This document shows positions 1-64,000 of a stretch of DNA of 64,000 nucleotides, in pieces (the stretch's first letter is position 1; each line of letters starts with the position of its first letter). The stretch covers positions 18,117,678 through 18,181,677 of the forward strand of contig NC_062227.1 in assembly GCF_902686445.1 (NCBI RefSeq), given 5' to 3'. Source of the DNA: Sciurus carolinensis. Taxonomy: Eukaryota; Chordata; Mammalia; Rodentia; Sciuridae. The notes below the pieces were generated by a model. The model saw only the letters and a list, made by a program, of their open reading frames with translations. It was not told where the DNA came from and searched no databases. A program made the position numbers and the translations under genes.

Positions 1-1129
1 AAAGTAACAATACTGTGAGACAAAGGAGATAGGTCCCAAGCATAAATCCTATTTCTTAAATATTTTCTTTAGTTAAAAATATTAAAAGGGGTAAAGTACG
101 TGTAAAACAAGTTTCAACTTGTATATTCTCCACCTGAAACTACTACATTTGGAGACAAAAATGTGGATTTTCATTTCTCTGATGTGAGATAATTTAATTT
201 CATTACAAATCATACACTAAAAGTCAGTATTATTTTACTTGAGATACAGCAAGGGTCAAATAATTTTACACTCTAAGAGGTTTTAAAATATGGAAATAAC
301 ATTAATTTTCAAATTAAAACTATCACATCTATTTATGAAAGTCCAACATAAATCAAAAGGATGTAGTTGTTTTCTGATGCATACATGTGCATCTGTGCAG
401 TCACACACACTTACAGGTAGATTACATAGCTTTAACCTGCTAGCATGAGACACATGTGGAGAACACAGGGGGAAAATATTTGTTGTTGCTGCTGTATACC
501 TTCTTCTCTGACCCAGACTGTGAGAGTGGGATCCTTCCTTCCATAGCCATCATCACCACCATCCTTTCTCAGGAGCACAAGAAAGATGATCTGGATCACC
601 AGTACTTTCTCTGTCTGCAAAAACAGAACCTTGAAATGGACAATCAACATCTAGGAGACTTGTTCACAAGAATAGTTTTCACTTTCAATGTTAATTTGTA
701 AAGCAAAGAAAGGAAGCAAGGAGAAGGTAAAGTTCTCACTCCCAGTTCCATACCAAGAAACATACCAGGAATTTTCTATGAATTTTTGATCCTTCTCCCT
801 CAGTCTCCTGAGCCACAGGGATTATAGGTGTGTAACACCATGCTTAGCTCAGATAATATCTTTAAAATATGCATAAGCTACAACATATCTCACAGAATTT
901 CAGTACTAATTCATCAGTTCCTTTCTACATACTTTTATCAAGAATTTGGACTTTTGCTCACAAAAGGATTAAGGCAATATTTTTAGACCTACAGATGGCA
1001 TGAGGGTAATCAAATATACAAAATAATTTTTTTTCTTTCTTAGAGTTGCTTGAACTAACAATAGAATAATTCCACCAGTGTCCCTACCTTTGTTGGAAAC
1101 TTGCAAAAAAGTAATAATATAGAAACCCC
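1..1129. other. Intergenic DNA, no gene seen
   Basis: AT-rich sequence with no supported coding region. The only recognisable piece is a short SINE-like stretch at about 780-850. Short open frames here have no domain or splice support. Confidence 0.6.
780..850 (-). repeat. B1/Alu-like SINE fragment
   Basis: The stretch reading 'cctgagccacagggattata' followed by 'ggtgtgtaacaccatgc' is the reverse complement of the internal Pol III promoter region of 7SL-derived SINEs (B1/Alu type). Only about 70 bp remain and no tail or duplication is seen. Confidence 0.6.
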
Positions 1130-1465
1130 ACTCCCTGATCCCTAGGAATATGTTCCAAGATCCCCAATGGATGTCTAAAACCATAAACACTACAACCCCG
1201 CCTGTTTTTTTTTCTAGGTAGTTTCAGTGTTGCCACAGAGTACTGGAGTTATTCATTCTTAATGTTTTATACCCTGGTGCTTCCTTTGCATCACTATCCA
1301 TATGCTTTGGGACCATTGTTAAATAAAACAAGCTTATTTGATAAAAATATGATACTGCAACAATCTGATAACATGGAGGTTGCATATACAGTATGGAGAC
1401 ACCAGATAAAGGTATGATTTATGTCCTCAGAGGGATGGAAGATTTCATCCTGAGAGACTGAGTCA
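1130..1465 (+). mobile_element. Ancient DNA-transposon-like relic (Tigger/MER type)
   Basis: The sequence around 'ccaagatccccaatggatg' and, further on, 'gataacatggaggttgcata' and 'ggatggaagatttcatcctg' resembles a mammal-wide nonautonomous DNA transposon consensus as I remember it. Family name and exact ends cannot be fixed by eye. It is non-coding. Confidence 0.4.
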
Positions 1466-1558
1466 TGTGCCCAAGGACACATGCCATTATGAGCCAGAGA
1501 CAGGATTCAAACACATGCAGTCTGATTTCCAAGATCACATTCTTAGCTACTATTTTGA
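1466..1558 (+). repeat. MIR SINE fragment
   Basis: The order 'tgcccaaggacacatgcc' then 'caggattcaaacacatg' then 'cattcttagctac' follows the central and 3' part of the mammalian-wide interspersed repeat in forward orientation. Confidence 0.6.
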
Positions 1559-3299
1559 TCATTGACACTCTTGAATGTTTACTAGTTATATATTCCTAAA
1601 GATGTTAAGAAGAGTAGTAAGATAACAAATTTGTACTAAATTAGGGTCATTTTCCATGAACGATTCAGAAATAGTATTTTTTAAAAATTTAGTCACTAGA
1701 TACTATTCAAAAATTCCATGACTACCACAATTATTTATTTCTTCACAATATCAAAAAATGACTAAATTGTTCACAGGGCATTTACAATTTATTCAAATCC
1801 ATACAGTGTAATAGATGAAGGTCAAGCACTAAATAACTAGACAGTCCACCCACAAGGAAGGATCAAAGATGAACCAAAGACAGGTTAGCAATGTCTCCTT
1901 TCTCTTCAAACTTAATTAACATGAGTAATGTTTCACATTCATTATACAGATAAAATTCTTAAATTTAACTGAAATTTAACTCTCAGTTTAACCCACATAC
2001 AGCAGCTTCAAACAAGATTATGATTTCTCTTTATTTGTCCATTTTGAAATTAAGAAAAAGTTAATAAATGTATTAAAAGTGACTTAATAGTTAAATGTAC
2101 TTGGCATGCTAGATTTACAGAGAGAATGCCAAATTCTACAAAGTACAGGTAAATGGTAACTTAGATCACTAAATTGGGCAATAATGATTTCTCAATGATT
2201 TCACAGATTGAAGGATAGATGATAAAAGGCCATGAGCACAGCCTTCAGAAAGATGATTTTGTAAACACCAAAATAACTCAGCATAGGCCATTCTCAAAAT
2301 TGGTTCATGCATTAAGTTATAGATGCCAACTATAAAATATAAACACTGTGTATATCACCAGAGGACACAAATTGTCTCACAGATATAATAATTTCTCTCT
2401 TCTAATTATGGGCAAGTCTAGACTGATGAAAGAAAAATCCATGTTCTCAAAATCTAAGAAAATTCTAATGATACTCCCTCACTTATAACCTTCCAAGTTT
2501 AAACAGTGCATACCTTCAGCAAGCAATAAAACCAAGCATTAAAACATAAAAAATCATTCTGGATGAAGCATAAACTAGTGCTTCAGTGGTAGTCTATTAT
2601 TAGTGTTCTATTCAGTCCACAGCATATATTTTCCCAGGGGGCTCTTCAATTTATAACTTTGCTGAGGATGGAGCTGGACTTTTTCTCAACCAGGTTGTGG
2701 AGCTGAGTCTGTTATGTTCAGGTTTTACCCAAAGATAATGAATGCTATAAAGACAGGCTCCCCAGTCCCCTGCTCTCTTCTCACTTTTTTCCTCTTGCCT
2801 CCCAAACTCTGCCTCTGTTTTTCTGATTTCTTATTCATTTCTTTTTGAATTCACTTCCTATTGACTCAAGACTCCTCAAAAAAGTGGGAATTGGCTGAAA
2901 AGTCTGCTTCCTCTTGACTGGATGCCACCAGGCTCCCCTGATAACTTCTCCCCAGCTGCAGTCTTTTGGAATCTTATTTCTGTTCTTCTATGAATGTAGA
3001 TTATTGGAGTTTGCATCTCTTCTCTCTAGAATCTCCCCCTAGATGGGTTTGTCCACTAACATGATTTAAAGTAATTCATCCACACTGATGAATCCCACAT
3101 CTGCTTATCCAGTACCAGATTTCCTGTGAGCTCTAGACCTGTTTGTATGTAAATGTCCAGTTAATCTTTCTGCCTAGGGTTTTCATACATGTCTCAAATC
3201 CATTTGAATCCAGATTTCTTAACTCTAGATAAATGTATACCAAAGAGCTGAAATTAGGCCCTGACCCCACTTTATACTCAACCCATCTTAATACCTGTC
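1559..3299. other. Intergenic DNA, no gene seen
   Basis: I find no coding, RNA or clear repeat signature in this stretch. 2,700-3,000 is pyrimidine-rich on the + strand but has no recognised family. Confidence 0.5.
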
Positions 3300-3890
3300 C
3301 ATTCTCATTTTGGCATAGCTTTTTGATGTGTCCACTCTGGTTTATTTCTTCTACCCTGTCTTAACAAAGGCTGCCAGTGCCAATGGATAGGACATATGCA
3401 GAAGCTTTCCAAGTATTTTCTTCCAATTTTACTCTTGCATTTTATTATTCAAAGAGCAGCTAAGTTTTCTTAAACCAAATCAGATCATAGCACTCCACCT
3501 GGAAGAATCCAAACCTGTTTCACACAAAAAAGTCAGGTGACCATGGCCCTGCTCCTTTCACCTGGGACACCCTCCTAATAGCAATGCAGTCATTCTGGCT
3601 TCCTTTCAAGCCTTGTAACCCACCAGACTCCTGAAAACCATTACTCCAAATGGTTTACCCAATGTTTAGCCCCATCTCTTTGTGTCATTGAGTCATCTTT
3701 CAAATTTTGGTATAAATATTTTATCCTTGGGCAGGGCTTCTCTGATCATTTGATTACATTCATGTGTGTGTTTTGCTCATGTTTCTTATTGTACCTTTAT
3801 CAGATTGTGAATTTAGTGAGAACAGAAACCCGTGGAATGTGACATAAAGCAGGCATCTGACAAATACCTGTTGAAGGCAGGAATGACTTT
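3300..3890 (+). mobile_element. L2 LINE 3' end
   Basis: Landmarks of the L2 3' region occur in order: 'aaatcagatcatagcactcc', the clause near 'gggcagggcttctctgatca' (3,729), the 'agattgtgaatttagtgag' block, and a terminal 'gcatctgacaaatacctgtt' just before 3,885. It is an old, diverged, non-coding copy. Confidence 0.65.
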
Positions 3891-5109
3891 TCTTTACTCC
3901 AAAGATCTCAGACCATAAAATGGACCAATGAAGTGACTCCATGAAGCATAATGATGACCAGAAAAAGGCAAGAAGAAAGAAAAAGAGAGTTGACTTAAGG
4001 CCGTGGATGGTGTCAAAAGGCCATGAACTGAATATTATTACTTCTGTATTAAATGTTCAGAAGACAAATCATTGAGAACAAGCCTCATGGTTTCTGGAGC
4101 TAGATATGAGTTATAAATGGGAATGACTACAAATGAGAACAGGGTTCTCTTTCAGAGTAAAGGAAAATTTCTGATAGGCAGTGGTGTACATGCACAACAG
4201 TTTGGATGTGCTGATGACCTAGAACTGGAATGGAACACTTCACAAGTCAATTTTATGGTGGGAAGATTACACTTCAATAAAGCTGTTATTTTTTAAAATG
4301 TATATGAGATGAACTGCTGTGAGGCAGCTATATCCCACTCACTATACCACAAGTCCTAAAGACTGATTCAATTTTATTCTTTTAATCTGCAGAGCCTAGT
4401 ACAGAGGTAAGACCTACACACTGAATAAAGGTTGGATACTCAGGACCATCTTTGAAGCAAATAATCAAACCATTAGACATAACTAGGTTTTGGCAACTGA
4501 TTACAGCAAAGCATGAGCCCTCATGAGGTATGATTTCACAGATAAGAAATTTGGTAATTCACAAAAGACTCCCAGATTTCTGCCAGTATTTGGTAATTAT
4601 GCACACATATACAAGTTCTATGTGGTGGGCAGTCCAGTTCATGAACTTCACAAATGGAGAAAAGAAACTTCCTAGAAATTAACAATCTACACTAGAACCT
4701 GGCTGCAAATGGTATCAAAACACCAGAGGCCTGGCACCAAGTGCCTTCTGTCACATTGCCACCCTTGTGGCAAGTGGAGAAGAACCATGTCACAAGCATT
4801 CACAAAAATGACCAGAAATTTCCCATTCAGGAGCTGAGGTTCATCCCAAGATCAACCTTTAACATATAATTTGGCTTTAATTCACCTAGTCATTTTCTTT
4901 CTCTATCCAGTTACCTACAACATCTGTTTGATAAGGCTTTGTCTGTTTTCCTTCATAGTATGTCATGAAGAATGACAGTGGTCCTGCAGACAAGTAAGAA
5001 AAGTGTTTGACTACACATATTCCAATGGGCTGCATGTCTCCCACCCCTGCTTCAAGTTTCAATTCTCCTAAGGAACTGCCACCCCATCCCATCATTACCA
5101 GCATAATGT
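3891..5109. other. Intergenic DNA with a short second L2-like piece
   Basis: No gene seen. At about 4,368-4,440 the sequence 'gcagagcctagtacagaggt' followed by 'actgaataaaggttgga' resembles the extreme 3' end of L2. The rest is unassigned. Confidence 0.45.
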
Positions 5110-5610
5110 GAAGCAAAATATACACAATGGAATAATATTCAGTCACAAAGAATAATATGGTATTTGCAGAAAAATGGATGGAATTGGAAATATCATACTA
5201 AGTGAAATAAACCTATCCCAAAAACCCAAAGGCCAAATGTTTTTCTGATAAGTGGATGATGATATAAAATGGGGGTTGGGGAATGGAGTGAGAGAAGAAT
5301 GGAGGAACTTTAGATTACAAAGAGGGAAATGAGAGGGAGGAGGGGGTTATAAAAAATGGTGGAATGAGACAGACATCATTGCCCTATGTACATGTATGAT
5401 GACATGAATGGTATGAATCTACATTGTGCACAACCATAGAAACAAAACATGAGGGGCTGGGGAGATAGCTCAGTAAGTAGAGTGCTTGCCTGCAAGCACA
5501 AGGCCCTGGGTTCTATCCCAGCACCAAAAAAAAAAATCAGTTTCAAAACATGTACTCCACTTGTGTACAATGAATTAAAATGCAATCTGGAAAAAATAAT
5601 TAAAACATAA
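5110..5610 (+). mobile_element. L1 3' end (ORF2 tail and 3'UTR)
   Basis: The sequence begins in the last codons of L1 ORF2 (the 'tacacaatggaataatattc' block shared with the other L1 copies in the window). It runs through the G-rich purine 3'UTR (5,270-5,350) and ends after 'gtgtacaatgaattaaaatg'. It is severely 5' truncated. An ID SINE is nested inside it at 5,453-5,536, splitting the 3'UTR. Confidence 0.8.
5453..5536 (+). repeat. ID SINE (tRNA-derived)
   Basis: The copy starts 'ggggctggggagatagctca', carries an A-box-like and a B-box-like Pol III promoter element and ends in a short A tail. The L1 sequence 'caaaacatg' occurs on both sides (5,443-5,451 and 5,544-5,552), consistent with target-site duplication inside the L1 3'UTR. 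Confidence 0.92.
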
Positions 5611-6899
5611 GAGCTGTTCATTTTCAACAGTCAAAATACTGCTGTATACTCACTTCACATGTAAAAAATAGAATCCTCAAAATATTATATTAGAACTTTC
5701 TAAAATCAGAAAAAAATTGAGGAGGACCACTGGGTCTTAATGTCACTTTTCTCATTCTAACACAGTATTCTCTCCATACTTATTCAGATCCCACACACTT
5801 CCATTCACTCTGAGACAGTAATGTGCCTCATCCACTTCCAAGGATTCTACCTCAGTGGGCACCCATCCTGTACATGAGTGGCCAAATACATCAGCTGTTG
5901 CATTCAACTTTTAGTGGCCTACCTTTATCTTCTTAACATACATGACCCTGCCCATGCCCAAATGATTTCTTTTTTCCTGCCTATAAGTTTATGACAGACC
6001 TGACCATGCAGAATTCCAGTGCTCTGCCATGAGACACACATCTCCTTGAGTTCCAAGTATAGCTCTTCTCTTGGGTTTCTTTTCCAGGAATGAGAGAATA
6101 GCCTCTCCTCACATTCTTTATGTATGTGAATAAAATTTGGTGGCCAATATTTCTCCCCAAACACCAGAAATAAGAAGAGATATGATCAGATCATGATGAA
6201 CACTCTTTTAAGTGCCAGTACAGACTGAATCCCAGTTATCTTCCTCAGATGTGGCAGGCATCCTGAAGCATTATCAGAAGTTGTGCTTAAGGGTCTTCTC
6301 TAGGTCTTGATCCAAATTCATAGCCTTACAAAATCTTCCCAACTCCTTGTTACAACATGTCCCTGGCCAGGATCAAAGTACATTTGTCTTTTAGGGAATT
6401 TGGAGTTTTAAGAGTTAGTTTCATAGATTACATGAGCATAATTAGCTACTTCTTAAATGAGTGAGTGAACAAATGATGAAATGACCTGTATCTGACACTG
6501 AAAGCCCAGCAACAAAACTGATAAAACTCACGCATATTTGACTAGATAATGAACTGCACATGAGATGCACAGTTGTGATACCTCCCTAATTACCCAGCCA
6601 ATATTGGAATGGCATCAGTTTCCCAAGAACATTGTCACAGTGGGAGAAGGAAAGGGGAGGGCCAATGGGGCAAAATTTCTAACAGTCTGCAAATGTAGGC
6701 AGAACTAAGCAAATACTGAAAATTTATTTTGTAAAATCTACCCAAAAACAGTTCTGAAGGACATACAAAGCAGGTGACTGTGAATATTAATGTATATTAT
6801 GTGTCTAATTAGAGTGTAATCAGCAGAGATGGGCATGGAAATAATGTCACCACATGATGATTATAGGTCAAAGTATGATTTCTCACCTAAAATTTTATT
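5611..6899. other. Intergenic DNA, no gene seen
   Basis: Unique-looking AT-rich DNA with no supported gene, RNA or repeat family. Confidence 0.5.
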
Positions 6900-7090
6900 C
6901 AACAAATAAATACTTTCAGTCATAACTCCACAAACTTAGGAGGGTAGCTACTATTACCTTCTTCTGAGGTATCCCATTTTCTCAGCTTTGTTGAGGATAG
7001 CTATCTTACTTACCCAAGGTCACAAAGTCACTATTTTCAGGGTTGAGACTGAAGTCTTTATTCCAGTATACTTTATCCAACACCACATTT
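6900..7090 (+). repeat. MIR SINE
   Basis: The order 'gtagctactattaccttctt', 'atcccattttctcag', 'cttacttacccaaggtcaca' and then 'gagactgaagtctttattcc' follows the MIR consensus in forward orientation, including the conserved core. Confidence 0.75.
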
Positions 7091-8050
7091 CCAGATGTTA
7101 TGTGCTATCTTGTTTATTTATTAATTAATTCAAGAAATTCTTATCTTCTCATCTGATAAATATTCACTGCTTTGTATGGGCAGTAACTGTGGTTAAGTTT
7201 CTAAGCCATTCCTTTGCCTCCAGGGATTACAGTTACTACAATTAATGCAGGATTGCAATGTGTATACATAGATAATGCAGTAATAAAGAAGCATTATTTT
7301 ATAGTACAAAATATAAGCACTTAGAATGCTTCTTGCTTATGACTGTTGCCATTTCAAAACATTACATGGAAACAAATTTAAGAGTTCAAAAGAGAAAGGT
7401 ATAATTCAACTAACACATTCCAGGACAGATAACTTCAGAATTTATGGCTCATTAAAACTCTACTTTAATTATCCCAGTTTTAATTAAAGCATTCAGTAGA
7501 GTTGGTGAAATGCAATTATGAGCAACTGACTTAAGATATATAATAAGCAAATATTTCTTCAAAAAGGCCTTATTGTCACTAGATCTGTGCATGTAAAATG
7601 AAGTGTCATTTTATTTCAAATAAAACATTGGTACACAGAATATAAAACTGTTGCTATTAAACACTACATTGTCAACTAAAATGGAACCACGTCATTCTTA
7701 GAGCCCACCATTCTATGACTGTTCAGTTTTCAAAGAAATAATTCCTGATCTGACACACACATTCAATAGCAGAACAGCTTCAGCTAACTACAGACACCAA
7801 GAGAAGATATTAAAGATCTTGGTACTTCAACTGCACCAGTGAATGATGCACACCTCAATCTTAACCATTCATCTACTGCCAAGCAGTGGCCATGACATGG
7901 TCTAACACAGCCTGTGAGACAGCCTTTCTCTTTCCTCCTGACAATATCTAAGAAAATATAAAATTCTTAAAATAATCTTGGTGGCTAAGGTTTTTATGAT
8001 GCACAGTGGGATCCTGTGAAAAGCACAGGACAGGCAAATAAGTTAACAGG
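7091..8050. other. Intergenic DNA, no gene seen
   Basis: AT-rich sequence. No coding or RNA features recognised. Confidence 0.5.
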
Positions 8051-8214
8051 CTGGATACTGTTTTTTTAATTTTTAGTTGTAGGTGGACATGATAACTTTA
8101 TTTTATTTATTCATTTATTTATATGTGGTGCTGAGAATTGAACCCAGTGCCTCACACATGCTAGGCAAGTGCTCTACCACTGAGCCACAACTCCAGCCCC
8201 TGGACACTGTTTTT
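8051..8214 (-). repeat. ID-related sciurid SINE with target-site duplication
   Basis: Read on the minus strand, the element starts 'ggggctggagttgtggctca', has a tRNA-like promoter region and ends in an AT-rich tail. The flanks 'ctggatactgttttt' (8,051-8,065) and 'ctggacactgttttt' (8,200-8,214) form a 15-bp duplication with one mismatch, so both ends of the insertion are well defined. Confidence 0.88.
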
Positions 8215-8279
8215 CTTAACCAACTGACAACACATTAGAAGAAATGCCCATTAGAAGGAGTTTAGAATGTACATAGTCA

Positions 8280-11200
8280 AACTGACCTGCAAAGTAAAGT
8301 ATAGAATAAGAAATGAAATCAAAGTAAAATACAGAAAATGAAAGATCACCTCAATAAAGAATTAGAAATTGTGAAAAAATACCAAGCACAAAACCTTGCA
8401 ATGAAGAAATCGATAAACCAAATTAAAAATTTAACAGAAAGCATCACCAAGAGCCTAGACCATTTGGAAGCTGGAACCTGAGACAAAGAAGACCAAATAT
8501 ATACCCTAAAAATGAAGTCAACCACCCAGAGAAGATGGAAAAAACAATGAACATAACTTCCAAGAAATATGGGATAAAATAAAAATACCAAATTTAATAT
8601 TTATCAGAATAGAAAAAGGCATGGAGATAAAAACCTAAGGCATGAACAGTCTTTTCAATGACATAATAGATAATTTCCCAAATCTAAAGAATAATATGGG
8701 ATATCAAATATAAGAGACTTACAGAACCACAAGTGTACACAATTAAAACACATCCACACTTGTACAAATTATAAGAATAACTGGCATACAGAATAAAGAT
8801 AGAACTTTAAAATCTGTGAGAGAACAAATAAAATTACATGTAGGGGAAAGCCAATTTGGATTTCAACTGATTTTTTAACCCAGTCATTCAAAGACACTCA
8901 CAGACTGAAGGTAAAAGTTTGGGAAAAAAACATATAACTTATATGACCATCATAAACAAGTTGGGGTTTCCAACCTCATATTCAATCTAGTGGACTTCAA
9001 GCGAAATTTAGAAGGAATAAAGAAGAACATTTCATACTACTTAAGGGAATCATACATCAAGAAGACATATTAATCCTAAATATATATTCCCCCAAAATGG
9101 AGCATCTACATACAAACACTTCTCAACTTCAAGAATCAAGTAGACTACAAAACAGTAATACTCACTTACTTTAATACACCTTTCTTTTCCCTGGATAGAT
9201 CCTCCAAACAAAAACTAAGCAAATAAACCATAGAATTAAATAATAAAATCAATAATTTAAACTTAATATATATAGACATATATAGAACTTTTCATTCATC
9301 ATCGAGCAAATACACAATCTTCTCAACAGCACATGGATTCTTTTCTAAAACAGACCATATGTTACAAAACAAAGCAACAATTATCCAATATAAAAAATAG
9401 AAATATTACCCTGCATTCTATCAGATCATTACAGAATAAAACTAGAAATCAATAATAAAATAAAAATAAAAGCTACTCCAACAAATGGAGCCTAAATAAC
9501 AAGTGAACTGCAATAAAAATTAAGGAGAAACTTTAAAAATGTACTTAGAGGTAAGTGACCACACCTGTAAAACATATCAAAATGTCTGGAACACTATGAA
9601 GGTAGACCAAAAAGTTGAGATCACTGCATTGAGCTCATTCATTAAAAGAATTAAAGGTCAACAAATAAATGACCTAACTTTACATCTCAAATCACTAGAA
9701 AAAGAAGAACAAATCAACACCAAAGTAGTAGAAGACAGGAAGTAATTAAAACCAGAGCTGAAATCAATAAAATTGAAACAAAAGAAACAATTGAAAAGAT
9801 TGAGAAAATTAGAAGTTGGTTGTTTCAGAACACAAATTTATAAACCCTTAGCTACACATTAAAGTGAAAGAGAAAACCCAAATTACTAACATTCATCATG
9901 TAAAGGGTTTATCATCATGAACACTACCGAAGTACAGAAGAAAATAAAATTATTTTGAAAATGTATACTTCAATAAAATAGAAAATTATGAATACCATGA
10001 TAAAGTTTTAGAGACAAATAAACTACCCAAACTGAATCAAGAGGACATGCACAATGTAAACAGATAAATAAAAACAATAAAATTGAAGATGTTATCAAAA
10101 GTGTACCAACCAAGAGAAGCCACGTCCCAGCGATGAATGATGAATTTTCAGCTGAGTTCCACAATGCCTTCAAAGAAGAATTAACACCAATACTCCTCAA
10201 ATTATACCATTAAATAGAAAAGAACTCTTCCTAACTTATTCTATGAGTATTGTATTGATACAAGAAAAAAAAAGACAAAGACATATGAAGGAGTGAAAAC
10301 TTCAGATCAATATCCCTGATGAAACAGACCCCAAATTTTTTTTAAATTCTCTCAAATCACATACAAAAAAACATTAAAAAGATGGTGCTCCACAATCCAC
10401 AGAGATGCAATGTTATTTCAATATATTGAAATCAATAAACATAATTAATCACATCAATAGAATTAAAGATAAGAATCATATGGTCATCTCGATAGATGGA
10501 GAAAATACATTTGACAGAATGCAGATCCATTCATGCTTAAAACACTTGAAGAACAAGTGATAGTAGGAACATAGCTCAACATTGTGAAAGTCTTCTATGC
10601 TAAGCAAAAGAAATCATCATTCTAGATAGAGAAAAATTGAAGCCTTTCCCATAAAAACTGGAAGAGGATACAAACACCCTCTTTCACTTCTTTTTGACAT
10701 AGTCCTTGAAATTCTGGCCAGAGCAATTGGACAGATGATAGAAATTAAAGGCTTATGAATAGGAAAATAATAATTTAACATATCATTATTTCCCAAAGAC
10801 AAAATTCTACATTTAAAAGACACAAAATCTCCACCAGAAAATTTCTACACCTATTAACGAAATTCAGAAAAATAGCAGGGTATAAAATCAATACCATAAA
10901 TCAAATAATTTCTATACATCAGTGATGAATCAACTGAATGAGAAATTATTAAAACTAGTCCATTCACAATAACTGCAAAAAAAGGGGAACCATCCTAATG
11001 AAAGAGGGGATAGACCTCTACAATGGAAACTACAGAATTCTAAATAAAAAAATGGAGAAAAGTCCTGAGAAGATGGAAAGATCTCCCATGCTCTTGAAAA
11101 GGCAGAATTAATATTGTCAAACTGATCATACTACAAAAACTGTTACAGATTTAATGCTGCTCCTACTAAAATGCCAATGACATTTTTCACAGAACTAGAA

Positions 11201-12840
11201 AAAGCAATCATGAATTTATTTGCCAAACAAGAGGCCCAGAATATCCACAGTGATAAATACCAAGAAGAGTAAAGCAGGAGGGATCACAATGCAGACCTAG
11301 AGAGTAATGGTAACAAAAATGGCATGGCATTGGCATCAAAATAGATGTGTAGTACAATGGTACAGAAGACACAGAGACAAACCCAAATAAATTGGGTTTT
11401 CTCATACTAAATTGAGGCACCAAAAACAGACAATAAAAAAAAAGAAAGCCTACTAAACAAATGGTGCTGGCAAAAATGGAAATTCATATGTAGCAAAATG
11501 AAATCAAAACTCTCTCTCTAACCCTGTGGAAAAATCAACTCAAAGGTGAGTAAAGATGTAGGCACTAAAACAGAGACCCTGCAAATAAGAGAAGAAAAAT
11601 CTCCACGTAGTCAGCTTAGAAACTGACCTCTTTAACAAATCTCCAAAAGCATAAGAGTAGAATAATAATATGGATGGACTCAAAATAAAAATCTTCTCAG
11701 CAATGGAAATAATCTGTCAATCTGTAACATGAAGAGAGTGCCTACAGAATGGAAGAAAATCTTTACCATATACACCTTAGATAAAGTGATAATCTACAGG
11801 ATATATGAAGAACTCAAAATATTGAATATCAAAAATAACCCAATCAGGGCTGGGGATATAGCTCAATTGGTAGAGTGCTTGCCTTGCAAGCACAAGGACC
11901 TGGGTTCAATCCCCAGCACCACACACACACAAAAAAAAAACCACAACAATCCAATGAATAAATGGGATAGTGAACTGAACCAACACTTCACAGAAGAAAA
12001 ATACAAATTATCAACTAACGTGAAAAATTCCTCATCATTTCTACAATTAGAAATATTCAACTCAAAACTTCTTAAATATTTTTTCCCACTCATATTACAA
12101 TGATAATTTTTTAAAAATAACACAAAAAATATGTAAAAAAATATGTTTCGTTGATGTGTGGAAAAAGGTACACTCATACATTGCTGCTTGATCTACAAAT
12201 TGATTTAACCATTCTGGAAATTTTATTGAGGATTCTCAAAAAACTCAGAATTAAACCACCATTTTACCCAGTTATCCCACTCCTTGGTATAAACATAAAA
12301 AGATTTAAAACCAGCATACTACAGTGACTCAGCCACATCACTGTTTATAGCAGCTCAGTTCACATAAACTAAACTAGGGAATGAACCTAGATGCCCTTAA
12401 ACATATGCATGGATAAAGAAAATGTAGTATATGCAGACAATGGAATGTTAATTAGACTTAAAGACAAAGGAAATTATTGCATTTTCTAGTAAGTGCATGA
12501 ATCTAGAGCATACCACAACAAGTGAAAAGGGTCAAACCCAAAAGACTAAAGGCCAAATATTTTATCTGGCAGGTAAATGCTGATCCATAATGGGGGGTAG
12601 GTGGAATAAAAAGTCCTTGGATTGTGTAGAAGATAGTGAGAGGAAAGGAATCAGTGTAAGGTGGGGAATGACAGTAAAATGATCTGTACATCATTACCCT
12701 GAATATATGTGTGATTACACTACCTTTGTGTTTGCAACACTTGCAGCCCATGAAAGGAGAATTTGTACTCCTTTTGTGTACAATTTTTCTGAATGCATTG
12801 TACTGTCACATATAACTAATTGGAAACAATTAAAAATAAT
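8280..12840 (+). mobile_element. L1 LINE, 5' truncated, with decayed ORF1 and ORF2
   Basis: The element enters near the coiled-coil part of ORF1 (8,330-8,880, matching the 'gaccatttggaag' block of the L1 at 50.5 kb). It continues through endonuclease, reverse transcriptase and C-terminal parts of ORF2 (about 8,950-12,530) and a 3'UTR to about 12,840. All frames are broken by many stops and indels; the longest surviving frames are 9,539-9,745 and 11,729-12,103. The 3' end lies directly against zinc-finger codons of the minus-strand ZNF relic, so it inserted into that exon. An ID SINE sits inside at 11,847-11,940. No clear target-site duplication was found. Confidence 0.85.
11847..11940 (+). 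repeat. ID SINE nested in L1
   Basis: The element begins 'gggctggggatatagctcaa', has an intact B-box-like 'gggttcaatcccc' and ends with a CA-rich then A-rich tail. The flanking L1 text 'aataacccaatca' and 'aacaatccaatga' looks like an imperfect target-site duplication. Confidence 0.92.
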
Positions 12841-12849
12841 TTTGACAAA

Positions 12850-14620
<1,771 letters not shown>

Positions 14621-15552
14621 CTGAAATAAATGAAAGTCTAAAAAAATTACTTAGTAGACTGGGATGAATATATTTTGTACATATAATGGGAAATTATAGC
14701 AGAGTTAACAATGTCAGAACATCAGCAGTGTAGCAGTCTAGTAACCCAAGGCCATCATTACTTCAGAAACATGTTACATAAAAATGTACATTCACAAATA
14801 TGTTGTAAAAATTACACAAATTTTTGTAGAGAGCACAATATCCAAGACATTTCTACAGAAAGCAATATAGTATAGAGAAGGAATGTATCTTACTTTTATT
14901 AACTAAAGTATTTTCTCCTTTCTTATATAGCATTGTGTAAATAGGAAAAAAATCTATAAGCTGCCTTCACTCTCAGTAGAATAAGGTAAATATAAAACAT
15001 ACACCAAAGTTTCTGGCTTCTTTGAAGATTGTCACACATCTGAATCATGAGGTCAGTCTACTTTTATTTATTTTTTATATGTGGTTCTTGGGATTAAGCC
15101 AAAGGGTGCTATATAACTGAACTCCAATACAAGTTCTTTAAAAATTGTTTGAGATATTTTTTCTAAGTTCTGTGACATGCCTCAAGCTTGAGAGCCTTTC
15201 AAATGTCCTTCCAATTTCCTGGGATTTCAAGCATATAACTTGAAACTTTACTATTTTTCATTGATTTTAAAACTATCACATTGTTTTCACAAATGTCTCT
15301 ATAATCTACTGTTGACTCTTTTTTCAATGCACAAAACAATTAAAAATAGTACCACACACAAAAAAAGGAAATGAAGAATTAATCAAAGTAATAAACACAA
15401 ACATTACAAATTGAACATTAGTGAGTTATGAATTGTCCAAAGATTGCTAAATAATCTTTTAAAGAAAGTTTAGTGAGCTAAATTCAGAGAAAAATTGTTA
15501 ATATAAATAAGCAGAATTTTTATATGTGAAGAATTCCTTAAGGGAATGTGTC
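14621..15552. other. Intron of the ZNF relic, no features
   Basis: AT-rich DNA between the zinc-finger exon acceptor and the next repeat. No KRAB-B or linker exon was recognised here. Confidence 0.5.
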
Positions 15553-15672
15553 TGAAAGAGGTAGGTATGGTGTACAAATCTGTAGTCCTAGCAACATTGG
15601 GGAGGATGAGTAAGGATAACCATGAGTTCAAAGTCAGTTGTAGCAACTTAGTGAGATCCTGTGAAAAATGAA
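15553..15672 (+). repeat. B1-like SINE
   Basis: 'gtatggtgtacaaatctgta', 'tcctagcaacattggggagg' and 'tgagttcaaagtcag' follow the 7SL-derived B1-type unit in forward orientation, ending 'gagatcctgtgaaaaatg'. This is the first half of the composite sciurid SINE seen in full at 58,947-59,146. Confidence 0.7.
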
Positions 15673-15810
15673 AAACCTATAGAATACATATAAAGGGAAG
15701 TGGGAATCAAATACATAAAGAAAAATGTGAAAGGAATCTAAGCATGCCACATGCCACTATGAAATGCATTTAACCACACATTAAACCGTTAAGCAAATTA
15801 GTAAAAAAAA

Positions 15811-15908
15811 AAATATATATATATATATTTATATATATATATATATACTCCTACCATGTATATATATATATATATGAAATACAGAATACAATTTACATGG
15901 TAGGAGTA
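15811..15908. repeat. AT microsatellite containing a 15-bp perfect inverted repeat
   Basis: Alternating AT/TA runs surround an inverted repeat with arms 15,846-15,860 ('tactcctaccatgta') and 15,894-15,908 ('tacatggtaggagta'). The arms are perfect complements with a 33-nt AT-rich loop. Confidence 0.9.
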
Positions 15909-16784
15909 GTGAGTTCTTCACTTTTAAAATTGTATTATATTATTAATGCATTATTATAAAGCAAATCAAAACAACTTAACTAGCAAAATTAAATCTAAAA
16001 GAAGTAACTGCCAAGTCAGTAGCAAGAAATGGAGCACGACCTACACTTAGGAACCTTCTGTGGCTCTCCAGTTCCAGGCTGCTGGGTAAGATGCGGGACT
16101 CAGGAAAAGGGTGCAGCCTCTGCCCTGCAAACCTCCAGAATGACTGCTGTGACTACTCACTGGTTGACCTAGGCTGTGAAAGACTGGGAGATCTCTCTGC
16201 ATGACCTGAGGGTGGCATTTATCTTTCCAACCCCAGATCCAGGATTCCTTGGCTGTCAAGTCTCCTGGCCCAATCATGTTCCAAGTTGTACTCAGAATAG
16301 CACCATTGGAAGGTGTTTCAAGAAGAATGGTGGCCAATCAAAAGTGCCAATTGCAGCAGGTGGGTGAATGAATGACAGAAAGTTTGACCAATCAGCACAG
16401 ACAAGGGCCCTAATTGTCCACTCTGTGCAGGCTCTATTAGATGACACCTTGTCCTGAGAAGGCAAACAAAAGTCTATTCATGCCAGAAGGTGAGCAAAGC
16501 TGTGGAACATGATGGGTGAAACAGTGAGCACTTTGCACAGTTGTTTCATTCTACCAAAAGAGAGACCCTGCAGGATAACAAACAATTTGACCAATTAGAA
16601 ATGCCCAACATTGTTTAGGAAGATTTACTGGGCATTTCTAGAATACCTGTATATATATTATAAAACAGCTGCTCTCAACTTGCCCCCCAAACATTTAAAA
16701 CTTTTGCTACATCTGTACATTTTTAAATTTTAAACAGATTGCTGATATATGTTACAGTAATAATACAATGTTACATAAATGTCC
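15909..16784. other. Non-coding stretch with four CCAAT-type motifs
   Basis: No gene is supported. CCAATCA occurs at 16,270-16,276, 16,334-16,340 and 16,388-16,394, and CCAATTA at 16,591. The region is GC-richer than its surroundings and could be a decayed LTR or promoter, but I recognise no family. Confidence 0.45.
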
Positions 16785-16871
16785 ATTTTTTTGGCAGTGC
16801 TTGGGATTGAACGCAGGGCCTTGTGCTTGCAAGGCAAGCACTCTACCAACTGAGCTATATCCCCAGCCCCC
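16785..16871 (-). repeat. ID SINE
   Basis: On the minus strand the sequence starts 'gggggctggggatatagctc' and runs through the tRNA-like promoter to an A-tail (seen as T-rich at 16,785-16,792). Short 'ccattt' flanks may be the target-site duplication. Confidence 0.92.
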
Positions 16872-17689
16872 CATTTGCTTTAAAAAGTCAGAAATGTCTT
16901 CTGGAGGTGACATTGAAATGGAGTTGTTAGACCACCTCTAGAAATGACATTGTCCATATTTATTCAGGTGGTTAGAGGACATTGAGAAGACTTTGACCTT
17001 GAGAATGGAGGGTCCTGGGCCAGACTGGTTATGTGTAAATAACATTTTTCATATTATAATCATTCCTTGGTGTATGCATTTTACTCCTCATTCTTGTATA
17101 TATAGCTGACAATGCTAAGTATTTTTTGATATATCGACTTTTTAGATATTGTAATGTTCAAAGTAGAAGCAGTAAAATATAACACATTTTGTAAATTTCT
17201 TTTTTTGAACACTTCTAGGAAATGTTTTGTAGAGGACAATTGCCACAAAACCTATTGAATAATAAGCATTTTATGCTGGTTCTCTAAAGCACCATGCCAG
17301 TGTGCTTACAATGAGGCAAAAGTAACCATTGATCCAATGTCTGTGGGTTTTCTTTTACTTTGATCTGTAAATAGTGTATATAAAGAATAAACAAGTTGTA
17401 ATCTACACCTAGTTTTTCTAGCTGGATTTTCTTCTCAAAATCAGATCATTATAACACATTGGGTTGGTGAAGGACCAGAATGCTCATATTTTCATGTCAT
17501 TTTCAAATTAGAAGTATTGTTATATGTGTGCAGTTTCTTGAAGACTGTCATGTACATAGTGGACAAACTGAGTTTTTAATTGAAATATCTAGTCTGATTA
17601 GATGTTTAGAAGTGTCTGATGAATTTTAAGTGTACACATACTAAAATATCACTTCATGTGTCTAAAGGTTCTCTCTGATATGTAGAGGC
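16872..17689. other. Intronic/intergenic DNA, no gene seen
   Basis: AT-rich sequence with no recognised feature. Confidence 0.5.
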
Positions 17690-17960
17690 TAACACACAAT
17701 AAGTTGGGGGGACACAGAATAAGCTTTCATTGGATTTAATAAAGTGAAATTAAGGGAAGGAAGTGGAGGTGGGTATAAGAATGATAATAGACTGAGTCAC
17801 ATAAATTTCCTTTGTTCATATATGAATACATGAGCAGTGTAACTCCACATTGCATACAACCACAAACATGGGAAGTTTCATTCCACGTATGTACTTAAGT
17901 CAAAATACATACTACTGTCATGTATATCTAAAAAGAATAAAAATTTTAAAAAGAAAAATA
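17690..17960 (+). mobile_element. L1 3'UTR tail
   Basis: A purine-rich block (17,750-17,780) is followed by the squirrel L1 3' end signature 'actactgtcatgtatatcta' and an A-rich tail. The same tail is seen at 29,820-29,872. It is only the non-coding end of an element. Confidence 0.7.
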
Positions 17961-18239
17961 ATAAATCTAAAAGAAATACAAATAATGCAATCTACAGGGA
18001 ACTCTAAATCTAAGGAAACAAATAGAATGAAAGGAAGGAATAGAAGAGTGTTACATAACAACTTGGCCAAAAGAAAGCTGGGAAGGCCAAATTATGATAT
18101 AGAAAACAGTTGAATGTAAGACATTATCTAAGATAAAATATATTTTAAATAAAAAACTTTGAAGGTAGGCAGAGTAGAATATTATGTGAAGATATATAAA
18201 GCTTTCCCTAGACTACTGCTAAAAGAGTAGATGTAGTTT

Positions 18240-19440
18240 CAACTCACACCATATATCTAAGACATAAAATGTTAAGATTGACAGAAGTAAATAAATAGAA
18301 AACAACACTTGAATACTTGGAGAACAATATGCACTTGCTGTAAAGAAAAAGTCAAACAAAATGGAAATTAAAAAACAAAAGACTGAAAATAATTTAAACA
18401 AATTTGATGTACATACTAATTGTTTTCAATAGAAATGGAATATCATAGTGGATCAATGAATGGGAAATTAATAAACCAAAGGTTAATAGGTATAAAAATA
18501 TTAAAATTATTTTCTGATCATCAGAGAATAATGTTAGAAATCTAATGTGGAAATGATGTTCAAAATCCACAAATATGTGGCAATTGATTGAACAATCTTC
18601 AACATAAACTTTTTCCAAAATTGAATGATTAAAAGACCTTTGTACTTCTCAAAATTATCTGAAGACTCCACGTTAATACCTTGCAAACTCCCAATGATAT
18701 TTTTTGCAAAGACAGAAAAAGCTTATTCTAGAAATTTTACGGAATCTCAAAATTTTATGGATATATCAAATATATTCAAAATAGAAACAAAATTGGGAGA
18801 AGGTTGTTTCATAATTTAAAAATATTAAAAACTCTAAAATTTAATTAGTAACAGTGACATCAATTAAGACAGATGGACATAGTGAATTCTGAGTGTAATA
18901 AAGCCTTGCATATACAGCAAATTAAGATATTTGAACACAAAAGTTTATTACAGCATTAATCAACAGTGCTGCAATGTGGAAGCAAACCAAATAACCCTTG
19001 AAATGAGTGGATGAAGCAATTTGGAATAAAGAAACTACAGAATATTTTTCAAGATAAAAATGAATTTTTGCAAAATCTATAATCAATATAAATTTTTAGT
19101 ACATTATATTAACTGGAATATGTCACTACCACAAACAAAAATATGGGAGAACTCTACTTCTATAAGACAACTAAAAACAAAGAAACAAACATGCAAAAAA
19201 CCTTTTAAACAGAAATGACATTAGTGATAGAAGACAGAAATAAGTACTTATTTACATAGAAATATATTTATTGATTTTTGAGATGTAAGCATTCTATAGA
19301 TATATTATGTGACAATTTGAAATAATATTGTTGAACAGTATGCATGATATGGTGAGAGAGCAATTATTGTTTTGTGGATTTGATAACAATTAAAATTACA
19401 AATGAAACATAAAATAAAAAGAATTTTAAAATATTGAAAG
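18240..19440 (+). mobile_element. Old L1 ORF2 3' half, heavily decayed
   Basis: Blocks matching old L1 ORF2 and 3'UTR appear in order: 'aaactcccaatgatattttt' (18,690), 'gacagatggacatagtgaat' (18,869), 'tttattacagcattaatcaa' (18,944) and 'gtggatgaagcaatttggaa' (19,007). Identity is low, frames are lost and it is older than the other full-size L1 copies here. Confidence 0.65.
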
Positions 19441-19512
19441 ATACCTTTAAAATGCTATTGTCTTTATCCTATAAATAAGAACAAATTCATGAAAATATAT
19501 ATATATAAAGTG

Positions 19513-19680
19513 CATGCATATAATCCAGAACTACAATTGTAATTCTGAGGTAGGAAGTTAATAATTTCAAAGCCATCTTCAGAAACTTTGTGAGAACTTC
19601 TCTACAAATATAATTAGAAAGGTGCTTGGGATGTAGCCAATTATTAGAGTACCACTGGATTCTATCACTATTAAATTCAC
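19513..19680 (+). repeat. Degraded composite B1-ID SINE
   Basis: 'aattctgaggtaggaagtta' and 'aactttgtgagaacttctct' fit the B1-like half. 'ggtgcttgggatgtagccaa' and 'accactggattctatcacta' fit the ID-like half, so this is a decayed copy of the composite SINE at 58,947-59,146. Confidence 0.55.
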
Positions 19681-19970
19681 ATGTAAAAAATTTACATTAC
19701 TATGTACATACACAGGAAAAAAATCAATCTGGATAAAATATAAAATTTATTTTAAAAAGTATATTATTTATACAAACAAGTAAAAGCATATAAAATTTTA
19801 TTGGCAATAGAAACAAGAATAAGTTTATCTTAAATCCAACAATGTCCCAATTGGTGAAGTAATGGAAATTGTCATATATTCATAAAATATAGACAAAAAT
19901 AAAACAGTGTTATATAAAGTGAGGGAACCTCTCCTACAACATGAAATGTAGCCTATAAAATGAAATAAAA

Positions 19971-20056
19971 GGGGCTGGGAGATAGCTCAGTTGGTAGAGT
20001 GCTTGCCTTATAAGCACAAGGCCCTGGGTTCGATCCCCAGCACACACAAAAAAAAT
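19971..20056 (+). repeat. ID SINE with intact Pol III boxes
   Basis: 'ggggctgggagatagctcag', A box 'tagctcagttggtagagtgc' and B box 'ggttcgatcccc' are all well preserved, followed by a CA/A tail. It looks like one of the younger ID copies in the window. Confidence 0.94.
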
Positions 20057-27275
<7,219 letters not shown>

Positions 27276-27996
27276 CATGAATCAGAGATTACTGAAATGA
27301 AGAATCTGATTCAGTTGTTCTGGGATGAAGCTGGGTTTTCTGAAAATGTAATGATTTCTCTAGTTATTCCAAGACCACAGTGGGATTAGAGAAACTTTTG
27401 AAAGGTAATGAAGTTGACCACATAAAGAAAATACTAGTGAATTTGAGTTCAAATATTTTATGGTATTTATGTATGTTATTAAAATATCAACTAGCAACAA
27501 CCCCATTTGAATATTTTGTTTGTGCTTTGTTTTTCAAATTAAATTTATTTTAATATGTAAAATAAAATTATACATAATTATGCAGTAAAGTTTTAATATA
27601 TGTATATGTTATATTATGTTTATAACAGGATAAAATTCTAGCTTTTCAGATATTTTTCATTTTTATTAAATTTTTTTGATTTTTTTAGTTCTCCATGACA
27701 GTAGAATCCATTTTCATTAACTTTTACAAGCATGGGATATATCCTATTATAATTAGAATAACAATTATCTTGTGGGTGAGAATGATGGTGGAAAGAAAGA
27801 ATGCACTGAGCCTGGAGGAGGTCAAACTAACAAGTCATTTACAGACACAGATTGATGCTCACCTTTGCCTCCAAGAGCAGCATGTTACCTGAATGCACTT
27901 TTGTGCTGCCCTTTTGGTCCTGGGACACTGGGGAGACTGGGTTAGTTTGAAGAGAAGTTAGCTCTGAAGCTGTGTCCAGCCTGCCCATATCTGCTG
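27276..27996. other. Spacer with a short antisense L1 3' tail
   Basis: No gene is supported. At about 27,660-27,790 the reverse complement matches the L1 3' terminal signature ('ctactgtcatggagaacta'-like), so a short minus-strand L1 tail is likely. The rest is unassigned. Confidence 0.5.
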
Positions 27997-28004
27997 ATTT
28001 GATT
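27997..28004 (+). promoter_or_regulatory. Degenerate kappa promoter octamer
   Basis: 'atttgatt' stands where kappa V promoters carry ATTTGCAT, 62 bp upstream of the leader ATG. The surrounding 'cagcctgcccatatctgctg' context is that of IGKV1-type promoters. Two of eight bases differ, so Oct binding is probably lost. Confidence 0.65.
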
Positions 28005-28065
28005 GTGTCCAGAGAACAACCCAAAGCCCTGTGGATCCTGTGCAGGAGTTAGTGCCAGTCAGGAC

Positions 28066-28368
28066 ATGAGGGTCCATGCTCAGTCCCTGGGGTTTCTGCT
28101 TCCCAGTTTATGGGGACAACTCGGGACATTTACACAGACCAGTATTGTTGGTGCTGCCTGGTCCTTCAGGTAAGTCCTCATAAAATGTTCAGTGCTGTAG
28201 ATATTTGTTTTAATTATTCTAATACCAGGTGCCAGAGTTAACATCCAGAAAAAGCATTCTCCATCTTACTTTTCTAAATCTCCAGGATACAGAGTCATCA
28301 TCACATTTTGATCAAGAGAAAATATTTACATTTACACTCCCACAGTGATACAGGCCATGACATAAAAC
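28066..28368 (+). pseudogene. IGKV1-like V segment with large internal deletion
   Basis: Kappa V segments encode the antigen-binding domain of immunoglobulin light chains after V-J joining. A leader exon starts at 28,066 ('atgagggtccatgctcag'), matching the second Met of IGKV1 leaders; the usual first ATG, 6 nt upstream, is changed. Its donor region reads 'cccagtttat', so the donor is damaged. After about 120 bp of intron an acceptor (28,227-28,228) opens a V exon starting 'gtgccagagttaacatccag'. Framework 1 can be followed to the position of the first conserved cysteine, which is lost beside a TGA. The exon then jumps straight to CDR3-like sequence and the recombination signal. The V exon is only 112 bp against about 300 expected, so CDR1 to framework 3 are deleted. 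The closest human family is IGKV1, by leader, promoter context and signal sequence. Confidence 0.85.
28341..28368 (+). promoter_or_regulatory. 12-spacer recombination signal sequence (RSS)
   Basis: The heptamer 'cacagtg' (28,341-28,347) is perfect, the 12-bp spacer is 'atacaggccatg', and the nonamer 'acataaaac' (28,360-28,368) is close to the kappa V form. It could in principle still be cut by RAG although the V exon is a stub. Confidence 0.9.
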
Positions 28369-29639
28369 TCCCAGGGAAGAAGTAGTTTGAGCCTGTCCTG
28401 CCCCAGTTGCTCTTCCTGCTTCCTCTACCTGATGAGAGCACTTTTCAGAGGCATCCCAGATCTGAGTTTCACAGGAAGATATTGTTAAAAAGAACCAAGG
28501 AGTGTTTCTGCACCACACTCTCCTCACTTCTCCTTGGCCAAAGGGGAATAATCATGACTATGCTCACCTGAATTAAATGAAAGAATTTTCTATATCTGAT
28601 AAATATGGTTATGTTTCCTGGACTTATACATTAAAAGAGAGCCCCTAGTGATGTCCCAAGAGAGAATTGACTAGGTGGAGAAACAGGAGCCTAATCTGCA
28701 CCTCAATGTCCTGGAAGTATGTTAGTCAAAGAAGCAGACAACCTAAATGGAACTCTCTGGTGCTCACCCAGAATCCAGAGAGAATATTCCCCTGAAATTA
28801 GAGTGACCCACCATGAGTGGTGCAGACAGGATGAAGTTTGGGTTCTGAAATTCTCCATTTATGATGGTATTCACCAGAATATGCTCCTCTTCTCCGGCCT
28901 CAAGTGTCACCAACAGAAGACAATTAATGTAATCTTATTTTCTGACTTTCAAATATCATGGGGTTTTCTTCCATGAGTCATTCTAAATAGAATCCATAAA
29001 GTTCACATCTAATCCTTCGATCTTCAGATTATAACCTTTCATAAAAGAGAAGACACTTGGGAGATATGATTAAGTCAAAGATTCAGGATCTGGAGATTTT
29101 ACTGAATATTCTGCAGGAGACCAACATAAGCATGAAGATTCATAGAATGGTGAGAAAGTATGGAGAGTCAGAAAGGTTGTGACAATGTTGAGGGGTATTG
29201 AGTGATGAAGGAAAGGGCCAAGATCAGGAACATGGAAAAATCTAGGAGCTGGAATGTCTGGACCTGGATTCTCTTCTCAGGCGAATGCAGTAGGATCACA
29301 GTCCTCCTAAAACCTGCATTTCATCTCAATGAGAATTCTGACCTCTAGAACCATGAGGAAACCAGCCTGTGATGCTTTAAGCCTATGAGGTCATGATGAT
29401 CTGTGGGCAGTAATATGGACAGGGATACCCTGAGAGTGGCTGTCCTATGGTCCACCAAATATTCCACATTGCTATCATTTGGTGTCTATATTGACTGGAG
29501 GCAGAGAAACTTTTACCCTAAGAAGAGAAGGTACCAGATTTCTTCTAAGGTAGAAAATACCTAGAAAAATCTTCTCACATATTGCAATTACTTTCACAGC
29601 ACCAAAAAGAAGGGAGGGTTTTTCTTGCTTTCTATTCAT
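28369..29639. other. Kappa V flank, no gene seen
   Basis: No second V segment, RNA gene or clear repeat recognised. Short open frames (for example 28,719-28,976) have no domain support. Confidence 0.5.
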
Positions 29640-29872
29640 TGGTCTCCATATTAGGACTATGAATTATGTTACAGGAGAGAGTGTGTGAGGGGAGGAATGA
29701 GTCAGTGTTGGGGGTATCAGACATGAGGAAGGGCTCAGGGAAAAGAAAAATGCCCCTGATCATTTCTGGAATGGAGACAGGTAGAGCTTGGAGGTGTGCA
29801 GGACTGTGTTGTATAATATTCAAAGTGCATCCTACTGTCATGTGTAACTAATTAGAACAAATAAAAATAATG
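29640..29872 (+). mobile_element. L1 3' end fragment
   Basis: A purine-rich stretch is followed by the terminal signature 'ctactgtcatgtgtaactaa' and 'ttagaacaaataaaaataat', the squirrel L1 3' end. The 5' limit is uncertain. Confidence 0.65.
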
Positions 29873-31582
29873 TGTTTGTAAGCCTCTATGTGGATTTTGT
29901 GAGTTCAAAGCAGATGTGAGATCTAAAACCTGATAGTTTTATTTGTCAAAGATTACTTTTGTGAGAGAAAAGGGAATTCTTGTAATTCCCACAGAATTCT
30001 TGAAATAAATATCTAAATATCTTGGTGCCAGCTGTGAAAAGGAGTGCCCAGAAGAAGGAGCTGTGTGCCATGTACAGCTGCAGGAGTTTGGCCACCCAAA
30101 CAGACAGGCTCCAGCCCTGTGTAGAGAGTGCTTTACCTTCATAGTCTCTGAGCTAGTCTGTATCTGGGACAGTCAACCCTTGATGTACAGTCAGCTGACA
30201 GTATCTGTATTTTCCTCATACAATCCAACTACATGCACATGAAAGATATTCAGGGCAAGTTGCATTGTGTCTGACATGTTCTATGAAGTTAAACTTCCCT
30301 GGTTGTGTTAGTAGTACTTAGTCAGGCTCACTGGAGTGCTATCCAATAGTGATCGCATGGATTTTACTATGTCAGTAAGATTAAGAAATAATAGTGACCT
30401 CCAGTCAAAGAACAGGTATTCTAACCCTGAGAATATACAGTTGTAAGCAAAGGGAGACAATTACAATTAACAAACTTTTCTAGAAGAGAAGACCTACAGG
30501 TCTCACTTCTGGCAGGATCTCCTGGGATCACTGCAGAGTTAGGATGTGTGGCCACAGGTTTCTCATGTGCACCAGAGGGGGATTTTCTTTTGGGGTGCAG
30601 GTGCCCTAAGGTAAGTTTTGCCCGACTCCAGCACCCAAATTAGCATAAGACTGATTTGTAGATGAAATTGCAACAAAATGTTCACCATGATAGTTTTGGA
30701 AAGGACCAAAAAGAGAAGCCCTCTTCCATATGCATGAGAAGTTAAACTTGGGTTTGATGAAGACTGAAGAAGGTGGACCCCAGCCGACCTGGATAACAAT
30801 AAACACTAATTCATCTGAAAACAGACTTAACATTCCTTTCTCATTCTCTGCTTGGAGACACCCTTTCTCTCTTGAGAGTGTACCTTGCTTGAGCTTCACT
30901 TTCACCATTAATTAAGTTCTTTTGCATGACTCTTCATATCCGACCTCAATTTTCTCTCTCAGGACCCAAGAGCCAAGCCTTGGCACTTCTGCACCCATGC
31001 TCCTGTGACACTGAATCTGTACTGCACATGTACTGACCTTTTTCCTGTCAGAATTCCCCAAATAACAAGGCAAAACAACTATATAGGTGATATTTACATC
31101 TGGTTAAGAGTTACAAGTACTCCAGGGAAGATTTACAGAGACCAGGAGAAGGTGAGAAATTGACATGCATATAGTACATTGTTGTAAGGGAGAAACATTA
31201 GCATCATTGGATTTTGGTTGTAGTGGGGGCCCTGAAGACTGTGTTCCCCCCAAGACCCTAAGTGGAAACTCTGAACCCCATTTTGTATCTGTGGACTATC
31301 CTTTGGCTCTGTGACCACAGCACAAAAGGATGCACCCAAGTCAAATTCATGATAGGCATGTCACCTGGTTCCAAGTTTGGTGCAAAGTCTTGTATTTGCT
31401 TTCAAACTGAAGTCTCAGCACCATGAGGATGACTGGTATCACACCCACTCTCCCCTAGGGCAGGAAAAGGTGTTTCCTGGCAGATTTCTCATTATGCAGT
31501 TTTGAAAACCTTCTGCCCCCTGGTGGAAGAGAGTCAGGCTTACTTACCTCCTGGTTTACTCCTCTCCCACAGCATGAAGGAG
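29873..31582. other. Intergenic DNA, no gene seen
   Basis: No coding region, V segment or repeat family recognised. Open frames at 30,563-30,915 overlap on both strands and lack domains. Confidence 0.5.
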
Positions 31583-31749
31583 GATTTACATAGGGCAATG
31601 TTGTTTGATTCATTCTGTTATTTTCCCCTTCCCTCCCACCCTTCCCACCCCTCTTTTCCCTCTATACAGTCCTTCCTTCCTCCATTCTAATCCCCTCCCC
31701 CCATTTTGTGTCATCATCAGTGTATCAGCAAGATCATTCTTTCTTTGGT

Positions 31750-34700
31750 TTTTTGAGATGGGCTTATCTCACTTAGCATGATATTTTCCAATTTAATCCA
31801 TTTGCCTGCAAATGCTATAATTTTATTATTCGTTGTGGCTGAGTAATATTCCATTGTATAAATATACCACAGTTTCTTTATCCATTCATCAATTGAAGGG
31901 CATCTAGGTTGGTTCCACAATCTGGCTATTGTGAATTGAGCAGCTATGAACATTGATGTGGATGTATCTCTGTATTCTGCTGATTTTAGGTCCTTTGGGT
32001 ATAGGCCGAGGAGTGGGATAGCTGGGTCAAATGGTGGTTCCATTCCAAGCTTTCTAAGGAATCTCCACACTGCTTTCCAGAGTGGCTGCACTAATTTGCA
32101 ACCCCACCAGGAATGTATGAGTGTACCTTTTCCCCCACATACTCTCCAACACATATTGTTGCTTGTATTCTTGATAAAGGTCATTCTAATTGGGGTGAGA
32201 TGGAATATTAGGGTAGCTTTGGTTTGCATTTCTCTTATTATTAGAGAAGTTGAATATTTTTTCATATTTTTGCTGATTGCTTGTAGATCTTCTGTGAAGT
32301 GTCTGTTTATTTCCTTAGCCCATTTGTTGATTGGATTATTTGTATTCTTGGTGTACTCTTTTTTGAGTTCTTTATAGATTCTGGAGATTAGTGCTCTATC
32401 TGAAGTATGGGTGGCAAAGATTCTCTCCCACTCTGTAGGCAATCTCTTCACATTGCTGATAATTTCCTTGCAGAGAGAAATTTTTCAGTTTGAATCTATC
32501 CCAGTTATTGATTCTTGATTTTATTTCTTGTACTATGGGAATCCTGTTAAGGAAGTCTGATCCTTGGTGGACATGTTAAAGATTTGGATCTACTTTTTCT
32601 TCCATAAGATGAAGGATCTCTGGTCTGATTCAGAGGTCATTAATCCATTTTGAGTTGATTTTTGTGCAGGGTGAGAGATAGGGGTTTAGTTTCATTCTGC
32701 TGCATATGGATTTACAGTTTTCACAGCACCATTTGTTGAAGAGTCTATATTTTATCCATTGCATATTTTTGGCACCTTTGTCTAATATGAGAATATTGAA
32801 TTAATTTGGGTTTTTGTCCATGTCCTCTACTCTGTACCATTGATCTACTTGTCTCTTTTGATACCAATACCATGCCATTTTTGTTACTATTGCTTTTAAG
32901 TATAGTTGAAGGTCTGGTATTGCGATACCCCCTGCTTCACTCTTCATGCTAAGGAGTATTTTAGCTATTCTGGGTTTCTTTATCTTCCTGATGAATTTCA
33001 TGATTGCTTGCTCTATTTCTGCAAGGTATGTCATTGGAAATTTAAATGGAATTGCACTGAATCTGTATAGCACTTTTGGTAGTATGGCCATTTTGACTAT
33101 ATTAATTCTGCATATCCAAGAACATGGGAGATATTTCCATATTCTAAGGTTTTCTTAATTTCTTTCTTTAGTGTTCTGTAGTTCTCATTGTAGAGGTCTT
33201 TCACCTATTTTGTTAGATTGATTCCCAAGTATTTGATTTTTTCGAGGTTATCATGAATGGGGTAGATTTTCTAACTTCTCGTTCTGAAGATTCATCACTA
33301 TGTATAAAAATGCATTGGATTTATGAGCATTGATCTTATATCCTGCTACTTTAAAGAATTCACTTATCAGTTCTAAAAGTTTTCTGGTGGAATTTCCCAG
33401 TTCTTCTAAATACATAATCATGTCTTCAGTAAATAGGGATAGTTTGAGTTCTTCTTTTTGTATTTGCATCCCTTTAATTTCTTTGGTCTAATTGCTCTGG
33501 CTAGAGTTTCAAGGACAATGTTGAACAGAAGTGGTGAAAGAGGGATCTCTGCCTTTTCCCAGTTTTTAGGGGGAATGCTTTCAGTTTTTCACCATTTAGA
33601 ATGATATTAGCCAGGGGCTTAGCATAGATGACCTTTACAATGTTAAGGAATGTTCCCACTATCCCTATTTTTCTAGTGTTTTGAGCAGAAAGGGATGCTG
33701 TATTTTATCAAGTGCTTTTTCTGCATCTATGGAAATAATCATGTGAGTCTTGACTTTAAGTCTGTTGATATGATGATTTATGTTTATTGATTTCCAAATG
33801 GTGAAACTACCTTGCATTCCTGAGTTAAAACCCCTTTGATCATGGTGAACTATCTTTTTAATATGTTTTTGTATGCAATTTGCTAAGATTTTGTTGAGAA
33901 ATTTTGTGTTGATGTTCATTAAGGATATTGGTCTGAAATTTTCTTTCCTCAATGTGTCTGTCTGGTTTAGGTATCTGGGTGATATGGACTTCACAGAATG
34001 AGTTTCAGAGGGTTTCCTACTCTTCTATTTTATGGAATACTTTGAGGAGTATTGGCATGAGCTCTTCTTTAAATGTTTTGTAGAACTAGGCTGAGAACCC
34101 ATCTGGTCCAGGACTTTTCTTTGTTGGTAGGCTTTTGATGACTTCCTCTATTTTATTATTTGAAATTGATCTATTCAAGTTGTGTATGTCTATGTCCTCC
34201 TGGTTCAGTTTAGGTAATTCATATGTCTCTACAAACCTGTTGATGTCTTCAAGATTTTCTGATTTGTTGAAGTATAGATTTTCAAAATAGCTTCTAATTA
34301 TATTTTGTATTTCACTCATGTCTGTAGTGATACTTCCTTGCTCATTCCAAATTTTAGTAATTTGAGTTTTCTCTCTCCTTCTCTTTGTGAGTGTGGCTAA
34401 GGGTTTATCAATTTTGTTTATTTTTTCAAAGAACCAACTATTTATTTCATTAACTTTTCTATTGTTTCCTTTGTTTCAATTTCATTGATTTCAGCTCCCA
34501 TTTTAACTATTTCCTGTCTTCTACTACTTTTGGTGTTGATCTGTTCTTTTTCTAGGGCTTTAAGCTGTAGTGTTAAGTCATTTATCTGTTGATTTTTTTC
34601 TTTTACTGAATATGCTCCAAGAAATAAATCTTCCTCTAAGTACTGCTTTCCTAGTGTCCCAGAGATTTTGATATGATGTCTTTGTTCTCATTTACCTCTA

Positions 34701-35540
34701 AGAATTTTTTTTATTTCCCTCCTGATGTCACCCATTATCCATTCATCATATAATAGCATATTATTTAATCTCCAGGTGTTGGAGCAGTTTCTGTTTTTTA
34801 TTCTGTCATTTATTTCTAATTTTAATCCATTATGATCTGATAGAATACATGGTAGTATCTCTATCTTCTTGTATTTGCGAACATTAGCTTTGTGGCATAA
34901 AATATGGTCTATTTTAGGGAAGGATCCATGTGCTGCTGAGAAGAAGGTATATTCGCTCTCTGTTGAATGGTATATTCTATATATGTCTGTTAAGTCTAAA
35001 TTATTGATTGTGTTATTGAGATCTATGGTTTCTTTATTCAACTTTTGTTTGGAAGATCTGTCCAGTGGTAAGAGAGGCATGTTAAAATCACTTAGTATTA
35101 TTGTGTTGTGGTTTATTTGATTTCTGTAATTGAGAAGGAATTGTTTGATGTACATGGATGAGCCAAAGTTTGGGGCATAGATATTTATGATTGTTATGTC
35201 TTGCTGAATTATGCTTCCCTTAAGCAGTATGAAATGTCCTTCTTTATCCCTTCTGATTAACTTTGATTTGAAGTCCACATTATCTGATATGAGAATGGAT
35301 ACTCCAACTTTTTTGCTCTGTCCATGTGCGTGGTATGTTTTTTCCCATCCTTTCACCTTTAGTCTGTGGGTATCTCTTTCTATGAGATGAGTATTTTACA
35401 GGCAGCATATTGTTGGATTTTTCTTTTTAATCCAATCTGCCAGTCTATGTCTTTTGATTGATGAGTTCAGGCCATTAACATTCAGGGTTCTTATTGAAAT
35501 ATGATTTGTATTTCCAATCATTTGACTCATTTTTGTTTTT
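31750..35540 (-). pseudogene. L1 ORF2 (endonuclease-reverse transcriptase), broken
   Basis: ORF2p nicks target DNA and reverse-transcribes L1 RNA. The 222-codon frame 34,688-35,356 holds most of the endonuclease, with SDFN and SDHNG catalytic-region motifs preserved. Reverse transcriptase pieces follow at 33,665-33,994 and 33,251-33,469. In the latter the polymerase signature reads FTED instead of an ADD-type motif, so the active site is damaged. The frame 32,801-33,091 and the 244-codon frame 31,717-32,451 give the thumb-side and C-terminal regions. At least five frame breaks separate these pieces. Confidence 0.85.
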
Positions 35541-35599
35541 TGACATGACTTGTTTTCTCCTTTTTTTGCTATTCCTTTATGCTAGTTCCTCCCTTTGCT

Positions 35600-36640
35600 G
35601 ATTTGCATCATTGTTTTTCATCTCTTCCTCATGGAATATTTTGCTGAGAATGTTCTGTAATGCTGGCTTTCTTTTTGTAAATTCTTTTAGTTTCTGTTTA
35701 TCATGGAAGGATTTTATTTCATCATCAAATCTGAAGGTATGTTTTGCTGGGTGTAAGATTCTTGGTTGGCATCCATTTTCTTTCAGGGCTTGATATATTT
35801 TGTCCCAAGCTCTTCTAGCATTTAGGGTCTGGATTGAAAAATCTGCTGATGTTCTTATTGGTTTCCCCTGAATGTAATTTGATTATTTTTTCTTGCAGCC
35901 TTTAAAATTCTGTCTTTATTTTGTATGTTAGTTATTTTCCTAATAATGTGCTTTGGTGTGGGTCTGTTGTAATTTTGTGTATTTGGAGTTCTATAAGCCT
36001 CTTGTACTTGATTTTCCATTTCATTCTTCAGATTTGGAAAATTTTCTGATATTATTTCATTGAATAGATTGTTCATTCATTTGGTTTGTTTCTCTGTGCC
36101 TTTCTTAATCCCAATAATTCTCACATTTGGCCTTTTTCTGATATCCCATAATTCTTGTAGATTCTGTTCATGATCTTACCGTCTTCTCTGTTTGGTCAAC
36201 TTTGTTTCTAAGATTAAACATTTTTTCTTCAATGTTTGAGGTTCTGTCTTCCAGGTGTACTATCCTATTGGTTATGCTTTCTGTGGAGTTTTTAATTTGG
36301 TTTACTGTTTCCTTCATTTCAAGTATTTCAGTTTTTTTTTTTTTTCAGTATCTCTAACTCTTTATTGAAATGATCTCTTGCTTCCATATTTGGTCTTTTA
36401 ACTGTTGATTGGTGCGATCATTTAATGCCTGCAATTGCTCTTTCATCTCATCCTTCAATGCCTGCATTTGCTCTTTTATGACCGTATTTGCTTCTCTGAT
36501 TGTTTTAATTAGGTACATTCTGAACTCTCTTTCTGACATTTCTTCTGCCATGCTGTCATTGGGTTTTATTGATATAGCATCTAGGTGTTTTGGGGACATT
36601 TTCTTCCCTTGTTTTCTCATATTGGTCAGATATCAGCGGG
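35600..36640 (-). pseudogene. L1 ORF1 (RNA-binding protein), broken
   Basis: ORF1p is the trimeric RNA chaperone of L1. The open frame at 36,354-36,620 gives the N-terminal part with a run of Q/L/K heptads (KEQMQALKDEMKEQLQAL), typical of the coiled coil. The frame at 35,855-36,076 covers the end of the RNA-recognition domain and the start of the C-terminal domain (IQNKDRILKAARKNNQ). The two are separated by stops and frame changes, so no full ORF1p can be made. Confidence 0.8.
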
Positions 36641-36808
36641 ACCCTGAGATATTGCAGATTTCCTCTATTGGCTTATAGTGTCCCTGTAGATTTCCAGTAT
36701 ATCACCTCCTCACCTTCAGTAGCCTGCAGTCTTGGAGGAACTTGATAATGCAGTGCTTCCGAAGAATGCTGCCTTGGCCCACTACTGGGTGCGCGATTGG
36801 GGGATTGG

Positions 36809-37310
36809 TGTGTGTGGAAAGCCTCTCTGTGGGTGATTCTGCTCCAAGAAGCTGACTTTGTTTGGGCCTGCCGCCGGATGGAGCCCGGACTGCTTGGGAA
36901 TATCTCTGGCCCTCCTGCCCTGGTCCAAGAAGCTGCCTGCAGAACAGACCATGGCCTGCCACTTGGGGCTGGTTGTGCATGGAAAGCCTCTCACTAGGCG
37001 GGTCTGCTCCAAGAAGCTGGCTGTAGGCTCGGCCTGCTGCTGGATGGAGCCGGGCTGCTTGGGAAAGCCTCTTGCCACCCTTCCTTGGTCTGAGAAGCTG
37101 TCTGAGGACTGGGACGCACCAATGGATGTGGAACTGGGGACTGGAGGTGCTCCGAAAGCCTCTCACTAGGTGAGTCTGCTTGGAGAAGCTGACTGTGGAA
37201 CCGTCCTGCTGCCAGATGGAGCCGAGCCACTCGGGAAAGCCTCTCGCCACCCTGCCCTGGTTTGAAAAGCTGCCCACTGTCCTGGCCTGCTGCCTGGGCC
37301 GAGCTTCACC
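36809..37310 (-). repeat. Tandem monomer-like units in L1 5'UTR
   Basis: Three units can be aligned on shared blocks 'gaaagcctctc', 'aagaagctg' and 'ggatggagcc'. They start near 36,809, 36,973 and 37,145, with 'gaaagcctctc' repeats 165 and 172 bp apart. Identity is partial but collinear over the whole unit. They are GC-rich and sit just inside the L1 5' terminus, the position of promoter monomers in mouse L1. Confidence 0.75.
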
Positions 37311-37433
37311 CAGTTGGAGCGACTCACCCAGCATCTCTGAGTTGGTCCGAGTCTCTCAGTACCTCCCCTTCTTGAATCCTGAGTTCTGGAGCAACAGGAG
37401 ATGCAGTCACCTTCTAGATGCCATCTTGAAAAG

Positions 37434-37511
37434 GTTCTTGTGGTACCTTTAGCAGATTGACCCATATAAATTATAAGTTTGTGCACAGCAAAGGAAAATA
37501 TGTTCCCAAAT
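37434..37511 (+). repeat. 3' remnant of the 5' LTR
   Basis: 'cccatataaattataag' and 'tgtgcacagcaa' here recur at 42,354-42,383 in the 3' LTR, with a shared 'tggtggtac'-like block upstream. Only about 78 bp of the 5' copy remain. Confidence 0.85.
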
Positions 37512-37529
37512 TGGCGTAGTCGGCAGGAT
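37512..37529 (+). promoter_or_regulatory. Retroviral primer-binding site, serine tRNA type
   Basis: 'tggcgtagtcggcaggat' is complementary to the 3' end (including CCA) of mammalian tRNA-Ser of the AGA/TGA type as I recall it, with all 18 bases matching. It lies directly after the LTR remnant, as a PBS should. It is the start site for minus-strand DNA synthesis. Confidence 0.85.
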
Positions 37530-37839
37530 CCACTGGGGTGCCAAAGCAATGCCATTGTTTAAAAAAAGGGGCAGAGTAGATGTGTCAATGTGATATTCCT
37601 GGATGGAAAGATGCTCAGTTTAGCTTCATGGCTCAGGAATGGGCCATAGGGACTGGTTTGGGGGAACGTTGGGATGTTAAATTCTGAATAGCTGAATCCC
37701 CTCAAGTTATTGAGGTCTTGCAGACTGTGCAGGTAGATAAAGGCAAATAATTTACAGCTATTACTCATTGAGGATGGGTTCTGTTGTCCACATATAAGAA
37801 AAAGTGCTTGCACACACAAGATTTTTTTTGGGAAAAACT

Positions 37840-38214
37840 AGCTATGGAAAATGAGCTTACTGAGCTACAAAGTAAATTGGCTATGCTGCAATATTAGAAT
37901 TTTATTTTGGGAGATCAGGCTCAACATTATCAGAATGTAGCTGAGATGGTTGCAGTGCAGTGTGCTAAATGTAAATATAAAAAATGGAAGGTAAGGTAAA
38001 TGTGAAGAAAGAACATCTCGTAATAATTGCTACTGCAAAGGCTGATTGGGATCATGATACATGGGATGGGGACATTTGGGATGACATTGAGGATGATGTG
38101 AACTGGGATCCTTTGGGTGATGAGTCTCATAAAGATGATGAGCCAGAAATATCCTCCAATTTTGTAGGCAAAACCTTTATCAAGGAGATATGGAAATGGT
38201 ATATACAAAATTGA
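37840..38214 (+). pseudogene. Gag-like leader/coiled-coil remnant (uncertain)
   Basis: From about 37,840 a stretch reads as a short heptad-like segment with one early stop. It is followed by the open frame 37,984-38,214, rich in D and W (for example DWDHDTWDGDIWDD). The position between primer site and pol suggests a residue of gag or the gag-pol join, but no capsid or zinc-knuckle motif is visible, so the assignment is positional only. Confidence 0.4.
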
Positions 38215-38369
38215 GTCAAAGCAAGACCTGCAGGTATTTTACAATCGCATGAACTTATAGCAAATTTTCCTGATGAACAATTACCCAAAGTATCTAGTAA
38301 AGAATGTATAGAACAATCTCCTGTTAAATATAATGAAATATATGATAAATTAACACCTACACAAGAACA

Positions 38370-38800
38370 TGCATGGTTTACAGATGGATCAGTAAATGAA
38401 TGCTATTGGAGAGCCTCAACTTTTAACCCATCTAATAAAAATATATTAGAAAAACAGGGTAATGATCAAAGTAGTCAATATGCTTAATTATGTGCAGTAT
38501 TCATGGCTTTACAATATGAAGAGGAAAAGAAATGTCATTTGTTTACAAATTCCTGGGCTGTAGCAAATGAGTTAACTACCATACCATTTATACCTAAATA
38601 GTATGAAAATGTTTGGAAAATAAGGGATAAACAATTATGGGGAACAGAAATATGGAAAAGTATTTGTGAAATGCTTAAATGTACTAACATGTCTGTATTT
38701 CACATAGATGCTCATTCTTGGAGAGACACCCTGGAACATGAGTATAATACAACGGTGGACAATCTGGCTAAAATAACCATTTTAGAAGAAAACAGTTCAC
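38370..38800 (+). pseudogene. Retroviral RNase H domain, inactivated
   Basis: RNase H removes RNA from the RNA-DNA hybrid during reverse transcription. The frame through codon 38,383-38,385 (first catalytic Asp, in FTDGS) runs to 38,760. The second catalytic position is a stop codon (TAA, 38,485-38,487), the third reads Asn (38,548-38,550) instead of Asp, and the fourth Asp (38,758-38,760) is kept. A further in-frame stop lies near 38,600. Both the break and the substitution rule out activity. It is followed directly by the integrase zinc-binding region in another frame. Confidence 0.85.
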
Positions 38801-39430
38801 AGTCTGGCTAAATGGGCTCATCAAAAGACAGGATATGTCAGACCTGCTGCTATGTATAGGTGGGCATGTGAATAAAGAATATCTGTTCCATTATCTAAAT
38901 GTAAGGAAACAGTTATGCAATGTTGCATTTACCAATTGGATAAAGTTTGGCCAGTGCTTTCCATTGACACTGGAGAATTAAGTAGAGGAACTCAACCAGG
39001 TCAGATTTGGCAAATAGATATATAGGACCTCTACCCATGTCTAGAGGATGTAGATATATTTGTACTTGCGTAGATACATATTCTGGGGTGTGAGTAACTT
39101 AAGCATATAGAGATGCTACACAAAGGAACACTATTAGAACTTTAGACATAATAACTTTATATTATGAAACAACTTTGCAAATCCAAAGTGATAATGGCTC
39201 TCATTTTAAAGGAAAATTAATACAATTATACTGCCAAGCAAATAGTATTGAATTGATATATCATATTGCATATTATCCACGGGCTGCAGGGCTGATAGAA
39301 TGAATGAATGGTCTTTTTAAAAAATTTAGAAAACAGAAATGGTAAATATGTACAGTGAAAAGATAATTTATTTAAAGCTTTAAAACAATTGAAAAACCAA
39401 ATCAGAAACTCCCTTGTCTTGAATGATGAC
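38801..39430 (+). pseudogene. Retroviral integrase, inactivated
   Basis: Integrase joins viral DNA to the host genome. A degraded HHCC-type zinc-binding part (about 38,809-38,960) keeps one His and a Cys pair but has lost its second His position and has stops. The catalytic core is clear: Asp at 39,073-39,075 (VDTYSG), Asp at 39,190-39,192 (SDNGSHF) and Glu at 39,298-39,300, all in one frame with exactly 35 residues between the second Asp and the Glu. A TGA follows the Glu immediately, other stops occur near 39,025 and 39,091, and a frame change separates the core from the zinc-binding part. Confidence 0.9.
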
Positions 39431-39529
39431 TCCAAATTTACAAATTCAGGATGTGGAAATTTCTCATATAAAATGGTGGACCTTACATCCTAAAGTCCAA
39501 CTTCCCTGGCAAGGCTCTCCTGCTTCTTC

Positions 39530-39830
39530 TGATCATAACTTGCATAGTGTAACAGGTATTCTTATCCCTCCAAGTCAAACTAAAGTGATACCAATAGGCC
39601 TGGGATTTGGAATCCCTCCCCAACACTTTGGGCAGATTGCTGAATGATCTAGCCTGGCCCTATAAGAAATCCAAATCATGGCCAGCGTAATTGACTTTCA
39701 TTATTGAGGAGAAATTAAAGTTTTATTACATAATGTATCCCCTGATCTATTCCTAATTAAAGCTGAAATGTGAGTTGCTCAAATAATTTTAATACCTTAT
39801 ATAATGCACAATAAATGGACTCAAATAAAA
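39530..39830 (+). pseudogene. Retroviral dUTPase downstream of integrase, inactivated
   Basis: dUTPase hydrolyses dUTP and limits uracil in viral DNA. One frame carries recognisable family motifs in order: a degraded motif 1 (about 39,515-39,540), motif 2 with SSLAL after a stop at 39,645-39,647, motif 3 around VID (Asp codon 39,693-39,695) followed by a TGA at 39,705-39,707 and GE, and motif 4 ending VAQII after a TGA at 39,771-39,773. A TAA lies at 39,663-39,665. Three of the four stops are TGA, consistent with CpG decay. Its place after integrase is typical of ERV-L-type elements. Confidence 0.85.
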
Positions 39831-40019
39831 CAACCTAGTCTGCATACCAATAGGAAAGGTGGTTTGGATTGACAGATATTATTGCAGGGAACAAAGTGTG
39901 AATAAAAGGACAAGAAACTGATGTTCCTTAGTTGCAGAAATAATATCACAGGAAAATAATAATACAGTAATAGTAATGATTCCTGGAGATAAACAACCTA
40001 AAATATTACCTACTAACCA

Positions 40020-41834
40020 TCTATTTTTATGGAACTAGATTATGAAATAGATCTTCATGACAAGTCCTTTAATATGGGCCTGGACTCCTGGAATAGAACT
40101 TCTGGTCAGATGGTATTAGAGGAACAACATAGGCAATAGGACAAAATAATTTTACCTGCTCAACTAAGAAAAAAATGTAACTTTGCTAATGTGACTGTGA
40201 GTGGACAAAATATAACTGGATGGAAGAGAAAATCATATGCATATTGGTTAATATCCTCCAGTAATAATGAAATATAAGTAAATATTATCACTAAAGTATT
40301 AATAATATGTAAATTTTCCACATTAAAATTGCAATTCAAATATAGATAGTATTTGACACAAGCCATAAATAATTGCAGTATCAATGGTACTAAGGATTTT
40401 GCTTTTAATGTTAATATTTCTGCCTTTATTCTATGTAGCAATGGAAAAAATATTATGGGACTAGGAGTGTGGGTTAATTATATATGGTATTCTATTAATA
40501 ACAAGCCTTAGATTAATGCTCCACAAGTAATATGAGTGTCCCATACTTGTAGTAATGTAAGTTTCTTAGCTAGTAAGTTATTTATACATTTTAATGTTTC
40601 TTTTCCCCTGACTTCCTTGTGCACCCAAATAAGAAGGGCCTGGTATGATACTTTATTAGGAGGATTAGGAGCTTGGAAAAAAATTGCAAATTCAATAGAA
40701 TTAGAAGTATTATATTCTCATCTATGAAATGCTGGAAAAGATACAGCTCAAGGTATAAATTTAAATGCTCAATGGTTGCCTACTAGTATTATCCCTCATC
40801 AAAATACCTTAACCTATCAAGAACAAATGTTATAAATATTTAAAACTTCCCAAGTGGAACAATAGAAAGGAGATACTAATATTAATACATGGTTAAATTT
40901 GACTTGTTGTAATATTCAAATGTTACTTATTTATCTCCAAAAGAAAAGGGCACAAAGATTAATTCAACAAGAGCATAGTAATATCTGGGGATATCTGCTT
41001 CCCCCAGGAGCTCAAAAGACTTCCCCCATTGTGGTGGATTGTACTTCTGCTTGGTGTACTGGAACTTTACCTATTTGGTAAAAAATTATAAGGTTTTATG
41101 TTTTCATGTTTTACAAGTAACCCATAAAACTTATATAATGTTGCCCCACATTGAAGGGACTCACATTGATGAACAGAATATAACTTATAAATTAATAGAT
41201 TACATGTCCACCACCCATGGGCCTGTATGTCAAGGATTAACCCACATAATGGAACACTGTTGCAGCACTCTATTAATATTTATGGACATTGTATCCTCTA
41301 AAAAATTTTACCCTACTATATGAAATTGAACCTCAACATATTTGCATGGGAAATGATAATAGTAATAAATTACAATAGATAAATTTATCTACTCCTTTTG
41401 TGGAATGTTTAAAAGATGTGGAAATCTTGTATTGGGGCAGAGAAACATTCTACTTATCCCCTGATATTAATAAAGAGTTTAATATTAATTGGATTTCTAC
41501 CCCCTTACCAATGCCAAATATTTATATTTACTTATCCCTACCTACTATCTTAACACATTCAAATTTATTGTACCAATATCTAAAGCATAATAAACATTCT
41601 CTGACAAAGCATCAAATACCCACAACTATTTTTTCCAATAAGTTAACTAATTTGTCAAATGCAATAACTGAGGACACTAATCATAATTGGTCAGATTTGC
41701 TGTTTTCTAGTGCTAGTGCTTCTAAATACTTTTCAGCTGTGTTTTCTCTGATCTTTTGTATTGGCATTTTAATCATATTATGTAAATGTAATTGTCAAAT
41801 GTATTATCAAATCAAACAATGTACCATAGAATGA
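40020..41834 (+). pseudogene. Env-like glycoprotein relic
   Basis: Several broken frames together look like a retroviral surface plus transmembrane protein. 40,160-40,600 has a cluster of N-glycosylation sequons (NVT, NIT, NCS, NGT, NIS, NVS). The open frame 40,536-40,727 has a basic pair (IRR) followed by a Gly/Leu-rich stretch (LLGGLG), compatible with a worn cleavage site and fusion-type segment. 40,899-41,081 has a heptad-like helix and a Cys pair. The longest frame, 41,400-41,834 (144 codons), ends with a hydrophobic anchor (about 41,730-41,783, FSLIFCIGILIILC) and a short Cys-rich tail. There are many stops and frame changes. Family assignment is by architecture and position, not by confident homology. 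Confidence 0.65.
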
Positions 41835-41878
41835 TAATGACTTCCTTTACTTACCCTCCTAAACAATCCTAGGGCTGA

Positions 41879-42395
41879 AATGTAGAAACAAATGGAGTCT
41901 TGTTTAAGAGCACTTTCAAAAAGTGAAATCAGGGCAAGGAATAAGCAACGTGCATGAGAAACTTAGTCATCTGGCACTGTCCCTGTTCAAGGATAGACAA
42001 GCTCTCTGTCCAAGAACATTAAAAAACTTAAAGACATCTGGTTTCTGCTCTCAAGGCCTGACTCCTGGCCAGATCCAGGTCTGGAGACCAAACGTAATTA
42101 TGGCACTGAGTCCACTGACTCCAGACAATTACTTTATATGTTTACTCCAGATTATTTAAAAAAGATGAGAACTCAAAGGTGACAAGACTGCATTCTTTGG
42201 TTATGTAAGCTGTGAAATGCCTGTGATGTCTCTCTGGTACTGAGTTGGTATGCTATAGGGGATGGTTTTCCTTTTGTATATACTTTATATGTCTTAATAA
42301 AAGATTTACTATGTTTTCCTATATGACTTATGGTGGTACATTCACCAGATCAACCCATATAAATTATAAGTCTGTGCACAGCAATGGGAAATACA
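41879..42395 (+). repeat. 3' LTR (ends approximate)
   Basis: It follows the env-like frame by about 45 bp. I take 'tgtagaaaca' at 41,879 as the likely start, but no good polypurine tract was seen. The end is set by homology with the 5' LTR remnant and lies near 42,390-42,400. Confidence 0.6.
42296..42301 (+). promoter_or_regulatory. LTR poly(A) signal AATAAA
   Basis: A canonical hexamer in 'cttaataaaagattt', near the R/U5 side of the 3' LTR and about 95 bp before its estimated end. Confidence 0.7.
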
Positions 42396-44118
42396 CACAA
42401 AGTTTTTTCTTACATTTTTCTGCACCTTGTCTGGTATAAAGACATCCTTCTGTCTCTATTTCTGCTGATGTGACTATTTATTAGCCACCAGATCAGGTAT
42501 TGAGAATAATTTCTTTATATATTTGACAAAAGTTCATTAATTTAAACATTAAAATATGGAAATGTAGCATAATAAGAAAATGCAGAACAATTTCATTTGG
42601 AATTGCAAATGCATAAATAGTAAGTGTACCTTACGATCTCTTCCATATATTAAACAATTAATACTTTATATAATATTTATAATAACAGTTGACTATATGG
42701 TGTCAATATATTTTGACACATTAAATTGTAGTAACATTAGAAATTTGCAATAATACAAAATCACAACAATACTAAGAAATGTATAAGAAGGAAATGCAAT
42801 TGGAAGCAGAGCACTGGCAATTGTGCAGGGGATGCTTAGGGAGGGCTGTGGTAAATACACAATCTTCATCATTTATATGAATTGTAGAGGACCATCTCAC
42901 AGGGATGGTTCTTTCTGTTCAAGAGTCTGTCTCAAAGTAGAATTGAGTTATGTGAGTGAAATTTCTCTTAAGAACTATCTTAGGACCTCAGGAAAACTGA
43001 CAGCCACCTTCTGGAGAAGTGAAGGGGAGCAAAGGAGCATCCTGTGAGATTTCCTAAAGGAAAGGAGATAATGGGAGTCTATAGGATTAATCTAAAAAGA
43101 AAGAGTAAGAACAGTCTCCACAAAAACACCCCAACCCAGCTTTACCAAGGAAGACACAAATAAAATATACTGTTGGCTACTGGAAGTAGAAGGAAGTTAA
43201 AATCAAACTTCTTTCCACAAGGGCAAGTCTGAGACTGATTTCTAAGAAGAGTAGCTTTTGGAAAGTGCACTTTTACCCAAAGTAATGAAAATCCTCAGGA
43301 TCTCCCATGAGTCCAGGATGTTTAAATTCATGTAACCAAACATAATAATGGGTTACAGAATTAAAGCTCAACAATATTGAGAGATGATGTAAAATGTTTG
43401 TCAATCTATATATGTATTACTAATTTTTAGTTAAGAAATATCTCAGTGCACTTGAAGGAAAGAGAATCAATATAGAGTGATCACAGAATTTCACTGTGAG
43501 GATAGAAAAGAGAGCTATTCATGATCACACTGGAGTCCTCTCAGGCTAAGAAGACAGACTTATCCTAAGATATTACAGTGTGATTAGAGAGAGTGAGAGA
43601 AATAGGAAACCAGAAAAATCTAAGAAACAAAATCCACTAGTCTCCAAAACATAGGATCACACTGGCCATAGGAGTATGTTCCCATAATCTTAGTCTTCCT
43701 TGGTGCACAGCATCCCCAAGAGGTATGACATGGATTTGCTCCAAGACATCCTCATTCCCAGGGTGCCTAGAATTTCTCTTAAACCAAGGTTAACACAGAG
43801 TCATCTTTTTTATAGTCTTAAAGAAGATAATATTCTATAGAATTCTAGGAGGGCAATTAACATCTTCATATTATGGATCAAACCATGAGATCAGAGAGCA
43901 TTTTTAGTTTCCTCTTTCTTAGAATGAGGGTGCCCTATTCTAATTATGAACACTTACAACCTCAGTAGAAAAGAGAACCAGAAAAAGCAGAGATATTTTT
44001 AATCTCACAAGGCCAAGAAGAATCTCCTCTGGGACTTCTCATGTGAATGCAAGCAGGCACAGAGCCCCCAGGGGGCCAAATCTGCAGCTGCCAGGCAAGG
44101 TCTGCTTAATACTTGCTG
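42396..44118. other. Kappa V upstream flank, no gene seen
   Basis: No gene, RNA or assigned repeat. Moderately AT-rich unique-looking DNA. Confidence 0.5.
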
Positions 44119-44126
44119 ATTTGCAT
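44119..44126 (+). promoter_or_regulatory. Immunoglobulin promoter octamer ATTTGCAT
   Basis: A perfect ATTTGCAT in the context 'ttgctgatttgcatgtttcc', the arrangement of kappa V promoters. It lies 97 bp upstream of the leader ATG at 44,223 and would bind Oct-1/Oct-2 in B cells. Confidence 0.9.
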
Positions 44127-44222
44127 GTTTCCCCAGAGCCCATTTCTGCTTCTCAGAGTCCCCGTTAACAGGTTGCTTGGTGAATCTGGGCAACAGGAGC
44201 CTCAGGCAGGGCCAGACTGTGC

Positions 44223-44763
44223 ATGGGTTTCCCTCTTCTGCCTTCTGCTGCTCTGGTGCCCAGGTGAGGAGGGAGCACAAGAAACAGCCTGAGGTGAGAG
44301 AACTCTCTCCTCCTAGTGTGAGGTAATCCCAGGGCTCTGTGCAACTCTGGTCCAGTCTCCCCCAGAGACACAATGGCTCTCAGGTAAGGGACCAGGACAG
44401 CCAGGTCTGCTTGGGGAAATGGAGTTCAACCAAGTTGACAACAGAAATGCTATTTCTTCCTTCCCAGGTGGCAGTGGTAGCCTGGGGTTAATGCAGTCTC
44501 CAGCCTTCCTAACTGTGTCTCAAGGAGAAAGCATCTCCTTCACCTGCACTGCCAATGAGAACACCAGGGAGTAACCTGGTACAAGCAGAAACAAGGTCAG
44601 GCTCCCAAGATTCTCATCTATGATGCTGATAACCAAAATTATGGTGTCCTAGAACATTTTACTGGGCTACATTCTGGTTCAGAATTCATACTCAAAGTCA
44701 GCAGTGTAGAGGCTGAGGATGCTGCAAGCTATTACTGCCAGCAGGACTATGCAGTCCGTCCTG
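44223..44763 (+). pseudogene. Immunoglobulin kappa V pseudogene (subgroup unassigned)
   Basis: Leader exon 44,223-44,263 (hydrophobic-leader type, ending 'ggtgcccag' with donor gtgagg), intron of 204 bp, acceptor 'cttcccag' at 44,460-44,467, V exon from 44,468. The exon contains framework 1 (LMQSPAFLTVSQGESISFTC), the first conserved Cys at 44,545-44,547, framework 2 (WYKQKQGQAPKILIY, Trp at 44,577-44,579), framework 3 (SSVEAEDAASYYC, Cys at 44,736-44,738) and CDR3 start QQDYAVRP. The first Cys and the Trp are 32 nt apart, so CDR1 contains a frameshift and the first frame hits TAA at 44,572. The 41-nt leader exon is also out of phase with the V exon. Frameworks are otherwise well kept, so inactivation may be moderately recent. 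Confidence 0.93.
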
Positions 44764-44791
44764 CATAGTGACAGGCCTGCACACAAACCCT
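44764..44791 (+). promoter_or_regulatory. 12-spacer RSS, one heptamer change
   Basis: The heptamer 'catagtg' (44,764-44,770) differs from CACAGTG at the third base, which is critical for RAG cleavage. The 12-bp spacer is 'acaggcctgcac' and the nonamer is 'acaaaccct' (44,783-44,791, 6 of 9 consensus bases). Confidence 0.88.
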
Positions 44792-45649
44792 CCTCCCAGG
44801 GATGGTGCAGGGAGGTCACATGGTGTTAACTCTTGCCTTCTGCTCTGTGGTGTGCTCAGAGGTTCAGTGTCTGTGTGGGAAGGGCTGGCAGGGCTCAAGG
44901 TAAAGACCTGAAAGGACTTCAGACTTATTAAAGCATGCCTTCCCACTGCTACCACCACAAGTAGCACTGATAAGCAGCACAACACTCCACAACCTGTTGC
45001 CATTGACAGAAATTGGAGACATGCTTGGTGTCAAATACCACAATAGGGGCTCCTCTGTCTAGAGTGGATGACTCCCATTAATCCTGTGCAAATGAGTAGT
45101 TGAGGCTCTCAGAGTTTAGCTTGCTTTTTGTGCTTGTAGAGATGGAGATGGAAACAGACTCTGAGGTTCTGACTCTCTATCTCCCACTCATGCATTATTC
45201 ATTCACTTAAAACCAGATACAATTAAAGGCAGTAAGTACACATGTTGTCAATAAAGGGATTATAAAGTGATGAGCTCAATAAACATGAGCTACCTGTGTC
45301 CCATTAGCCACTCTCCAGTGGGAATACAGAAGTCCCAATATCTCACAGGGCCTCCTGCTCTTCCCACTCACCCCTGACACCTTCACTACCACCCAGGCCT
45401 CCTCAGCTCCACTTCCTGTCATCATGGATCAGATATTATGGAACTTCATGTCATTGAAATTCTAGGAGGTTTTCTTTGATATCTTGATCTTTTTGATCAA
45501 TAAGTTCTTTGAAATTAACCTGTATTGTGGGCTTGGTACCAATTTGTTCCCTTTTACTGAGGATAGTTTATTATTATATGAACATGTCAGTCACTCTTTA
45601 TGTTAATGAGTTGGCTTAGGTATAAGGCTATTAAATTTTACAGTCATTC
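44792..45649. other. Kappa V downstream flank, no gene seen
   Basis: No gene or clear repeat recognised. Confidence 0.5.
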
Positions 45650-46107
45650 TTTCAACATCCTTTGTATTCAAGTGCATTCACTTGTCTTTAGTGTATTCCT
45701 AGGAATATAAGTGGTGAGTTAGAGAGTTGGTTGGCATAGTTTATCTTCAGAGAACTGTAACATAAAATAGGGATATGTTTTCTAAAACATGTTTTGAGCA
45801 TGTTTTCAAACTACCAACCTACACCATGCTCAAAAGTTTCAGGTGCTATAAAACATTTCTAATAATAGTTGATAGTGTTAGAATTTGTGAAATTTTATCC
45901 ATATTGGTAGATCTTGAAATAGTATTGTGGTTAAAATGTACATTTCTTTGATAAGTAATAATATTGAGTAAATTCTTAGCTGTGCTTTCACAAGCAATTT
46001 GGGTACTTTTCTCAGGAATAGTTAGTGATCAAATCAAAACACACACTTTTTTGCTTTCCACCATTTTGGTAGTTCTTTGTATATGTTAAGAGCAATGTTT
46101 TTACCAG
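45650..46107 (-). mobile_element. Old L1 3' fragment (antisense)
   Basis: 'gtattcctaggaatataagt', the lost-identity block to 46,000 and 'ttgataagtaataatattga' follow the complement of old mammalian L1 3' ends. It probably belongs with the old L1 pieces at 47,205-47,405 and 49,793-50,525. Confidence 0.5.
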
Positions 46108-46149
46108 TGTACAAGTCAGGATTCTCCAGAGAAACAATATATGCATACA

Positions 46150-46231
<82 letters not shown>

Positions 46232-46755
46232 TGCAGACATATATTTACACATGCATGATGATACAAATATACATATATATGAATATTATATTGGGTCACA
46301 AGAGCACAGAGACTGAAATGTTCCCCAATAGCTGCTTTCAGGAAGCAGACAATGGAAACAGGTAGTTGCTCAATGTAAGAATCTGGAAATCTCAGACCAA
46401 CAGAGGGTGCTCAGTAGGCTCTCCTGTTTCTAGCCCTTCCTCTGAAAGTCCCTGATGGTGCTTTGGGGCAAGTTCCCATTTAAAAGTAGAGAAAAATGGA
46501 GTTTAACACCCACAGGGAACAATAGTTGATTGGAAACATGCACCTGATCATGGGGGGGAAAGAAGAAAGAAGAGATGAGGGTTTCTTCTATGTTTTGCTC
46601 ACATTTAGGCAGGATCTTCTCCACTCATTTCCCAGAGCCATCTGCCAATCATTTCTTGGATCACCCACATGCACCCAACCAGATGTGTAATTTACTGATG
46701 CTCTAAGCAACCTTCAATCCAGTCAAGCTGACACCATCAATTGACTGTCACATCC
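46108..46755. repeat. Unassigned ancient interspersed repeat enclosing a microsatellite
   Basis: It starts 'agtcaggattctccagagaa' and ends 'gtcaagctgacaccatcaat', which I recognise as the ends of a common mammalian interspersed repeat whose family name I cannot give with confidence. It separates parts of an old antisense L1. No coding potential. Confidence 0.45.
46151..46227. repeat. Compound (CT)n(CA)n microsatellite
   Basis: About 23 CT/TC units (46,152-46,198) run directly into about 14 AC units (to 46,227). Open frames here are artefacts of the repeat. Confidence 0.98.
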
Positions 46756-47204
46756 AGGAATATGCACTGGAATCTTTGCTCAGTCTGTGACTCATCAATT
46801 TGATTTCTATTTTAAATTTTAAAATATTTTACTGGCATAAAAAGTCAAATGATTTTATTCATGGGTCTGCATTTTGGATTTAAGCAATCATAGATTGAAC
46901 ATATTTCAGAAAAAATATTTGTCTGTATTGAATATGTACAGATTTTTTCTTGATGTTTTTCTCCAAAGAGTAGAGTAGAATCACTATTTACATAAATAGA
47001 TTATTAAAAGCACATGGGGATGACATTTTCTCCTTCAGCTTAATTAATCCATCAGCTTTAAATTCACTCTCACAAGATGTATCAAGCTTGGACAAACTGT
47101 CTAGAGTGTCTAGATGAAACTGAACATCTTCTTTGCTAGAATGTAACACAAATGACCATGCACTTTCCAAGAGAGTCTTCCTTCTCTGAAAACTCATGAC
47201 CCTA
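46756..47204. other. Intergenic DNA, no gene seen
   Basis: No feature recognised. Confidence 0.45.
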
Positions 47205-47388
47205 GTCTTTGTTGTCCACAGTTCAAAACAATGACATTGAGAACCTATTCAAATATTTGTTGACCACTTGTACATTTCTTTGGAAAAAAATGTCTGTTCA
47301 GGACCTTAGTTCATTTTTAGTTGGTTTTTTTTTTTTGTTTGCTGTTTTTTTTTTCCTTTTTGCTGTTGAGTTAACTACTTATATATGT

Positions 47389-47405
47389 TGAATATTAGCT
47401 TTTTA
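47389..47405. repeat. Target-site duplication of L1 (left copy)
   Basis: 'tgaatattagcttttta' (17 bp), identical to 49,793-49,809. Confidence 0.95.
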
Positions 47406-49792
47406 ATTTATTTTTACTATAAACAAATGGGATACATGTTGTTTCTGTTTGTACATGGAGTAACAGCATACCATTTGTGTAATCATACATTCACATAGGG
47501 TAATGAAGTTTGAATCATTCTGTTACTTTTTCCTCCCCCCACCCCTCCCACCCCTCTTTTCCCACTATACAGTCCCTTCTTCCTCCATTATTCCCCCCTC
47601 CCACCCTACATTATGTGTCATCATCCACTTATCAATGAATCATTTGTCTTTTGGATTTTAGAGATTGGTTTATCTCACATAGCATGATATTCTCCAATTT
47701 CATCCATTTGCCTGCAAATGCCATAATTTTAATATTCTTTATAGCTGAGTAATATTCCATTGTATATATGTACCACAGTTTCTTTATCCATTCATCAATT
47801 GAAGGACACCTAGGTTTGTTCAACTGTCTGGCTATTGTGAATTGATCAGCTGTGAACATTGATGTGGCTGTATCTCTGTAGTATGCTGATTTTAAGTCCT
47901 CTGGGTTTACGCTGAGGAGTGATAGCTGGGTCAAATGGTGGGTCCATTCCAAGTTTTCTAAGAAATCTCCACACTGATTTCCAGAGTGGCTGTACTAATT
48001 TGCAACCCCACCAGCTATGTATGAGTGTACCTGTTTCCCCAAATGCTCGCCAACACCTATTGTTGCTTGTATTCTTGATAATCACCATTCTAATTGGGGT
48101 GAGATGGAATCTTAGTGTAGTTTTGATTTGCATTTCTCTTATTACTAAAGATGGTGAATATTTTTTCATATGTTGGTGGATTGCTTGTAGATCTTCTTCT
48201 GTGAAGTGTCTGTTCATATCCTTAGCCCATTTGTTGATTTAGTTATTTGTATTCTTGGTGTAGAGTATTTTGAGTTCTTTATATATTCTGGAAATTAGTG
48301 CTCTATCTGAATTATGAGTGGCAAAGATATTCTCCCACTCTGTAGGTTCTCTCTTTGCATTGCTGATAGTTTCCTTTGCTGAGAGAAAGCTATTTAGTTT
48401 GAATCTATCCCAGTTATTGATTCTTGCTTTTATTTCTTGTGCTATGGGAGTCCTGTTAAGGAAGTCTGAACAAGTTGAAGATTTGGACCTACTTTTTCTT
48501 CTATAAGATGCAGGGTCTCTGGTCAGATTTCAAGGTCCTTGATCAATTGTGAGTTGATTTTTGTGCAGGGTGAGAGGGGTTTAGTTTCATTCTGTTGCAT
48601 ATAGATTTCTAGTTTTCCCAGCACCATTTGTTTTAGAGGCTTTCTTTTCTCCATTGTATATTTTTGGCAACTTTGTCTAGTATGAGAAAATTTTATTTTT
48701 TTGGGTTTGGGCCCATGTCCATTATTCTGTACCATTAATCTACCTGTCTATTTTGGTACAAATACCATGCCATTTTTGTTACTACTGCTTTGTAATATAA
48801 TTGGAGTTGTGGTATTGTGATACCCCCTGTTTCATTCTTCCTGCTAAGGATTGCATTAGCAATTCTGGGTTTCTTATTCTTCCAGATGAATTTCAAGATT
48901 GTTTGCTCTGTTTCTGTAAGGTACATATTGGAATTTTAATTAAAATTGCATTGAATCTGTATAGCACTTTTGGTAGTATGGCCATTTTGACAATATTAAT
49001 TCTGCCTATCCAAGAACATGGGAGATCTTTCCATCTTCAAAGTTCTTCCTCAATTTCTTTCTTCAATGTTTTGTAGTTTTCATTGTAGAGATATTTACCT
49101 TTTTGGTTAGTTTGATTCCCAAGTATTTTATTTTATTTTTTTGAGGCTATTGCAAATGGAGTCGTTTTCCTCATTTCCCTTTCAACTGTTTCATCGCTTG
49201 CATATAAAAATGCTTTAGATTTATGCATGTTGATTTTATAGCCTGCTATTTTGCTGAATTCATTGAAGAGGTCTAGAAGTTTTCTGGAGGAGGTTCTTGG
49301 ATCCTCCAAATATACAATCATGTCATCAGCGAGTAGTGACAGCTTAAGTTCCTCTTTTCCTATTCGTATCCCTTTAATGTCTTTGGTCTGCCTAATTGCT
49401 CTGGCTAGAGTTTTGAGGACAATGTTGAATAAAAGTGGTGAAAGAGGAAATCCCTCTCTTGTTCCAGTTTTTAAAGGGAATGGTTTCAGTTTTTCTCCAT
49501 TAAGAATGATGTTGGCCATATGGGCTTAGCTTAAATAGCCTTTACAATGTTCAGGTATATTCCTACTATCCCTATTTTTTCTAATGTTTTGAACATGAAG
49601 ACGTGTTGTATTTTGTCGAACGTTTTTTCTGCATCAATTGAAATAACCATATGATTCTTATCCTTAAGACTATTGACATGATGGATTACATTTATTGATT
49701 TATGGATGTTAAACCATCCTTGCATTTCAGGGATGAACCCCACTTGATCGTGGTGCACAATTTTCTTAATGTTTTTGGATACAGATTGCCAA
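47406..49792 (-). mobile_element. 5'-truncated L1 with perfect target-site duplication
   Basis: An antisense L1 bounded by identical 17-bp duplications. Starting from its 3' end (low coordinate) it has a short A-rich tail, the C-rich complement of a G-rich 3'UTR tract (47,530-47,605), and ORF2 C-terminal to mid-reverse-transcriptase sequence. It is truncated in ORF2 near 49,790. Frames 49,133-49,519, 47,846-48,217 and 47,632-47,952 are readable pieces. The polymerase signature LADD is intact in the first (DDM at about 49,315-49,325), but stops and indels lie between pieces. Confidence 0.95.
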
Positions 49793-49809
49793 TGAATATT
49801 AGCTTTTTA
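49793..49809. repeat. Target-site duplication of L1 (right copy)
   Basis: 'tgaatattagcttttta', identical to 47,389-47,405. It fixes the insertion boundary. Confidence 0.95.
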
Positions 49810-51164
49810 TTGGATTTATTATTTGCAAATATTTTCTGTAACTTTCATTCTGTAACTTTCCTTCTTCTTCTTTACTTCCTTTGCTATACAGAATTTTTCA
49901 GTCCATCTTCTCTATGATTATTTTTGTTGCCTGTGCTTTTGGTGTAACTTCTGGAAAGACATTGCTAAAACCAATATCATGGAATTTCCTGCCCCCATTT
50001 TTTATTTTAGGTTATAAAGATTCCAATCTTATACTTAGTCAAATTGATTTAAATTTTGTATATAGTGTAGGAGAAGTGTACAGTTTTGTTCTTGCATATG
50101 TGTATGTATTTCTCCCAACACTTTTTATTGATGAGACTTTCCCAGTTGTGTGTTCTCAGTGGATTTATCAAAGATAGGGTGACCATTTATGTGTGAGTTT
50201 ATTTCTTGGTTCTCAATTTATTGCCACTGTTTTCATATTGGGCTGTTTTGCCAATACCATAAGGTTTTCATTATTATACTTTTGCAGTACAGTTTGAAAT
50301 CAGGAAGTGTGTTCTGGAAAGACCTTGCCTCCAGATTGTTTTTCTTTCTTGAGATTCCTTTGGATCTTTAGGGTCTTTTGTGATTCCACACAAATTAAGC
50401 ATCAAAAATTCCATTGGGCTTCTGATAGGGATTACACTATATTTCTAACTCACTTTGTTAAGTATTTGCAAGTTTCAGTTCATGAACAGCGACTATCAAA
50501 TTATTTTTATCTTCAATAATTTTTTTACAGATCCAAGATGGCAGACTAGAAGGAGGCTGCGTTCCTTGTCACTCTGTAACTCCAGTTTCAAGCAGAAGAC
50601 ATTTGTTTCTTTGTGAGGCAGTTTTTGGTGCTTATCAGTCCCCTGCTGTTTACCCCATTTGTCTGCTGTGATCACCTGCAGTCTGCCAGCATCTCCATGT
50701 GTTTTTTGAGTGCAGATTGCTCACTGTCAGGCACCTGTCATCCACCATTTGCCTGCCTCTAACATGTCCATTGCCTGCCTTACACCTATCCATTAACCAG
50801 GGCATAAGGTTCACCTTCTGTTCGTCCAACAACAGTCAACAAACTGATCACCAACTGCCAGTGGAGCACCAGCTGTGTGCCTGAAAGTTCACTGTTACAT
50901 GACCTGCAGGTTTGGTTACACGTGGCTGCCACCATTTTGAGACAACAGCCAGGCCCCATAGGACCCCGGGCCAGACTAACTGAGCCCTGTTTTCAGGATA
51001 CCTCAGGCTGACTGATCACTCCCTGACTCTGGGGCCCTCACATCAACTGACTGATCCCTGATGCCAGGGCCCCCAGACCAACTGACTGCTCCCTATCACA
51101 GAACACCAGACCGACAGATTGCACTCAGCCTCCAGGATCCAAACAATCTAGAGTTTATATTAAT

Positions 51165-52109
51165 GGAATCCAATGAAAGTATGTCAGAAGGACTTCAGAT
51201 TATACATGATTAAGATGATTCATGAAGCAAAGAATGAGATAAGAGAGCAAATGCAGGCAATGAATGATAATACCAATCAGCTGAAAGAGCAAATGCAGGA
51301 AGCAAAACATTATTTCTACAAAGAGATAGAGATTCTCAAGAAACACCAAATGGAAATCCTTGAAATGAAGAAAACAATAAACCACACAAAAAAACTCAAT
51401 GGAAAGAATCAACAAAGATTAGACCATTTGGAAGATGGAACCTCAGACAATGAAGACAAAATATTTTATCTTGAAAATAAAGTTTCCCAAACAGAAAAGA
51501 TGGTAAGAAATCAGGAGCAGAATCTACAAGGATTATAGGATGTTATGAAAAGACCAAATTTAAGAATTATTGGGATTGAGGAAGGCACAAAGATACAAAC
51601 CAAAGGAATGAACAACCTATTCAATGAAATAATATCAGAAAATTTCCCAAACCTGAAGAATGAAATGGAAAATCAAATACAAGAGACTTACAGAATACCA
51701 ATTGCACAAAATCACAACAGATTCACATCAGGGCACATTATAATAAAAAATGCCTAACATTCAAAATAAAGATAGGATTTTGAAGGCTGTGAGAGAAAAG
51801 CATCAGATTATATATAGGGGTGAACCAATATGGATAGCAGCAGAATTCTCAACCCAGACTCTGAAAGCTAGAAGGGCCTGGAACAACATATTTCAAGCTC
51901 TTAAAGAACATGATTGCCAACCAGGAATTCTATACCCAGCAAAATTAACCTTCAGATTTGAAGATGAAATAAAATCCTTCCATGATAAACAAAAGTTAAA
52001 TGACTTTACAAATAGAGAGCCTGTGCTACATAATGTTCTCAACAAAATATTCCATGATGAGGAAATGAAAAACAAAATTGGAGGTCAGCAAAGGGAGGAA
52101 CTACCTTAG
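51165..52109 (+). pseudogene. L1 ORF1 of the 50.5-kb element, broken
   Basis: The frame 51,173-51,538 gives the coiled coil (REQMQAMNDNTNQLKEQMQEA). A TAG at 51,536-51,538 ends it. The RNA-recognition part follows in frame 51,545-51,757 (RPNLRIIGIEEG), and the C-terminal domain in 51,750-52,109 (IQNKDRILKAVREKHQI, then WNNIFQALKEHDCQPGILYP). All three ORF1p domains are recognisable, with only a stop and a short frame change between them. Confidence 0.88.
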
Positions 52110-52169
52110 AGAAAAAACACTCAAAGGAGAAACCAAGCCAAATTGAAAACCAAAAATAAGCCCAAATGA

Positions 52170-55100
52170 CTGGGAATACAAATCATATCTCAATAGTGAC
52201 TCTGAATGCTAATGGCCTAAACTCATCAATCAAAAGTCATGGACTGGAAGAATGGATTATAAAGAAAGACCAACAATATGCTGCCTGCAAGAGACTCATC
52301 TCATAGAAAAAGACATTCACAGACTAAAGGTGACAGGATGGGAAAAAAACCTACCATACACATGGACTCAGTAAAAAAGCGTGGGTTTCCATTCTTATAT
52401 CAGATAAAGTGGACTTCAAGCCAAAGTTAGTCAGAGGGATAAAGAATGACATTTCATACTGCTTAAGGGAAACATAAATCAGGGAGACATAATGATAGTA
52501 AATATTTATGCCCCAAATAATGGTGCATCCATGTACATCAAACAAATCCTTCTCAATTTCAGGAATCAAATAGATCACAACACAAAATTCTGGGTGACTT
52601 TAAAGCACTGCTGTCACCACTAGATAGATCTTCCAAACAAAAACCAACAAATGAAACCATTGAACTCCATAAAACAATGAGTAAACTATACTTAACAGAC
52701 ATATATAGAATGTTCCATCCATCAATAAGTGGATTCACTTTCTTCTCAGCAGCACATGGAACCTTCTCAAAAATAGACCATAAGTTATGCCACAAAGCAG
52801 CACTTAGGAAATGCAAAAAAATAGAGATTCTGTCTTGTGCTCTATCAGAGCATAATGAACTGAGAGTAGAAATTAATGACAAAATAAAAAAATGGAAATT
52901 ACTCCAACACGTGGAGACTAAATAATATGATGTTGAATGAACCATGGATAACAGAAAATATCAGAGAGGAGTTAAAAAATATTTAGAGGTCAATAAGAAC
53001 AATGATACAACATATCAAAATCTCTGGGACATGATGAAAGAAGTACTAAGAGGAAAATTCTTTGCAATGAGCACATTAAAGAAAAGAATAAAAAGTCAAC
53101 AACTAAATGACCTAACATTACAACTCAAAGCCCAAGAAAAAGAGAAACAGAATAACAGCAAATGTAGTAGAAGACAGGAAATAATTAAAATCAGAGCAGA
53201 AATAAATGAAATTGAAACAAAAGAAACAATTCAAAAAGTTGACAAAACAAAAAGTTGGTTCTTTGAAAAAGTAAACAAAATATACAAACCCTTAGCCACA
53301 CTAACAAAGAGAAAGAAAGAAAAACCTCAAATTATTAAAATTAGTGATGAAAAAGGAAATATCACAATAAAAACCACTGAGATACATAAAATAAGGAGAA
53401 ACTACTTCAAAAATCTGTATTCCAACAAAATAGAAACTACTGAAGACATTGACAAATTTCTAGAGACATATGCTCCTCCCAAATGAACGAGGAGGACATA
53501 CACATTTTAGATAGATCAATATCAAGCAATGAAATATAAGAACCATTAAAAACCTACCATCCAAGAAAAGACCAGGACCAGATGGATTCTCAGCTGAGTT
53601 CTACAAGACTTCAAAGAAGAACTCATTCCAATACTTCTCAAAGTATTCCAGGAAATAGAAAAGGAGAGTACCCTACCAAATTCATTCTATGAAGCTAATA
53701 TCACCCTCATACCCAAACCTGGAAGAGACACATCAAGGAAAGAAAATTTTAGACCAATATCCTTGATGAATATAGATGCAATGATCCTTAACAAAATATT
53801 AGAAAACCGTATCCAAAAACATATTAAGAAAATTGTGCACCATAATCAAGTGGGATTCATTCCTGGAATGCAAGGATGGTTTAACATCCGTAAATCAGTA
53901 AACATATTCCATCATATGAATTGTCTTAAGGATAAGAATCATATGATTTTTTCCATTGATGCAGAAAACGTGTTCAACAAAATACAGCACCCCTCATGCT
54001 CAAAACCCTAGAAAAACTAGGGATAGTAGGAACATACCTGAATATTTTAAAGGCTATTTATGCTAAGCCCATGGCCAGCATCATTCTTAATGGAGAAAAA
54101 CTGACATCATTCCCTTAAAAATGGGAACAAGACAGGATGTCCTCTCTCACCACTTCAATTCAACATTGTCCTTGAAATTCTAGAAAGAGCAATTAGACAG
54201 ACTAAAGAAATTAAATGGATATGAATAGGAAAAGAGATACTTAAACTGTCACTATTTGCTGAGGACATAATTCTATATTTAGAGGATCCAAAAGACTCCT
54301 CCAGAAAACTTCTAGACCTCATCAATGAATTCAGCAAAATAGCAGGCCATAATATCAACATGCATAAATCTAAAGCATTTTTATATGCAAGAAATGAAAC
54401 ATCTGAAAGGGAAATGAGGAATAGCCATTTGCAATAGCCTCAAAAAAATAAAAAACTTGGGAATCAATCTAACCAAAGATGTAAATAACTCTACAATGAA
54501 AACTACAAAACATTGAAGAAAGAAACTGAGAAAGACCTTTGAAAATGGAAAGATCTCCCATGTTCTTGGCTAGGCAGAATTAATATTGTCAAAATGGCCA
54601 TACTACCAAAAGTGCTATACAGATTCAATGTAATTCCAATTAAAATTCCAATGATGTACCTTACAGAAATAGAGCAAGCAATGATGAAATTCATCTGGAA
54701 GAATAAGAAACCCAGATTAGCTAAAACAATCCTTAGCAGGAAGAGTAGGTATCACAATACCAGAACTTCAACTATACTTTGTACTACAAAGCAATAGTAA
54801 CAAAAATGGCATGGTATTGGCACCAAAATAGACAATTAGATCAAGGGTAAAGAATAGAGGACATGGATGGAAACCTAAATAAATAAAATTTTCTCATACT
54901 AGACAAAGGTGCCAAAAAATATGCAATGGAGAAAATATAGCCTCTTCAACAAATGGTGCTGGGAAAACTGAAAATCCGTATGCAGCAGAATGAATATAAA
55001 CCCCTATCTCTCACCTTGCAAGTTGATCAAGGACCTTGACATCAGACCAGAGACCCTGCAACTTACAGAAGAAAAACTAGGTCCAAATATTCAAACTGTT

Positions 55101-55934
55101 GGCTTAGGATCATACTTCCTTAACAGAACTCCCATAGCACAAGAAATAAATCAAGAATCAATAACTGGGATAGATTCAAACTAAAAAGATTTCTCTCAGC
55201 AAAGGAAACTATCAGCAATGCGAAGATAGAACCTACAGAGTGGGAGAAAATCTTTGCCACTCATAATTCAGATAGAACACTAATTTCAGAATATATAAAG
55301 TACTCAAAAAAACTCCACACGAAGAATACAAATAACCCAATCAACAAATGGGCTAAGGATATGAACAGACACTTCACAGAAGAAGATATACAAGCAATCA
55401 ACAAACACATAAAACAATGTTCACCATCTTTAGTAATAAGAGAAATGCAAATCAAATCTACCCTAAGATTCCATCTCACCCCAATAAGAATGGTGATTAT
55501 CAAGAATACAAGCAACAATAGTTATTGGAGAGGATGTGGGTAAAAAGGTACACACATACATTGCTAGTAAGACTGAAAATTAGGTCAGAGTCTGGAAAGC
55601 AGTGTGGTGATTCCTTAGAAAACTTGGAATGGAACCACCAATTGACCAAGCTATGCCATTCCTTGATCTATACCCAGAGGACTTAAAATTTGCATACTAT
55701 AGAGATATAGTCACATCAATGTTCATAGCTGCTCAATTCACAATAGCAAGTTTGTGGAACCAACCTAGATGTCTTTCTATTGATGAATGGATAAATAAAC
55801 TGTGGTATATATACAAAATTAAATATTACTCAGCTATAAAGAATATTAAAATTATGGCATTTGCAGGCAAATGGATGAAATTGGAGAATATCATTCTAAG
55901 TGAGATAAGCCAATCTCAAAAAACCAAAAGATGA
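52170..55934 (+). pseudogene. L1 ORF2 of the 50.5-kb element, broken
   Basis: The endonuclease region is recognisable through 52,677-52,925, where the usual SDHN reads SEHN, so a catalytic-region residue is changed. The linker region 52,944-53,486 (180 codons) is the longest open piece. Reverse transcriptase runs about 53,560-54,400. Its polymerase signature at 54,254-54,268 reads FAEDI, with the first Asp changed to Glu. C-terminal pieces are at 54,594-54,797 and 55,629-55,934 (ends KWMKLENIILSEISQSQKTK). Confidence 0.88.
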
Positions 55935-56190
55935 ATGATCTCGCAGATAAGTGGATAATGACACACACTGGGGGGTGGGAGGGGAGCAAGAATGGAGGAA
56001 GAAGGGACTGTATGGAGGGAAAAGTGGGGTGGGAGGGGTGGGGGAAGGAAAAATTAACAGAATGAATCAAACATCATTACCTAATAAATGTATGATTATG
56101 CAAATGGTATGCTGTTACTCCATGTACAAACAGAAAAAAAACATGTATTCCATTTGTTTTCAATAAAAATAAATTTAAAAAAAGAAAAAA

Positions 56191-56877
56191 TAAAATGATT
56201 TCTTTAGATGGCTTTAAGCTAAGTCTGATATATCAATATTCTCCTGTGATGCTTATGAACATTGGTTTCCTTTTGACAACTGTGTATCCTTTAGGCTTTA
56301 GGTTATCTTCCTCAGCTTTCTCTAGAAGCTGCATTAATTTAACTCTTACCTGTAGACTGTGATCCTCCATTAATTCATGTATTTGCTGATATGAAATGTG
56401 TGAAGACTTTTTTCTCCAGTCTGTTTGATTTCATTTTCATACACAATTGCTCTTTGCAAATTATTTTATTCTACCTTTGTTAGAAATCAGATGACTGTGT
56501 ATATCTAAGTCCATATGACTCTCAGTTTTTTGTTTTTTGTTTTTTTGGTATATACATGGTAGTTATGCCTATAGTGCACTCTTATAGAATATCTACAAGT
56601 TTTTATTTTTTCTGCTGACTTGAGCAACAAATGCAGGCACTGTAAATTCTATTCACATGTTTGTAAAATTTTTACCCCTGAGCTATATTCCCTATAATGG
56701 GTTTCATATAAGATATCATTATTATTCTTTCCCCTTTAAACTTTTTGTGATCATACCAAGTTCTTTGAATTTTCTTATAAATTCTATCATCAGTTCATCA
56801 ATTTCAATGAATCATTTGTAAATTTTGCTTTGATTGATTTTTTTAATGTGTGTGTGTATGTGTTTGTATGTGTCAAA

Positions 56878-56912
<35 letters not shown>

Positions 56913-57300
56913 TTGTATGTGTCTAAATTTTGGGAAAAATGGAATCTTAATAATATCAAGTTTCTACTCTATGAACATGGAAAAGTCTTTCTTTATATAA
57001 ATCTTTAATCCACAAAATTTACTGTATATAATGGCAATGAGTCCATTATATACAGTTAAGATATTACGAGTAGGTATTTTTTAGTAAGGTCTTTTTGAAT
57101 TCATACAGAATTTTGTTATCAGCCTATATAGATATTTTACTTATTTCTTTAAAAATTGTGCCTTTTATATCTTTTTCATGCCTTGTAAAATTTGTTAGGA
57201 CATCCAGCATAATAAAAGTAATAAAAGTGGATACTTTCTTTTATCAGTCTAAAGGATAAAATGTTAAATATTTTCTCACTGAATATGATGTTTGTTGACA
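56191..57300. other. Old antisense L1 remnants and GT repeats, no gene
   Basis: From about 56,740, blocks such as 'gaatcttaataatatcaagt' and 'ctctatgaacatggaaaagt' fit the complement of old L1 ORF2, so the L1 interrupted at 50,525 may continue here. 56,191-56,740 is unassigned. Confidence 0.5.
56847..56932. repeat. GT microsatellite with a duplicated flank
   Basis: A short GT run at 56,847-56,858 with 'tatgtgtttgtatgtgtcaa' is followed by (GT)14 at 56,881-56,908 with 'tatgtttgtatgtgtctaaa', so the repeat plus its flank occurs twice. Confidence 0.9.
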
Positions 57301-58034
57301 CCTTATCAGGAATGTAAACAGAACTTTCCATGACTGTTAAGGTAAGAAGGCCTAAGCATGTGTTGTTCACTCCACTGAGTCTTATAGAGAATGATCCAAG
57401 GTATAGTTTCCTGTGTGTGTGAAGAGTGTTGCTATCTGTATTCATGGACATGGTGTCAGTGCCATGAAGGGTAAGAGCCCTGGTCCTGCTGTCCAGCGAG
57501 CAACACTGATAAGCCTGGTTGAAAGTTAGTCTTAAGGATTTTACAAAGAATAAGGTTGCTTCAGGTACATTGGGACATGCTGCTAAGCAAGGGAAAAGAA
57601 TATGTGGAAGAAAACTTGTGATCAAAAATCATTTCAATGAAATACAATCATGTCCAGGGGAGATGACTACATGCACTTAAGAATGGAGAAAGAAATGGGC
57701 CAAAAACTTCTGTTTCATCCCAAACACATTTACAATAAACACCTTCTGGCTGAATTTAGGTGTTTGGTGAGGCAGTAGGGCAGGAGTATTTAACTCTGAT
57801 CATAGGTGGAAAAATCATCACTAAGGCTGAGATCTGGACCTTTTCTGACATGACCACCTGGGCAAGGGTGCTTAGGTCCAGACAGGAGGAGGCAGAGTCT
57901 CTGTAGTTGGTATCCCAGCTGGTCACTTCCAGCTGCCTTTAATGCCCCTCCTAGCCCACCCTGCTTTCCAGACCATATCAGTGCCTGATCAAAGCTTTGG
58001 AAAACTCTGTCTCAGGCATGACCCAGAGGGAGTC
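57301..58034. other. IGKV3-like upstream flank
   Basis: No gene up to the leader. 'ctttaatgcccctcc' at about 57,936-57,950 aligns with the place where IGKV3 promoters have ATTTGCAT followed by a CCCTCC block, so the octamer looks destroyed. Confidence 0.5.
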
Positions 58035-58571
58035 ATGGCAGCCCCCATTCAATTCCTCTCCCTCTGGTCACCCTGGCTTCCAGTGAGGGATCATGTGATG
58101 GTTCTGCACTCTGAAAAGTCTTTCAGTGTTGTTGAGTCCTGTGTCCTGGTTCTTCTCCTCAGTTAGCACAGTGATTAAAACTCATTGCAGGTGAAAATCC
58201 CTGACTCTACTGAGAATCCCAGGGGTATTATCAAGTCCACAATGGTAACTCTTCTGTTTTATTTTCAATCTCAATACCAGTGGACAAGCTGTGCTAACAC
58301 AGACTCCAGCCTCCCTGTCCTTGTCTCCAGGGGAAAGAGTCACCCTCACCTGCAGGTACAGTCTGAGTGTTAGCAGCTACTTAGCCTGATATCATCAGAA
58401 GCCTGGGAAGGCTCCCAGACTCCTCATCTATAATGCACCCCCCAGGGCCAGTGGAGTCCAAGTCTCCTACATTGGCAGTGGGTCAGGTACAGCCTCCTCC
58501 CTCTCCATCAGCAGCCTGGAGCCTGAGGACACTGCAGTTTACCACTGCTACCAGTATGGTAACTGGTGCCC
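58035..58571 (+). pseudogene. IGKV3-like kappa V pseudogene
   Basis: The leader exon starts at ATG 58,035 and reads MAAPIQFLSLWSPWLP, with donor gtgagg at 58,083. The V exon, by homology, starts at 58,274 (ATACCAG...), but the preceding bases are CA instead of AG, so the acceptor is lost; the nearest AG is 7 bp inside. The V frame then runs without frameshift: [28 protein letters not shown], then TGA (58,387-58,389) in place of the conserved Trp, [29 protein letters not shown] and CDR3 YQYGNWCP. These motifs match human IGKV3 closely. One nonsense codon, a broken acceptor and a damaged recombination signal inactivate it. Confidence 0.95.
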
Positions 58572-58599
58572 CATGGTGATTCAACATGTGAAACCTCCT
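58572..58599 (+). promoter_or_regulatory. Decayed 12-spacer RSS
   Basis: The heptamer 'catggtg' (58,572-58,578) has two changes from CACAGTG. The spacer 'attcaacatgtg' is of IGKV3 type. The nonamer position 'aaacctcct' has lost its A-run. Recombination competence is unlikely. Confidence 0.8.
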
Positions 58600-58946
58600 G
58601 AGAACACTGGTGTTATTTTGCTCATACCAGCTGCTTTCTCCATTGGCAGCTGCTATGGTGCCTGCTAAGTTGGAGCAGCTCTACTTCCATCTGGAAAGCC
58701 TTGTTCCTGAAAAGCATGTTGCTCATAATATTTCAACTGATTTCTGAATTTTCCTTGGATGTAATTGCACAACCAGGTTCAAGAACAACACCTTCAAGAA
58801 CATTGGATCAGACTCACATGAATGGACACCTTTAAAGTTATACCTGATGTCCTGTTCAATAAAGCAACACAGCAACCAAGAACAAAATTGTTTTGTGCAT
58901 GTGAGATTTACCCAACCAAAGAGTTAATTTAAAATGTCATCTATAG
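58600..58946. other. IGKV3-like downstream flank
   Basis: No gene seen. An AATAAA occurs at 58,857-58,862 but is not tied to a transcript. Confidence 0.5.
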
Positions 58947-59146
58947 TCAGGCATGGTGGTACATGCTTTTTTCCCCAGGTTCTTAGGTGGCTCAAGCAGG
59001 AAGATTACAAGTTTGAGGTTGGTTTGGGCACCTTAATGAGATCTTGTCTTAAAACAAAATAAAAAGAGGACTGGAGTTGTAGCTCCATGGTAGAGCACCC
59101 TTGGGTTAAAATCTCAGTACTGATAAAGCAAAGCAAAACAATCATG
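58947..59146 (+). repeat. Composite B1-ID SINE
   Basis: 'gtcaggcatggtggtacatg' through 'gagatcttgtcttaaaac' is a 7SL-derived B1-type unit. After an A-rich linker, 'aggactggagttgtagctcc' through 'cagtactgataaagc' is an ID-type tRNA unit. This dimeric arrangement is typical of squirrel-related rodents. Confidence 0.85.
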
Positions 59147-59829
59147 TACAAAGCATGATATTATTTGAAGTACTCAAATGCAAATGAACTTTGGTTGCAG
59201 TATCATTGCATTGATATTTTATAATAATATATATTTACTGCTATGTGTCATATATGAGCCCACCTCACCAAGTAGGAGAGGGCCCTGGATTTACAATCCC
59301 ATACACGCTTAGTGACCTCAGGGACACATGATTCACCTACAGCATTTCTACTGGAACCTCTGACAAAGATTCCCATTCCTAAATTTATGAACCAAATCAA
59401 GTATTGTTCATAGAATAAGACTATACTCTTAAAGTTTTTGTGTCCTTAGGATGCATTGAAACCACTGGCAATTTTACTCAGTATAATGTGGGACAGAAGC
59501 ATGCATGCACTAATTCTTGCTACACCTTTTAGGAGAGATGAGGAGGATAAAGCTCAGATAGATAATGTCTGTGTGTCAAGGTCTCTCAACTGTTGAGGAG
59601 CATTACAGGGAAATTGGAAATTCCAATTCAGGACAGGGTTGTTCTTTAATAGTTGTAAAGATGGGTCAACTGAAAATATACAAAGGACATCTGAGAGCAA
59701 GAGGCCCATGACGTAGGACACAAATACCTGTTTTGGGTAAAGTCTTGTTAGTCTTTGCCCAAAGCCTCTTTGCTCTTGAAATTTGAGAGTTGTAGGTAAC
59801 ATTTCACGGTTATATAATTCACACACTGT
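59147..59829. other. Intergenic DNA, no gene seen
   Basis: No feature recognised. Confidence 0.5.
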
Positions 59830-60530
59830 TCAATTCATAGTTTCAGTTGGACAGTTCAGTGGTTTTTAACATCTTTGTAGAGTTGTGTAATCCTCAGAAG
59901 AATCAGCTGCAGAACAGCATCCTCATGCCAAAAGGAGCCTGTACCAATTACTGTCACTCTCCACATACCCATCTACCCACCAGACCTATGCAAACACAAA
60001 TCTACTTCCCAGTTCTATAATTTTGTTATCATGTAGTTTCATAAAAATAAATTCATACTCTGTGTACTCTTCAGTAACTGGACTTCTTCACTATGTGTAT
60101 CCTTGTGTAGCACCCCTGAGTTCTCCATTTGTATTCATGATCAAATAATATTCCACTGTATGTATGTATAAACACATTTTGCTTTTCCATTCAGCACTTG
60201 ATGGATATTTGGGGTATTGATAATTTTGGGTTTTTGAATAACAGTGCTATAAAGACCAAAGTACTTATATTTGTTTTTGTTTTCTTGCAATATGGGTATT
60301 TGAACCTAGGGTCTCCCACATGCTTGACAAATGCTCTACCAAAAGAATCATAATCTATAGACAACACTCCCAGCATCCAGAGTGCAAATTTTCAAATGGA
60401 CAAATGTTTACACTTCAGGGAGAATAAACCTATTGATGGGATTGATAAAGAGTAGGTTAAATCTATGTTTCACTGTTTAAGGAATTGCTAGACTGCTTTC
60501 CAAAGCAGATGCACCATGAACCTATGTAAA
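59830..60530 (-). mobile_element. Old L1 (L1M-type) 3' region with nested SINE fragment
   Basis: 'agtttcagttggacagttca', 'tagagttgtgtaatcctcag', 'aaataatattccactgtatg', 'cacttgatggatatttgggg' and 'tgctttccaaagcagatgca' follow the complement of an old L1 3' end in order. A minus-strand ID-like SINE piece (about 60,275-60,345, 'tatttgaacctagggtctcc') interrupts it. Confidence 0.7.
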
Positions 60531-62072
60531 AAGAAAAGATGTCCTAGTGAATAAACTATGATAACAAGTAGAATACACCAGGTTGTATGAAAATCAATCT
60601 GTGGGAGCTCAGAGGATCTCACTGATATATTCTGTTAATCTGTCTACACTTCACATACCAGGGTCCATGCCATTTCTTCCTGGTAGATGCCAGCTCACTC
60701 CAAAAGTTATGGAGAATAGTGAACCAGCTGAGGAGGAGAGGGAGAAGATGGGCCCAGTCAGGAAGAAATGGCTAAAGACATAGACTAGGGAAAATATACA
60801 GGGAGCAGACTAATGAAAAATAAGAACTTTTCAGAAAAGTAAGAGAGCATTTGAGAAAGAATGCCTTGTCTTTATGCTGTGTGCCTGCCTGTAGAATCCA
60901 GGGATTCTAGATGTCTGAACCCAAATGTCTAATGTAGAATGACCAGGGCAGTTATATCCACTCCTTTTATTAATCAAGTTCTTGTTGACAGTCCTAACTC
61001 CTAACATAAAGTAGGAAGTCTTTGAAAATGCACACTTGATATTCCTCTTTCTGTCCCTCACTGTATCAGAACTATGTGTCTCATGTAAAAGGGCTGAATG
61101 CATTTTACTATGAGAGGGTCACTGTGAGTCCTGAATAAGAAGGGGGAAAATGAGTGGTGCATAAAAATAGGAAGAACAAATAATCTTTCTCGCATATGTT
61201 GCTGCCTTCAGAGAAGTGTGGATCAGCTAGGGAGGCTGAGTTTTCCCTCACTGAGGGAGGGGGAATGTCACCTGCAGACAGAAGTGTATGAGACATTGCA
61301 GCCACATATGGTAATATGGAGAGAGAATGTGACCAGGTACACAGACAGGGACAGACTAGGCTGTGTCCTGAGCATCCTGCTGTGAGGTGCCTGTGCACCC
61401 TTAGATCTGGATTCAAGGAATTTTACTGTGTCTTCCCTCTGCATCTGCCCTTTGAAGGCATCTTCAGTTCCAGGAGCACAGGCTGCCTGAACATCTGGCT
61501 GTGGGAGCCTGATGGCCAGAGCCGTCCTGAGGCAAGGCTCAGTCCCATGCAGGAGGGTCCTGATTCCAGAGAGGGGAGGAGAGCCCTCAGGTCACAGGTG
61601 CCCTCCCAGGGGTAGGATCCTGATTTGCCAGCACCATCACCTGGGTTTTATCTCAGGTGTGCAAAATACATATCATGTTGTCATCTCAGAAATTATATAG
61701 CTTGTATGTTCATTGTTTCACATATTCATTTAAATCTAACCATGAAAGTAATCACATATGCACATTTAAATTTTTGTTTAGTGTATGTAAATCCATTTTA
61801 TATTTCTAGTCAAGAAAAATATCAGTTAACTTGCACAATTTTTTAAATTATTATAATGGCAAAATATGCTTCTTTTCACTCTTTCTTAACCCAATATTAC
61901 TTTACATTTTTGCAAGAAAATTATAATTGAATTGAGTTGCATTGCATGAATTATATTTGAGGACTTATTCCTTTGTGATGAATGCATTTTTAAATTAATT
62001 TTATTGACTTTAATTAGATACTAAATTTGATGATTTCTACTCTAGGAAGAACTTATTATTTTTTATTGGCCT
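60531..62072. other. Unassigned DNA including a GC-richer block
   Basis: No gene is supported. 61,200-61,620 is GC-richer, with a 99-codon open frame at 61,316-61,615, but it has no recognisable domain, splice context or kappa V motif. Confidence 0.45.
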
Positions 62073-62107
62073 GGTGTGTGTGTGTGTGTGTGTGTGAGTG
62101 TGTGTGT
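62073..62107. repeat. TG microsatellite
   Basis: About 13 TG units, one 'gag' interruption, then four more. Confidence 0.95.
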
Positions 62108-63379
62108 CTTTGTCTGACAGTTATTTTCACTGGTCACTGGTGTGTTTTAAAGGAAGGGACTTGAGGTGTGGGGGAGGTAGGTGGAGGAGCAGAGCATCAG
62201 CCCTTCAATGCTTCATGCCCAGCTCAACCCTGTGCTAACCAAACCTGAGTCTCCCTCTCCCAGCGGCCTGTAACACCACACACCACAGCTCTTTTTAACT
62301 ACTTTGTCCTATTTCAACTGTCAATTTACTGGGATCAATGGACTGGGGTACATTCTCTCTTTTAAGTATGTTCAAGAACTTTGCATTGCACTGTGGCTTC
62401 TGGACTGCATGCTTTTCTGACTTGGTCATTTCCTTACTTCACATGCATGAGCAAAATCAATTTTCATCATCATTTAGATATTCCTTTTAGATATGCACTT
62501 TGTTCTGAGACTTAGGTTTGCAGACTGCAAAGTTGAAGAAATTTTGATTTTTATTCCTTTGAAAACTCTTCCTCATATCTTTTGGATTTTTGTTTGTTGT
62601 TACTACTTCAACATGTAAAAATCATTTGTTTTTTTTCACTTCATATAAGTTTTTGCCTAGAAATCTGACTACAATAAATTTGTGTTCATATATATGTACT
62701 AGACACAGAAATAGCATTTTAAATTATATTTTCCTTATTTTTACCTTTTAATGACTAGGTTATTTTGTAAGAAAATGTTTAATTCTTAGTTTTGGATTTT
62801 AGTCCTGTTTTCCTATCTATTCATTTCAACTTTTCTCTTTATTTATTTCACTATACTTCAACTTTGTGAACACAGACTGTTTATTCACTTTTTTTTACAG
62901 ACTTGATTAACTGCATTTCCAGTGGTTGTTGCTGTTGCCCTAAATACCAGCTATTTATTCAATGGCACATTTAGAGTTTTATTTTTCTTACATCCCTGTA
63001 GAGTATTTCCACTGCCTTATTCCCCTATTTACCACTCAATCCTACTGCCAAGACAGTGAAAAGAGCTTCCCACAGTGGATTTCCTCAGGGCGAGCTGGTC
63101 AGGGACAACTAGGGAAAGTGTTGGTGTTTTGCTAATGAATATGGTTATCTAAATTAATATCATATACAAAACTCTAGTGCTAAAACTCTGTCAGTTACCT
63201 GTGCCTGATTAAAAGAAGGAGTTCTTGAAATATCAAATGTTGGGCTTATTTTTTTTAAAAAACATGAACTAGGAGATTTGAAATATAGAAACTTTTCAAA
63301 ATACCACTGGAAATCCAAAACTGAAATGAAAATTTCTTAATTTTTCTTGAAGTTTAGAATTTTAGACTGTGTAGACAGT
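62108..63379. other. AT-rich DNA, no gene seen
   Basis: T-rich stretches may be old antisense L1 but I cannot place them. No gene or RNA seen. Confidence 0.4.
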
Positions 63380-63695
63380 AGGAAAGATGGAATCAGAGAA
63401 ATACTGGAATCTGAAGGGAAGTGTCCACAAACCATTGAGATGCACAGAACAGTTGAAAATCTCAAGGAACATGCTCTGGCCATGCCCTTATGAAATCAGG
63501 AAAATGTCCTCCAGCCTGGCTCCATCTCCAGGCTGGCCCCTGATACAGTCCTGGTGTAAATACTGGTCCCCCAGTCAATGCAGGGTTGCTTACTCTCAAG
63601 ACAGTCTTCATTCTCCCTTGAATGTGCCTCTCCTTTCTCAATAAACATCCATCTATTCCTTTGTCTGGTTCAGGCTGAAATTTTTTTTCCATCAT
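63380..63695 (+). repeat. Possible solo LTR fragment
   Basis: A sequence with 'cctttctcaataaacatcc' followed by 'ttgtctggttcaggctgaaa' has the look of the R/U5 part of a class I retroviral LTR (AATAAA at 63,640). No matching second LTR or internal region is present, and the start is not defined. Confidence 0.35.
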
Positions 63696-64000
63696 ATATG
63701 TAAAGAACCTGCTGGTCCTGAGGCAAGTTCCCCTTCTCCACTGTAAACCCCTGGGACCCTTCTCCAGGACATCTTCTATCCCATGTCAGTGCTATATTGT
63801 TTTTAAAAAAATTGTAAAAAATATATAAAAGTATTTTTCAAAACATATGGTCAGAACCTCACAGTGAATCTGGTTGGTACATTTTGGCTGTAATGATGGA
63901 GTTTGCATCAGGAGGAAGGAGAGAGAGTCTTCACTCCCCAGAGAAAAAATATATACCCAAATGTTATGCCCCAATTCCAATTTCCTCCAGCCACACCCTA

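What the first reader, a model, noticed from the sequence alone, without database searches (positions are those of the whole stretch)
37512..41834. Retroviral relic combining class III pol order, serine-tRNA primer site and an env-like region
dUTPase sits after integrase, as in ERV-L-type elements, yet the PBS matches tRNA-Ser rather than tRNA-Leu. An env-like region with sequons and a membrane anchor follows. ERV-L elements usually lack env. This may be a poorly described env-bearing rodent class III lineage, possibly related to the tRNA-Ser-primed group known in humans as HERV-S.
Basis: partly seen in the sequence, partly recalled or inferred. Interest (0 to 1): 0.8.

Follow-up and report, generated by a model that had tools for sequence, protein, structure and literature searches.

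The report
Decayed rodent provirus with envelope relic
A broken-down retrovirus fossil, in what is probably a rodent genome, has a serine-tRNA primer site, a likely dUTPase after its integrase and then what is likely an envelope gene; related human elements are reported to have the dUTPase or an envelope but not both, so it may help show how this virus line came to lack its envelope gene.

Summary
At about 37435-42399 lies an old, heavily damaged provirus: LTR ends 87% identical over 61 nt; an 18/18 primer site for tRNA-Ser; weak RNase H and clearer integrase relics; a likely dUTPase directly after the integrase core; and a 1.8-kb region with far fewer stops (8 of 354 codons, about 30 expected) and more N-glycosylation sites (9, 2.1 expected) than shuffles give. 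It opens with an ATG overlapping the pol stop and ends in a membrane anchor just before the 3' LTR. Most of gag, protease, reverse transcriptase and most of the 5' LTR are missing.

Best reading: a likely class III, ERV-L-like provirus with both dUTPase and env. In humans these are reported apart: HERVL has the dUTPase; HERVS, HERVL32 and HERVL66 have class I envelopes without it. Frog and crocodile elements have both. A HERV-S link is not supported. The env-like frame lacks the class I TM hallmark (CX6CC), and the pieces searched match no known envelope.

Limits: no tree, no other copies, no Repbase/Dfam comparison. Class and env identity rest on anatomy and weak domain matches.

The parts
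37435..37508 (+). End of the 5' LTR (rest missing)
   Evidence: 66 nt at 85% and 61 nt at 86.9% to the 3' LTR; the exact end at 37508 is inferred
37512..37529 (+). Primer binding site, tRNA-Ser (AGA/TGA type)
   Evidence: 18 of 18 bases; only site with 13 or more of 18 in the window
37560..38211 (+). Probable gag remnant
   Evidence: By position only; two pieces gave no convincing family match
38215..38808 (+). RNase H remnant, broken by stops
   Evidence: One piece hits Pfam RNase_H at E 0.017, under cut-off; PDB RNase H only at E 0.9
38819..38932 (+). Integrase zinc-finger relic
   Evidence: First His to first Cys 34 residues; two of four ligands kept
39017..39300 (+). Integrase catalytic core relic, with stops and a frame change
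   Evidence: Pfam rve E 2.2e-4; PDB integrases; D-X35-E
39500..39869 (+). Likely dUTPase remnant after integrase
   Evidence: 16 PDB matches, 15 named dUTPases, best E 0.036; further dUTPase-like blocks in frame (motifs recalled)
39829..40038 (+). Tail of pol with its stop at 40036-40038
   Evidence: Open pieces in one frame ending in a stop
40029..41834 (+). Likely env remnant, broken by stops and frame changes
   Evidence: Low stop count and many sequons against shuffles; ATG overlaps the pol stop in the -1 frame
41727..41783 (+). Predicted membrane anchor near the env end
   Evidence: Hydropathy 2.63 over 19 residues; the only confident helix of a poor model
41881..42399 (+). 3' LTR (ends inferred from TG and CA); AATAAA at 42296
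   Evidence: 42333-42393 matches the 5' LTR end; signal
31584..37432 (-). LINE-1 abutting the cut 5' LTR (right end approximate, between 37274 and 37435)
   Evidence: Matches four other L1-like stretches of the window; 172-base monomers at 36815-37274

Best explanation
This is the decayed remains of a retrovirus copy, likely of class III (ERV-L-like), that has a tRNA-Ser primer site and a likely dUTPase straight after its integrase, followed by what is likely an envelope gene. When active it would have primed reverse transcription with tRNA-Ser, kept uracil out of its DNA with the dUTPase, inserted itself with its integrase, and made Env, probably from a spliced message, to leave and enter cells (all inferred from family knowledge). 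The copy is now dead: most of gag, protease, reverse transcriptase and most of the 5' LTR are missing, and the remaining genes carry stops and frame changes (shown). It is best placed beside the class III elements of frogs and crocodiles that have both dUTPase and env, and not in HERV-S (inferred).
For: Matching LTR ends. Primer site 18 of 18. Integrase core. Integrase then dUTPase order, the order reported for MuERV-L and class III elements. First His to first Cys spacing of 34 residues as in ERV-L and XtERV-S, not as in MLV. Open, sequon-rich region with a C-terminal anchor just before the 3' LTR. ATG overlapping the pol stop in the -1 frame, as in XtERV-S. Env region shows no second match in the window.
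Against: No tree, no second copy and no reference ERV-L could be compared. The integrase piece scores best in PDB against HTLV-2, SIV and HIV (PDB rows shown name no ERV-L or foamy virus). D-D distance of 173 nt with a frame change fits no class cleanly. dUTPase has no Pfam hit and no clear stop deficit. No env piece matched a known envelope (nine of ten pieces in Pfam; six of ten in PDB). Sequon excess also in a second frame. No clear signal peptide was seen in the first env pieces.
Confidence: 0.72

Rival explanations
1. A class III backbone that captured a class I (gamma-type) envelope, now worn past recognition. This differs from the best reading only in where env came from.
For: Every class III envelope met by Vargiu et al. 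clustered with class I (PMC4724089); XtERV-S has a class I-like TM.
Against: No CX6CC in three forward frames of 39900-41840; nearest is CX9CC at 41228, about 154 residues before the anchor. No CXXC in ten pieces. Pol pieces of the same element still find relatives while env pieces do not.
Confidence: 0.35
2. A rodent relative of HERV-S.
For: tRNA-Ser primer site (that HERV-S uses serine is recalled); ERV-S has env sequences.
Against: HERVS lacks the dUTPase and has a class I envelope; here a likely dUTPase and no CX6CC. Serine primers also occur in HERVL, 2 of 87 chains.
Confidence: 0.06
3. A class III element in which the 40.0-41.8 kb part is not env but another repeat or captured gene.
For: No match of tested pieces to any envelope family.
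Against: The ATG overlaps the pol stop, the frame ends in an anchor before the 3' LTR, sequons are many, and no second copy of it lies in the window.
Confidence: 0.12
4. An endogenous foamy virus.
For: The 34-residue His-Cys spacing also fits foamy virus.
Against: Likely dUTPase after integrase, marked absent in foamy virus in PMC8278194 Table 2; a figure legend in PMC1224870 does speak of a dUTPase of foamy viruses, while its text gives that position to MuERV-L. Primer is serine; foamy viruses use lysine (recalled).
Confidence: 0.04

Closest known systems
XtERV-S (Xenopus) and the African bullfrog class III ERV
   Same: dUTPase after integrase and env; XtERV-S also has a tRNA-Ser primer and an env start overlapping the pol stop in the -1 frame (PMC8278194)
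   Different: Their TM has CX6CC, not found here; frog hosts; the bullfrog element uses leucine
CrocERV41 and other env-bearing ERV3
   Same: Close to mammalian ERV3, dUTPase after integrase, env present (PMC4299795 sections 7, 12)
   Different: Crocodilian; primer not stated in the passages seen; env not compared here
HERVL / MuERV-L
   Same: dUTPase after integrase
   Different: MuERV-L is env-less with a leucine primer; no HERVL env identified
HERVS, HERVL32, HERVL66
   Same: Mammalian class III with env; HERV-S serine primer is recalled
   Different: No dUTPase, class I envelopes

Membership tests
Class III dUTPase-bearing ERV (ERV-L-like) | dUTPase directly after integrase | tested here: met
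   (weak E-values, 15 of 16 matches named dUTPases); order
Class III dUTPase-bearing ERV (ERV-L-like) | Integrase zinc finger spacing HX4HX28CX2C | tested here: inconclusive
   First His to first Cys fits (34 residues); the other two ligands are replaced
Class III dUTPase-bearing ERV (ERV-L-like) | Catalytic spacing DX58DX35E | tested here: inconclusive
   DX35E met; D-D is 173 nt with a frame change
Class III dUTPase-bearing ERV (ERV-L-like) | No Gag zinc finger, no GPY/F | tested here: inconclusive
   No CCHC in 37560-38360, but that part of gag may be deleted; one GPY at 39478 in another frame than the dUTPase frame
Class III dUTPase-bearing ERV (ERV-L-like) | Groups with ERV-L in an RT or integrase tree | not testable with these tools
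   RT is missing; no references or homologues could be fetched
Class III dUTPase-bearing ERV (ERV-L-like) | 5-bp target-site duplication | not testable with these tools
   The left end of the provirus is missing
ERV-L in the strict sense | No env gene | tested here: not met
   Likely env region present
HERV-S | tRNA-Ser primer site (recalled) | tested here: met
   18 of 18
HERV-S | No dUTPase in pol | tested here: not met
   Likely dUTPase found; HERVS lacks it
HERV-S | Class I envelope | tested here: inconclusive
   No CX6CC or CXXC found, but decay could hide them
XtERV-S-like class III with class I TM | Serine primer, dUTPase after integrase, env start over pol stop in -1 frame | tested here: met
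XtERV-S-like class III with class I TM | CX6CC in TM and CXXC in SU | tested here: not met
Endogenous foamy virus | No dUTPase in pol | tested here: not met
   Likely dUTPase; absent in foamy virus per PMC8278194 Table 2

The most novel reading that the evidence does not exclude
The env-like region is a fossil of an ancestral, non-class-I envelope of the dUTPase-bearing class III line in mammals: the 'original env' of ERV-L that Vargiu et al. called unidentified, caught in an element that still had both genes.
Probability: 0.2. Interest if true: 0.8.

Novelty: new variant of a known kind. Interest (0 to 1): 0.48.

Why it matters
In human class III elements the dUTPase and env are reported apart, and the original env of HERVL, 'if it ever existed', 'remains unidentified' (PMC4724089 section 34). 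A mammalian copy with dUTPase, serine primer and a likely env would join the mammalian line to the frog and crocodile forms. It would also give a concrete sequence with which to ask whether ERV-L lost an ancestral env or its relatives kept capturing new ones.

Tried and rejected
HERV-S membership: rejected because of the likely dUTPase and the missing class I hallmarks. Foamy virus: unlikely because of the dUTPase. LINE-1 inserted into a whole 5' LTR: the missing LTR part was not found in the 4.6 kb to its left (best E 0.09) or elsewhere in the window, and no convincing target-site duplication was found (longest exact match 8 bases), so truncation or deletion is more likely. The Pfam TrbL_4 match to the anchor piece (E 0.0041, under its cut-off) was taken as chance, as were thioredoxin, beta-lactamase, enterotoxin and similar PDB matches to env pieces. 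PPR protein matches are sums of tiny repeats. A single-sequence model of the 151-residue env end was poor (mean pLDDT 46.2; only the anchor helix confident), so no fold search was made. Searches for relatives in viral contigs and in prokaryote genome contigs found none, which says little for a vertebrate element.

Full report
What is there. The finding names 37512-41834. The element is somewhat larger. The last part of a 5' LTR at 37440-37500 matches 42333-42393 over 61 bases at 86.9%, so a provirus spans about 37435-42399 (outer ends inferred). Twelve bases after the aligned LTR end stands a primer site, 37512-37529, that matches the 3' end of tRNA-Ser (AGA/TGA type) at 18 of 18 bases.

What is missing. 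Only the last 70 or so bases of the 5' LTR survive. To the left lies a LINE-1 on the other strand (31584 to about 37432). The missing LTR part was not found on its far side or elsewhere in the window. Between 37.56 and 38.2 kb there is a probable gag remnant, judged by position; two pieces of it gave no convincing family match. No protease or reverse transcriptase was recognised between there and RNase H, so the usual RT tree is impossible. The coding remnants carry stops and frame changes. This copy cannot make virus.

Pol. RNase H is weak (Pfam E 0.017, under cut-off; PDB RNase H only at E 0.9). The integrase core is clearer (Pfam rve E 2.2e-4 for one 66-residue piece, under the curated cut-off). 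The E lies 36 residues after the second D, as in the four elements tabled in PMC8278194; the D-D distance is 173 nt across a frame change and fits neither class III nor MLV cleanly. The distance from the first zinc histidine to the first cysteine is 34 residues, which fits ERV-L, XtERV-S and foamy virus but not MLV; two of the four ligands are replaced. Against a simple reading, the integrase piece scores best in PDB against HTLV-2, SIV and HIV; of 85 matches 60 were shown, none labelled foamy virus or ERV-L, and many rows name no organism.

dUTPase. The piece 39423-39644, which follows the integrase core, matches 16 PDB sequences at E up to 10, best 0.036; 15 are named dUTPases and one a putative uncharacterized protein. 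Pfam gave no match to it, and the stop count over 39423-40035 is not clearly low (11 against 15.2, P 0.157). The rest of the frame shows further dUTPase-like blocks in order, with stops (motifs recalled). A dUTPase after integrase is the position described for MuERV-L (PMC1224870, passages) and for class III elements (PMC8278194 section 8).

The env-like region. In 40017-41078 one frame has 8 stops in 354 codons where shuffles give 29.9, and 9 sequons where they give 2.1; neither value was reached in 300 shuffles. In 41277-41834 the same frame has 2 stops in 186 codons (14.5 expected; 0 of 300) and 4 sequons (1.4 expected, P 0.047). Between them a different frame is open (41088-41320, 0 stops in 77 codons, P 0.007), so the relic has frame changes. 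The frames were picked from six after looking. In the flank control 42400-44200 the lowest stop P of six frames was 0.017. A second frame in 40017-41078 also had 8 sequons, so the sequon excess is partly base make-up. The first ATG, 40029, overlaps the pol stop at 40036-40038 in the -1 frame, as described for XtERV-S (PMC8278194 section 9). The frame ends in a strong membrane anchor and a short tail at 41834, just before the 3' LTR. By position, frame, glycosylation sites and anchor it is most likely env. No clear signal peptide was seen in the first pieces.

Which kind of env. Nine of ten stop-free pieces were put to Pfam and none matched an envelope family; six of ten were put to PDB and none matched a solved envelope. 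There is no CX6CC in three forward frames of 39900-41840; the nearest is CX9CC at 41228, about 154 residues before the anchor, which is further away than in a gamma-type TM (the usual spacing is recalled). No CXXC was found in ten pieces. The class I hallmarks were thus not met, but decay could hide them.

Against the literature. Vargiu et al. (PMC4724089; section 34 and passages read) report that nearly all HERVL have the dUTPase, that HERVS, HERVL32 and HERVL66 lack it and have class I envelopes, that every class III envelope they met clustered with class I though no extensive search was done, and that the original HERVL env, if it existed, is unidentified. They report serine primers in 2 of 87 canonical HERVL chains and call primer use unstable. 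The MuERV-L paper (PMC5930517, passages) says no ERV-L with env is documented. Outside mammals the combination is known: CrocERV41 has dUTPase and env (PMC4299795 sections 7 and 12), and XtERV-S has dUTPase, env and a serine primer (PMC8278194; passages and sections 8, 9 and 13). The crocodile paper's Figure 2 boxes further Repbase elements with env; the figure is not held, so a mammalian element with both genes may already be among them. In the listings of my ten paper searches and the passages read I saw no mammalian element described with both; the library holds open-licence papers only.

Verdict. A real, old, likely class III provirus with a likely dUTPase and a likely env. It is a new variant of a known kind and not a member of HERV-S. 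Age is poorly fixed: 8 differences in 61 LTR sites, 13%, 95% interval 6-24%. Host: three ID-type SINE matches with 0, 1 and 3 mismatches fit a rodent (the SINE sequence was recalled); the species was not established.

Noticed in passing
12852-14458: Two arrays of an 84-base repeat (12852-13690, 13922-14458) that look like C2H2 zinc fingers read on the minus strand (motif recalled), broken: 14 to 31 stops per frame in 12800-14500 and only 1 to 3 strict fingers per frame.
   Followed up: partly
36815-37274: Tandem monomers of about 172 bases, 2.7 copies, at the 5' end of the minus-strand LINE-1.
   Followed up: no
39829-40038: Pol runs on for some 50 or more codons after the dUTPase-like blocks; this tail could be an integrase C-terminal domain with the dUTPase nested before it (the one piece tested, 39922-40035, found only chance-like PDB matches).
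   Followed up: partly
5454-5491, 11847-11884, 16832-16869: ID-type SINE copies (3, 1 and 0 mismatches to a recalled sequence); the one at 11847 is also called as a tRNA by Rfam (11852-11921).
   Followed up: partly
41379-41834: The env end holds a 151-codon stop-free stretch, one of six stretches of 150 codons or more in the window; whether it is kept by chance was not tested.
   Followed up: no
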